Under the pieces are notes generated by a model. The model worked only from the letters and a program-made list of their open reading frames with translations, was not told where the DNA came from and ran no database searches. Positions 1-64,000 of a stretch of 64,000 bases of DNA are shown piece by piece. Where the stretch lies: contig CACJCN010000001.1 in NCBI GenBank assembly GCA_902591925.1, forward strand, positions 1 to 64,000. The letters are read 5' to 3'. Position numbers and translations under genes: made by a program. The stretch is from an uncultured SAR86 cluster bacterium (GTDB lineage Bacteria; Pseudomonadota; Gammaproteobacteria; Magnimaribacterales; D2472). Within the stretch, counting starts at the first letter, position 1, and each line of letters opens with the position of its first letter.

Positions 1-382
1 CGCCAATGGTTTGAACTAATGCTTTTCTGTCATCTTCTAATGTGGACTCTTTAAGAGCCGTAGTTTCAAAGATTTTATTTTTTGAAATATATTCTTTTAC
101 CTTTTCACCAAAAGATAAAAAGTTTGCATCTTTTGCAGCGAAATCTGTTTCTGAATTTAACTCTACCAAGGTTGCATAATCTTCATTTACAGATACGACT
201 AAAATTCCATCTGCTGCAACTCTTGAAGATTTTTTTTCTGCCTTAAGCGCACTATTTGATCGTAAAAGATCAAGAGCTTTTTCTATATCGCCCTCACATT
301 CAACAAGTGCTTTTTTGCAGTCCATCATTGCTACACCAGTCATATCTCTTAACTCTTTTACTTGTGATGCTTTAATTTCCAC
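1..382 (-). CDS. tsf: Elongation factor Ts, N-terminal part (runs off the window edge)
   Basis: Reverse-strand translation from a GTG at 382: [42 protein letters not shown]..., characteristic of EF-Ts; lies just after rpsB. Confidence 0.95.
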
Positions 383-384
383 TT

Positions 385-1287
385 TTACTTGTCCTCTTCA
401 TTAGTATCTTCAGGTGGAGTATCATCTAAAAGTTCTTGAACAGCCTCAGTTGATTCCTTACCAGCTTTAACTTCTTGTTTAGCTTTATCATCGGTACTTA
501 AAACATCTGCAACTTCTTCTTGATTATCTTCAATTGTTAATTCAGGATCATCTTTTTTAACTTTTTGAATAACTGGTGTATCCGATTTAGGAGCAAATCC
601 CTTTGCAGACTCAATACCTCTAGCGCAGGCATCTGCAATAACTTTTGTGATTAGCCTAATTGATCTTATTGCGTCATCGTTTGCGGGGATAACAGTATCA
701 ATACCATCTGGGTCAGAGTTTGTATCAACTATTCCAATAACTGGAATACCCATTTTTTTTGCCTCAAGCACTGCAATCTTTTCATACTTTACATCAACAA
801 CGAAAATTGCATCAGGCAAACCTTTCATATCTTTTATACCGCCAACGCTAGCCTTTAATTTTGTAAATTCTTTTTGAATTTCTACTGCTTCCTTTTTAAT
901 TAACTTTTCAATTCTTCCTGAAGAAATCATTTCTTCAATATCTATTAGTCTTCTAACAGAGCCTCTAATTGTTTTCCAGTTTGTAAGAGTTCCACCCAAC
1001 CATCTTTTATCAATATAAGGTAATCCAATTTGAGATGCCTCTTCCTTAATTGTCTTGCTTGCAGACCTTTTTGTACCTACAAATAAAATTTTATTACCTT
1101 TTGAGCATATATTCTCAACTTTGGATGCAGCTGCACTCAAATGTTCTTGAGTAATCTCAAGGTTAATAATACTTATTTGTTTTCTGGTATCAAAAATATA
1201 CTCATCCATTTTTGGATTCCAGAATCTTTGTTGATGACCGAAATGAACGCCTGCTTGAAGCAGGTCTTTTATTGATACTATACTCAA
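385..1287 (-). CDS. rpsB: 30S ribosomal protein S2 with acidic C-terminal tail
   Basis: ORF 300 aa; [51 protein letters not shown] motifs. Confidence 0.98.
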
Positions 1288-1380
1288 TTTATATCTCCTT
1301 TGGGGTTATTCTTCGATTCTTAGTAAAGCAAACTTTAAAAGCACCCCACTTTACAAAAAATAGAATCTTCGTGATTAAAG
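1288..1380 (-). promoter_or_regulatory. rpsB 5' leader with predicted H-type pseudoknot next to the ribosome-binding site
   Basis: Minus-strand pairings GTAAAG(1354-1349):CTTTAC(1328-1323) and TGGGGT(1348-1343):ACCCCA(1306-1301), interleaved; second stem abuts the AAGGAG Shine-Dalgarno. Confidence 0.6.
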
Positions 1381-1387
1381 TTTGTGT

Positions 1388-1416
1388 ATTCTATAGAAAA
1401 ATTATTAACATTTAAA
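1388..1416 (-). promoter_or_regulatory. Candidate sigma70 promoter for rpsB-tsf
   Basis: Minus strand TTTAAA (1416-1411), 17 nt spacer, TAGAAT (1393-1388). Confidence 0.5.
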
Positions 1417-1424
1417 GCTTTGAT

Positions 1425-2075
1425 CTAATTAATAATATTCTCAAAAGTATATAAATCCGGTTGAAGCTTAATTACTTTCTTAGCACAATATAGAGCTCCA
1501 TTCCCAAAAATATCCCTAGAGATTGCTTTATGCGTAAAAGTATATGTAACATCATTATCAGTAAAGATAACTTTATGTATTCCACTTATATCGTCTTTTC
1601 TGTGAGAAACAGTTTTAGATAAGCTAATTAGATTGAGTGTATCTTCATCTTTAATAAAATTTTCAATTTCGATTGCAGTACCTGATGGTTTATCTAGCTT
1701 CTTTAAATGATGAGTTTCTTCAATAGAACAATTAACTCTGTTTTTATTTTTTTTTATAAAGTTTTTTAAAGAATCTTTTAATTGATAGACACCGATACTC
1801 ATATTTGCCGCGAGAACTATGGGCAATGTTTTAGAAGCAATATCTACATTCTCCAATACATCTTTATTTAACCCTGTAGTTCCAATGACCATAGGAATAT
1901 TATGTTTTAAACAACTATTTATAATTTTTTTAGTGGACGAGGGATGAGAAAAGTCTATAACTACGTCTGCAGAGGTTAAATTATCAGTAACTTTAAATTC
2001 ATCATTTGCATTAACTAAATCATTTATAGTTGTGCCCATCCTTCCAGAACTTCCATTTATATATAATTCAATCAT
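1425..2075 (-). CDS. dapB: 4-hydroxy-tetrahydrodipicolinate reductase (compact, 216 aa)
   Basis: NGSSGRMG nucleotide-binding motif, [22 protein letters not shown]. Confidence 0.93.
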
Positions 2076-3174
2076 TTTTGATCTTAGAAATTGCTTTTAA
2101 GAAGGTGTCTATACCAGGATAGTTCTTTGATTTATCTAAGGATGCGCTCAATTGATTTAAAAGCTTCATTTGATCTTTATTTAAGTTTGAAGGTGTCTCA
2201 ACAACGACTCTACATAATATATCGCCTCTTCTTCTATCTCTGACCACCGAGGCTCCCTTTCCTTTAATTCTAAAAACTTTTCCTGTTTGAGTGTTTGCTG
2301 GGATTTTTAATGAGATCGATTTCTCTAGTGTTGGTATCTTGATAGAGCCTCCAGTTACAGAAATTTCAAATGGTATTGGAGCTTCTATGTACAAATGCCT
2401 TCCATCTCTTTCAAAAATTGGATCGTTGTTAACTCTAATGGCAACATAAAGATCTCCTGATTGTCCTCCTTTGGCCCACTCGCCTTCGCCTGAAAGTCTT
2501 ACCTTATCACCATTATCTACTCCTGAAGGAATATTTACTGATAAAGTCTTATTTTCTTTAATCGCGCCGACGCCATTACAAGTTCTACACTTATCTTTTA
2601 TAACCTGTCCTGTACCTGAGCAGACAGAGCAAGTTTGTTGAACAGAAAAGAAACCTTGTTGCATCCTTACTTGACCAGTTCCATTGCAGTTCATACATGT
2701 TACCGGACTAGTTCCCTTTGCTGCTCCACTTCCATTACAATCTGGGCACTCTCTATGAGAAGGTATTTTTATTTTTTTTTGTACACCTAGGACAGCTTCT
2801 TTAAGTGTCAGATCAAGATTATATTGAAGATCTGATCCTCTTCTTTGTCTTCTAGATTGTGATCTGGTGCCAAATACATCTCCAAAAATATCACCAAAAA
2901 TATCATTGATGTTTATATCATTAAAGTTTGGTCCTCCACCTCCCATACCTTCAACACCAGAATGTCCAAATTGATCATAGGCAGATTTTTTTTGAGAATC
3001 TGATAGCACATCATAGGCTTCAGCAGCTTCTTTAAATTTTTCTGCTGCTTCTGGATTATCTGGATTTCTATCTGGATGATATTTCATAGCCTTCTTTTTG
3101 AAGGCCTTTTTTAATTCATTTGGTGAAGCATCACGAGAGACTTCAAGAGTTTCATAATAGTCTCTCTTAGACAT
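2068..3174 (-). CDS. dnaJ: Molecular chaperone DnaJ
   Basis: J domain with HPD, G/F-rich region, four CxxCxGxG zinc repeats. Confidence 0.98.
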
Positions 3175-3183
3175 GATAAATCT

Positions 3184-5100
3184 TTACTTTTCTTCTTCTT
3201 TTACTTCCTCAAATTCAGCATCTACAGTATTTTCAGAGGAATCGACTTCATCTGTATTAGTATCAGATTGTCCTTCCGCGCTTTCCTGTTTATATAGTTT
3301 TTGAGTTAGTGGTGTTAGAACATCATTTAGATTTTTTGTCGCAGACTCAATTGCTTCGATATCTTCAGATGATATTGCTTCCTCTAATCCTTTGAGCGCC
3401 TCCTCTACTTGATTCTTTTCTTCATCTTCAAGCTTATCCTCTGATTCCTCAATAGTTTTTCTTGTGGCATGAACCAACATATCGGCATTATTTTTAGTTT
3501 TTACTAATTCTTCAAATTTCTTATCATCTTCAGCATTTGCCTCAGCATCTTTCACCATCTTTTCTATATCTTCGTCTGATAATCCGCTAGATGCTTTAAT
3601 AACAATTGATTGTTCTTTCCCAGTATTCTTATCTTTTGCTGAAACATTCAAAATTCCGTTTGCATCAAGATCAAATGAAACTTCGATTTGTGGAACTCCT
3701 CTTGCTGCCGCAGGTATGTCAGTAAGATTGAATTGGCCTAAAGATTTATTCTGAGCAGCCTGAGTTCTCTCTCCTTGAATAACATGAACTGTTACGGCAG
3801 TTTGGTTATCTTCGGCTGTCGAAAATATTTGAGATTTTTGAGTAGGAATAGTAGTGTTTTTTTCAATTAGTGGGGTAGCTACTCCACCTAGAGTTTCAAT
3901 ACCAAGTGTTAATGGAGTAACATCTAAAAGCAATACATCAGTTGTATCTCCAGATAAAACTGAACCTTGAATAGCAGCGCCAACAGCTACTGCTTCATCA
4001 GGATTTAAATCTTTTCTAGGATCTTTACCGAAAAAATCTGCAACTTTCTTTTGAACAAGTGGCATCCTTGTTTGTCCACCAACGAGCAAAATCTCATTTA
4101 TGTCTCCCTTTGATATTTTTGCATCCTTGAGTGCAAGTTTTAGAGGCTCAAGGCTTTTATCGACCAAATCCTCTACAAGAGACTCTAATTTAGCTCTAGT
4201 AATCTTGTGGACAAAATGTTTTGGCCCAGAACTATCAGCAGTTATATACGGCAAATTAACTTCTGTTTGCTCAGATGAAGATAGTTCAATTTTGGCCTTT
4301 TCAGCAGCTTCTTTTAATCTTTGAAGCGCAAGAGGATCACTTTTCAAATCAAATCCAGATTCCTCTTTAAATTTATCAACAAAATAGTCAATCAATCTTA
4401 AATCGAAATCTTCACCGCCCAGGAAAGTGTCTCCATTTGTAGATAAAACTTCAAATTGATGTTCTCCATCAACGTCAGATATTTCAATAATAGATATATC
4501 AAAAGTTCCTCCTCCAAGATCATATACTGCTACCGTTGAATCTCCCTTGCCTTTATCAAGACCATACGCAAGCGCAGCTGCAGTAGGTTCATTGATAATT
4601 CTTTTAACATCTAAGCCTGCAATTTTACCTGCATCTTTCGTTGCCTGTCTTTGTGAATCGTTAAAATAAGCTGGTACGGTAATTACTGCTTCTTTTACTT
4701 CATGCCCGAGATAATCTTCAGCAGTTTTCTTCATCTTTTTTAGAACTTCTGCAGCAACCTGTGGTGGGGCTAATTGTTTTTTTGATGCTTCAACCCAAGC
4801 ATCACCATTATCTGCTTTAACAATTTTATAGGGAACCATGTCAGCATCTTTACTAACAACTTCATCATCGAATGTTCTACCTATTAATCTTTTGATTGCA
4901 TACAAGGTGTTTTCAGGATTAGTAACAGCTTGTCTTTTAGCTGGCAGTCCAACAAGAACTTCATCGCTATCTGTATATGCAATCACAGAGGGTGTTGTTC
5001 TTGCACCCTCAGCATTTTCAATAACTTTTTGTTGTTGGCCTTCAACAACAGCAACACAGCTGTTAGTTGTTCCTAAATCAATTCCTATAATTTTTGACAT
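3184..5100 (-). CDS. dnaK: Molecular chaperone DnaK (Hsp70)
   Basis: [30 protein letters not shown], 638 aa. Confidence 0.99.
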
Positions 5101-5110
5101 ACTTTTTCCT

Positions 5111-5680
5111 CTAATTTTTAATCACAGTCACTCTTGCCGGTCTTAAGACTCTTGAGTGCAGTTCCCAGCCCCTTTGAAAAATATTTCCAACAAAGCCATC
5201 TTTCTTGTTTTTATCTTTCTCCATTGAAACAGCCTCATGTTTTTCTGGATTAAATTCCTCATTATCCGGATAGATAGGTACCATTCCGAATTTATCAAGA
5301 GTTGATTCAAAAGATTTTAAAGTTAATTCAATACCTTCTTTGTCCTCTTTTGAGGAATTCTCAGACAAATTATTTAATGCATTCTCTAAATTATCTATTA
5401 TGGGCAAAAGCTCCATGAGTAGTCTCTCAGTTCCATATTTATGAGCTTTTTCAACTTCTGTTAATGTTCTTTTTAAAGCATTATCAAGGTCAGCATTAGC
5501 ACGAAGTAATAGTCCTTCGAGCTCCTCTTTTTTATCAACAAGCTCCTCATATGTTGGTGTACCAACATTTTCAACTTCATCCTGAGAATCATCACTAACA
5601 TCAGAATCTTCCTCAGATCCATTTAATGAAAGCTCTTCATCAAGTGAATTTTCTTCAACAGATTTATCTTTTTCACTCAT
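5111..5680 (-). CDS. grpE: Nucleotide exchange factor GrpE
   Basis: Acidic N-terminus, GrpE signature [24 protein letters not shown]; adjacent to dnaK. Confidence 0.96.
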
Positions 5681-5701
5681 AAAATATCCCTATACCACCA
5701 T

Positions 5702-5730
5702 ATATTGGGATATTAATTATCAGTTCAAGG
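5702..5730 (-). promoter_or_regulatory. Sigma32-type heat-shock promoter upstream of grpE-dnaK-dnaJ
   Basis: Minus strand CTTGAAC, 13 nt, CCCAATAT, close to the CTTGAA-N13/14-CCCCATnT consensus, about 20 nt before the grpE ATG. Confidence 0.75.
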
Positions 5731-5738
5731 GGTTTTAA

Positions 5739-6149
5739 CTAATCTAATTTTTTAACGTGAAGCACGAGATTATGATCAACTAATTGATATCCAGCATCTT
5801 TGGCAATAGAGTTTAGCCTTTCAATTAATTCATTATCCTGAAATTCTAAGACCTTCCCAGTTTCTAAATCAACCATATGCTCATGATTTTCTTCTATTAC
5901 TTCATAAACAGCATGACTGCCTTCAAAGTGATGTTTTTTAACTATTCCAGCAGCTTCAAATTGAGTTAGGACTCTGTATACAGAAGCAAGACCAATATTT
6001 TCACCTTTGTTTAAAAGTTCTTTATATATATCTTCAGCACTAAAATGTGCTTCTTCTTGAATAGCAGTAGATTCTAAGACTTCCATAATTTTTATTCTAG
6101 GCAATGTAGCCTTAAGACCTGCTTTTTTCAGTTCTTTTGTTTGGTTCAT
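5739..6149 (-). CDS. fur: Ferric uptake regulator family protein (Fur)
   Basis: TLPRIKIMEVLE, HFSAEDIYKEL, GLASVYRVLTQFEAAGIV, HEHMVDLETGKVLEF. Confidence 0.93.
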   Translation of the reverse strand: MNQTKELKKAGLKATLPRIKIMEVLESTAIQEEAHFSAEDIYKELLNKGENIGLASVYRVLTQFEAAGIVKKHHFEGSHAVYEVIEENHEHMVDLETGKVLEFQDNELIERLNSIAKDAGYQLVDHNLVLHVKKLD

Positions 6150-6205
6150 TTAACTTTAGTATAGTACAGTTTTCAAAATTATATTATGCTCTTGCATTAC
6201 AAGAG

Positions 6206-6226
6206 ATAATATAAGAGAAGTATAAT
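6206..6226 (+). promoter_or_regulatory. Candidate sigma70 -10 region for bamE
   Basis: TATAAT at about 6221-6226, with TTACAA about 18 nt upstream, in the fur/bamE divergent spacer. Confidence 0.45.
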
Positions 6227-6237
6227 CAAATTTTGTT

Positions 6238-6582
6238 ATGAAAAGTATATTGATTAAAAGTTTTTTAAATAAGTTTTTTGCCTACTTTTTAGTATTAATA
6301 ATTTCATCTTGTACATCATTGACGCCTTACAAGGTCCCTATTTTGCAAGGAAATATTTTTGATGAAGATGATATGTCCAAATTAAGTGAAGGTTTAACTA
6401 AAGAGCAAGTTCAGTTCATATTTGGAACAGCTTTAATTAAAGATCCTTTTCATTCAAATCGATGGGATTATTATTACTCTATTCAGGTAGGCGATGAGCT
6501 TTTGGATGAAATGAAATTATCTATAAACTTTAACAGTGATGGTCTCGTAGATAATTGGACTATTGAAGATCTATCGGAATAA
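6238..6582 (+). CDS. bamE: Outer membrane protein assembly factor BamE (SmpA/OmlA lipoprotein)
   Basis: Signal peptide with lipobox-like SSC; YKVPILQGNIFDEDDMSKLSEGLTKEQVQFIFGT and DRWDYYY-like motif; next to fur. Confidence 0.88.
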   Translation: MKSILIKSFLNKFFAYFLVLIISSCTSLTPYKVPILQGNIFDEDDMSKLSEGLTKEQVQFIFGTALIKDPFHSNRWDYYYSIQVGDELLDEMKLSINFNSDGLVDNWTIEDLSE

Positions 6583-7008
6583 TTAAACCTTTGAGAGCTG
6601 ATTCAAAAAGGCTTCTAACAAAATATCACAAAAACTGTCAATTGCCTTCTCAGGCAGCAAATTATTCAACAATATAGGAAGTTCAAATTCTGCACTGAAT
6701 TCAATCAGAGTTTCATATTTATCTTTTTTAGAAATATCCCACACTCCTTTAAAGGAATTAAAAGGGCCTTCAATTTGTTCAATTATGATTTTATTTTCTT
6801 GCAAAATGTTCTTTGATCTAATTTCGTAATCCCTCAGCAAAAAAATAAATTCCAATTTGCCAATCTCAAATTGATCATTTTTTTCTATAAGCTCTGACTT
6901 TGAGCAGCCAGGTATATATGAAGAATAGTTTTCAAAGTTTGCGATTTGACCGTAAACTTTTGAAAAGTCTTCAGTCACTGACTTTAAAAAATGAATTTTA
7001 CGGGGCAC
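6583..7008 (-). CDS. RatA/Coq10-like START-domain protein
   Basis: VTEDFSKVYGQIANFENYSSYIPGCSKSELIEK...FSAEFELPILLNNLL; start trimmed to a GTG to avoid the 32 nt overlap of the listed ORF; located beside bamE and near smpB. Confidence 0.8.
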   Translation of the reverse strand: MPRKIHFLKSVTEDFSKVYGQIANFENYSSYIPGCSKSELIEKNDQFEIGKLEFIFLLRDYEIRSKNILQENKIIIEQIEGPFNSFKGVWDISKKDKYETLIEFSAEFELPILLNNLLPEKAIDSFCDILLEAFLNQLSKV

Positions 7009-7009
7009 T

Positions 7010-8353
7010 CTAAAGGATCTGTGAAATAAATATTGAGGCAACGCTTATTGGAGCTATGAATTTTATAAAAAATCTCCAAAGCTTATAAATAATTTGATTA
7101 ACATAACCTACTTCATTAGTAATAAGTTCTTTTTTCATAAACCAACCAACAAATATTGCTATCATCATCCCGCCCAAAGGAAGCAAAATTTGATTAGCAA
7201 TAAAATCCATTGAATCTAAAAAATTTCTGCCAGGAGTGAGGTTAAATTCAGACAAAACATTAAAACTCAATGCGGTTCCAATACCTAAACTCCAAGCGAA
7301 AAAAGAAATAGCTAAGGCAGAGTATTTCCTTGATAAAAAACCTTCTTCAGATAAGTAAGCCACACCAGGCTCAAGCAATGAAATAGAAGAGCTTAAGGCT
7401 GCAATAGACAACAATATGAAGAAAAAAGCACCAATTATTTGACCAAATTGCATTTGGTTAAATGCAGATAACATTGATACAAAAACAAGCCCTGGTCCGC
7501 TATTTGGTTCTAAATTGAAAGCAAAAATAATTGGAAATATTGCTAAGCCCGCTAACATAGCTACCAAAGTATCTAAAGATGCTACGGTAAAAGAAGTTGG
7601 AACTACTTTTTGATCTTTGGGCATGTACGCTCCATAAGCCATAATTGAACCCATTCCCAAACTCAAGCTAAAAAAAGCTTGACCCATTGCACTCAAAAAT
7701 GTCTCAGCCGTCACATTTGAAAAGTCTGGAGCAAATAAAAATTCCAATGTCCTAATAAATGCTCCATTAAACATTGCATATATGACCATAAAGATTAATA
7801 AAAATCCTAACATTGGCATTAAAATTTTTACCATCCTTCCAATACCATTTTTTACACCTGCAGAAACAATCAAAAAAGTTAAAAGCATAAAAACTGTATG
7901 CCAAAATAAAAGATTATATGGTGAGGCTATAACAGCACCGAACTGATCTGATGAACTTAAAGCATCGGAGGGTAATGCAGCAATAAAAATATAATTTAAA
8001 CAAATGCCAGCAATAACACTGTAAAAAGAAAGTATTAGTACTCCTGCTGTAATTCCACTCCATCCAACAAGTTTCCACAGTGAAGAAGTGTTTGATTGCA
8101 TTGCAGTTCTTTTCATTGCATTGATTGGACTATTGCCAGCCCTCCTTCCAATAATGATTTCACTAATCATGATTGGGACTCCTATCATAACGATACATAG
8201 CAAGTAGATTAGTACAAAGGCACCACCGCCATTCGTTCCGGCTTTATATGGAAATCCCCATATGTTTCCTAAACCAACAGCAGATCCTGTAGCTGCAAGT
8301 ATAAATGTCCATTTTCCAATCCAGGCTCCATGAGATTTTAGTTTTTTTTCCAT
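7010..8353 (-). CDS. Sodium-dependent neurotransmitter:sodium symporter family transporter
   Basis: WTFILAATGSAVGLGNIWGFPYKAGTNGGGAFVLIYLLC is diagnostic of the NSS/SNF family; multiple TM segments. Confidence 0.93.
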   Translation of the reverse strand: MEKKLKSHGAWIGKWTFILAATGSAVGLGNIWGFPYKAGTNGGGAFVLIYLLCIVMIGVPIMISEIIIGRRAGNSPINAMKRTAMQSNTSSLWKLVGWSGITAGVLILSFYSVIAGICLNYIFIAALPSDALSSSDQFGAVIASPYNLLFWHTVFMLLTFLIVSAGVKNGIGRMVKILMPMLGFLLIFMVIYAMFNGAFIRTLEFLFAPDFSNVTAETFLSAMGQAFFSLSLGMGSIMAYGAYMPKDQKVVPTSFTVASLDTLVAMLAGLAIFPIIFAFNLEPNSGPGLVFVSMLSAFNQMQFGQIIGAFFFILLSIAALSSSISLLEPGVAYLSEEGFLSRKYSALAISFFAWSLGIGTALSFNVLSEFNLTPGRNFLDSMDFIANQILLPLGGMMIAIFVGWFMKKELITNEVGYVNQIIYKLWRFFIKFIAPISVASIFISQIL

Positions 8354-8355
8354 AA

Positions 8356-8817
8356 TTATAAATAAGGGTTGCTGTATGGATTAATCCAATAACCAATTGA
8401 TATTAAAAAAGATATACATACTAGTAAAGTTAAAATTTTTCTGAATTTCTGATAATCAATATCTTTTTTATTGAAATCTTCTGTAGATCTCTCAAACACG
8501 AAAAACAGATAAAAACTAATTATCGACAAAAATAGAGAAATTAAAATAAGCTTTAGATAAGTAAGAAGTAGAATCAAACAACCCAATAAACTAAAACCAA
8601 TTCCTATAGATAAGTTTAATTTTTGATTTTTTTGATCATCTCTCCATCCCCAAGCAAAGCCGCCTAAAAAGGTAATTATTATTGCGCCATAGCCTAATTG
8701 AAAATATATAAGGGTCTTGCTGACCTCTCCACCAATAATCCACGGTATAAGGGAAAATGTAGCAAATGGAAGAAAGCCAACATAGCCATAAGTAGATTTG
8801 ATATTGGTTATATTCAA
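8356..8817 (-). CDS. Small four/five-TM protein, DUF3429-like
   Basis: YGYVGFLPFATFSLIPWII...GAIIITFLGGFAWGW pattern recalled from DUF3429; no search possible. Confidence 0.55.
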   Translation of the reverse strand: MNITNIKSTYGYVGFLPFATFSLIPWIIGGEVSKTLIYFQLGYGAIIITFLGGFAWGWRDDQKNQKLNLSIGIGFSLLGCLILLLTYLKLILISLFLSIISFYLFFVFERSTEDFNKKDIDYQKFRKILTLLVCISFLISIGYWINPYSNPYL

Positions 8818-8868
8818 TTTATTTCTTTAAAGTTATTGCACTTAGTTCTTTAGAATACATAATAAAGT

Positions 8869-9339
8869 ATGCCTAAAGAAAAACCTTCTTTAATTGTAAA
8901 GAATAAAAATGCTTCTAGAAACTATAAATTAGATGAAAGTTTTCAAGCCGGAATTGTCTTAGAGGGTTGGGAAGTAAAATCGCTTAGACAGTCTAAGGTT
9001 GATGTAAAAAATTCATATGTAAATATCAAAAAAGGTGAGGCTTGGCTTATTGGAGTAAAAATTGATAGTCCAGCATCTTTAAAACAAGAAGATATAGATT
9101 TGACTAAATCAAGAAAACTTTTACTTCATAGAAAAGAAATCGAAAAGATAGAAAGATTGAAGGGTGAGAAAGGACTTACGTGTGTTTTAACAAAAATTTA
9201 CTGGAAAGATAATTTAATTAAATGTGATATTGCCATGGGTAAAGGCAAAAAGCATAGGGATCAAAGAGAGGATATCAAAAAAAGAGATTGGGAAAGAGAT
9301 CAAGGAAGAATTCTTAAAAATTCAAAAAAATTCTCCTAA
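8869..9339 (+). CDS. smpB: SsrA-binding protein SmpB
   Basis: NKNASRNYKLDESFQAGIVLEGWEVKSLRQSKVDVKNSYV; immediately upstream of tmRNA. Confidence 0.98.
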   Translation: MPKEKPSLIVKNKNASRNYKLDESFQAGIVLEGWEVKSLRQSKVDVKNSYVNIKKGEAWLIGVKIDSPASLKQEDIDLTKSRKLLLHRKEIEKIERLKGEKGLTCVLTKIYWKDNLIKCDIAMGKGKKHRDQREDIKKRDWERDQGRILKNSKKFS

Positions 9340-9362
9340 TCGAATCAAAAAAAATATTCATG

Positions 9363-9368
9363 TATAAT
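9363..9368 (+). promoter_or_regulatory. -10 element (TATAAT) of ssrA promoter
   Basis: Perfect TATAAT 12 nt before the mature tmRNA 5' end; no good -35 visible. Confidence 0.55.
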
Positions 9369-9380
9369 GCTTTTCCTTAT

Positions 9381-9728
9381 GGGGGCGAATAGGGTTCGAC
9401 GTTTCTACCGGACTCCGAAGCGCATGCCAAGATTGTAGTAATTCTTGTAAAACATACTACAAAAAAAATAGTTGCAAATAACGACAACTACGCTTTAGCA
9501 GCTTAATGCTAACCGATGCAAAAATTGACTGTGGTTTGAAGCATCGGCTAAACACACAGTCTAGCCAAGCTATATTGCTTGGATATAGTTTGGTAAAACT
9601 TAATCAAGCTAGCTTTTATGCCCTGCTCTTCGGGTGATAAAAGTTAAAAAATAATAGAATGAGCTATGCATGTAGAAGTTAGGCTGAAGGATTGACGGAC
9701 GCGGGTTCGATTCCCGCCGCCTCCACCA
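9381..9728 (+). ncRNA. ssrA: Transfer-messenger RNA
   Basis: 5' GGGGGCGAATAGGGTTCGAC, 3' GCGGGTTCGATTCCCGCCGCCTCCACCA; tag frame GCA AAT AAC GAC AAC TAC GCT TTA GCA GCT TAA = ANNDNYALAA at 9474-9506. Confidence 0.98.
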
Positions 9729-9750
9729 TTTTCATAATAATTCGTATAAA

Positions 9751-9769
9751 TATAGACATATTGTCTATA
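9751..9769. repeat. Perfect inverted repeat TATAGACA-TAT-TGTCTATA between ssrA and rpsT
   Basis: 8 bp arms, 3 nt loop; no U-tract follows. Confidence 0.8.
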
Positions 9770-9794
9770 GATAATTAAACTACGCATCTAAATT

Positions 9795-11081
<1,287 letters not shown>

Positions 11082-11339
11082 TTATTGAGGAATAACGTTT
11101 GCTGTCTTTCTTTTTTTTGGGCCTTTGTAAGTAAATTGAACAATGCCAGCAGATTTAGCGAACAATGTATCATCTTTACCAATACCAACATTTAGGCCCG
11201 GATGAGTATTTGTGCCTCTTTGACGAATAAGAATTTCGCCAGCTTTGACCAACTGACCACCAAATCTTTTTACACCAAGCCTTTTTGAGTTGGAATCTCT
11301 TCCGTTTTTACTTGATCCACCTGCTTTCTTATGTGCCAT
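11082..11339 (-). CDS. rpmA: 50S ribosomal protein L27
   Basis: [29 protein letters not shown]. Confidence 0.99.
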
Positions 11340-11659
11340 TATTTACTCTCTAATTTAATATTTTTAATTTCAACCTGAGAATGCTTTGCTCGATGCCCTA
11401 TTTTTCTCATACTGTGCTTTCTTCTTCTGAAGCGCAAAATAGAGATTTTATCAGCTTTCACAGTATCTTTTATTTCAGCAGTTACCTTTACATTATCAAG
11501 GTATGGTTGCCCAACCTCAACATTATCACCGTCTACGTACAATAAAACGTTATCAAAAGTAATCTTTTTACCAACTTCATCTTTTAAAAGATCAACTGAT
11601 AAAATCATACCCTTTTCAACTTTATGCTGTTTACCGCCTGTTTCTATAACTGCATACAT
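11339..11659 (-). CDS. rplU: 50S ribosomal protein L21
   Basis: [18 protein letters not shown]21 C-terminal [18 protein letters not shown]. Confidence 0.98.
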
Positions 11660-11683
11660 AATATAATCCTAAAAAGCTCGCAA

Positions 11684-11712
11684 AATATACGCTTTAATAA
11701 AGAAATTATCAA
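11684..11712 (-). promoter_or_regulatory. Sigma70-type promoter for rplU-rpmA-obgE
   Basis: Minus strand TTGATA (11712-11707), 17 nt spacer, TATATT (11689-11684). Confidence 0.65.
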
Positions 11713-11748
11713 TACTTAAACAGAATTTTGTATGATAAATGAAGCAAT

Positions 11749-12693
11749 ATGAAGAAAAATATCAATATTAAAGAGGAATTAAAGGTTGTTGAAAAATATA
11801 TAAAAAAAGACCTAAGCAAGGAAAAAACTATTTCAGGCTTATACAAATATATTTTTAGATCAAGTGGTAAAAAAATGCGAGCAAGATTAAGTCTTATTGC
11901 TTCATCTGTTAAAAATCACAAAGACAGATTTAAACTTGCATCTGTAATAGAGCTTCTTCATACAGCAACACTCGTTCATGATGATGTCGTTGATAATTCT
12001 TCAGTCAGACGAGGAGTCAAATCTATAAATAATGTTTGGACAAATTCGCATGGAGTTTTAATTGGGGACTATATTTACTCAAAAGCATTTATTCTTATGG
12101 TTGAAATCGGAAATAAGAATATTCTTGAAGAGCTTGCCAATGCAACAAATGATATTTCTCAAGGAGAATTAATTCAACTTGATGCAATTAGGAACATCAA
12201 AATATCTTTAAATAAACTAAAAAAAATTAGTTACTTTAAAACAGGCAGGCTTTTTGAAGCTGCAGCTAGGACAGGAGCAATGCTTTCCTCTTCAAATAGG
12301 AATTATGTAGACAACGTAAGTGAGTGTGCTAAGAATCTAGGAATATTATTTCAAATCCGTGATGATATGCTTGATTATTCTTCAGATCTAGAAATTGGAA
12401 AACCATCATATCAAGATCTTAGGGAAGGCAAAGTCACTTATCCGTTTTTTTATGCATACAAAAATGGTAACACTAGAGATAAAAAGAATTTATTTGAGCT
12501 TCTTGGAAAAAATAACTTAAATCGATCAAAAGCAAAAACTCTTGTTCAAAATTTGAATGGAATTAAAAAAACTCAGCAACTTGCTGAAAAATATCATGTC
12601 AAAACAGTCGACTGTGCTAATAAGATAAATGACCTATTTATCAGAAAAGAAATGATAGAATTAGCCGATATAGCACTTAAAAGAGATAAATAA
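11749..12693 (+). CDS. ispB: Polyprenyl diphosphate synthase (octaprenyl-type)
   Basis: [12 protein letters not shown] and RDDMLDY Asp-rich motifs; divergent from rplU as is ispB in many gammaproteobacteria. Confidence 0.88.
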
Positions 12694-13214
12694 TGTTTAA
12701 TCCTAAAAGTTCCTATAACAAAGAAGAACTAATTGCATGTTCAAATGGAGAATTATTTACAAAAGAAGGTGATGGACGATTGCCATCAGACCTAATGTTA
12801 ATGTTCGATGAAATAGTTAATATTGATGATTTTTCAGGAAATTATAATAAAGGCTCAATTGAAGCTGTGCTAAACGTAAACCCTGATTTGTGGTTTTTTA
12901 AGTATCATTTTAAAGAAGATCCTGTTATGCCAGGATGTCTAGGTCTTGACGCTATGTGGCAACTTCTTGGATTTTACTTATTGTGGACTGGCTTGCCAGG
13001 AATTGGAAGAGCTCTTGGGGCTGAAAATGTAAAGTTCTTTGGACAAGTTCTTCCAAAAGCAAAAAAAGTTGTATATAAATTAGATATTAAAAGGGTTATC
13101 AATAGAGGTGCAATAGTTGGTTTAGCAGATGGTGAAATGTTTGTTGATAATAAAAAAATCTATAGCGCTGAAAAATTAAAGGTTGGTTTATTTAAAGATC
13201 CAAGTAATTTCTGA
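12693..13214 (+). CDS. fabA: 3-hydroxydecanoyl-ACP dehydratase/isomerase
   Basis: [30 protein letters not shown] active-site region; adjacent to fabB. Confidence 0.97.
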
Positions 13215-14422
13215 TGAGAAACGTAGTCATAACAGGTGTAGGTATTAAATCTTGTATAGGTAATGACTATGCAGAAGTACTTGCTAATCTTCAAAATGCT
13301 AAATCAGGAATTGTATTTAATGAGAAATATTCAGAAATGGGATTTAGAAGTTGTGTCTCTGGATCTGTCAATATTAATCTTTCAGAACATATTGATAGGA
13401 AATTATTAAGATTTATGGGTGAATCTGCAGGATATGCTTACTTGGCAACTAAGGACGCCCTTAGAATGGCTGGAATTGATGAAAGTCATCTTGACTCACC
13501 AAAAATTGGGATTGTTGCAGGTTCTGGAGGTGCTTCTACAAGAGTGATGTTAGAGAGTGGTGATATTGCAAGAGAGAAAGGTCCTAAAAGAATTGGACCT
13601 TATGGTGTAACAAAAAGCATGTCTAGTTCTATATCTGCAATCGTAGCAACTGCACTCAAATTAAAGGGAATAAATTATTCAATATCTTCAGCATGTGCAA
13701 CCAGTGCACATTGTATTGGTCATGCTGCAGATTTAATTAAAAGTGGTCAACAAGATGTTGTCATAGCTGGTGGAAGTGATGACGAGCATTGGAGCTCATC
13801 TTGCTTGTTTGATGCTATGGGAGCGCTTTCATCTAACTTCAATTCAACTCCAACGATTGCATCAAGACCATACGATTCAAATAGAGATGGATTTGTTATT
13901 TCAGGTGGAGCTGGAATGATAATTTTAGAAGATGAGGAGCATGCAAAAAAAAGAGGCGCAAATATTTTAGCAAAACTTTCAGGATATTTTGCAAATTCTG
14001 ATGGTTATGACATGGTAGCTCCTTCTGGTGAAGGTGCGTCTAGATGTATGCAAGGAGCAATTGATAATTCAAAAATAAAAATCGATTACATTAATACTCA
14101 TGGTACAAGTACTCCTGTTGGAGATGTAGCAGAAATAAATGCAATCAAGAATCTTTTTAATTCTGAAACACCAATGATAAGTTCAACTAAATCAATGACA
14201 GGACACTCACTTGGAGCTACAGGTGCTCATGAAGTCATATATTCAATAATGATGATTAATGAAAACTTTATTGCGCCATCTATAAACATTGAATCATTAT
14301 GTGATGATGCTGAGGGCCTTGATATTGTTACCGAAACAAGGAATGTATCAATTAATAATATTCTTAGTAATTCTTTTGGCTTTGGTGGAACCAATGCAAG
14401 TCTAGTAATTAGCAGGTATTAA
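13214..14422 (+). CDS. fabB: Beta-ketoacyl-ACP synthase I
   Basis: SSACATSAHCIGHA, NTHGTSTPVGD, KSMTGHSLGATGAHE. Confidence 0.97.
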   Translation: MRNVVITGVGIKSCIGNDYAEVLANLQNAKSGIVFNEKYSEMGFRSCVSGSVNINLSEHIDRKLLRFMGESAGYAYLATKDALRMAGIDESHLDSPKIGIVAGSGGASTRVMLESGDIAREKGPKRIGPYGVTKSMSSSISAIVATALKLKGINYSISSACATSAHCIGHAADLIKSGQQDVVIAGGSDDEHWSSSCLFDAMGALSSNFNSTPTIASRPYDSNRDGFVISGGAGMIILEDEEHAKKRGANILAKLSGYFANSDGYDMVAPSGEGASRCMQGAIDNSKIKIDYINTHGTSTPVGDVAEINAIKNLFNSETPMISSTKSMTGHSLGATGAHEVIYSIMMINENFIAPSINIESLCDDAEGLDIVTETRNVSINNILSNSFGFGGTNASLVISRY

Positions 14423-15498
14423 TAAAGATTTAGTAAAGCGTCTTTTGTATACGGAATAACATCATTAACTCTGCCTTCCTTCATCTTTAATACCCATTCA
14501 TGATCTGATAATAATGCTCTGCCAACTGCTATAAGATCATATTTGTAATTTGTAATATCGTCTATTGCTTTGTCAATACTTGTTGGTGTTGCTGGTGCAG
14601 TCATATCAATAAAATCTGAATCCAGTCCCACACTACCAACACCAATTGTTGGGATCTTTGTTATTTTCTTAGTCCAATAGGCAAGGTTTTCCTTTGAGCC
14701 TTCAAATTCGCTTTCCCAGAACCTTCTCATGCTTGAATGTAAATAATCCAAACCAGATTCTACAGGCGATGTAAGTATCGTTTTAAGTTCTTCAGGATTA
14801 GATGCAAGTTTAGCTTTAAAGTCATGTTGCTTCCATTGAGAAAATCTTAAGCCAACAATAAAATTTTCACCGACATTTTCTCTAACAGACTTAATGATAT
14901 CCGAAACAAATTGTGAGCGATTATCTATTGAGCCTCCATATTCATCTTCACGAATATTTGTACCGCTCCAAAAAAAATTATCTATCAAATAACCGTGAGC
15001 TCCATGTATCTCAACTCCATCAAATCCAATCTCTTCACATATCTTTGCATCTGATGCGTAAGCATCAATTGTTTCCTTGATATCTTTTAAAGTCATCTCA
15101 TGAGCTACTTTTTTACCAGGTTTTACTAGTCCAGAGGCTGTATAACCAGGTACTTCAGGATTTGGTTGCATACCTAGTTTTCTAAAACCACCACAATGCC
15201 ATAATTGTGCAATAACTGCCCCATTGTTATTTTTAATTCCCTCTACGACCATTTTCCAAGCATCTTTAGCCTCAATGCTATCTAATCTAGGAACATTTGG
15301 ATATGCACTTGAAGCTTTATGACTTACTTCAATTCCCTCTGTAATAATCAACCCAACTTCTGCTTTTGCTCTCCTTGAATAATATGCAATCACCTCCTGT
15401 GTAGGAATTCCTCCAGGTGACTGATTTCTGGTCATAGGTGCCATTACAATTCTATTTCTAAGGGTAATATTTTTAAGTTTGTAATTTTCAAAGATCAT
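14419..15498 (-). CDS. Old-yellow-enzyme family NADH:flavin oxidoreductase
   Basis: LRNRIVMAPMTRNQSPGGIPT, GFDGVEIHGAHGYLIDNFFWSGTNIREDEYGGSIDNR. Confidence 0.93.
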   Translation of the reverse strand: MIFENYKLKNITLRNRIVMAPMTRNQSPGGIPTQEVIAYYSRRAKAEVGLIITEGIEVSHKASSAYPNVPRLDSIEAKDAWKMVVEGIKNNNGAVIAQLWHCGGFRKLGMQPNPEVPGYTASGLVKPGKKVAHEMTLKDIKETIDAYASDAKICEEIGFDGVEIHGAHGYLIDNFFWSGTNIREDEYGGSIDNRSQFVSDIIKSVRENVGENFIVGLRFSQWKQHDFKAKLASNPEELKTILTSPVESGLDYLHSSMRRFWESEFEGSKENLAYWTKKITKIPTIGVGSVGLDSDFIDMTAPATPTSIDKAIDDITNYKYDLIAVGRALLSDHEWVLKMKEGRVNDVIPYTKDALLNLY

Positions 15499-15500
15499 AT

Positions 15501-16373
15501 TTATTCTTTATCAAACCTTGATTTTCTCCATGGGAAATCTTTTGGTAAATCAGAAGAAATCTTATTCTTAAAATCTGGTTGTCTTTTCTCTAAAAATGAC
15601 ATTACTCCCTCTTTTGCATCATCCGAAGCTCCTCTTGAATCAATTAACTTACTTTCAATAATATGTGCATTTTCAGGACTATCATCTGCCGATAGTGACC
15701 ACAGCATGTGTCGAGTCATTGCAACTGATACAGGGGCACTTGAATCAAAGAATAAATTAGATATTTCAACAGCCTTATCCAGTAACTTATCTTCATCAAC
15801 TAAATAATTTACTAACCCAATTTTTGAAGCTTTTTGAGCATCTATAATCTCCCCCGAATAACAAAGTTCAAGTGCATTTTGAATTCCCACAATTTTTGGT
15901 AAAAACCAGCTAGCACAACCATCAGGAACAATGCCTCTCTTAGCAAAAACAAAGCCAAATCTTGAATTAGTTGTAGCAATTCTCACATCTGCTGGCAATT
16001 GCATTGTTGCTCCAACACCCACAGCATCTCCATTGCATGCTGCAATCACTGGCTTTAGAGAATTATAGATTTTAAGGTTTAATATACCTCCAGCATCTCT
16101 CCTGTAATTGGATTCAAATTGCCCTTTAGTATCAAATTCTTTATCAAATGTTTTCTCTCCAAAAGATAAGTCTGCGCCAGCACAAAAAGCTCTGCCAGAA
16201 CCAGTAATTACAAGCGATTTGATATTGTCATTGTTATTAACAAGATCGATTGCATCGAGCATGTCATCAAACATCTGCATATTGAAAGCATTTAACTTTT
16301 CTGGTCTATTAAGTTTTAATATTGCAACTGAATCAACTTCGTCAAGAAGGATGGTTTTATATTCTTTCAACAA
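15501..16373 (-). CDS. Enoyl-CoA hydratase/isomerase family protein
   Basis: LNRPEKLNAFNMQM, GSGRAFCAGADLS, crotonase fold motifs. Confidence 0.92.
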   Translation of the reverse strand: MLKEYKTILLDEVDSVAILKLNRPEKLNAFNMQMFDDMLDAIDLVNNNDNIKSLVITGSGRAFCAGADLSFGEKTFDKEFDTKGQFESNYRRDAGGILNLKIYNSLKPVIAACNGDAVGVGATMQLPADVRIATTNSRFGFVFAKRGIVPDGCASWFLPKIVGIQNALELCYSGEIIDAQKASKIGLVNYLVDEDKLLDKAVEISNLFFDSSAPVSVAMTRHMLWSLSADDSPENAHIIESKLIDSRGASDDAKEGVMSFLEKRQPDFKNKISSDLPKDFPWRKSRFDKE

Positions 16374-16381
16374 ATTTAATA

Positions 16382-16819
16382 CTAGAATGGAATATCGTCA
16401 TCTGTAAGACCTTCTCCACTATCATCCTCGGGGAAAGGTGTATCAGAAGAACTTTCCATTTGATTTGAGTTATCAGATGAGCCTCTTGAGCCAAGCATTG
16501 TAAGTTGATTGCCTAAAACTTCAGTTGTGTATCTATCATTGCCATCTTTATCTTGCCATTTTCTTGTTTGAATTTTTCCTTCAACATAAACACTCGAACC
16601 TTTGTCTAAATACTTCTCAGCGATCTCAGCCAAATTACCAAAAAATACAACTCTATGCCATTCAGTCTTATCCCTATTTTCACCACTTTCTTTATCCTTC
16701 CATGACTCAGTGGTTGCTATAGAAAGATTTGCTACTGCTGTTTGTGTAGCTGTATATCTCATTTCAGGCTTTTGTCCTAAATTACCAACTAAAATTACTT
16801 TATTTACTCCTCTGCTCAT
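16382..16819 (-). CDS. ssb: Single-stranded DNA-binding protein
   Basis: [23 protein letters not shown]...; C-terminal acidic tip DDDIPF. Confidence 0.98.
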
Positions 16820-16886
16820 AATTACCTCTTATAATATGTAAAAGTTTAACCTAATTTAATTTTTTCATCACGGAATTTTTAATTCA

Positions 16887-19706
16887 ATGGATAGTATTTT
16901 TATAAAAGGTGCGAGAACACATAATCTAAAGAATATTAATCTCGAAATACCTAGAAATAAAATCATAGTAATAACAGGACTTTCTGGTTCAGGTAAGTCT
17001 TCTCTTGCTTTTGATACATTGTATGCCGAAGGCCAAAGACGTTATGTAGAGTCGCTATCAACCTATGCAAGAAGATTTTTATCTATGATGGAAAAGCCTG
17101 ATGTTGATCAAATTGAAGGCCTCTCACCTGCTATATCAATAGAACAAAAAGCCACATCTCATAACCCTAGATCAACAGTCGGTACTGTTACAGAAATATA
17201 TGATTACCTCAGACTTTTGTACTCAAGAATTGGCACCCCAAAATGTCCGGATCATGATGAAGAACTGAGTGCAAAAACTGTATCAGAAATCTGTGATGAG
17301 ATTCTTAAGCTAAAAGAAGGAACAAAAATAATGATAATGTCGCCAATCATTAGAGATAAAAAAGGCGAACATTTAGGAATATATGAGGATCTTCGTAAAA
17401 GTGGCTATGTTAGAGTAAAGGTCAATGATGTGGTTTATCCTATCGAAGAGTTTCCAAGCCTAGAAAAAAACAAGAAACATAATATCTCTGCAGTTATAGA
17501 TAGATTAGTCATTAAGCCTGGGAATGACATTAGATCACGCATATCTGAATCTATAGAAACATCTTTGATATTGTCTGACGGTTTGATTGAAGTGGAAGAA
17601 ATTAATTCAAATTATGTTCATTTATTTTCATCTAATTTTTCTTGTTCACAATGTGGATACTCAATTCCTGAGCTTGAGCCAAGAATATTTTCCTTTAACA
17701 ACCCTCATGGAGCATGTCCCCGATGTGATGGCCTGGGTGTGATTCAATTTTTTAGTGAGAAGAAGTTAATTCAAGATGATGAGGTCTCGATTGCAAACGG
17801 CGCCATTAAAGGCTGGACAAGGAGGAATAGATTTTATTATTATCAACTAAGATGTTTGAGCAATCATTTTGATTTTTCACTAACTACCAAATGGAAAGAT
17901 TATCCACAAAAAATTAAAGATATTATTTTATGGGGCACTAAAGAAAAAATTGATTTCTCTCATAGGTTCAGAAGCGGAAGCAGAATTATAAGAAAGCACA
18001 GGTTTGAAGGTATTTTACCCTCTACAGAACGAAGATTTAAAGAAACAGATTCTGAATACATACGAGAGGAGCTTTCAAAGTTAACCTCTGAGAGCATTTG
18101 TGATGAATGTGATGGATCCAGATTGAATACATACGCCCGTAATGTTTTTATAAATAATACTCAAATTCACAACATTACTTCAATGAAAATAAGTGATTGT
18201 CTAGACTTCATCAAAAATATGAAGTTAGAGGGATCAAAAGAAAAAATTGCAGAAAAAATAGTAAAAGAAATCAAAGATAGATTAACTTTTCTGAAAGATG
18301 TTGGACTTAGCTATCTTACACTTGATAGAAGTGCTGAAACATTATCAGGTGGTGAAGCTCAGCGAATAAGATTAGCAAGTCAAATTGGTTCTGGTCTTGT
18401 TGGAGTTACATATGTGCTAGATGAGCCATCGATAGGTCTTCATCAAAGAGATAACACAAAATTAATTAGAACATTAAATAATCTCAAAGAACTTGGTAAT
18501 ACTGTTATTGTTGTTGAACACGATGAGGAGGCAATCAGATCTGCTGATCATATAATTGATATTGGTCCTGGAGCTGGTAAGCATGGTGGTGAAATATGTG
18601 CTCAGGGAAATATTGATGCTATTTTAAAAAATAAAAATTCTATAACTGCAAAATATTTATCAGGTAAAAGGAAAATCAAAGTACCTAAGAAAAGATTAAA
18701 AATAAAAGACGAAAAAATAAAAATAATAGAAGCCTTCGAGAATAATTTAAAAAAAGTTTCTGTCGATATTCCAGTAGGTCTGTTTACGTGTATTACAGGA
18801 GTATCAGGATCTGGAAAATCTTCACTGATAAATCAGACTCTTTTGCCAATAAGCTCATTTATTCTTAATAAATCAAAGCTTTCAAAAGAAATAAAATGTG
18901 AAAAAATTGAGGGGCTAGAATATCTTGATAAGGTAATAAATATTGATCAATCACCTATTGGAAGAACACCAAGGTCTAATCCTGCAACATATACTGGGCT
19001 TTTTTCTCATATAAGAGATCTTTTATCACAAACAGTAGAAGCTCGTTCAAGAGGATACAAGCCTGGTAGGTTTAGTTTTAATGTTAAAGGAGGAAGGTGT
19101 GAGGCATGTCAAGGCGATGGCATGATTAAGGTTGAAATGCATTTCCTTGCCGATGTTTATGTTAAATGTGATGTTTGTGATGGAAAGAGATATAACGAAC
19201 AAACACTAGAAATAAAATACAAAGATAAAAATATTAGTGATATTTTAGATATGACTGTTGAAGATGCTTTGAATTTTTTTGATGCGCATCCGGCAATAAA
19301 GAAAAAGTTACTAACACTCAATGACGTTGGTCTTGGATATATTACACTTGGTCAATCTGCTTTGACACTATCCGGAGGTGAGGCTCAAAGAATTAAACTC
19401 GCAAAAGAATTGTCTAAAAGAAGCACTGGTAAAACACTTTTCGTGTTGGATGAACCTACAACTGGATTACATTTTGCTGACATAGAACTTCTATTAAAGG
19501 TTCTTGGTCGCTTGAAAGAACAAGGGAATACTGTAGTTGTGATTGAGCACAATCTTGATGTTGTTAAAACAGCAGATTGGATTATTGATCTTGGTCCAGA
19601 AGGAGGTTCTGATGGAGGTGAAATTGTTGCAGAGGGAACACCTGAGGACGTTGCTAAAATAAAAAAATCTTTTACGGGTAAGTTTTTAAAAGATGTTTTG
19701 AGTTAA
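16887..19706 (+). CDS. uvrA: Excinuclease ABC subunit A
   Basis: 939 aa; two ABC ATPase cassettes, CxxC zinc motifs; divergent from ssb. Confidence 0.99.
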
Positions 19707-20119
19707 GCTGCTGTTTCCTCTTCCTTCAACTCTGGCTCTGTAGACTCTAATTCTTCTTCAAGTTTTCTATCTACAAGTTCAATATAGGCCATATCGGCTT
19801 TATCGCCAGGCCTGAATCCAGCTTTAATTATGCGAGTGTAACCCCCTTTACGATCTTTTGAGTTTACTGAAACTTCAGTAAAAAGCTTTGCAACAGCAGA
19901 ATCGGATCTAAGTTTGTTAAATACGTGTCTTCTATTTGCAACTGTATCATTTTTGCCAATGGTTATTAGTGGCTCTATAAATCTTTTTAGCTCTTTTGCT
20001 TTTGGAAGAGTCGTCTTAATGATATCCCTCTCAATCAAAGCTATAGCAAGATTTTTGAATAAGGCCTTTCTGTGAGCTGAATTTCTATTTAATTTTCTTC
20101 CAGATTTTTTATGTCTCAT
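19703..20119 (-). CDS. rplQ: 50S ribosomal protein L17
   Basis: [25 protein letters not shown]. Confidence 0.98.
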
Positions 20120-20123
20120 TTTT

Positions 20124-21089
20124 TTATCCTACTGGAGGCCAGTTTTCAACATTCATACCAAGCGATAAATCTTTAGAGGCTAAAACATCTTTGATTTCGT
20201 TTAAAGATTTCTTACCAAGATTTGGAGTTTTTAATAAATCAAACTCAGATCTATGAATTAAGTCGCCTATAAGAAAAATACTCTCTGCTTTGAGACAATT
20301 AGTAGATCTTACTGTTAGCTCAAGCTCTTCAATCGATCTTAATAAGATTGGATCAAAGTCATTTTGATCTTTTTTAGCCTCTTGTTCAGCTATTGCATCT
20401 AGATCAACAAACGCACCAAGCTGCTGTTGCAGAATTGTTGCAGAGTGTTCTATTGCCATCTTTGGATCTAATGTGCCGTCAGTTTCAAGCTCTAAAACTA
20501 ATTTATCTAAGTCAGTTCTTTTTCCAGATCTTGCGTTATCAACTGTGTAAGAAACTCTTCTAACAGGACTATATGATGCGTCTACTTTAAGAGCTCCAAC
20601 TACCCTATCTTCGTCTTCTCTCAAGTCAGCTGGCTCATAACCTCTTCCATTTCTAACAGTTAAAGTCATTTTGAGATTAACCTTATCAACAATAGTTGCG
20701 ACATGAAAATCTTGATTAACAAGCTCTACATTTCCAGGAACATCAAAGGATGAAGCTAATACATCACAAGGACCTTTTACATCCAATGTTACTTCAGCCG
20801 AGTCTCCTTCAATTAGATTTATAGGCATATCCTTAATATTTAGAAGAATATCTATTACATCCTCTCTTACTCCTTCAATAGTGCTATATTCGTGAGATAT
20901 TCCATCAATAGCCACGTCTGTCACAGCGGCACCAGGCATTGAGGAGAGCAATATTCTTCTTAAAGCATTTCCGAGTGTATGTCCAAAACCTCTTTCCAAT
21001 GGCTCAAGTGTTACCTTTGACAATGTTGGTGAGACATCGTCAACCTGAATTTCGGTTGGTACTAATAGATCTATTACTGATGTTTGCAT
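20124..21089 (-). CDS. rpoA: RNA polymerase alpha subunit
   Basis: [18 protein letters not shown]...[24 protein letters not shown]; start moved to the internal ATG preceded by GGAG, removing overlap with rpsD. Confidence 0.98.
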
Positions 21090-21111
21090 AATTTTCTCCG
21101 CCTTTATACTT

Positions 21112-21732
21112 TTATTTTGAGTAAAGCTCAACAATAAGATTTTCGTTAATTTCTGTACTTAAGTCAGTCCTATCAGGAACTGATTTAAATACCCCTTTAA
21201 AATTTTTTTCATCTACCTCTAACCAGTCACATTCTTCCCTTGTAGCAGCAACCTTTAGAGCTGCTGCAATTCTCAAGTGACCTCTTTTTGATTCTCTTAC
21301 TTCAATTTCGTCTCCAGGTTGAACTTGATATGAAGGTATATTCACAACCTTTCCATTAACCATAAATGCTTTATGAGATACCATTTGACGAGCTTCAGCT
21401 CTTGTTGAACCAAAACCCATTCTATAAACAACATTGTCTAATCTTTTTTCCAAAAGAGACAAAAGATTTTCCCCAGTATTTCCTTTTGAAGAAGCAGCTT
21501 TTTTATAATAATTTCTAAATTGTTTTTCTAAAATTCCATACATTCTTCTAACTTTTTGCTTTTCTCTTAGTTGAAGTCCATAATCTGACAACCTTCCCCT
21601 TCTAGCTCCATGCACGCCAGGTAGTGTATCCATGTTGCACTTAGATTCAATTGCTCTAACTCCACTTTTTAGCAAAAGGTCTGTTCCCTCTCTTCGCGAA
21701 AGTCTTAGTGATGGTCCTCTATATCTAGCCAT
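21112..21732 (-). CDS. rpsD: 30S ribosomal protein S4
   Basis: [26 protein letters not shown]. Confidence 0.98.
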
Positions 21733-21743
21733 TTATTTCTCCT

Positions 21744-22121
21744 TTATACTCTTCTTTTTTTAGATGGTCTGCATCCATTATGAGGAAGTGGTGTTACATC
21801 AGTTATGCTTTTTATTTTTAAACCACATGCATTAAGTGATCTAATAGCAGACTCCCTTCCGCCGCCTGGTCCTTTTACTTTTACATCAAGATTTATCATT
21901 CCAAACTCTTTAGCAGCGTTACCAGCTTTATCAGCAGCAATCTGAGCTGCAAATGGAGTACTCTTTCTTGAACCTTTAAAACCTGATCCTCCCGAAGTTG
22001 CCCAACAAATTGTGTTACCTTGTTTATCAGTAATAGTAACAATAGTATTGTTGAAGGAGGAGTGAATGTGAGCTACTCCATCAGTTACAACCTTTTTATT
22101 CTTTTTTCCTTTTGCTGCCAT
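21744..22121 (-). CDS. rpsK: 30S ribosomal protein S11
   Basis: [25 protein letters not shown]. Confidence 0.98.
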
Positions 22122-22123
22122 AA

Positions 22124-22480
22124 TTATCCTCTCATTGGCTTTTTGGGCCCTTTTCTTGTTCTTGCATTATTTTTTGTATTTTGTCCTCTTGTAGGCAATT
22201 TTCTTCTATGTCTAATGCCTCTGTAACTTGCTAAATCTTGCAATCTTTTAATATTTGTACTGATGTTTCTTCTAAGATCGCCCTCTACAACATATTTACC
22301 TACTGCGGTTCTAATGTTTTCAATTTCATCTTCACTTAAATCTGATACTTTTCTTGTATAATCAATTTTAAGATCCAAGCAAATGTTTTGAGCTGTTTTT
22401 CTTCCAATTCCAAATATATGTGTCAAAGAAATTTCTATATGTTTATTCTCTGGAACATTTACGCCTGCAATTCTAGCCAT
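22124..22480 (-). CDS. rpsM: 30S ribosomal protein S13
   Basis: [31 protein letters not shown]. Confidence 0.98.
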
Positions 22481-22482
22481 AA

Positions 22483-22599
22483 TTATCCTTGCCTCTGTTT
22501 ATGTTTTTTGTCTGCGCTACATATTACGAACAGAACTCCATTTCTTCGAACTATTTTGCAGTTACGACAGATTTTTTTTACTGATGCTTTAACTTTCAT
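22483..22599 (-). CDS. rpmJ: 50S ribosomal protein L36 (38 aa, not in supplied ORF track)
   Basis: Reverse translation [38 protein letters not shown]. Confidence 0.98.
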
Positions 22600-22601
22600 T
22601 G

Positions 22602-23900
22602 TTACCTTCTATAATTTTTTAAATTTGCCTTTTTCATCAAAGATGCATATTGAGATGACATCATATGAGACTGAACCTGTGACATAAAATCCATCAAAAC
22701 TACAACAATAATTAAAACAGATGTACCGCCAATTGAGATTGTTGGCGATATACCTGCAAAATTGATAAGTGCTAACGGAAGTAAGCATATCAAAGTTAAA
22801 TATATAGCTCCAAATACTGTCAATCTTGCTAGAACTGAATCAATATAGTTTGCAGTTTGTTCACCGGGTCTAATGCCAGCAATGTAAGCACCAGATCTTT
22901 TAAGATTATCGGATACATCCTTTGTATTAAAAGTAAGAGCCAACCATATAAAGCAAAAACTTATTATTAGGCCAGCAAAAACTAAAATGTATAAAGGTTG
23001 GCCAGGGTTAAGAGCCAGTGAAAAACTTTGCAAGAATCCTAAAGATTCATACTCACCGAACCATGTAGATAGTGATGCAGGAAATAATAAAAACGTGCTT
23101 GCAAAAATCGCTGGTATAACTCCAGCCATATTTACTTTAAATGGAAGATGGCTTGATTGAGCTTGCATTAGCCTCCTTCCTTGTTGTCTTTGAGCATAAT
23201 TTACTGTAATTCTTCTTTGACCACGTTCAATGAATACAACAACTGCAATAACTGCCATAGATAACAATCCAATACCAATCAACAGAAGAATGCTCAAGTC
23301 TCCTTGTCTAGATTGCTCTAAAGCTTGACCAATTGCTCCAGGTATTCCAGTTAAAATGCTTGTAGCAATTATTATTGAAATTCCGTTACCAATACCTCTC
23401 TCTGATACCTGTTCACCAAGCCACATAAGAAACATTGTTCCAGCAACAACTGAAAATACCGCAGATATGAAGAAGGACGTTCCTGGAACATAAGCAAGGC
23501 CACTTGCCGACAGCGTTACTGCCAAAGCAGAAGCCTGAATTAATGCCAATACAGCTGTTCCATATCTGGTATATTGAGTAATTTTATTTCTTCCAGCCTG
23601 TCCATCTTTTTTAAGCTCAATTAAATATGGGATTGAATTTGAGAAAAGTTGCATAATAATTGCAGATGATATGTATGGCACCACATTAAGCGCAAAAATA
23701 CTCATTCTTTCTAGTGCGCCACCAGAAAATAAATTAAACATTTCGATTATTGTTCCTTGATTTTGTTGAAATAATGCAGCCAGTCTATCAGGATCAATTC
23801 CTGGAATAGGAATATGAGTACCAATTCTATAAACTAGAATTGCAAAAAAAACGAATCTAAGTCTTTTCCAAAGATCGCTCATATTTCCTTGCTCAGCCAT
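22602..23900 (-). CDS. secY: Preprotein translocase SecY
   Basis: [27 protein letters not shown]; ~10 TM segments. Confidence 0.98.
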
Positions 23901-23905
23901 TTTTA

Positions 23906-24400
23906 TTAACTTTCCTCTTTACTTGTTTTTTCTTTACGAACAGTTTTTTTTGTATCAATGATTTTACCTCCAGCATTTTCTATTGAATGTTTTGCTCCTT
24001 TTGTACAAGCAATTCCTTCAACAGAAATTTTAGATTTTACTTCTGTGTTGCCAAAGATTTTTACTTTTTTAACAGATTTGGTTATTAATTTTTTTTCTTT
24101 AAGAGTATCTAAATTTACAAGTTTCATTCCATCAATGTTTTTAATATTAATTTCTTTAAAGTAGTTATTAACCCTTGAGGAAAAGCCAAACTTAGGTAAC
24201 CTCATTTGAAGTGGCATTTGTCCACCCTCAAAACCTCTTCTAATGTTTCCACCTGATCTTGATTTTTGTCCTTTATGTCCCCTTCCAGCTGTTTTACCAG
24301 TGCCAGAACCAATCCCTCTGCCAACTCTTTTTCTGTTTTTAGAAGTACCAACGCTTGAAAGCGAATTCAAGTTCATTATAGTTTTTGTCTCTTCAGTCAT
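23906..24400 (-). CDS. rplO: 50S ribosomal protein L15
   Basis: KNRKRVGRGIGSGTGKTAGRGHKGQKSRSGG. Confidence 0.97.
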   Translation of the reverse strand: MTEETKTIMNLNSLSSVGTSKNRKRVGRGIGSGTGKTAGRGHKGQKSRSGGNIRRGFEGGQMPLQMRLPKFGFSSRVNNYFKEINIKNIDGMKLVNLDTLKEKKLITKSVKKVKIFGNTEVKSKISVEGIACTKGAKHSIENAGGKIIDTKKTVRKEKTSKEES

Positions 24401-24401
24401 A

Positions 24402-24590
24402 TTAATTTTCCGTTATCTCTAACATATCTGAAATTTTATTAATCATCCCTCTATTACTTGGAGTATCTAAAACTGTTACAGTTTGATTGAGTTTCTTAAA
24501 TCCTAGACCTTTAATACAAAGTTTATGGCTCTCCATTCTTCCAATACCACTTTTTACTAATTTAATACTGATTGTTTTATCTGTACTCAT
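24402..24590 (-). CDS. rpmD: 50S ribosomal protein L30
   Basis: [34 protein letters not shown]. Confidence 0.95.
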
Positions 24591-25096
24591 GATATTTCTT
24601 CAACTTTCTTACCTCTTCGAGCTGCTACAGTCTCGGGGGATTCCATTGCACTCAAAGCATTAATAGTTGCTCTGACCACATTCACAGGATTTGTAGATCC
24701 GTAACATTTAGCCAAAACATTTTGAACACCTGCTAATTCAAGAACAGCTCTCATAGCTCCTCCAGCAATAATTCCAGTACCCTCAGAGGCAGGTTGCATG
24801 TATACATTAGCTGATCCGTGTTTTGCTTTTATTGGATACCATAATGTTGTGTTATTTAATTCAACCTCAACCATGCTTCTTCTGGCATTTTCCATTGCTT
24901 TTTGTATTGCAATTGGAACTTCTTTAGCTTTGCCTCTTCCAAAACCAACTCTTCCGTTACCATCACCAACTACAGTTAACGCTGTAAATCCAAAAATTCT
25001 CCCACCTTTCACAACTTTAGCAACTCTATTTACTTGTACTAACTTTTCTTCAAGAGTGTCCATTTGCTGAGTATTCATTGCATTTTCTTGATTCAT
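24587..25096 (-). CDS. rpsE: 30S ribosomal protein S5
   Basis: [35 protein letters not shown]. Confidence 0.98.
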
Positions 25097-25099
25097 ATA

Positions 25100-25447
25100 T
25101 TAAAACTCCAGTCCTGTTTCTCTAGCAGAGTCCGCTAATGCCTTGATGCGACCATGATATTTGTAACCTGATCTATCAAAAACAACTTTTTTAATTCCAC
25201 TCTCTAGTGCTCTTTCGGCTACTTTTTTACCAACAGCAACTGCTGCATCAAGATTATTAGATTTAGCATCTATATCTTTCTCCGCAGTGGAAGCTGAAAC
25301 AATTACTTTAGATCCAAGATTATCTAATACTTGTGCATAGAAATGTCTTGAAGATCTGAACACAGTTAGTCTAGGAGACTCCTGAACTTTTATGTTAGCT
25401 CTTGTTTTCTTTGCACGTCTCAATCTTGATATATTTTTAATGTTCAT
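25100..25447 (-). CDS. rplR: 50S ribosomal protein L18
   Basis: [17 protein letters not shown]...[23 protein letters not shown]. Confidence 0.97.
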
Positions 25448-25998
25448 TACGCAGCTCCTGCACCTGCAGCTTTCTTAGCTTCTTTTCTCTTAACCTGTTC
25501 ATCAGCATATCTAACGCCCTTGCCCTTGTATGGCTCTGGAGGTCTAAATGCTCTAATTTCAGCAGCAGCTTGTCCTAAAATTTGTTTATTATGACTTTTA
25601 AGCACAATCTCAGTCTGCGACGGAGTCTCAACATCTACTTCTTCTGGCAGTTGATATTTTATAGGATGAGAAAAACCTAGAGTTAATTCTAACAATTTAC
25701 CTGAGGCCTTAGCTCTATAACCAACTCCATTTAATTCTAATTTTTTTTCAAAACCCTCTGAGACACCAATGATCATGTTATTTACAAGAGATCTAGTCGT
25801 TCCGGCTAAGGCTACAGATTGTTGATTAGCTTCATTATATTTAACATTGATAACACTTTCCTGAACCTCAATAGATACGGATACAGGTAAAGTAAATTCA
25901 AGGTCTCCTTTATTTCCTTTGACCTTAACAATATTCTCATTAATGCTAAATTCAACATTATCAGGAATATTAATTGGACTTTTTGCTACTCTTGACAT
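25447..25998 (-). CDS. rplF: 50S ribosomal protein L6
   Basis: [20 protein letters not shown]...[14 protein letters not shown]. Confidence 0.98.
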
Positions 25999-26393
25999 TA
26001 AAAAACCTCACACAGAATTTCACCACCAACATTTTTAGCCTTAGCATCTCTGTCAGTCATTAAGCCTTGATTAGTTGACACTATAAATGAACCTAATCCA
26101 CCTTTAACCGAATCTAAGTCTGAAGCACTAGAATATTTTCTTAAACTTGGCTTACTCACCCTTTTAAGTTCTTTGATAACTGGCGATTCATTAAAGTATT
26201 TAAGTCCAACCTCTATTATTGGTTTGTTATTTTCTTCAGACTTATCACAAGATTTTAGGTAGCCCTCATCAACCAAAACATTTATTAATTCAAATTTTAG
26301 TTTTGAGTATGGAATGCTCACCTGATCTTTGCCTCGCATAAGACCATTTCTAATCCTTGTTAAACAATCTGATATTGGATCTTGAAAACTCAT
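25998..26393 (-). CDS. rpsH: 30S ribosomal protein S8
   Basis: MSFQDPISDCLTRIRNGLMRGKDQVSIPYSKLK. Confidence 0.97.
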   Translation of the reverse strand: MSFQDPISDCLTRIRNGLMRGKDQVSIPYSKLKFELINVLVDEGYLKSCDKSEENNKPIIEVGLKYFNESPVIKELKRVSKPSLRKYSSASDLDSVKGGLGSFIVSTNQGLMTDRDAKAKNVGGEILCEVF

Positions 26394-26397
26394 AATA

Positions 26398-26703
26398 TTA
26401 CCAACTTGATTTTACTAATCCAGGTATATCACCTCTCATAGCAGCTTCTCTTAATTTAATTCGACTCAGGCCAAACTTTCTATAAACAGCATGTGGCCTC
26501 CCTGTAACTTGACATCTTCTTACTACTCTTGATGGGCTAGCATTCCTTGGAAGCTTCTGAAATTTAATCCTAGCTTCATACCTTTCCTCACTAGTTAAAG
26601 ATTGATCATTCATCATTTTCTTTAATGCAGCTCTCTTTTCAGCAAATTTTTCAACTGCTTTAATTCTTTTGAGTTCTCTTGCTATCATCGATTTTTTTGC
26701 CAT
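26398..26703 (-). CDS. rpsN: 30S ribosomal protein S14 (long, zinc-free type)
   Basis: [20 protein letters not shown]...[39 protein letters not shown]. Confidence 0.98.
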
Positions 26704-26712
26704 ATTTTGTAC

Positions 26713-27252
26713 CTATTGTTTAAAAGGAAAATCAAGAGCTTTTAATAATGCCTTAGCATGCTCAGTAGATTTAGCCGAAGTATTAATACAAACATCCATA
26801 CCTCTAATGTTATCTATATTGTCATAATTTATTTCAGGAAAAATAATCTGCTCTTTTATGCCAAAACTATAATTCCCTTGTTGATCAAAGGACTTTGGAT
26901 TAAGTCCTCTAAAGTCTCTTTCCCTTGGAATCGCAATGTTGATAAGCCTTTCAATGAAATCATACATTTTGTTACCTCTTAATGTAACCTTGCATCCAAG
27001 TGGCCAGCCTTCTCTAATCTTAAAACTTGCAACAGACTGTCTAGCTTTGGTTACAACCGGTTTTTGTCCAGCAATCACTGTGAGATTTTCTAAAGCAGAT
27101 TCAAGATGTTTTTTATCATTTGCAGCTTCTCCAACTCCCATATTGATAACAACTTTTGTGAGTTTAGGAACAGCCATAATATTCTCTATTCCAAGCTCTT
27201 CTTTCAAAGCTGGTCTAAGCTCGTTGTTATATTTTTCTTTTAAATTAGCCAT
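26713..27252 (-). CDS. rplE: 50S ribosomal protein L5
   Basis: [38 protein letters not shown]. Confidence 0.98.
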
Positions 27253-27587
27253 TATTTGATTTCAACTCCATCTGACTTATAAAGTCTTATTTTTTTACCA
27301 TCTTTATTAGTAGAGTAAGAAATTTTATCTTTTGATTTACTCTTTGGATTCCATATTGCTAAATTTGATAAAGATATTGCAGCCTCTTGTTCAACTACAC
27401 CACCAGTAATGCCCATCTCTGGATTTGGTTTAGTATGTTTCTTAACCATATTAATGCCAGTTACTATTGCTTTATTCTTGCTTCTAACAATTTCTCTAAG
27501 AGTTCCTTTCTTACCAATATCTTTACCAGCAATTACAATTACTTCATCTCCTGATCTTAATTTTGTTGGTATTAAATTCTTGCTCAT
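27252..27587 (-). CDS. rplX: 50S ribosomal protein L24
   Basis: [20 protein letters not shown]; start set to MSKNLIP, leaving no overlap with rplN. Confidence 0.95.
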
Positions 27588-27588
27588 C

Positions 27589-27957
27589 TTATAAAACCTC
27601 AGGTGCAAGCGATAATATTTTCATATGCTTACCATCTCTTAATTCTCTTGTTACAGGTCCAAATACTCTTGTCCCAATTGGGGCTTTCTGAGCATTAATA
27701 AGAACTGCTGCATTTTCATCAAACCTTATAAGAGAGCCATCACGCCTTCTCACACCCTTTTTTGATCTAACAATAAGTGCGTCAACGACTTGCCCCTTCT
27801 TAACCTTTCCAGTAGGGATTGCCTCACGAACTGCAACTTTTATAACATCGCCAATATTTGCATATCTTCTCTTTGAGCCGCCTAGTACCTTTATACACAT
27901 AACACTTCGTGCACCGCTATTATCCGCGATTTTTAATAGTGATTGCATTTGAATCAT
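27589..27957 (-). CDS. rplN: 50S ribosomal protein L14
   Basis: [33 protein letters not shown]. Confidence 0.98.
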
Positions 27958-28223
27958 TATTTATCCTCCACGGTTTGGGGCATTTCATCAGATACTAATA
28001 CCCAAGTTTTTGTTTTTGAAATAGGTCTGCATTCTTTTACTGAGACAATGTCTCCTATTGAAGCTGAATTATTTTCATCATGAGCATGAACCTTACTAGC
28101 TCTCTTAACGACTTTTCCATATAAAGGATGTTTTACTTTTCTTTCAATTTTGACTGTAATAGTCTTATCAGCTTTATTGCTGGTAACTACTCCAGTTAAA
28201 ATTCTTGGATTAGTTGATTTCAT
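27957..28223 (-). CDS. rpsQ: 30S ribosomal protein S17
   Basis: [33 protein letters not shown]. Confidence 0.97.
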
Positions 28224-28429
28224 TATTTTTCATCCTTCAATTTCATTTCATTAATTAGTGTCTTAATAACAGCAATTTTTTTTCTTACTTTCACTAAATC
28301 ACTGACTTCATTTAGTTGGCCCGTTTTATGTTTTATCCTTAAACCAAATTGTATTTCTCTTGCAGACATAAGCTCAGCACTCAACTGTTCAACGCTTTTT
28401 TTTCTTAAATCTGCTAATTCTTTATTCAT
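28223..28429 (-). CDS. rpmC: 50S ribosomal protein L29
   Basis: 68 aa; [17 protein letters not shown]..., syntenic between rplP and rpsQ. Confidence 0.95.
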
Positions 28430-28840
28430 TTATAGATCCTTCTTTATAAAATGAGTCTTAATTGGTAATTTTGCTGATGCAAGCCTAAACGCTTCTCTGG
28501 CAAGTTCTTCTTCAACTCCTGCCATTTCAAACATTATTTTTCCAGGCTGAACAAGCGCTACCCAATATTCAACGTTACCCTTACCTTTTCCCATTCTTAC
28601 TTCTAAAGGTTTTTTTGTAATTGGCTTATCTGGAAAAATTCTTATCCATATATTTCCGCCTCTTTTAATGTATCTAGTCATTGCTCTTCTAGCAGCTTCG
28701 ATTTGTCTAGCAGTAATTCTTCCTCTGCCAGAAGCAACCAATCCAAATCTACCAAATGCAATAGTATTTCCATTTTGTGCAAGACCACGGTTGCGACCTT
28801 TATGCATCTTTCTAAATTTTGTTTGTTTTGGTTGTAGCAT
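28430..28840 (-). CDS. rplP: 50S ribosomal protein L16
   Basis: [30 protein letters not shown]. Confidence 0.98.
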
Positions 28841-28845
28841 TTTAC

Positions 28846-29505
28846 TTAACTAGCTCCCTGGTCATTCTTGTATGGATCTTCAGTAATTTCTCCTCTGTAA
28901 ACCCAAACTTTTACACCAATAATTCCATAAGTTGTCAGAGCTTCAGCTGTTCCGTAATCTATGTCAGCCCTAAGAGTATGAAGAGGAACTCTTCCTTCTC
29001 TATACCACTCTGTTCTAGCAATTTCAGCACCATTGAGTCTTCCAGATACCTCAATCCGAACACCTTTTGCACTTTGCCTTAATGCACTTTGAACAGTTCT
29101 TTTCATTGCTCTTCTAAACATAACTCTTTTTTCAAGTTGCTGTGCCACACCTTCTGCTAAAATTTGTGCATCTAAATCTGGTTTTTTTACTTCTTTAATA
29201 TTTATTTGTGATGGGCCTTTAACTATTTTTTCAACAGCTTTTTTCAGATTTTCTATTTCCTCACCACGTTTACCTATTATTATTCCTGGTCTTGCAGTGT
29301 GTATATTTACAATGAAAGTATCTGCAGTTCTTTCTAATTCAATTTTACTAATTGAAGAATTTTTTAACTTTGTATTCAAATGGTCTCTTACTTTAAGATC
29401 TTGAATTAAATTACTCGAAAAATCTTTACCTTTGGCATACCAATTAGCATTTTGTTTTTTAGAAATACCTAATCTAAATCCATTAGGGTTTACTTTTTGT
29501 CCCAT
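28846..29505 (-). CDS. rpsC: 30S ribosomal protein S3
   Basis: [26 protein letters not shown] domain. Confidence 0.98.
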
Positions 29506-29843
29506 TAGTTAGTTTCCTCCACCAATATGATTTCTATATGACATGTTGGTTTTATAATTCTGTCTGCTCTTCCTCTTGCCCTTGCTTTCATTCTTTTTAA
29601 TCTCATTCCTTGATTAACAATTACAGATTTGACCGACAACTTATCAATATCTGAATTATTATTATTCTCAGCATTAGCAATTGCTGACTCTAATAATTTC
29701 TTCATTACTGCAGAACCTTTTTGTTTATTAAAAACAAGAAAATCCATAGCCTCATCTACACTCTTTCCTCTAATTTGATCAGCAACAAGCGCTGCCTTTT
29801 GTGGGGATAGTCTTGTTCCTTTTAAATAAGCTCTAGTTTCCAT
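29505..29843 (-). CDS. rplV: 50S ribosomal protein L22
   Basis: [30 protein letters not shown]. Confidence 0.97.
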
Positions 29844-29845
29844 GA

Positions 29846-30115
29846 TTAAGCCTTCCTATCTCCAGAATGCATTTTAAAAGTTCTTGTCATTGCAAACTCG
29901 CCTAACTTATGTCCTACCATATCTTCGTTAATAAAGACGGGTACGTGTTGTCTGCCGTTATGAACAGATATTGTCAATCCAACCATAGAAGGAATTATCA
30001 TTGATCGTCTTGACCAAGTTTTAATTGGCTTTTTGTCGTTATTTGCATTAGCTTCATCGACCTTCTTTGAAAGAGATAAATCAACAAAAGGTCCTTTTTT
30101 TAGTGATCTTGGCAT
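29846..30115 (-). CDS. rpsS: 30S ribosomal protein S19
   Basis: [19 protein letters not shown]. Confidence 0.98.
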
Positions 30116-30116
30116 C

Positions 30117-30941
30117 TTACTTCTTACCTCTTCTTCTTATAATAAGGTCATTAGTTCTTTGATTTTTTCTTGTCTTATAACCTTTTGTAGGAACTCCCCA
30201 TGGTGTTGATGGATGTCTTCCACCAGAAGTTCTTCCTTCACCTCCACCATGTGGGTGATCTACTGGATTCATAGCAACACCTCTAACAGTTGGTCTGACA
30301 CCCCTCCATCTTTTAGCACCAGCTTTTCCAAGAGACTTAAGATTATTTTCTTGATTCGAAACTGTTCCAAGTGTGGCTCTACATTCCCATAACACTTTTC
30401 TTGTTTCACCAGACTGCAATCTTAAAGTTGCGTATATACCCTCTTTAGCAACAAGTCTTGCAGATGTTCCGGCGCTTCTTGCAATTTGAGCTCCCTTCAT
30501 TGGCTTCAACTCAACACAATGGACATTAGTACCTAATGGAATATCCTTTAACTTCATTGAATTACCAACTTTGATCTCACAATTATCTGAGGATATTATT
30601 TCATCGCCAATTTTCAATTTTGATGGAGCTATAATATATCTTCTTTCGCCATCAAGGTATTTCAATAGTGCAATATGAGCTGATCTGTTTGGATCATATT
30701 CAATCCTCTCAACAATTGCAGGTATATCAAACTTATTGCGTTTAAAATCTATAACTCTATAGTGTTGCTTGTGGCCTCCGCCTTGATGCCGCACTGTAAT
30801 TCTTCCATTATTATTTCTTCCACCACTTTTAGATTTAGGTTCAATTAGAGACTTGTGAGGTTTGCCTTTATACAAATCAGACTTAACTGAGATAAGACCC
30901 CTTCTACCTGGACTAGTTGGTTTTGACTTAACAATTGCCAT
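30117..30941 (-). CDS. rplB: 50S ribosomal protein L2
   Basis: [30 protein letters not shown]. Confidence 0.99.
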
Positions 30942-31237
30942 TAGTTAATACCCTCAAATTGAATGTCAGAATCTTCGCTTATAGAAACAAAAGCTTTTTT
31001 GTAATCTGATTTTTTATAAGCCCCAAATCTATTTCTTTTTGTTTTTCCTTTCATAATAGAAGTAGTAACATTTAAGACTTCTACTTTGAATAATTCTTCA
31101 ACTGCTTGTTTTATCTCTCTTTTATTTGCTGAAAGATCAACTTTAAAAACAACTTGCTTCATTTTTTCTCCAAGTTGTGCTGTTTGCTCAGTAATTATTG
31201 GTGATTTAATTAATGTATATAGTTTTTCTTTACCCAT
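30941..31237 (-). CDS. rplW: 50S ribosomal protein L23
   Basis: [41 protein letters not shown]. Confidence 0.97.
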
Positions 31238-31844
31238 TAATCCACTCCTCTATTTGTTTTAAAGCTTCTCCAGTTACAGCAACTTTTTGAGGTTTTAAAA
31301 GATTAATTGGATTTATTTCTCTCACAGTTATCACATCGACATTAGGTATGTTTCTAGCTGAAAGATATAAATTCATATCAAGTTCATCTGTAATAATTAA
31401 AACTTTACTAAGAGAGAATTCATTTAAAAAATTAGCAACTTCCTTGGTTTTAGGTTTCTTTAAAGTTGGTTTTTCAATGGCGACCAGTCTATTTTGTCTT
31501 ACTAATTCAGAAAAAATTGATTTGATAGCAGCACGATACATTTTTTTATTAATTTTTTTACTGAAATCTCTGGGTCTTGAGGCAAATGTTACACCTCCGC
31601 CTCTCCACAATGGACTTCTAATGGTACCCGCTCTTGCTCTGCCAGTACCCTTTTGCCTGTATGGTTTTTTACCCCCACCTCTAACTTCAGACCTATTTTT
31701 TTGTTTTGCACTGCCTTGTCGCGATGATGCCAAGAAACTCACAACGGCTTGATGTATTAAGGATTCATTAAACTCCTTACTAAAAACATCATTTGATATA
31801 GAAATATCTTTATTTTTTGTATTTGATAGAAGCTCTATTTTCAT
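31230..31844 (-). CDS. rplD: 50S ribosomal protein L4
   Basis: GGGKKPYRQKGTGRARAGTIRSPLWRGGG. Confidence 0.98.
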   Translation of the reverse strand: MKIELLSNTKNKDISISNDVFSKEFNESLIHQAVVSFLASSRQGSAKQKNRSEVRGGGKKPYRQKGTGRARAGTIRSPLWRGGGVTFASRPRDFSKKINKKMYRAAIKSIFSELVRQNRLVAIEKPTLKKPKTKEVANFLNEFSLSKVLIITDELDMNLYLSARNIPNVDVITVREINPINLLKPQKVAVTGEALKQIEEWING

Positions 31845-32470
31845 GATTTCTTATTAGATGGTTTAATTTTTAGTTCTGAGCCATTGAACCCAGGAACAGC
31901 TCCTTTGATATAAATAACGTTATTTGCAACGTCCATATCAACTATCTTTAAACTTTGCACAGTTTTTTGCACATTACCCATGTGACCTGACATTTTCTTT
32001 CCCTTCCAAACTCGCCCGGGAGTTTGGCATTGCCCAATAGAACCATGAGCTCTATGAGCTAGTGAGTTTCCGTGAGTAGCATCTTGCATAGAAAAATTAT
32101 GTCGTTTGATGACACCTGCATAACCTTTACCTTTAGATGTTCCAGTAACATCAACGTACTGACCAACCTCAAACATATCAGCTGTGAGATGAGCTCCTAT
32201 TTCATAATTTTCAATATCATCAGACTTAAACTCAGCAAGGCTGCCTGGATTAATATTAATTTTCTTAAAAAATTCAGATTGTGATTTTGGTAAATTATTA
32301 GATTTTGTTGTTTTGGATACTAAAAGTGCGTTATAACCATTTTTGTCAGAAGTTTTTTTTCCAGCAACAAAATTGCCACACACAGAAACTGCAGTTACAG
32401 GAACTGATTCGCCGTCTTCAAGAAAAAGACGTGACATACCAGATTTTTTTCCTATCAAGCCTATGCTCAA
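31841..32470 (-). CDS. rplC: 50S ribosomal protein L3 (TTG start)
   Basis: IGLIGKKSGMSRLFLEDGESVPVTAV; GQCQTPGRVWKGKKMSGHMG. Confidence 0.98.
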   Translation of the reverse strand: MSIGLIGKKSGMSRLFLEDGESVPVTAVSVCGNFVAGKKTSDKNGYNALLVSKTTKSNNLPKSQSEFFKKININPGSLAEFKSDDIENYEIGAHLTADMFEVGQYVDVTGTSKGKGYAGVIKRHNFSMQDATHGNSLAHRAHGSIGQCQTPGRVWKGKKMSGHMGNVQKTVQSLKIVDMDVANNVIYIKGAVPGFNGSELKIKPSNKKS

Positions 32471-32525
32471 TTTCTTCTCCTTTTACGGGGCTACAAACCC
32501 TCTATGGCCGCATTCGCGTTAAAAT

Positions 32526-32840
32526 TTATTGTCCTAAGCTTATTTGAACATCTACCCCGGAAGATAGATCAAGTTTCATTAAAGCATCAACTGTTTTATC
32601 AGTTGGTTTGACAATGTCCATCAATCTTTTATATGTAACAATTTCATACTGATCTCTAGCATCTTTATCTTTATGCGGTGATATCAGTACTGTTGTTCTT
32701 TCTTTTTTAACTGGCAATGGGATAGGTCCGTTAATTACTGCTCCTGTTTTTTTCACAGTTTCAACAATTAGTTTTGCAGATGCATCAATTAATCTGTAAT
32801 CAAAAGCTTTCAGCCTAATTCTTATTGATTGATTCTCCAT
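32526..32840 (-). CDS. rpsJ: 30S ribosomal protein S10
   Basis: [34 protein letters not shown]. Confidence 0.98.
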
Positions 32841-32904
32841 TTACCCTATTTTTATACCTTTTTAAAAAAAACTTTTACATCCTACAAATCGCAAAATGTG
32901 GCGT

Positions 32905-32934
32905 ATTCTAAGCCCCTAAGAGCAGTACTGTCAA
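32905..32934 (-). promoter_or_regulatory. Consensus-like sigma70 promoter for the rpsJ-rplQ run
   Basis: Minus strand TTGACA (32934-32929), 18 nt spacer, TAGAAT (32910-32905), in the fusA-rpsJ gap. Confidence 0.75.
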
Positions 32935-32964
32935 CTTTATTGAACAGTTTTATTTATATTGTTT

Positions 32965-35067
32965 TTAGGATGTTTTTAGCTGTTCAGCAATATTATTTGG
33001 AACTTCGCCATATTTTGTAAATTCCATAGTAAAAGTTGCTCTACCTTGGGTCTGTGATCTTAAATCAGTAGCATATCCAAACATTTCAGCTAGAGGCACT
33101 TCAGAAGAAACTTCTTTGCCAGAAGTGATGTCATCCATACCAAGAATGATTCCCCTTCTTCTGTTTAAATCACCAACAACATCACCCATATGCTCCTCTG
33201 GTGTCACAACAACAACTTTCATTATTGGTTCAAGCAAAGCTGGTTTAGCCTTTGAGGCTCCATCTTTTAATGCCATAGAGCCTGCAATCTTGAATGCCAT
33301 TTCATTTGAATCAACATCATGGAAGGAGCCATCATATAAAGTTGCTCTCAATGCTAATAGAGGATATCCAGCTATTACTCCATTTTGCATTTGCTCCTGA
33401 ATTCCTTTATTAACAGCAGGTATATATTCTTTAGGGATAACTCCGCCTACGATCTTATCAACGAATTCATATTCGTCATCTAAGCCCAAAGGCTCTAACT
33501 TCAGCCAAACATGACCATATTGACCTTTACCACCACTTTGTCTGACAAATTTACCTTCAATTTCTACTGTTTCTTTTATAGTTTCTCTATAAGCTACCTG
33601 AGGTTTCCCTATATTTGCTTCGACTGAAAATTCTCTTTTCATTCTATCGACAAGTACGTCTAAATGAAGCTCACCCATGCCTGAAATTATTGTTTGTCCA
33701 GATTCTTCATCACTTGCAACACGGAATGAAGGATCCTCTTGTGCAAGCTTACCGAGAGCCAAGGACATTTTTTCTTGGTCTTGTTTTGACTTTGGTTCTA
33801 CGGCAACTGAGATGACCGGTTCAGGGAAATCCATTTTTTCAAGGATAATCGGCTTATTTGCATCTGATAAAGTATCTCCGGTTGTAATATCTTTTAGTCC
33901 AATACAAGCAGCAATATCTCCAGCCCTAACCTCTTTAATTTCTTCTCTGTTATTTGAGTGCATCTGGACCATTCTTCCCACACGCTCTTTTTTAGACTTA
34001 GTTGTATTTAATACACCATCACCAACATTTAAAACACCAGAATAGACTCGAATGAAAGTAAGGGTTCCAACAAATGGATCAGTAGCGATCTTAAATGCTA
34101 GTGCAGAAAAAGGTTCATCATCAGATGATGATCTTGAATCAATTTCATCATCTTCATCTGAATTGTTTGGTATGACCCCCTCTATAGCTTTAACTTCATC
34201 TGGAGCTGGTAGAAAGTCAATAACAGCATCTAAAACAGCTTGAACACCCTTATTTTTAAATGCAGAACCACATAGCGCTAATATTACTTCGTTCGCAAGA
34301 GATCTAATTCTTAATCCTTCTTTAATTTGATCTGGTGTTAATTCTCCTGACTCTAAGTATGCATCCATAAGATCTTCGCTTGCCTCAGCTGCAGCTTCTA
34401 ACATTTCTTCTCTTAATTTTGAGCATTTATCCATTAAATCATCTGGTATCTCTTTTGAATCAAATGTAAGACCCTGATCATCTTCATTCCAATAAATAGC
34501 TCTCATATTTATTAAATCAACAACACCCTTAAAATCTTCTTCAGCTCCGATGTTATATTGAATTGGTATTACATTTGCTTGTAATCTGTCTTTAATTTGA
34601 TCAACTACCCTTTCAAAGTTAGCACCTGCTCTATCCATTTTGTTAACAAATACGATCCTAGGCACCTCATATCTATTAGCTTGTCTCCATACCGTTTCCG
34701 ATTGAGGCTCAACACCAGAAGTTCCACAAAAAACAACTACAGCACCATCCAATACTCTTAAAGATCTTTCTACCTCAATAGTAAAATCTACGTGACCTGG
34801 TGTATCAATAATATTTATTCTATGTTGAGGATATTGCTGCTCCATACCACTCCAGAAACAAGTAGTAGCCGCAGATGTAATTGTTATTCCCCTTTCCTGC
34901 TCCTGTTCCATCCAATCCATTACAGCAGCACCATCGTGTACTTCTCCAATTTTATGAGAAAGACCTGTATAAAATAAAACTCTTTCAGTAGTTGTAGTCT
35001 TACCAGCGTCAACATGGGCACATATACCAACGTTTCTATATTTGTTTAAAACAGTATCTCTAGCCAT
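32965..35067 (-). CDS. fusA: Elongation factor G
   Basis: [35 protein letters not shown]. Confidence 0.99.
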
Positions 35068-35079
35068 AACTACTTTTGA

Positions 35080-35924
<845 letters not shown>

Positions 35925-35978
35925 ATTAATTTCTTGTATAGGCGGCGATTTTATAGAGCATAAGGTTAATGGTCAACA

Positions 35979-38900
35979 TTATTCTTCATCATTTTCTTGA
36001 AGCTCTTGCCTTAATGCTGCTTCAATATCTTCATCTGACAATGTGCTCTCTTCAAACTCACCTATTTTTTTGTTTCTTAGTTTGTCATGAAATTCCATAC
36101 CAGTACCAGCAGGTATCAGTCTTCCAACAACAACATTTTCTTTAAGGCCTCTTAAATGATCTTTTTTGCCTGTAACAGCAGCCTCAGTTAATACTCTAGT
36201 AGTTTCTTGGAAAGACGCAGCAGATATAAATGAATCTGTTGCTAATGATGCCTTTGTTATACCAAGTAACACTCTTTCATATTCAGCAGGATTTTTTCCA
36301 TCAGCTTCAGCTTTTGAATTTTCTTCTTTCAATTCTGCATAGCTCACCTGATCACCTTGAATGAATTTTGTATCACCACCATCAATAACTAATGCTTTTC
36401 TAAGCATTTGTCTTAAAATAGTTTCAATATGCTTATCATTAATAGAAACTCCTTGAAGTCTGTATACGTCTTGAATTTCATTAACAATGAAGTTAGTTAA
36501 CTCAGGTATGCCTTTTAATCTTAATATATCATGAGGGCTTAAAGGACCTTCCGAAATTACATCGCCCTTATTAACTCTCTCTCCTTCAAAAACATTTAAA
36601 GTTCGATGTTTAGGAATTAGCATTTCTTTGTTTTGAGCTTTTTTAGATGCACCTTCAGGAGTTATTACTAGCCTAACTTTTCCTTTTGTTTCTTTCCCAA
36701 ATGATATGACACCAGATTCTTCAGCCAGAACTGCAGCATCTTTTGGTGTTCTAGCTTCAAATAAATCTGCTACTCTTGGAAGTCCACCTGTAATATCTTT
36801 AGTTTTTGAGGCAACTAGAGGCATTCGAGCAATCACTTCGCCAGCAGATATTTTTTGACCATTCACAAGGTTTACAAGTCCTCCAGCAGGTAATGGATAT
36901 ACTGCTGGTTGTTTAAAATCTCCAATTAAAACTGGCTTACCTTTTGAATCTACAATTTCAATCGTTGGACTCATGTCTCTACCTGCTGAGGTTCTGTCAG
37001 CAACTTCAATGATCTCAACACTTGATAAACCTGTTAATTCATCGAGCTGTTCTCTTACAGTTATTCCGTCTTGTATGTCAGTAAATTTAACTTTACCAGA
37101 AGTTTCTGAGATTATGGGTCTCGTATATGGATCCCATGATGCTATTCTAATACCCTCCTCTAGATCGGTCGAGTTTGCAACCTCCAAAGTAGCTCCATAT
37201 GGAACCTTGTATTGTTCAATAATTTTCCCATTAGAGTCTGATATTGAACACATGGCATTTCTTGATACAACAACTTCAAGTTTGTCTTTATTTGTAACTG
37301 TTTTAATGTCATCCGAAAAGCTCACAACTCCAGAATTTTTATTAAAAATTGCATTTTCTTCAGATGAGCTTGATGCAGCACCACCAATATGGAATGTCCT
37401 CATTGTTAGCTGAGTTCCAGGCTCTCCAATAGATTGTGCAGCAACAACCCCTACAGCTTCACCTCTGTGAACCAAATGACCTCTTGCAAGATCTCTTCCA
37501 TAACAATTAGCACATACTCCTATAGGAGCATCACATGTCATTGGGGATCTGATTTTTAAGCTAGATATGTTCAATTCTTCTATGATAACTAGAGCATCTT
37601 CATCAAGCATTGTGTTAACTGGGAAAATTTCTTTTCCATCAGCATCAACTATTGGCTCTGCAATTACTCTTCCCAAAATTCTATCAGTAAGAGGCTGAAT
37701 AATTTCTCCACCATCAATGATTGAAGTGACAGTTATCGACTCAGTTGTACCACAATCTTCAATGTTTATAACTGAATCCATTGATACGTCACATAACCTT
37801 CTTGTCAGATATCCTGAGTTAGCAGTTTTTAAAGCAGTATCTGCTAAGCCCTTTCTGGCTCCATGAGTTGATATAAAGTATTGAAGAACAGACAAGCCTT
37901 CTCTAAAGTTTGCTGTAATAGGAGTTTCAATAATCGATCCATCTGGTTTAGACATTAATCCTCTCATACCTGAAAGCTGTCTAATTTGAGCAGGTGAACC
38001 CCTTGCACCTGAATCTGCATAAATATAAACAGAATTAAAAGATGACTGATCTACATTTTCTCCATCGGGATTTTTAACAGTTTCTGAACTAATTTTTTCC
38101 ATCATTGCTTTTGCAACTTGTTCATTAGCTCTAGACCAAATATCGATTACCTTATTGTATCTTTCTCCTCTTGTTACTAGACCAGAGTCAAATTGTTTTT
38201 CAATCGCTTTTACTTCTTTTTCTGATGAATCAATGATGCTTGCTTTTTCTTCAGGAATAACAAAATCATTGACGCCAATAGAGGAGCCAGACCTAGTCGA
38301 AAAATCAAAACCAAGATACATTAGTTGGTCTGCAAATATTACTGTTTTCTTAAGTCCAGCTTTTCTATATGAAGTATCAACTAATTTTGATACTGTTTTC
38401 TTGTTTAAAACAGTATTAATGTTTTTAAAACCAACTTCAGCAGGAGTTATTCTCCATATTAAGATACGTCCAACTGTGGTTTCTTCAATTGATGTATCTC
38501 CACTTTCATGAGTAATTCTAACTTTTACAGGTGAATGAATTTCTAAATTTTCTGTTTCGTATGCTCTTAAGACCTCATCAGCATTACTGAATGTTCGTCC
38601 ACCACCATTAGCGTTAGCGTTATCTCTTGTCATGTAGTAAAGTCCAAGAACTACATCTTGAGTAGGATTAATGATAGGTGATCCATCTGCTGGAGAGAGA
38701 ATATTATTGGTTGACATCATTAAAGCTCTGGCTTCAAGCTGCGCCTCCAATGTTAATGGGACATGGACAGCCATCTGGTCACCATCAAAGTCAGCGTTAA
38801 ATGCTACACAAACAAGAGGATGTAACTGAATTGCTTTACCCTCAATTAATTTTGGTTCAAAAGCTTGTAGACCAAGTCTATGAAGAGTTGGTGCCCTGTT

Positions 38901-40163
38901 TAACAAAACTGGGTGTTCTCTAATTACTTCTTCGAGCACTTCCCAAACTTCTGGAGTTTCTCTTTCAACAAGTTTTTTTGCAGCTTTGATTGTAGTTGCA
39001 AGCTCCCTATTCTCTAACTTTCCATAGACAAAAGGTTTAAATAATTCTAATGCCATCTTCTTAGGTAACCCGCATTGATGTAATTTCAAATTAGGGCCAG
39101 CAACAATTACAGATCTTCCAGAATAATCAACTCTTTTTCCAAGTAAGTTTTGTCTAAATCTTCCACCTTTTCCTTTAATCATGTCAGCAAGAGATTTTAA
39201 AGGTCTCTTATTTGTACCAGTTATAACTCTTCCTCTTCGTCCATTATCTAAGAGAGCGTCAACTGACTCTTGAAGCATTCTTTTTTCATTTCTAACAATA
39301 ATTTCAGGAGCATTAAGTTCCAATAATCTTTTTAATCTATTATTTCTGTTAATAACTCTTCTATAGAGATCGTTGAGATCAGAAGTTGCAAATCTTCCAC
39401 CTTCTAGGGGTACTAAAGGTCTTAAATCTGGTGGTAAAACTGGAAGAACATTCATTATCATCCATTCAGGCTTATTTCCAGAATTGTTAAAAGCTTCTAA
39501 TAGTTTCAATCTCTTTGAAAATTTCTTTAGTTTTGTTTCTGAATTTGTTTGTGGAATTTCTTCTCTAATAATTCTAATCTCATCATCTATATCAAGCTCT
39601 TCAAGCAGTATTTGCACTGCTTCAGCACCCATTCCAGCAGAGAATTCGTCTCCAAACTCCTCGTATTTTTCTACCCACTCCTCCTCAGTAAGGATTTGTC
39701 CTTTTTCTAATTCAGTAAGTCCAGGATCAGTAACTATATAACTTTCAAAATATAAGACTCTTTCTATTTCTCTTAGAGTCACATTAAGTAACAAACCAAT
39801 TCTTGATGGTAAAGATTTAAGGAACCAAATATGTGCAACTGGCGCTGCAAGATCAATGTGACCCATTCTTTCTCTTCTAACTTTTGCTAGAGTTACTTCA
39901 ACACCACATTTCTCACAGACAACACCTCTGTGTTTCATTCTTTTATATTTACCACAGATACATTCGTAATCTTTAACAGGCCCAAATATCTTTGCACAAA
40001 ATAAACCATCTCTCTCAGGCTTAAATGTTCTGTAGTTTATTGTTTCAGGTTTCTTCACTTCACCAAAGGACCAAGATTTAATTACTTGAGGAGAGGCTAA
40101 GCCTGCAGAGATTGTTGTGAAGTCCTCTTGACCAGTTTTTAAAGAATTTAATAAGTCTTTCAA
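35979..40163 (-). CDS. rpoC: RNA polymerase beta' subunit
   Basis: 1394 aa; [15 protein letters not shown] catalytic motif. Confidence 0.99.
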
Positions 40164-40172
40164 TTTATTCTC

Positions 40173-43100
40173 CTAATTTTCTAAATCTAATTCGATGTTA
40201 ATTCCTAAAGATTTAATCTCTTTGCTTAAAACGTTAAATGATTCTGGAACATTGGCATCCATTTCATAACTTCCATCTACGATATTTTTATACATTTTCG
40301 TTCTTCCAGATACATCGTCAGATTTAACAGTAAGCATTTCTTGAAGAGTGTATGAAGCTCCATAGGCCTCAAGCGCCCAGACCTCCATTTCACCAAATCT
40401 TTGACCTCCAAACTGAGCTTTACCACCAAGTGGTTGTTGTGTAACAAGGCTGTATGATCCGGTTGATCTAGCGTGCATTTTGTCATCAACTAAGTGGTTC
40501 AATTTAATCATGTACATATAACCAACCGTTACAGGCCTGTCAAATTTAGATCCAGTTCTTCCATCATAAAGACTAATCTGACCTGATTCTGGAATGTCTG
40601 CAAGCTTAAGAAGATCTTTAATTTCACTTTCTTTTGCGCCATCAAAAACCGGAGTAGCAATTGGTAAGCCATCTCTAAGATTTTCAGCAAGCTCATTAAT
40701 TTCAGTATTATTAAGTGAGTTAATATCTTCTTTATTCGCAGCATTTTGGTTATATAGTTTATCCAAATAAGATTTGAGTTCTGCTGGTTTTGCATTATCT
40801 TTAATCATTTTATCTATTTTTCTTCCTATACCTTTTGCAGCAGATCCCATATGTGTTTCAAGTATCTGACCAACGTTCATTCTTGAAGGAACTCCTAGAG
40901 GATTTAAAACAATATCAACTGGATTTCCTTTTTCATCATAAGGCATATCCTCAACAGGCATGATTTCAGAAATAACACCTTTGTTTCCATGTCTTCCTGC
41001 CATTTTATCTCCAGGCTGAATTCTTCTTTTAATTGCCAAAAAGACTTTCACAATTTTAATTACGCCTGGTGCTAAATCATGACCCCTAGTAATTTTTGCA
41101 ACTTTTTCCTCATATCTTGCTTTAATATCTTTGATATATTGCTTATATGAGGTTTCTGTTTCTTCAATTACAGTATTAACAGAATCATCGCTGGTTCTAA
41201 GAGAGAAAATATCATTTAGTTTAAAAGATTCTAGTTTTTCATAAGAGAGAACCTCTCCTTTTTTTACGCCATTTCCTTTGACTATTTTTTTAGACTTTAG
41301 GAGCTCACACAGTCTAGTTTTAGTCGCTTGTTCTACAACACCCGCCTCTTCATCAGCATCTTTTTTCGACTGATCAAGATGATCTTGCTCAATTGCTTGA
41401 GTCCTTTCATCTTTTTCAACACCATCTCTAGTGAAGACTTCAACACCTATTACTGTGCCTTTTGAACTTGATCTCTGAGATGTGTCTTTTACATCAGAAG
41501 CCTTTTCTCCAAAAATTGCTCTTAACAATTTTTCTTCAGGAGAAAGTTGAGTCTCACCTTTAGGTGTAATCTTTCCTACTAAAATATCTCCTGGCTCAAC
41601 TTCAGCGCCAACATATACAATTCCGCATTCATCGAGCTTGTTTAATGAGCCTTCTCCAACATTTGGAATATCTGCTGTAATTTCTTCTGAACCAAGCTTT
41701 GTATCTCTGGCAATACAAACTATTTCCTGAATATGAATTGATGTGAATCTATCTTCTCTTGCAACTTTCTCAGATATTAAAATTGAGTCCTCAAAGTTGT
41801 ATCCATTCCAAGGCATAAAGGCAATTCTGATATTTTGACCTAGTGCTAATTCCCCATTATCAACAGAGGGTCCGTCAGCAAGAATATCGTCTTTTTTAAC
41901 GACATCACCTGCTTTTACAATCGGACGTTGATTAATACAAGTGTTCTGATTTGATCTTGTATATTTAATTAGATTATAGACATCTGAAGCAGTTTTAGAC
42001 TTCTTATCGGTTACACGAACAACAATTCTTGAAGCGTCAACGCTTTCTACAACTCCTGAATTTTTAGCAACAATGCAGACTCCAGAATCTCGTGCTACAA
42101 CAGTTTCTAATCCAGTTCCTACTAGTGGCTTCTCAGCTCTAAGGACTGGAACTGCTTGTCGTTGCATATTAGATCCCATTAAAGCTCTGTTAGCGTCATC
42201 GTGCTCTAGGAATGGTATTAAAGAAGCAGCAATTGAAACAACTTGCTGTGGAGATACATCCATTAAATCAATTCTGTCTGGGGACATTAACTCAAATTCA
42301 TTTGCATGCCTTACAGCAACAAGATCATCCACAAATCGATTGTTTTTATCAAGCATTACATTTGCTTGAGCAATAACGTGCTCAGCCTCATCAATTGCAG
42401 ACAAATATATGATTTCATCTGTAACCTTGCCTTTTGATACTTTTCTATAGGGAGTTTCAATAAAACCATATTGATTTGTTCTTGAATATGATGCAAAAGA
42501 ATTAATTAATCCAATATTTGGTCCTTCTGGAGTTTCAATTGGACAAACTCTTCCATAATGAGTCGGATGGACATCACGAACCTCAAAACCAGCTCTTTCT
42601 CGTGTTAAACCTCCAGGACCTAGAGCAGATACTCTTCTTTTGTGAGTAATTTCAGACAATGGATTGTTTTGATCCATAAATTGAGACAACTGACTCGAAC
42701 CAAAGAACTCTTTAATAGCAGCAGTTACAGGTTTTGCATTAATTAAATCTTGTGGTCCAAGTTCATCAGCCTCAGCCATACTGAGTCTTTCTCTCACAGC
42801 TCTTTCAACTCTTATTAAACCCACTCTAAACTGATTTGCAGTCATCTCACCAACAGACCTAACCCTCCTATTTCCAAGATGGTCTATATCATCGACAGTA
42901 TCATGACCATCACGAATATTAACGATACCTTTCATAACTTCTATGATGTCTTTCTTGTCTAAGACATGGGGGTTTTCTTTTTTGTCGTCAAGCCTCAATC
43001 TTCTATTGAATTTCATCCTTCCGACTTCTGAGAGATCATATCTGTCCTCATTAAAGAAAAGATTATTAAAAAGCGTTTCTGCAGAATCTTTGGTTGGTGG

Positions 43101-44234
43101 CTCACCTGGTCTCATCATCCTATAAATTTCAACCAAAGCTTCAAGTTTATTTGTTGTTGAGTCTGCTCTTAGTGTATTAGAAATATATGGTCCTTTATCT
43201 AGCTCATTTATATAAAGACACTTTAACTCTTTAATTTCATTCTCTTTAATTGCTGTTAAAACATTTTCATCTATTTCTGTATTTGCTGAGAATAAAACCT
43301 CACCTGTTTCTTTATTAAATATATCTTTTGATAAAACCTTTCCATACAAAAACTCTTCAGCTAAAGAGATCTCACTAGCTTTAGAGCCAGTAAGTTCTTT
43401 AATGTGTCTGGCTGTAATTCTTTTGCCAGCCTCAACATAAACTTTGCTTTTAACTTTAATATCAACAGATAATGTCTCTCCTCTTAATCTTTCAGGAATT
43501 AGGGCTGCCTTAACTGAATCTTTATCGAGTTTAAATATGTCTTCTTCGTAAAACTCTGACAATATTTCTTCAGTACCCATATCAAGTGCTCTTAGCATAA
43601 TAGTGGCTGGTATTTTTCTTCTTCTATCTATTCTGCTGAATAGAATATCTTTCGGATCAAATTCAAAATCAAGCCAAGACCCTCTGTATGGAATAATTCT
43701 TGCAGAATATAAAACCTTTCCTGAAGAATGAGTTTTACCTTTATCGTGATCATAAAAGACGCCTGGAGATCTATGTAATTGAGATACAACAACCCTTTCA
43801 GTTCCATTGATGATAAATGAAGCGTCATCAGTCATTAATGGCACTTCGCCCATAAATACTTCACCTTCTTTTATGTCTTTTACTTCTTCAAAATTTGAAT
43901 CTCTGTCAAATAAGACCAATTTAACCTTTATTCTTAGGGGTGCAGAATACGTCAATCCTTGAATTAAACATTCTTGAACGTCGTATGTGTTTTTGCCAAG
44001 TTCGTAAGAAACATATTCTAAGGCTGCATTGCCTGAAACACTTTTAATTGGAAATAAGGATTGAAAAACTTCCTCAAGTCCTTGTTTCTTTCTTGCTTCA
44101 GGTGCCACATCAGCTTGCAAAAATTCAGCATAAGAATTAGTTTGGGTTTCAATCAAGTTTGGCAGATCCATCACCTGAGCGAAGGTACCAAAATTCTTTC
44201 TTATTCTTTTCTTTTCTGTATAGCTATATGGCAT
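40173..44234 (-). CDS. rpoB: RNA polymerase beta subunit
   Basis: 1353 aa; [64 protein letters not shown]. Confidence 0.99.
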
Positions 44235-44266
44235 AAATGCTTCCTTATTAATTTAATATGATCGTT

Positions 44267-44650
44267 CTACTTAAGTTCACCAGTAGCTCCAGCTTCAGTA
44301 AGCTTAGCTAACATCTCTTCGGCTTCCTCTTTTTTAACACCCTCTTTTAAAGTACTAGGTGCTCCATCAACCATATCTTTTGCTTCTTTTAAACCAAGTC
44401 CAGTTATAGCTCTTACAGCTTTAATAACTTGAACTTTTTGATCACCTGCTGCTGCTAAAACAACATCAAATGCATCTTTCTCTTCAGCTGCTGGAGCGTC
44501 ACCGTCTCCACCTACTGCTGCTGGTGCTGCTGCAACAGCTGCTGCTGCTGTAACACCAAATTTTTCTTCAATAGCAGAAATAAGATCTACCAGATCCATA
44601 ACTGACATTTCCTCTATTGCTTTTAAGATATCATCTTTATTAGTTGCCAT
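44267..44650 (-). CDS. rplL: 50S ribosomal protein L7/L12
   Basis: [26 protein letters not shown]...[38 protein letters not shown]. Confidence 0.98.
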
Positions 44651-44668
44651 TTTTATTCTCCTTATAAT

Positions 44669-45199
44669 TTAGGCTGACGCCTCTTTGTTGTCTCGAACTG
44701 CTGTTAGAACTCTTGCAAGCTTGCTCGGAACCTCATTAAGTAAGGTTGCAAACTTGCCTACTGGAGCCTGTAATACATTGGCAATGAGTCCATATGCTTC
44801 ATCTTTAGAAGGAAGTTTTGCCAAAATATCAATTTGACTTCCATCTAATAATTGCCCTTCGACTACCAAAGCCTTAATTTCAAGTTCATCAAAATTTTTA
44901 GCATAAGTCTTGAGCAATTTTGCAGCTGCACCTGGCTCTTCGAAAGAAAAAGCAAATAGTGAAGGTCCAAAAAGAACTTCGTCAGAACATCCAAAATCAG
45001 TTCCTTCAAAGGCTAATTTAGCTAACGAATTCTTTATCACTTGAATATGAATACCTGACTGATTTGCTTTAGTTCTAATCTCAGAAAGTTCAGACACTTT
45101 TAAGCCTCTTGCATCAGAGATGACTAATGAAGATGCATTTGATGCAACTTCTTTAACGTCCTGAACTATTTTTTCTTTTTCACTCTTAGATAATGCCAC
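44669..45199 (-). CDS. rplJ: 50S ribosomal protein L10 (GTG start)
   Basis: MALSKSEKEKIVQDVKEVASNASSLVISDARGLKVSELSEIR. Confidence 0.97.
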   Translation of the reverse strand: MALSKSEKEKIVQDVKEVASNASSLVISDARGLKVSELSEIRTKANQSGIHIQVIKNSLAKLAFEGTDFGCSDEVLFGPSLFAFSFEEPGAAAKLLKTYAKNFDELEIKALVVEGQLLDGSQIDILAKLPSKDEAYGLIANVLQAPVGKFATLLNEVPSKLARVLTAVRDNKEASA

Positions 45200-45360
45200 A
45201 GCAATTCTCCAATTAAAGCCTTTCGGCTATTTGGCGACAAATTGCAAAAATTACAATTTGAACACCCCCTACGTAGGCAATTAAGTCTTTCGACACCTAC
45301 GGTCTTCGACGGCTGCGTAAAACGCAACTATCTAGTTTTACATCGCTGTAAAACTAAAAC
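45200..45360 (-). promoter_or_regulatory. Structured rplJ leader (L10-leader position)
   Basis: Inverted repeats 45333-45356 (TAGTTTTACA-TCGC-TGTAAAACTA), 45238-45260 (CAAATTGCAA-AAA-TTACAATTTG) and 45217-45228 (AGCC-TTTC-GGCT) in the rplA-rplJ gap. Confidence 0.65.
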
Positions 45361-46053
45361 TTATCCCAACTCGCCAGGATTTATTTTTATACCTGGTCCC
45401 ATTGTGCTACTAATGGCAATGTTGCCAATATAAACACCTTTAGCAGATGCTGGTTTTAATTTTTTTAATTCTTCTAATAACGCTGAAGCATTTGCTTTAA
45501 TTTTATCTCCATCAAAGGATACTTTGCCAATACTTCCATGAATAATTCCATTTTTATCTGTTCTAAATCTTACTTGTCCAGCTTTCACATTTTTAATAGC
45601 TGTTTCAACATCGTCAGAAACTGTTCCAGTTTTTGGATTCGGCATTAGTCCTTTAGGTCCTAGTACCTGACCCAATTTACCAACCACTTTCATTGCTGCA
45701 TTTGATGAAATAACAACATCAACATTAATTTCTTCTTTTTGAAACTTTTCTGCTAAATCATCCATTCCAACGAAGTCTGCTCCAGCTTTTTCTGCTTGAC
45801 TAGCATGATCGCCATCGGCAAATACTGCTACTTTTACTTCTTTACCTAGGCTATTTGGTAGAGTAACAGCTCCTCTTACATTCTGATCAGATTTATTAGG
45901 ATCCACTCCAAGTTTCACAGATATATCAATTGACTCATCAAACTTTTCGGACTTAACTGATTGAATAATTTCCATGGCTTCAGTAACAGAATAGGTTTTT
46001 TCGGGATCAAGTTTTTCCTGAATAATTTTTTGTTTTTTAGTTACGCTACTCAT
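45361..46053 (-). CDS. rplA: 50S ribosomal protein L1
   Basis: [35 protein letters not shown]. Confidence 0.98.
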
Positions 46054-46478
46054 AAATCTGTTTCAACGCCCATGCTTCTTGCCGTTCCTGCAATGATCTT
46101 TACAGCTGCATCCATATCATTTGCATTTAAATCTGGTTCTTTTGCCTTTGCTATGTCTTCTAATTGTGATCTGGTGAGTTTTCCAACCTTTTCTCTGTTA
46201 GGTTCTCCACTTCCTTTTTGAATATTTAGGGCTTTTCTAATTAAAACAGCTGCTGGTGGAGTTTTTACAACAAAATCAAACGATTTATCTTCATATACAT
46301 TTATAACAACTGGAAGTGGCATACCTTTTTCAGATTCTTGAGTAGCAGAATTAAATGCATTACAAAAATCCATAATATTAAGACCAACTTGACCCAAAGC
46401 TGGACCTACTGGTGGACTTGGATTTGCACCTCCAGCTGGAATCTGTAACTTTAATATATTAACAACTTTTTTTGCCAT
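46050..46478 (-). CDS. rplK: 50S ribosomal protein L11
   Basis: [35 protein letters not shown]. Confidence 0.99.
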
Positions 46479-47005
46479 TATGTTTTCTCAATCTGCATAA
46501 AATCTAACTCTACTGGGGTTGCTCTTCCAAGAATTTGAACTGAAACTTTTACCATATTTCTTTCATAATCAACATTCTCAACAACTCCATTAAAATCATT
46601 AAAAGGTCCATCACATACTCTTATTACCTCACCAGGCTCATACAGTGTTTTTGGAGCTGGAGCATCCTCCCCAACCTCAATCCTATTTATGATGTTATTT
46701 ACGTCATCTTCAGAAATTGGTAATGGCTTATCTCTGGTCCCACCCACAAAACCAGATACACGTGGCGTAGATTGAACTAGCTGCCATGAATCATCTTCTA
46801 AATTCATTTGAACTAATATATATCCAGGAAAAAATTTTCTTTCAGTAGTTTTTTTAGCGCCGCCCTTCAATTCAACTATTTGTTCTGTTGGTATTAGTAT
46901 TTCTCCAAACTTTTCAGATAGGTTATTTAATGCGATTCTCTCCTCAAGAGCAGCTTTAACTTTTTGCTCATAGCCAGAATAAGCCTGTATCACATACCAA
47001 TCCAT
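46478..47005 (-). CDS. nusG: Transcription termination/antitermination protein NusG
   Basis: [37 protein letters not shown] domain. Confidence 0.98.
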
Positions 47006-47008
47006 TAA

Positions 47009-47371
47009 TTATCCTAAAACTAAACCTGTTAAAAAACTAAGAAGGGATTCAAGTCCCCAAAAAAATAAACATAAAACAACGATTGCGCCAAATACGATCA
47101 TAAAAGTTTGTGTTGTTTCCATTCTTGTTGGCCAAACAACTTTTCTTATCTCCGTTCTAGATTCTCTCATTAACTTAATAGCGTTTGTGCCGAAGCTTGT
47201 AATGGCAATTATTCCAAGTCCGATGATAAAAAGAAATAGCACTCCAAGAACTCTGTATAAGAATGCAACCTCGACAAAATAGCTATTACCAACAACAGCT
47301 GCCGCAAATACAACCAATGCTAATAACCACTTAAGGTTATCAAGAGTTTTCGAAGTAGACCCTTTATTCAT
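47009..47371 (-). CDS. secE: Preprotein translocase SecE
   Basis: LMRESRTEIRKVVWPTRMETTQTFMIVFGAIVV. Confidence 0.96.
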   Translation of the reverse strand: MNKGSTSKTLDNLKWLLALVVFAAAVVGNSYFVEVAFLYRVLGVLFLFIIGLGIIAITSFGTNAIKLMRESRTEIRKVVWPTRMETTQTFMIVFGAIVVLCLFFWGLESLLSFLTGLVLG

Positions 47372-47400
47372 AATTCAACTCTCTACCAGCTCGTTCCTCA

Positions 47401-47476
47401 TGGCAGGCCAGGAGGGACTCGAACCCCCAACCCCCGGTTTTGGAGACCGATGCTCTACCAATTGAGCCACTGGCCT
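47401..47476 (-). tRNA. tRNA-Trp (CCA)
   Basis: AGGCCAGTGGCTCAATTGGTAGAGCATCGGTCTCCAAAACCGGGGGTTGGGGGTTCGAGTCCCTCCTGGCCTGCCA. Confidence 0.97.
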
Positions 47477-47495
47477 ATAATTTTTCATTTTCCTC

Positions 47496-47528
47496 AAAGA
47501 CAAACAAGCCGAGGCATAAAGCCTCGGC
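47496..47528 (-). terminator. Hairpin terminator/attenuator downstream of tuf
   Basis: Minus strand GCCGAGGC-TTTAT-GCCTCGGC followed by TTGTTTGTCTTT; 8 bp perfect GC-rich stem. Confidence 0.7.
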
Positions 47529-47542
47529 CAAAAAGTCTTATG

Positions 47543-48733
47543 TTACTCTACTATTTTTGATACTACGCCAGCACCAACAGTTCTTCCACCTTCTCTAATT
47601 GCAAATTTCAAACCTTCGTCCATTGCAATTGGTGCAATTAATGAAACAACCATTTTGATATTATCTCCAGGCATAACCATTTCAGTACCTTCAGGTAATT
47701 CACAAGCACCTGTTACATCAGTTGTTCTGAAATAAAACTGAGGTCTGTAATTATTCATAAATGGAGTATGTCTTCCACCCTCATCTTTACTTAGAACGTA
47801 AATTTCAGCTTCAAACTTTGTATGTGGAGTAATAGAACCTGGTTTTGCAATAACTTGTCCTCTTTCAACAGCCTCTCTCTCAACACCTCTTAGAAGAACA
47901 CCGCAATTCTCGCCAGCCCTTCCTTCATCTAAAGATTTTCTAAACATTTCAACACCAGTACATGTTGTTGAAGAAGTTTCCTTGATACCAACAATCTCAA
48001 GCGGATCACCAGTGTTAACTATACCTGTTTCAATCCTTCCAGTTACAACAGTACCTCTTCCAGAAATTGTAAATACGTCTTCGATTGGCATAAGAAAGTT
48101 GCCATCAACCGGTCTTTCGGGCTCAGGTACGTATGTGTCTAAAGTCTCTATAAGCTTTTGAACAGAAGGTACTCCAATATCAGAAGTATCTCCTTCAAGT
48201 GCTTTTAATGCACTTCCTACAATTATTGGTGTATCGTCTCCAGGAAAGTCATATTCATTTAGTAGCTCTCTGATTTCCATTTCAACCAATTCAAGCATTT
48301 CAGGATCGTCGTTTTGATCAGCTTTATTCATGTATACAACGATATATGGAACACCAACTTGTCTTGCAAGTAATATGTGTTCTCTTGTTTGAGGCATTGG
48401 GCCATCAGCAGCACTTACAACAAGAATAGCACCATCCATTTGAGCAGCTCCAGTGATCATGTTTTTAACATAATCAGCGTGACCAGGACAATCTACGTGT
48501 GCATAGTGTCTCGCTGTAGATACATACTCAACGTGAGATGTAGCAATTGTAATACCTCTTTCCCTCTCTTCAGGTGCATTATCGATATTAGCGAAGTCTA
48601 CCGCATCACCACCATATACTTCAGCTGCAACCTTTGTTAAAGCAGCGGTAAGAGTAGTTTTACCATGATCAACGTGACCAACAGTTCCCACATTTACGTG
48701 GGGTAAGGTTCTTTCAAATTTTTCTCTAGCCAT
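47543..48733 (-). CDS. tuf: Elongation factor Tu
   Basis: [33 protein letters not shown]. Confidence 0.99.
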
Positions 48734-48762
48734 TTTTATGCCTCTCTAAATTTATTACAAAA

Positions 48763-48837
48763 TGGAGCTCATAACCGGACTTGAACCGGTGACCTCTTAC
48801 TTACCAAGCAAGTGCTCTACCGCTGAGCTATATGAGC
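48763..48837 (-). tRNA. tRNA-Thr (GGT)
   Basis: GCTCATATAGCTCAGCGGTAGAGCACTTGCTTGGTAAGTAAGAGGTCACCGGTTCAAGTCCGGTTATGAGCTCCA. Confidence 0.96.
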
Positions 48838-48944
48838 CCGTTCATTAGCATCCTATTTTTGGTGGCGTATTATCACTCTAAAAGACTATAAACTCAACCT
48901 TTTTTAGAAGATATTTTGCGCTTAATTTTTAGATTAAAAATCAA

Positions 48945-49028
48945 TGGTGGAGAGGGTAGGATTCGAACCTACGTAGCCGAAGCGGCAGATTTACAGTCTG
49001 CTGGTATTAACCACTCACCCACCTCTCC
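48945..49028 (-). tRNA. tRNA-Tyr (GTA)
   Basis: GGAGAGGTGGGTGAGTGGTTAATACCAGCAGACTGTAAATCTGCCGCTTCGGCTACGTAGGTTCGAATCCTACCCTCTCCACCA; long variable arm. Confidence 0.97.
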
Positions 49029-49084
49029 ATTTAAAGGTAAGTATTTTTGTTCTAGAATGTCTTTAAGTCAACTAATTTCTTAAT

Positions 49085-49828
49085 TTGAAAGAGCTAAATA
49101 AAGATAAAATTCTTCATAATTTGCCCTCAAATAGGGTAAATCTAAAGATTTATCGGGAAATTGATTCAACCAACGATAAAGCTAAAAAAATTAAGCTACA
49201 TAAGGACTTTCATGTAATTATTTCTGAAAAGCAAACAAAAGGTAGAGGAAGACTTGGAAAAAAATGGTCTAGTCCTAATTCTGGAAATATCTATTTGACA
49301 ATATGCACTGAAAATGATCTTTCTGGATCACCTATTAGTCTAATAACAGGATTGATTTGTAAAAAAGCTATAAATAAGATTTCAAACAAATCGATAATAA
49401 TGTTGAAATGGCCAAATGATATTCTATTAAATAGCAAAAAAATTGGTGGAATTTTAGTTGAAACTGAAGTTTGTAATAAAAAAATTAGAACAATAATCGG
49501 AATAGGAATAAATATAAAAATAAAAAAAGAAGAATCATGGTGGGGCGATCTATCTAAATTAAGGATTGAAGCCAAAAGAAATGAACTTATTAATCAGATA
49601 TTATCTGATTTCATTGAAAAATCTGATAAGTTAGATTTCAACTGGATAGATGAATGGAGAGATAGTTGTATGCATATAAATAAAAAAATCAAAATTAATA
49701 ATGGTAACGCCTTTGAAAGAGAGGCTATATTTTTAAACGTAGATAAAAATGGAAATGCCATTGTTAAAACTGATCAAGGAATAGAATCGCTTTCCAGTGG
49801 CGAAATTAGCATCAAAGGAGTTTATTAA
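49085..49828 (+). CDS. birA: Biotin--[acetyl-CoA-carboxylase] ligase, catalytic domain only (TTG start)
   Basis: EIDSTNDKAKK, KQTKGRGRLGKKWSSPNSGNIYLT, LKWPNDILLNSKKIGGILVE; no N-terminal HTH. Confidence 0.93.
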   Translation: MKELNKDKILHNLPSNRVNLKIYREIDSTNDKAKKIKLHKDFHVIISEKQTKGRGRLGKKWSSPNSGNIYLTICTENDLSGSPISLITGLICKKAINKISNKSIIMLKWPNDILLNSKKIGGILVETEVCNKKIRTIIGIGINIKIKKEESWWGDLSKLRIEAKRNELINQILSDFIEKSDKLDFNWIDEWRDSCMHINKKIKINNGNAFEREAIFLNVDKNGNAIVKTDQGIESLSSGEISIKGVY

Positions 49829-49830
49829 AA

Positions 49831-50382
49831 ATGTTACATTACGTTAAAAATATTTCTATCAATGAAAATATTCCAGAGAATTTGGAAGAAATAGTTTTTG
49901 GGGCAGGCTGTTTTTGGGGTGTAGAAAGAAAATTTTGGAATCTATCTGGAGTATATGTCACATCAGTTGGATACTCTGGCGGTAATACAGATAATCCGAC
50001 TTATGAAGATGTTTGTTATAAAGATACAGGCCATGTTGAGGTTGTGAAGATTTATTATGATCCTGTAGTCATTGACCTCAATGAACTACTAAAAATATTT
50101 TGGGAGTGTCACGATCCTACTCAGGGTATGCGACAGGGCAATGATATTGGAACTCAATACAGATCAGCAATCTTTTGTTCAAATGAGGATGACATAAAAA
50201 AAGCTAACGACAGTAAAAAAAAGTTTCAAAATGTTTTAAGTAAAAACAAGTACAGTGATATTACAACTGAAATAAGTTTAATAAAAAACTACTACTTGGC
50301 TGAAGAATATCACCAGCAATACCTAGCCAAAAATCCTAATGGATATTGTGGGCTAGGTGGAACTGGTTGTACTTTAGATTAA
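49831..50382 (+). CDS. msrA: Peptide-methionine (S)-S-oxide reductase
   Basis: EEIVFGAGCFWGVERKFWNLSGVYVTSVGYSGG. Confidence 0.96.
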   Translation: MLHYVKNISINENIPENLEEIVFGAGCFWGVERKFWNLSGVYVTSVGYSGGNTDNPTYEDVCYKDTGHVEVVKIYYDPVVIDLNELLKIFWECHDPTQGMRQGNDIGTQYRSAIFCSNEDDIKKANDSKKKFQNVLSKNKYSDITTEISLIKNYYLAEEYHQQYLAKNPNGYCGLGGTGCTLD

Positions 50383-50385
50383 AGA

Positions 50386-51105
50386 TTAATCTGGATTATA
50401 CTGAAGTAAAACTTGCTCCATGTATGTTCTCACAGGTTTGAAAGTTGTTCCAGCTTCTTCAACAAACTCTGCAAACTGAGGTGTATTTATGTAGTTTGCT
50501 AGAAAATCTAGAGCTTCAGCATTTGAATTAAAGTATACAGAAACCGAATGAGTTACATTTCCTCCACCAGTATGTTGTTGCCTCAAAACATACGCTTCAC
50601 CACCAAAAGATTCTTTGAACATCTTTGCTGACATCTTTTTAAAAGCATTGAAGTAAACAACAGGATTACTTACTTCACTTACAAAAGTAATGCCGAAATT
50701 AGCACCTCTTCCATCACCTTCGGCTATCAAATAGCTAGTAAGATTATGATAGTAAGGTTCTGCTCCAGCGGCGGCCATCTCCTGTCCAAATACGGCAAAC
50801 GCAGGTGAGCTAGAGAAAATTTCGGATGCTTCTTGAAATCTTTCTGCACTTTTATAATAAAAATTTATCGAATGGGTAATGTTCGTATACCCTTGAAGAC
50901 TAATCCTTGATAAAGCAGCCTCATATTTTTGCTCCTTTATATCTGGGCTATTCATCATTTTATCGAATGCAGCTCCGCACGCAGGTTCAATAGGGCAACT
51001 AAAGAAATAGTTTGCCTGGAACTTAGAATAATTTGGTTCAGTATGATCATCTGCAATTAATAATGAAGAGATCATAAAAATTGTTGTTAATAAATATTTT
51101 TTCAT
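50386..51105 (-). CDS. Exported protein of unknown function with two similar domains
   Basis: Signal peptide MKKYLLTTIFMISSLLIADD; internal similarity NITHSINFYYKSAERF / NVTHSVSVYFNSNAEA. Confidence 0.75.
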   Translation of the reverse strand: MKKYLLTTIFMISSLLIADDHTEPNYSKFQANYFFSCPIEPACGAAFDKMMNSPDIKEQKYEAALSRISLQGYTNITHSINFYYKSAERFQEASEIFSSSPAFAVFGQEMAAAGAEPYYHNLTSYLIAEGDGRGANFGITFVSEVSNPVVYFNAFKKMSAKMFKESFGGEAYVLRQQHTGGGNVTHSVSVYFNSNAEALDFLANYINTPQFAEFVEEAGTTFKPVRTYMEQVLLQYNPD

Positions 51106-51154
51106 AAATTAAATTTTATTATATTTAGTTTTAAATTCAACACTAAATATTATG

Positions 51155-51184
51155 TTTAATTAGCATATATTTTTAATTAGCATA
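51155..51184. repeat. 13 bp direct repeat TTTAATTAGCATA, two copies 17 bp apart
   Basis: Copies at 51155-51167 and 51172-51184, upstream of tRNA-Thr(TGT). Confidence 0.85.
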
Positions 51185-51229
51185 AAAAGATTAATTTTTA
51201 TTACCCTATGATGTAAAATCTCACATCAC

Positions 51230-51306
<77 letters not shown>

Positions 51307-51327
51307 TCTAGTGATATTATTAGAGAT

Positions 51328-51462
51328 ATGAAATCTTTTGAAAATCAAAACAAAGACCTCGATAAAGATAATAACTTAAAGAATGATTTTAAAGTTGGGC
51401 AATATGTGTATGTATCGCTTTATATTTTGTTAATAGTTTGTTTAGTAGTTTTTTATACATAA
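51328..51462 (+). CDS. 44 aa single-TM protein (possibly DUF3094-like)
   Basis: MKSFENQNKDLDKDNNLKNDFKVGQYVYVSLYILLIVCLVVFYT*; too short for supplied track. Confidence 0.5.
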   Translation: MKSFENQNKDLDKDNNLKNDFKVGQYVYVSLYILLIVCLVVFYT

Positions 51463-51471
51463 CAATCAATA

Positions 51472-51552
51472 ATGGATCTTACAACTTATATCATTGGTAA
51501 CATTATTCTTATTGGTCTTTTGTACTGGGTTGTAAAAAATAAAGATAACTAG
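51472..51552 (+). CDS. 26 aa hydrophobic micro-ORF
   Basis: MDLTTYIIGNIILIGLLYWVVKNKDN*; one TM segment and charged tail. Confidence 0.35.
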   Translation: MDLTTYIIGNIILIGLLYWVVKNKDN

Positions 51553-52820
51553 TTTCTATAGATACTTGGCTTATCTTTGTTTTTAATATATCTATCTGTC
51601 AACCTAGTCATTCTGGATGTTAGGTCGATATCTTTACCATTTATAAAAACTTTTTCAGGCATTGATGAGGGCTCTAGAGGATCTGCATCCCATATGATCA
51701 AATCAGCTACTTTTCCAGCAACGATTTCTCCTCTATCACCTAAGTTAAAAACTTCTACAGGTGTTGAGGTTAATGCTCTTAAAGCACCAGCGTAAGACAT
51801 GCCATTTGCAACAGCTACTCCGGCTCCTTGCCTAATAAGGTGAAAATTATGACTTCTTGGAGCATTGAACATTAGAGTAATACCTTGTTTTTCTAAATAA
51901 GCTGCTAACTCGATATTTGCAGCTAATTCATCAAATGATTCAGGAATATTATTTATGGGATTTATAATTAAAGGAATATTATTTTTTGCAATTTTATCCG
52001 CTACCAATCCTGCTTCTTGAGCGCCCATAATTATTAAATTAAGATCATATTTTAATTTTAAATCTATAAGCTTAAGAAGATCTGACGCCCTGTTTGCACT
52101 TATAATTAATGGAAGATCATCATTAACTAAATTATAAAGTGCTTTTATGTCTCTTGGATGAAGATCCATGGATTCTGCTATTGGAGAATCATCTATTAGA
52201 TCTGCAATATCTTTATATGATTCCATATCTTTTAAATTTAACGAAGAAGCAAATTCTAGTAAATCTTCTATAATTGCAAATGTCTCAGATCTTGATTTAC
52301 TTCCAGACCCACCTACTCTTCCAATCATCACATTGTCTTTGATGCCACTTACTTGTAGATTACTATCGAGGACAAAAAAAGATCCTAGCCCACCAATTGG
52401 ACTATCTGTATTTTGGGGAAGTGTCATTGCTGATGTGATTCCATTAGATCTATTCCATGGAACCAAAACTGAATTTGGATTAAACGCATCATAAATGCTA
52501 AATCCAATTTGATACAAATCCGATGAATCATCTCTTGTTACGCTTAATGCTCCAATTTCAACAATTCCAATATCTGTGTCAGTGGCTATAATTCCTGGAG
52601 TCAATATTTTTCCAGTTGCATCAATTACTTTATCCCCTCTCATATTGGATGAAGAGACTCTTGAAATCTTATTATCTTCTATTAGAACATTTCCGACATA
52701 AGGATTATTTGTTTTTCCATCAAATATCGTCACATTTTGAATGAGAATACTTTCAGCATTTGTTAATCCGTTATGGATGAAAATAAAAATTAAAAAAATG
52801 ATCTTAAGATAATTTTTCAT
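51549..52820 (-). CDS. Exported amidohydrolase-fold protein lacking canonical metal ligands
   Basis: ILIQNVTIFDGKTNNPYVGNVLIEDNKI, GKVADLIIWDADPLEP typical of amidohydrolases; HxH position reads TDTD. Confidence 0.85.
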   Translation of the reverse strand: MKNYLKIIFLIFIFIHNGLTNAESILIQNVTIFDGKTNNPYVGNVLIEDNKISRVSSSNMRGDKVIDATGKILTPGIIATDTDIGIVEIGALSVTRDDSSDLYQIGFSIYDAFNPNSVLVPWNRSNGITSAMTLPQNTDSPIGGLGSFFVLDSNLQVSGIKDNVMIGRVGGSGSKSRSETFAIIEDLLEFASSLNLKDMESYKDIADLIDDSPIAESMDLHPRDIKALYNLVNDDLPLIISANRASDLLKLIDLKLKYDLNLIIMGAQEAGLVADKIAKNNIPLIINPINNIPESFDELAANIELAAYLEKQGITLMFNAPRSHNFHLIRQGAGVAVANGMSYAGALRALTSTPVEVFNLGDRGEIVAGKVADLIIWDADPLEPSSMPEKVFINGKDIDLTSRMTRLTDRYIKNKDKPSIYRN

Positions 52821-54187
52821 TCTTCTATCCTATTTTTCTCTGGACTAATTATCCCTACATCAAAGTCGCTTGCAGGTTGAAAATTAGTTGATCTATCGTA
52901 AGCTGTTGCTCCATCTATAAAAACTTTCTCAACAATCGCATATACACTAAATGGATTTTTTGACCATATGACTACATCAGCATTTTTTCCAACTTTAAGT
53001 GAGCCAGTTTGATCATAAATACCTGCAGCCTTAGCTGGATTAGAGGTAATCCAATTCATTGCTCTAGCTTTTGTGATGTCAAATCCAGCTCTCAAACCAG
53101 CAGCTAATGCTTTTGAGGCCTCTTGATTAAGATGCTGAATACCTATAGCGTCATCTGAGTGTACAATTGCACATCCCTTTCCTCCAAGCGCTTGATCAAC
53201 AATAGCAATGTTGGCTTGAACCATGTCATATGCCTCATGTTTGAATCCCCACCAGTCAGCCCAAAGTGCACCACATATATTATTTTCAGCAAGTAAATCT
53301 GCTATTTTGTATGCCTCAACCCCATGATGAAAGGCAGTGATTTTATAATCAAATTCTTTTGCAATATTTATCATGGTAGCCATTTCTTCTGCTCTATAAC
53401 AATGATTGTGAACTAATATTTCGCCTCGAAGCACTCCCGCTAGAGTTTCCATTTCAAAATCTCTTTGTGGCGCATATCCTATTTCTTTAGCTTCATCTGA
53501 TTTGGCTTCGTATTCATCCAATCGATTGAGATAAGCTTTAGCTTGAATCCAAGATTTTCTATAACCTGCTGCGTTACCCATTCTTGTGGACGGAGCTTGT
53601 TGTCTATTACCATAAACTCTTTTTGGATTTTCTCCACAGGCCATTTTTAATGAATGTGGTGCATCAGGAAATTTCATAGAATTGATGGTATTTCTTTGTA
53701 AATTTTTAACAGTTACTCCTCTACCACCAATCAAATTTGCTGATCCTGGCAAAATATGAAAAGCAGTTATCCCTCCTTTTAAAGCAAGAGCATACTGAGG
53801 ATCTTGTACCCAAATTGAATGTTCAGCCCAAACATCTGCAGTTACAGGACTTGTTGCTTCATTTCCATCGGCGCTTGTGCTTACCCCAGGAGCTGGGTAA
53901 ACACCCATATGAGAATGTATATCAATTATTCCAGGAGTGACCCATTTATTTGAAGCATCAATTATTAAAAAATCATCGCTTACGGGAAGATCTTTTCCAA
54001 GAGCCATAATTTTTCTATTCTGAATTAAAAGATCTGTTTCTTTAAATTCATTTCCTTCTCCATCATAAATATTTGCATTTCTAATAAGAATGTTCTCCGA
54101 GGGCAAAGGTTCGTAAGTTGATTCAAATGGATTCGCTTCAATAAAGCATGCAAATATTAAAAAAGAGTATTTAATTAGCTTGGTCAT
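52817..54187 (-). CDS. Exported amidohydrolase (imidazolonepropionase-like)
   Basis: VTPGIIDIHSHMGV (HxH), HNHCYRAEEM, HSDDA, GKNADVVIWSKNPF; start set to MTKLIKYSFLIFACF signal peptide. Confidence 0.9.
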   Translation of the reverse strand: MTKLIKYSFLIFACFIEANPFESTYEPLPSENILIRNANIYDGEGNEFKETDLLIQNRKIMALGKDLPVSDDFLIIDASNKWVTPGIIDIHSHMGVYPAPGVSTSADGNEATSPVTADVWAEHSIWVQDPQYALALKGGITAFHILPGSANLIGGRGVTVKNLQRNTINSMKFPDAPHSLKMACGENPKRVYGNRQQAPSTRMGNAAGYRKSWIQAKAYLNRLDEYEAKSDEAKEIGYAPQRDFEMETLAGVLRGEILVHNHCYRAEEMATMINIAKEFDYKITAFHHGVEAYKIADLLAENNICGALWADWWGFKHEAYDMVQANIAIVDQALGGKGCAIVHSDDAIGIQHLNQEASKALAAGLRAGFDITKARAMNWITSNPAKAAGIYDQTGSLKVGKNADVVIWSKNPFSVYAIVEKVFIDGATAYDRSTNFQPASDFDVGIISPEKNRIEE

Positions 54188-54231
54188 ATAATGAATAATA
54201 TAATCTATAATAAATAAAATACAAAAAATAT

Positions 54232-55299
54232 ATGAAAGCATATCAAGTTGTTGAAAACGGTAAACCTCTAGAAAAAAGAGAAATAGAAAAACCTATACCG
54301 ACTGGGAAAGAAATATTAATTAAAACTGTAGCATGTGGTGTTTGTCATTCAGACGTCCATATCCATGAAGGTTTTTTTAGTTTGGGGGAAGAAGCAAAAC
54401 TTCCAGTACCTCTAATGACCGATGCGCTTGCTATGGGTCATGAAATATATGGTGAAGTGGTTGAGTTAGGGGAAGGTGTTTCGGGTATTGAAATTGGGAA
54501 AAAATATGTTGCATATCCCTGGATAGGATGTGGTAATTGTGATGAGTGCGCTAATGATAGAGAGCATTATTGTTCGCCTTTAACAACAAAAAATTTAGGT
54601 ATTAATGTAGACGGTGGTTATGCTGAATATGTTCTTGTGCCTGATTCTAAATATTTATTTGATGCCGGGGACACTCCAGACGAAGTTGCTGGAAGTTACG
54701 CTTGCAGAGGTTTGACTGCATACAGTGCGCTTAAAAAAGCAGATTTAGTTAAAGGTCAAAATACTGTTGTTATCATAAGCGCTGGAGGGCTTGGATTACT
54801 TTCATTAAAAATAATTCAAGCAGCCTACTCTATTAATCCTATAGTTATTGACATTGACGATGAAAAACTTGAACTAGCAAAACAAGCTGGAGCATCTGAA
54901 GTAATTAATTCAAGAGATGAGAAGTTGTTCGAAAAAATTGCAGAACTCACTGATGGTGGTGCTACCAGTGTCATTGATTTTGTAGGTGCAGCTGAGACGT
55001 TTGAGCTTGCATCTGGAATGTTCGGTATGAAAAGAGGCGGCACATATGTAATTGTTGGCTTGATTGGAGGAGAAACAAACTTACAGCTTCCAATGACAAC
55101 TTTAACTGCAAGAACCATACGAGGAGTTTATGTTGGGAGTCTGCAAGAAATGAGTGAATTAATGGAGCTTGTAAGAGAAAACAAAATTGAACATGTAGAG
55201 GTTGAAAAAAGAAATGCCTCAGAAGCAAATAAAACTTTAAATGACTTGAAAAATGGAAAAATTAATGGTCTAGTATGTTTGACTCATGATCATGAATAA
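54232..55299 (+). CDS. Zinc-dependent alcohol dehydrogenase
   Basis: ACGVCHSDVHIHEG catalytic zinc, GCGNCDECANDREHYC structural zinc, ISAGGLGLLSLK Rossmann motif. Confidence 0.95.
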   Translation: MKAYQVVENGKPLEKREIEKPIPTGKEILIKTVACGVCHSDVHIHEGFFSLGEEAKLPVPLMTDALAMGHEIYGEVVELGEGVSGIEIGKKYVAYPWIGCGNCDECANDREHYCSPLTTKNLGINVDGGYAEYVLVPDSKYLFDAGDTPDEVAGSYACRGLTAYSALKKADLVKGQNTVVIISAGGLGLLSLKIIQAAYSINPIVIDIDDEKLELAKQAGASEVINSRDEKLFEKIAELTDGGATSVIDFVGAAETFELASGMFGMKRGGTYVIVGLIGGETNLQLPMTTLTARTIRGVYVGSLQEMSELMELVRENKIEHVEVEKRNASEANKTLNDLKNGKINGLVCLTHDHE

Positions 55300-55555
55300 A
55301 AAATATCTACTATATTCATTCCTATTTATAGCAAGTTTGTCATTTCACAGCTTTGCAGATCATCATGATCACTTCAGCTTTGAAGATGAGCATTTGGCTG
55401 AATGCCAAGCTTGTGAAGAAAATGTTGAAATTAAAATTGCTTCAACAAAAAGTAAAAGCAATTTTTTAAAAGAATCCCCTGAATCAAATCTAATCAATAG
55501 ATTTGTAAGTCAAAAACAAAAATCAAACCTATCAAGAGCTCCACCTTTAAATTAG
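55286..55555 (+). CDS. Small exported protein with His-rich segment
   Basis: MIMNKKYLLYSFLFIASLSFHSFADHHDHFSFEDEHLAECQACEENVE; signal peptide then HHDH and CxxC; overlaps end of ADH gene. Confidence 0.7.
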   Translation: MIMNKKYLLYSFLFIASLSFHSFADHHDHFSFEDEHLAECQACEENVEIKIASTKSKSNFLKESPESNLINRFVSQKQKSNLSRAPPLN

Positions 55556-55579
55556 TTAACTTATAAATTTTTAACTAAT
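55551..55579 (+). promoter_or_regulatory. AT-rich hairpin followed by a T-run between small protein and TonB receptor
   Basis: ATTAGTTAA-CTTATAAATTT-TTAACTAAT then TTTT; 9 bp perfect arms. Confidence 0.55.
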
Positions 55580-55598
55580 TTTTCATAAAGGAGGAAAC

Positions 55599-57854
55599 AT
55601 GAAAAAATTTTTAAACGCAGTTATTGTATTAATTGCATTTCATTCGATAAATATAATTTCACAGGATGAAGTTGAAGAAATAGTTGTTACTTCAGCATTT
55701 ATTGATACAAGTGAGATTAATAATCCACTGTATATTATTGATGGTACTGAATTCTCAGATGGAGCAACTACAAGTTTGGGTGATGCGATTGATGAGTATC
55801 TTGGTGTTTCAATTGCAGACTATGGTTCAGCTGTTGGCCAACCAATTATTAGAGGTATGTCAGGCCCAAGAGTAAAAATACTTAAAAATGGTGTCGTGAA
55901 CAGAGATGTGTCTGGTCTTGGTGTTGATCACTTGAATGACGTGGACTTGAATGATATTTCTCAAGTAGAAATTGTCAAAGGACCCTCATCACTTCTATAT
56001 GCAAATGGGACCATAGGAGGAATTATCAATGTTGTTGATGATTTAATTTCAACTAAGAATTTTGAAATTCCTGAGGTTTCAGTTGGATATGAATCTCAAT
56101 CTGTAAATGATGGAAATTCAGAGTTTGTAAATTTAAAAGGCAATGTTGGCGGTTTGAATGTTAATTTTGGCTATAAAAATACTGATTTTGGAAACTATGA
56201 TGTTCCTAGTGGTGCTGTAATTCACTCAGAGGAGGAGCATCATGATGATGAAGATCACGATGAAGATGAACATCATGATGATGAACATTCTGAAGAGGAT
56301 TTAGGATACATAAATAACTCTGATTTTGCTGTAGAGGCAACAAAGTTCGGTTTATCCAAAGTAACAGACTGGGGCTACATTGGCTTTGGAATTGATAATC
56401 TTGAAAGTGTTTATGGTATTCCCTTTCATGGCGATGAGCATGAAGATGAGCATGGTGACGATCATGGTGATGAAGAAGAGCATGGTGAAGAAAGAATTTT
56501 TTCCACTACTGATTCTGAAACTTTTTCTATAAGAGGTTCATATAATGTTAATGGAAATCTTATTAATAAAATTGACTTTACTTATCGTGATTCAGATTAC
56601 TCGCTTACAGAAGATCATGCAGAAGAAGAGCATGATGAAGAAGAGGAGCATGAAGAAGAAGAACATGAAGAACATTCTCCAACAGTATTCATGAATGAAG
56701 CTGTTGAGTATGGTGCTACTTTTGATATTTCAAATGACTCTTCAACTCAAAAGGTTGTTGTAAACTTTGTCGATGAAGATAACTCTATTGTTGGCGAAGA
56801 AGCATTCATGAATCCAGCAAATAGTGAAGAATTAACAATTGGTTATTACTTAAGTAAAGACCTTGGAATGTTTGATCTTGATTTTGGTTTTAGATTGGAC
56901 CAAATTGAAAGAAGTGGAAGTGTTTCTGAGGAAGAACACGGAGATGATCATGGAGATGAGCATGGAGATGAGCATGGAGATGTTGATTATTACAATATAG
57001 ATGATACAACAAGCAGTTTTGCTGTAACTCTTGGTAGAAGCCTTGGTGATAATCTTGGTGTCAGTCTTGGTTATGCTAGTGTTGAGAGACTACCATCTTC
57101 AATTGAGCTCTTCATGAATGGACCTCATATGGCAACAGGAAGATTTGAAGTCGGTGATCCAAATCTAAACAGTGAAACTTCAAATAACTTTGATATCACT
57201 TTTAATTTTGATAATGGTGATTTCTATGCTCTCGCAAGTTTTTATATCACTGACGTGGATAATTACATTGCTCTAATAGATGAAGAAGATGATCACATGG
57301 ATGAAGACGAACATCATGAAGACGAAGATGAGCATCATGAAGGTGAGGACGAGCATCATGAAGGTGAGGATGATGATCATGGTCATGGTAATTTAATTCA
57401 TGCTAATTACATGCAAGAAGATGCTGAGTTTGATGGATACGAGATTGAATTTGGAAGAAGTTTTGATCTTGGCTCTGGCGAGCTTGCTTTATCTTTTGGA
57501 AGAGATGTTGTGAATGCTGAATTCGCAGATGGACATTACGTACCAAGAATTAATCCAGCAAGAAACATTTATTCTTTAGTTTATACTCAAGATGATTTGC
57601 TCTTTAAACTAATGCTTAAAGATGTTGAAAAACAAAATGATATTGGTGAAGGTGAAACAGCAACTGATTCTTATCAAATGCTTAACACAAGACTAACCAA
57701 AACATTCAAAGGAATGGGCGAAGGTGAACTAAAAGTTTCGCTTTTCGCTAATAACCTTCTTGATGAAGTTGCCAGGAATCACTCTTCTTTTGTGAAAAAT
57801 GAAGTTCCTCTTCCTGGAAGAAATTACGGATTAAAATTTAATCTAACCTTCTAG
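55599..57854 (+). CDS. TonB-dependent receptor with His/Asp/Glu-rich loops (ZnuD-like)
   Basis: EVEEIVVTSAF TonB-box-like, GQPIIRGMSGPRVKILKNGVVNRDVSGLGVDHLNDVDLNDISQVEIVKGPSSLLYANGTIGGIINVVDD plug; five H/D/E-rich tracts. Confidence 0.9.
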   Translation: MKKFLNAVIVLIAFHSINIISQDEVEEIVVTSAFIDTSEINNPLYIIDGTEFSDGATTSLGDAIDEYLGVSIADYGSAVGQPIIRGMSGPRVKILKNGVVNRDVSGLGVDHLNDVDLNDISQVEIVKGPSSLLYANGTIGGIINVVDDLISTKNFEIPEVSVGYESQSVNDGNSEFVNLKGNVGGLNVNFGYKNTDFGNYDVPSGAVIHSEEEHHDDEDHDEDEHHDDEHSEEDLGYINNSDFAVEATKFGLSKVTDWGYIGFGIDNLESVYGIPFHGDEHEDEHGDDHGDEEEHGEERIFSTTDSETFSIRGSYNVNGNLINKIDFTYRDSDYSLTEDHAEEEHDEEEEHEEEEHEEHSPTVFMNEAVEYGATFDISNDSSTQKVVVNFVDEDNSIVGEEAFMNPANSEELTIGYYLSKDLGMFDLDFGFRLDQIERSGSVSEEEHGDDHGDEHGDEHGDVDYYNIDDTTSSFAVTLGRSLGDNLGVSLGYASVERLPSSIELFMNGPHMATGRFEVGDPNLNSETSNNFDITFNFDNGDFYALASFYITDVDNYIALIDEEDDHMDEDEHHEDEDEHHEGEDEHHEGEDDDHGHGNLIHANYMQEDAEFDGYEIEFGRSFDLGSGELALSFGRDVVNAEFADGHYVPRINPARNIYSLVYTQDDLLFKLMLKDVEKQNDIGEGETATDSYQMLNTRLTKTFKGMGEGELKVSLFANNLLDEVARNHSSFVKNEVPLPGRNYGLKFNLTF
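56940..56982 (+). repeat. 12 nt tandem repeat GGAGATGAGCAT (about 3.5 copies) in the receptor gene
   Basis: GGAGATGATCAT GGAGATGAGCAT GGAGATGAGCAT GGAGATG, encoding GDDHGDEHGDEHGD. Confidence 0.9.
57303..57380 (+). repeat. Imperfect ~21 nt tandem repeat encoding E(D/G)EDEHH units
   Basis: GAAGACGAACATCAT, GAAGACGAAGATGAGCATCAT, GAAGGTGAGGACGAGCATCAT, GAAGGTGAGGATGATGATCAT. Confidence 0.9.
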
Positions 57855-57872
57855 TATCTTAACTTAGAAATA

Positions 57873-57903
57873 AAACTGGCCCAAATTTGGGCCAGTTTTT
57901 TTA
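57873..57903 (+). terminator. Strong Rho-independent terminator after TonB receptor
   Basis: AAAACTGGCCCAAATTTGGGCCAGTTTTTTT. Confidence 0.95.
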
Positions 57904-57955
57904 TGTTCATTAAAACATTTATAATCTTTCTAAATAAAGCTCTATAATCAACAAT

Positions 57956-60523
57956 ATGCGATTAAAGATAAAAGTCTTTTCTTTGTTAATTTTTTCTTTT
58001 TTAATTTACTCAAACGAAATTGAAGAAATAGTTGTAACAGGAACATTTCTAAAAGATGCAGAAAGTGATTTATCGCCTGTTCAACTTATTAATGAAAATG
58101 ATTATAAAAATTTCAATATCACAAATATTGGTGAAATAAGTAAATATTTGAACGTTAGCTCAGGATCTAGATTTCAAACAAATGCACTTGAGGGAGTTGA
58201 CCAGGGCATGTCATCAATTACCTTAAGGGGCTTGGATGCTTCCGCTACTTTGTTGCTTTTAAATTCTAGAAAACACACTTTTTCAGGAACGCCATCCAAT
58301 AACGGAAATGGCTATATTGATGCAAACATCGTTCCAGAAATTGCTATTGAAAAAGTAGAAATTCTAAAAGAAGGCGCAACATCAATATATGGCTCAGATG
58401 CAATTGCTGGAGTTATTAATTTTCTTACATTTAAAGAATTTGAAGGATTCAGGGTTAAAGCCGGTAAACAGACTACTACAAACTATAATCAAGATGATAA
58501 TAGTTTTGGTATTTTGTTTGGAACAAAAATCCTAGATGGAAAACTTGTGATTGGCTTCAACACTCTTGAGAGGTCTCCATTATCTGCAAGTGAAATAGAT
58601 GGGATTGCTGAATTGGGATTAAGTGGTCTTGGTAAAACCTTCAAGGTACTTGGTCCGGATACTGTTTCATCTGGACTTTTTGCTGGAGTTTACCCAAAAG
58701 CAAGTCAATTTGTTCCAGATCCAAATTGTGAAGAAAATGACGGTGTTCTTGATGGAAGTTTTTGTAGATTTTTATATGGAGAAAGGTTCAATATTGTAAA
58801 TGATGAGGATCATCAAAAAATTTATTTGAATTTTTCAAAAGAAATGGGGGTTTTAAAACATAATTTCCATTTCTTATCATCTAAAGTTGATGTAAACGAT
58901 AATCCTCAATCTCCTTCATACCCTGCTCTTCCTTTTTTATCAAGAAATATAGAGCCTGGTGAGGGTGGAAGCCCTTTTAATGTTCCGGTTGTATGGTATG
59001 GCAGGCCTCTTGGCTCGGAATTCAAGTCACCCTACTCACCTAAGGACATTGAACAATTTAATGTTAATTACAGTCTTTCTTTTTTAATCAATCAAACAAC
59101 TGATGCTGAGATATCTATAACTATGAGTGAGCACTCTAATGATCACTTTAGGCCTGATATTATTGATTCAAGATTTCTTGCTGCTATAAAAGGAAATGGT
59201 GGTCCTGATGGAAATCTTACATGGAATATATTTGATTCAACTCAAAATCCAAAATCTCTTATTGATTATGTTAGGGGCGCAGAAGTTTCATCAAAAGTAG
59301 CTGACCTTATTTCTGTTGATGGAATATTCAATAGGAAATTAAAAGACCTTAATTTAGCTTATGGGTTTCAACTAAATAAAGAGAGTTTAGATATTTATTA
59401 TGATGAAGTTAGCAGAGCTGAGTTTGATAAGGATGGAAAGTTAGTGAAAACAGCTGACCTTTTCTTTTTGGGCGGAGGAATTAATTTATCTAAATCAAGG
59501 ACTAGCAATGCTTTTTTTCTTGAAATAGAAAAAAGTATTAAAGAGACTTTAGATTTAAGAGTTGCAGCAAGATATGAGTCTATGAAGAATGAATCATCAT
59601 TCGATCCAAAGATTTCAATGAAATATAAAGTAGCTGATGCTCTAACGATACGATTTTCCAAAGGAACCGCTTTTTCTGCACCATCTATGGCTCAAATGTA
59701 CTCAAGTGAAATTAATCTTGGAAGCGTAAGAGACGTTAATGATTCGGTTTTTGTAAGACAAGCTTCAACAGGTAATCCAAATTTGAAGCCAGCTACCTCA
59801 ACGAATTCAAATATTGGACTAATATTTCAAAGAAATGATCTTAGAATTAGCATGGATGTTTGGGAGATAGAGTATGAAGATAGAGTCGAGGTAGAGAGTG
59901 CTCAAGCAATATTATCCTCAAATCCCTTTGGACCAAGTATTACAAGAAATGAATTTGGTGATCTTATTGGAGTAACAACCACCTACTTCAATGAAGATAA
60001 TACTTTGGTAAAGGGGATTGATTTTCAAATACAATATTTTATAAATTTGAAGCAAAGCGATCTTTCTATAAATTTGATGGGTACCGACTTATCTGACTTC
60101 AAAACTCCAAGCCTAACAAATCAAAACTCAATGGTTAATCGTGTTGGAAAGTTTAATTTTGATACTCATACTTTTTCTCTACCAAAGAAAAGAATTAATT
60201 CTTTCGTAAGCTGGAACTTTAAAGATTTAAGCATAAGCTTAAACTCAAGATATTTGGATGGATATGTTAATGAAAGATCCATTACTGGGTTAGGACTTAC
60301 TTACGGATATTCCAATCGAGTTAAATCTTTCTTTGTTCATGATATATCTTTTAACAAAAAACTTTTTGTAACAAGTGGTGATCTAGATTTAAGATTATAT
60401 CTTTCAAATATATTCGATAAATCTGCTCCAAGGTTATATGATGCACCTGATTTTAGTTTTGATACTAGATTGCATGATCCTAGGGGAAGAATTCTAGGAC
60501 TTAATATTGAGTATAATTTCTGA
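57956..60523 (+). CDS. TonB-dependent receptor
   Basis: EIEEIVVTGTFLKDAESDLSPVQLI; plug EIAIEKVEILKEGATSIYGSDAIAGVINFLT; C-terminal aromatic NIEYNF. Confidence 0.93.
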   Translation: MRLKIKVFSLLIFSFLIYSNEIEEIVVTGTFLKDAESDLSPVQLINENDYKNFNITNIGEISKYLNVSSGSRFQTNALEGVDQGMSSITLRGLDASATLLLLNSRKHTFSGTPSNNGNGYIDANIVPEIAIEKVEILKEGATSIYGSDAIAGVINFLTFKEFEGFRVKAGKQTTTNYNQDDNSFGILFGTKILDGKLVIGFNTLERSPLSASEIDGIAELGLSGLGKTFKVLGPDTVSSGLFAGVYPKASQFVPDPNCEENDGVLDGSFCRFLYGERFNIVNDEDHQKIYLNFSKEMGVLKHNFHFLSSKVDVNDNPQSPSYPALPFLSRNIEPGEGGSPFNVPVVWYGRPLGSEFKSPYSPKDIEQFNVNYSLSFLINQTTDAEISITMSEHSNDHFRPDIIDSRFLAAIKGNGGPDGNLTWNIFDSTQNPKSLIDYVRGAEVSSKVADLISVDGIFNRKLKDLNLAYGFQLNKESLDIYYDEVSRAEFDKDGKLVKTADLFFLGGGINLSKSRTSNAFFLEIEKSIKETLDLRVAARYESMKNESSFDPKISMKYKVADALTIRFSKGTAFSAPSMAQMYSSEINLGSVRDVNDSVFVRQASTGNPNLKPATSTNSNIGLIFQRNDLRISMDVWEIEYEDRVEVESAQAILSSNPFGPSITRNEFGDLIGVTTTYFNEDNTLVKGIDFQIQYFINLKQSDLSINLMGTDLSDFKTPSLTNQNSMVNRVGKFNFDTHTFSLPKKRINSFVSWNFKDLSISLNSRYLDGYVNERSITGLGLTYGYSNRVKSFFVHDISFNKKLFVTSGDLDLRLYLSNIFDKSAPRLYDAPDFSFDTRLHDPRGRILGLNIEYNF

Positions 60524-60544
60524 TTTCTAAAATTTTTCAAAAAT

Positions 60545-62014
60545 ATGGATAACCTCACTAATTCTATTGAACAAGTAGTTGAAGAAAATACTTTGCCATA
60601 TGAATGGTCAAAAGAAGTACTTGCTGAATTAAAACACTTAGAAGTAAAAAATAACAAAAGAGATGACCTCAGAAAAACTCCATTTGTAACTATCGATGGT
60701 AAAGATGCCAAGGATTTTGATGATGCAGTTTTTTGCAAAGCCAATAAAGATGGTTTTGTGCTTCAAGTAGCTATAGCTGATGTAGCTGAGATTGTTGAAC
60801 CTAATTCATTTATAGACAAAGAGGCTTTATTAAGAGGAACTTCTATTTACTTCCCTAAAAGGGTTATTCCTATGCTTCCTGAAGAGATTTCAAACAACTT
60901 ATGTTCATTAATCCCAAATCAAGACAGAAATGTTTTGGTATGTAAGATGAATTTTACTCAAGAAGGAGAAATTAATTCGTATGATTTCTCAGAGGCTGTA
61001 ATAAATTCTCATAAAAGATTTACTTATAACGAGATTGAATTCTTAAAGCAAAACAAAGACACTAATCTTAGTGCTGACATACTTTACTCAATAAATGCCC
61101 TTGAAAAACTTACAAAAAAACTTCTTCAGAATAGGTCAAAAAGATATGCATTAGAAATAGAATCTTCAGAACCAACTCTTTCTTTTGGAAATGGAGGTAA
61201 TATTTCAGAAATATTTATTCCAAAAAGACTATTTGCACATCAAATGATTGAAGAAGCAATGATATCTGCAAATATCTGTGCTGCTAAATTCATAAAAAAA
61301 TATTTAGGGTTCGGTGTTTATAGAATTCATGAAGAGCCTGAATATTTAAAACTTGAAAACTTGAAGAAGTTTTTTTCTTTAAAAGGATTATCAACAAAAT
61401 CTTTTTCAAGTCCCTTGGAGATGATTAATAGCTTTATCAAACATGTTAATAAAGATGAGAAAAATAAAATAATGAATGTTTTAATTCTTCAATCACTAAA
61501 AAGAGCATGTTACTCAACTAAAGGTGTTGGGCACTTTGGGCTTCAATTAAAAGAATATTCTCACTTTACTTCTCCAATAAGACGATATCCTGACTTAATA
61601 TCTCACAGGCTTATCAAAAATATTCTAAATAAAAAACAATTTGATTCTAATCAAGACGATCTTGAGATGACACTTAGTGATCTTTCAGACTTAGAGCAAA
61701 GAGCAGAAAGATCATCTAGACAAGTAATTCAACGACTTATATGTCATCATCTCGAAGGGTCGATTGGAGAGGAATTTTCTTCAATAGTTGTTGGAATTAC
61801 AGAATTTGGACTTTTTTGCGAAATTGAAAATCACTTTATATCAGGCCTAGTTCATGTGTCTGATTTAAGTCGTGATAGATATATTTTTGATAAAGAAGCA
61901 AATATACTTAAAGGAAAGAGAACGGGGAGAACTTTTAGAATTGGACAAAAAATAAATGTTCAACTTGCTAATGTCATCCCTGAAGAAAGAAAAATTATTC
62001 TTATACCAAAATAG
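60545..62014 (+). CDS. RNase II/R family exoribonuclease, short form (RNB + S1, no N-terminal cold-shock domains)
   Basis: TPFVTIDGKDAKDFDDAVFC; HFTSPIRRYPDLISHRLI; C-terminal S1 GITEFGLFCEIENHFISGLVHVSDL. Confidence 0.9.
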   Translation: MDNLTNSIEQVVEENTLPYEWSKEVLAELKHLEVKNNKRDDLRKTPFVTIDGKDAKDFDDAVFCKANKDGFVLQVAIADVAEIVEPNSFIDKEALLRGTSIYFPKRVIPMLPEEISNNLCSLIPNQDRNVLVCKMNFTQEGEINSYDFSEAVINSHKRFTYNEIEFLKQNKDTNLSADILYSINALEKLTKKLLQNRSKRYALEIESSEPTLSFGNGGNISEIFIPKRLFAHQMIEEAMISANICAAKFIKKYLGFGVYRIHEEPEYLKLENLKKFFSLKGLSTKSFSSPLEMINSFIKHVNKDEKNKIMNVLILQSLKRACYSTKGVGHFGLQLKEYSHFTSPIRRYPDLISHRLIKNILNKKQFDSNQDDLEMTLSDLSDLEQRAERSSRQVIQRLICHHLEGSIGEEFSSIVVGITEFGLFCEIENHFISGLVHVSDLSRDRYIFDKEANILKGKRTGRTFRIGQKINVQLANVIPEERKIILIPK

Positions 62015-62016
62015 CT

Positions 62017-62739
62017 ATGAATAAAAAAATTGATAACAAAAGGGTCGGTTTTCATAGCATTGAAAGTATTATCAAAAATAGTCCCCATAAAATTAAAAAA
62101 TTATTCATACCCCAGTCAAGAGAAGACAAAAGAATCATAAATTTAATCACCCTTGCTAAGAAAAATGGAATTAAATATCAAGTATCAAAAAAGCTTAAAC
62201 AGGAACCTGAAGCTGAAATATTAAATGAAAATAATTTAAGCTTTCAGGATTTAAAAATATTCTTAGAAGATACAAGTAATGAAAAGCTGAATTTGTTAAT
62301 TCTAGATAATATTATTGACCCAAGAAATCTTGGTGCATGTATAAGGTCAGCTGCGGTAACTGAAGTAGATGCAATAATAATTAATAAACACCATTGTGCG
62401 CCATTAAATGATGTTGCTCATGCAGTATCATCTGGTGGCGCAGAGTATGTCAAAATATTCTTTGTATCAAATTTAGTAAATTGTGTGAAATTTATTAAAG
62501 ATATGAATATAAATGTATATGGGCTAAGTGAGCATGCCAAAAAAGATCATATTGAAGTTGATTTTTCATCTAATACTGCGGTAATTATGGGTTCTGAAGA
62601 GCATGGTATTAGAAAAAAGACCAAAGAAATCTGTGATCAACTAGTAAGACTTAGTTCTAATAAAGATTTTAAAAGCTTTAATGTTTCTGTTGCAACTGGG
62701 ATAATATTATCTGAAATATCAAGACAAAGGAAATGTTAA
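62017..62739 (+). CDS. rlmB: 23S rRNA (guanosine-2'-O-)-methyltransferase, SpoU family
   Basis: [48 protein letters not shown]; follows the RNase R-like gene. Confidence 0.92.
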
Positions 62740-63650
62740 AACAAAGAACATTAAAAAATTCAATTAAAGCTGTAGGAATTGGGCTTCACACTGGTAAAAA
62801 TATAAATATGGAGCTTATACCTGCTGAGGCCAATAGCGGAATTAATTTTATTAGAACAGATATTGATAAAAGTCTTGTTATACCTGCCATAGCAGAAAAT
62901 GTAGGTGATACAAGTCTTTCAACTGCTTTAGTTAAAGATGGTGTAAAAATTTCAACTATTGAGCATCTTCTTTCTGCAATTGCAGGTCTCGGGGTTGATA
63001 ATTGTTTAATAAAAGTTGATGGTCCTGAAGTGCCTATTATGGATGGAAGCTCAAGTCCGTTTGTTTTTTTAATTCAATCTGCAGGTCTTGAAGATCAGGA
63101 ATCTCTTAAGAAATTTATCAAAGTTAAAAAAGAGGTTACTGTAACAAGAGATGATGCATATGCAACGATTAAACCTTTCAATGGTTTTAAGGTTTCTTTT
63201 AAAGTTGATTTCGATCATCCAGTTCATAAAAAACTTCCATCAGAATCTATTATTGATTTTTCATCTACTTCATTTGTTAAAGAAGTTTGTAGGGCAAGAA
63301 CTTTTGGATCAATGAGTGAGGCTGAAATGCTTAAATCTAGAAATTTAGCATTAGGTGCTAGTGTATCTAATGCTGTTGTCTTCGGTGATGACGAAATCCT
63401 CAATGAGGAAGGTCTTAGATTCAATGATGAAATTGTTAAACATAAAACTCTTGATGCTATCGGAGATTTATATTTGTTAGGTGGAAATTTAATTGGTGAA
63501 TTTTCTGGATATAAATCTGGACATGAGCTAAATAACAAACTCCTCAGAAAAATTATTGAAGATGATGATGCATATGAAACTATTGAGTTTGAAAATTCTG
63601 AGGATGCCCCAATCTCCTATGTAAGGCCGCCATTTGGGGATATAGAATAG
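62733..63650 (+). CDS. lpxC: UDP-3-O-acyl-N-acetylglucosamine deacetylase
   Basis: [52 protein letters not shown]. Confidence 0.98.
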
Positions 63651-63682
63651 GTGGAATAAAAAAGATTATTTTTAATTTATAA

Positions 63683-64000
63683 ATGCTTAGCTTCTTTTCT
63701 AATATTTTCGGATCTAAAAACGATAGAATCCTTAGAAGAATGAATTCATTAGTTAATCAAGCTAATGATTTAGAAAAAATGCTTTCAGAAAAACCTGACT
63801 CATATTTTTTTGAGCTGAAGGATCAACTGTCAAAAAAATATCATGAAAATGATAAGGATATGTATTCAATACTTCCTCATGCATTTGCTGCTGTAAGGGA
63901 AGCAAGTAAAAGAACTTTGGGGTTACGTCATTTTGATTCACAAATGCTTGGTGCAATTTCTCTTGCAGAAGGAAATATTGCTGAAATGAAAACTGGAGAA
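63683..64000 (+). CDS. secA: Preprotein translocase SecA, N-terminal part (runs off window edge)
   Basis: [31 protein letters not shown]...[39 protein letters not shown]. Confidence 0.97.

Follow-up and report, generated by a model that had tools for sequence, protein, structure and literature searches.

A small exported protein and a TonB-dependent receptor encoded by an uncultured SAR86 cluster bacterium probably form a two-gene unit (55292–57854), in which an arrest leader exerts post-transcriptional control over a ZnuD-type receptor. Positions refer to the window, the whole 64,000-nt stretch of DNA that was analysed. The leader carries a signal sequence, a His/Cys segment and a C-terminal RAPP motif whose codons form part of a predicted RNA hairpin over the receptor Shine-Dalgarno sequence.

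Organization of the unit

Two ORFs were confirmed, one of 89 amino acids (55286–55555) and one of 751 (55599–57854). For the small ORF, ATG 55292 (MNKKYL...) is the likelier start because its homologues begin there. The preliminary description had this gene overlapping the upstream alcohol dehydrogenase gene, and even from ATG 55292 it overlaps the dehydrogenase stop codon (55297–55299) by 8 nt. The suggestion that the dehydrogenase belongs to the unit fared less well: across 96 loci, the gene upstream of the leader encodes a zinc-type alcohol dehydrogenase at just 32, an unrelated iron-type enzyme at 17 and something else at 47, and the dehydrogenase was rejected as a conserved partner on these counts. 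The strong terminator described after the receptor gene is present.

Leader homologues were detected in 77 of 107 SAR86-family genomes, and across SAR86 the leader lies approximately 35–50 nt 5' of the receptor gene. The proposed co-occurrence of the small exported protein with the receptor holds: rather than being missing beside orthologous receptors, the leader is directly upstream at 76 of the 77 related receptor loci with enough upstream sequence, SAR92/Porticoccaceae relatives included. At a single SAR86 locus (L126/G049) the receptor gene stands with no leader before it. Every leader homologue has a hydrophobic N terminus, and most are His-rich.

Table 1 Features of the leader–receptor unit, in window positions
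Feature	Position	Strand	Details
Leader ORF (uORF)	55292..55555	+	87 aa from conserved start; alternative start ATG 55286
Leader signal peptide MNKKYLLYSFLFIASLSFHSFA	55292..55357	+	Sequence; cleavage point judged by eye
His cluster DHHDHF, start of mature leader	55358..55375	+	Sequence; possible metal ligands
Leader CxxC (CQAC)	55403..55414	+	Possible metal-sensing motif; 40 residues before RAPP
Leader RAPP, putative arrest motif	55535..55546	+	Two codons before stop
Predicted RNA hairpin	55540..55595	+	-14.0 kcal/mol, z -2.95
Receptor Shine-Dalgarno GGAGG	55590..55594	+	Sequence
ZnuD-type TonB-dependent receptor	55599..57854	+	751 aa; profile, sequence and fold matches
Receptor D110-H111	55926..55931	+	Alignment; equivalents of ZnuD Asp99-His100, zinc ligands, plug
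Tract 1 (7 His)	56223..56300	+	Predicted extracellular loop, barrel strands 3-4
Tract 2 (5 His)	56427..56492	+	Predicted extracellular loop, strands 5-6
Receptor E338	56610..56612	+	Alignment; equivalent of ZnuD Glu340, zinc ligand
Tract 3 (5 His)	56610..56678	+	Predicted extracellular loop, strands 7-8; begins at zinc ligand E338
Tract 4 (4 His)	56925..56981	+	Predicted extracellular loop, strands 11-12
Receptor H510	57126..57128	+	Alignment; equivalent of ZnuD His499, zinc ligand
Tract 5 (9 His)	57279..57389	+	Predicted extracellular loop, strands 15-16
Intrinsic terminator closing the unit	57872..57899	+	12-bp stem, T-rich tail

A ZnuD-type receptor

Profile searches, proposed earlier for both proteins, placed the receptor and left the leader without a match to any known family, chaperone families included. 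The best NCBIfam profile for the receptor is ZnuD (189.6 bits, against 97.9 for hemin and 34.7 for copper), a score that makes ZnuD the best family and lies far below the NF038289 cut-off of 950 bits. ZnuD is also the best PDB sequence match, and PDB entries 4rdr, 4rdt and 4rvw occupy the top four Foldseek places, with approximately 20% identity to ZnuD in the fold alignment. In ZnuD, Asp99 and His100 are zinc ligands in the plug (PMC4557270); the aligned receptor residues, together with the equivalents of the other two ligands, make up a tetrad (D110, H111, E338 and H510) that is invariant across three receptor alignments. Glu338 is the last glutamate of NDYRHDE. Glu401 (GEEAF) was considered as the fourth ligand and rejected, as chain numbering puts Glu340 at Glu338. 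The receptor lacks cysteine. Best profile, sequence and fold together with the conserved tetrad bear out the earlier assignment of a ZnuD-type metal receptor with zinc as the most likely substrate, and the receptor was not found to group with non-metal receptors.

Five His/Asp/Glu tracts had been described in the receptor; they are real and contain 30 of its 36 histidines. Their recurrence among SAR86 homologues, with variable length, shows that they did not arise by chance. An AlphaFold2 model (mean pLDDT of 65.8, with the tracts in low-confidence loops) places each of them between an odd-numbered barrel strand and the even-numbered one that follows it, so all five are predicted to be extracellular, the question for which a structure model had been suggested. 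ZnuD of Neisseria meningitidis (NF038289; PDB 4rdr) shares the plug-barrel fold, the Asp-His-Glu-His tetrad and His/Asp/Glu-rich extracellular loops; compared with it, the SAR86 receptor has longer and more numerous His/acid tracts.

Arrest motif and spacing in the leader

Near the leader stop codon the residues A, P and P are invariant and are preceded by R or Q, and their synonymous codons vary. Among 95 distinct leader junctions, 80 carry RAPP and 15 carry QAPP, the form found in one SAR86 genus. This APP, at the extreme C terminus, is the most conserved part of the leader. It is established that ribosomes arrest at RAPP with Pro-Pro occupying the P and A sites (PMC10951233; PMC12992588), and QAPP falls in the same arrest group (PMC10987492); most RAPP-like sequences in Escherichia coli and Bacillus subtilis proteins cause no efficient arrest (PMC10987492). 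By analogy with the studied peptides, the leader RAPP would stall its own ribosome.

The CxxC motif and RAPP are separated by 40 or 41 residues in all 112 CxxC-bearing SAR86 locus sequences, a set in which some genomes are sampled more than once, and the same spacing holds throughout the non-redundant SAR86 set (n = 47). It is kept despite a linker identity that drops to about 5–7%, and the N-terminal length ranges from 35 to 51. Outside SAR86 the spacing is 37–45. Some leaders lack the second cysteine (G012, CDYF; L153, CEYS; the HTCC2207 group). Analogy with other Cys-bearing leaders suggests that the leader senses a metal.

A hairpin over the receptor Shine-Dalgarno sequence

One arm of the predicted hairpin (55540–55559) comprises the Ala-Pro-Pro-Leu-Asn-stop codons and pairs with 55571–55595, masking the receptor Shine-Dalgarno sequence; the predicted structure thus sequesters a downstream Shine-Dalgarno sequence in the manner of SecM and CutF. 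Such pairing was observed in 34 of 40 clusters, and 80% of null sequences pair too, because the Pro-Pro codons are complementary to GGAGG. Pairing frequency was therefore rejected as proof of the hairpin, and tests of stability and arm swapping were used instead. Over the 40 clusters, the mean stability z was -1.93 relative to a synonymous-codon plus dinucleotide null. When arms were swapped, the own partner was better by 4.4 kcal/mol (25 SAR86-like clusters), compared with 0.54 ± 0.40 in 60 null sets. Two-sided compensatory changes in the hairpin were absent between all pairs inside the window's genus.

Proposed mechanism

The sequences show which parts make up the unit and that these are conserved, as well as the fixed spacing, the hairpin and the receptor zinc tetrad; RAPP arrest, metal control by CruR, hairpin control in SecM and CutF, and zinc-driven release of SecM arrest are established in other systems. 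In the mechanism that we propose, the ribosome would stall at the leader RAPP with the first proline in the P site, covering about 55541–55556, so that the hairpin would open, the receptor Shine-Dalgarno sequence would become free and the receptor would be translated. At this point the His/CxxC segment would sit roughly 10 residues outside the exit tunnel. Were metal plentiful, the segment would bind it, and the resulting folding or change in chain tension would release the stall; the leader would then be finished, the hairpin would close and the receptor would be switched off. Metal would thus act to turn the receptor off, and the receptor is probably made only when zinc is scarce.

Relation to known leader systems

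The uORF of CruR (DUF2946), which precedes bfrG in Bordetella pertussis (PMC9426467), is likewise a small exported protein with CxxC and a C-terminal RAPP at near-fixed spacing, directly 5' of a TonB-dependent metal transporter, and its arrest has been demonstrated (PMC12992588). The CruR spacing is 45, kept within 1–2 residues, whereas SAR86 leaders have 40 or 41; CruR is followed by a 162-nt region with Rho-dependent termination and a copper-linked receptor, whereas here a 43-nt intergenic region with a Shine-Dalgarno hairpin leads into a ZnuD-type receptor. None of 23 SAR86 leaders matched Pfam DUF2946 at E ≤ 1, and 3 of 10 non-SAR86 leaders gave weak, sub-threshold matches. CutF, upstream of CutO in Rhodobacter capsulatus (PMC9973294), is also a nascent exported leader, metal-sensing there and putatively so here, with an intergenic stem-loop that masks the Shine-Dalgarno sequence of the next gene. 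CutF carries CxxxC, ends in a proline-rich stretch and senses copper, whereas the SAR86 leader has CxxC and RAPP; moreover, metal turns the CutO oxidase on, whereas here it should turn an importer off.

The leader is arranged like RAPP-type (RQH) peptides, as an exported small protein whose uORF shares its strand with the next gene and which has a RAPP-like motif near its C terminus. SecM and ApdA, ApdP and RQH (PMC10951233; PMC10987492) share the signal sequence and a C-terminal R/Q-A-P-P-like motif, and SecM also has a Shine-Dalgarno stem-loop. These peptides precede Sec/YidC genes and monitor export, whereas here a metal receptor gene follows a leader with a Cys/His segment. An earlier survey reported RAPP/RGPP uORFs to be enriched before TonB-dependent receptors in Gram-negative bacteria and suggested arrest control; its main text is silent on zinc, hairpins, Shine-Dalgarno control and SAR86.

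Zinc context

When receptors were picked by the ZnuD profile alone in 11 genomes, a RAPP/RGPP leader was upstream in 7, and 5 of these had CxxC. ZnuA/ABC-3 genes adjoin similar leaders, and Zur-box-like palindromes lie upstream of several related leaders. The box search used what we take to be the Zur consensus. The window's genome yielded no Zur, only Fur, and the window has no Zur-like box upstream of the leader, so that the zinc-responsive Zur control characteristic of ZnuD was not found there; zinc is for this reason assigned in this genome from its relatives. Zur-like proteins or box-like palindromes occur in a sister SAR86 genus and in other gammaproteobacteria. ZnuA was found in 4 of 107 SAR86-family genomes and ZIP in none of the 107, and most SAR86 genomes searched have no recognisable Zur, ZnuA or ZIP. 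The leader may therefore be the sole recognisable control of zinc uptake in most SAR86.

Alternative readings

The same arrest leader might sense copper or another transition metal. Copper is what the nearest studied leaders, CruR (PMC9426467) and CutF (PMC9973294), respond to, CxxC is a known copper motif and the weak DUF2946 matches point the same way. Against this stand a ZnuD-type receptor with a complete zinc tetrad and no cysteine, and the occurrence of related leaders near ZnuA/ABC-3 genes and Zur-box-like palindromes. On the receptor type, these neighbours and the palindromes of some related leaders, zinc is favoured over copper as the sensed metal, and we consider the other metals unlikely.

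The preliminary description had suggested a periplasmic or surface metal chaperone for the receptor, in which case the C-terminal RAPP would have a role in the mature protein. The small protein is indeed exported, bears His and Cys and co-occurs with the receptor, but it matches no known chaperone family, shows no conserved folded metal-binding domain and conserves the length of its linker rather than its sequence. We reject the chaperone reading as very improbable because of the invariant C-terminal APP, the fixed spacing over a diverging linker and a hairpin to which the RAPP codons contribute, all of which indicate an arrest leader. A monitor of the SecM type, stalling unless exported, sensing no metal and tuning the receptor to secretion capacity, would explain the combination of signal sequence and RAPP, which is the Sec-monitor layout (PMC10987492); with a metal receptor rather than a Sec component as the next gene, and a Cys/His segment conserved at a fixed distance, we give it scarcely any weight. 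The preferred reading remains an arrest leader that senses zinc.

Implications

A literature search on arrest peptides, zinc and TonB found no zinc-sensing arrest peptide; CruR and CutF sense copper. If the reading is true, one conserved unit couples metal sensing by a nascent chain to the import of zinc. The 40/41 spacing over a drifting linker would then serve as a natural ruler, marking the place from which bound metal is able to affect an arrested chain. SAR86 bacteria are abundant in the ocean and have reduced genomes, from which the usual regulator and inner-membrane importers of zinc seem to have been lost. More speculatively, and with somewhat less than even confidence, we suggest that most SAR86 regulate zinc uptake solely through a nascent chain that senses zinc, Zur and ZnuABC having been lost; that the Pro-Pro codons double as an anti-Shine-Dalgarno sequence; and that gammaproteobacterial leaders of the same class guard both ZnuA/ABC operons and ZnuD-type receptors, often with a Zur box above them. 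If this is true across gammaproteobacteria, zinc control would in general have a second layer, in the form of zinc sensing by arrest peptides.

Locus and occurrence

The genome that carries the locus is a SAR86 genome, since the nearest loci with a name come from SAR86; it is 1.2 Mb in size (completeness 93%). The two open reading frames, the five His/Asp/Glu-rich tracts and the terminator of the preliminary description were confirmed, with one correction: the small frame most likely starts at 55292, because its homologues start there.

Features of the leader–receptor locus (forward strand)
Feature	Position	Remarks
Zinc-type alcohol dehydrogenase	54232-55299	directly 5′ of the leader, as at homologous loci of some SAR86 genomes
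Leader	55292-55555	exported, 87 residues
Hairpin	55540-55559 with 55571-55595	−14.0 kcal/mol, z −2.95
Predicted cover of ribosome at RAPP	about 55541-55556	
Receptor	55599-57854	TonB-dependent, 751 residues
Five tracts	between 56223 and 57389	
Terminator	57872-57899	
Second TonB-dependent receptor	57956-60523	unrelated to the first; hemin/siderophore-like profile matches, no firm family assignment

Of 107 SAR86-family genomes, 85 encode the receptor, including 18 of the 19 that are near-complete, and 77 encode the small protein. The expected co-occurrence of the two genes was borne out: the leader lies about 35–50 nt 5′ of the receptor, and it precedes the receptor in 76 of the 77 loci whose upstream sequence was long enough. 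Directly 5′ of the leader is a zinc-type alcohol dehydrogenase at 32 of 96 loci, versus an unrelated iron-type enzyme at 17; genome G080, whose receptor is 96% identical, has the iron-type. In SAR86 genus g7 (L226–L230), a Gly/Ser-rich exported protein of ~120 residues is encoded immediately 5′ of the leader.

A divergent ZnuD-type receptor

The receptor comprises Plug and TonB barrel domains (Pfam search). The ZnuD profile ranks first in NCBIfam (189.6 bits, far under the curated cut-off of 950), ahead of hemin (97.9), B12 (57.6) and copper (34.7), and the top PDB sequence match is ZnuD (4rdr). ZnuD structures are also the four best Foldseek matches (TM-scores of 0.69–0.84, by normalisation) of an AlphaFold2 model built from 22 homologues, which is of moderate confidence (pLDDT 65.8, pTM 0.68). 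Strand parity in this model puts all five tracts on predicted extracellular loops. The zinc ligands of ZnuD are Asp99, His100, Glu340 and His499 (PMC4557270); an offset of 14 in the chain numbering, checked on clusters that the same paper quotes, gives D110, H111, E338 and H510 as their equivalents, invariant across alignments of 13, 22 and 7 receptors. The receptor has no cysteine. The protein is a divergent ZnuD-type receptor, yet by curated score it is not a ZnuD member.

A putative arrest leader

The small protein has no Pfam or NCBIfam family match. Its only invariant residues in a diverse set are one signal-peptide Phe, the first Cys of a CxxC motif and a C-terminal APP, which is preceded by R or Q. 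Among 95 distinct junctions, the motif lies a few residues from the stop and is RAPP in 80 and QAPP in 15; its codons vary synonymously, and it is therefore the peptide that is kept. QAPP, which has been grouped with RAPP-type arrest motifs (PMC10987492), replaces RAPP in SAR86 genus g5 (L060, L065–L068, L129, L133 and others) and, outside g5, in L128. At RAPP, ribosomes arrest because formation of the Pro-Pro bond is blocked (PMC10951233). RAPP and RGPP arrest functions with many N-terminal sequences, and small exported uORFs, including those preceding TonB receptors, are enriched in these motifs (PMC12992588).

At SAR86 loci with CxxC, the distance to RAPP is without exception 40 (59 cases) or 41 residues (53 cases), some genomes being represented by more than one locus; CxxC is absent in four loci. 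A non-redundant set (n = 47, including a single CDYF variant) again gave only 40 or 41, with linker identity down to 5–7% and an N-terminal part of 35–51 residues. Non-SAR86 leaders have spacings of 37–45. Conservation of linker length but not of linker sequence would be expected under a tunnel-length constraint. A stalled ribosome would hold about 30–35 residues in its tunnel, placing CxxC roughly 10 residues outside. SecM arrest is released when zinc drives a small zinc finger to fold (PMC4571824), at a shorter distance than in this geometry. A precedent for the arrangement is CruR of Bordetella pertussis, in which CxxC, a near-fixed 45-residue spacer and RAPP precede a TonB transporter, and arrest is relieved by copper (PMC9426467).

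The hairpin joins the Shine-Dalgarno GGAGG to the Ala-Pro-Pro-Leu-Asn-stop codons of the leader, and from its geometry would be opened by a ribosome halted at RAPP. Shine-Dalgarno pairing (34 of 40 clusters versus 80% of the null) is by itself no evidence, because Pro-Pro codons complement GGAGG by nature. The evidence is stability (mean z −1.93 over 40 clusters) and arm-partner fit, with an own-partner advantage in the arm-swap test of 4.4 kcal/mol versus 0.54 ± 0.40 in null sets given the same procedure. No pair within the window's genus has two-sided changes in the hairpin. CutF controls its downstream gene through such a hairpin (PMC9973294). SecM likewise has its downstream gene under hairpin control, and the RNA switch proposed for the SAR86 leader is of the same type as both.

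Zinc or copper

The metal sensed could be copper, as the CruR and CutF precedents and a weak DUF2946 similarity in a few non-SAR86 leaders suggest; the test applied did not place the SAR86 leader in DUF2946. The receptor type and the predicted zinc-ligand tetrad argue for zinc. In a sample of 11 genomes of the class, with the receptor picked by ZnuD profile and leaders disregarded, a RAPP/RGPP leader lies 5′ of the receptor in seven, five of them with CxxC. Similar leaders stand ahead of outer-membrane protein–ZnuA–ABC-3 runs in G465 and G164, and ZnuA and ABC-3 genes diverge from one in G455. Scored as matches out of 22 to a Zur consensus, of which shuffled sequences reach at most 16, Zur-box-like palindromes 5′ of leaders gave 19 in G291, 17 in both G225 and G246, and a marginal 16 in G455 and in G047 (SAR86). 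At L186, L187, L188 and L189, similarly built RAPP leaders precede an uncharacterised outer-membrane protein ending HGAH(R/Q/A)(F/Y), and ZnuA and ABC-3 permease genes follow or diverge.

The only FUR-family protein of the window's genome is Fur; a second, Zur-like one occurs in SAR86 genera g7 and g10 and in single others. ZnuA was found in 4 and ZIP in none of 107 SAR86-family genomes. Only one SAR86 receptor locus, L126, lacks a leader; it lies in a complete genome (G049, CP097973.1) that encodes a Zur-like protein and belongs to a genus with Zur. A palindrome, TGTTATGTTATAACAATG, lies there ~50 nt 5′ of the receptor (about 4953-5001); this palindrome (TGTTATAACA) scores 15/22 for the consensus, within shuffle range. 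The locus is suggestive of a possible natural swap from leader to Zur control.

The best reading is that the leader is a metal-responsive arrest leader controlling the ZnuD-type receptor, working like CruR and probably responding to zinc. Systems of this kind are already known; what appears new is zinc as the target, the way the parts are combined and the setting without Zur.
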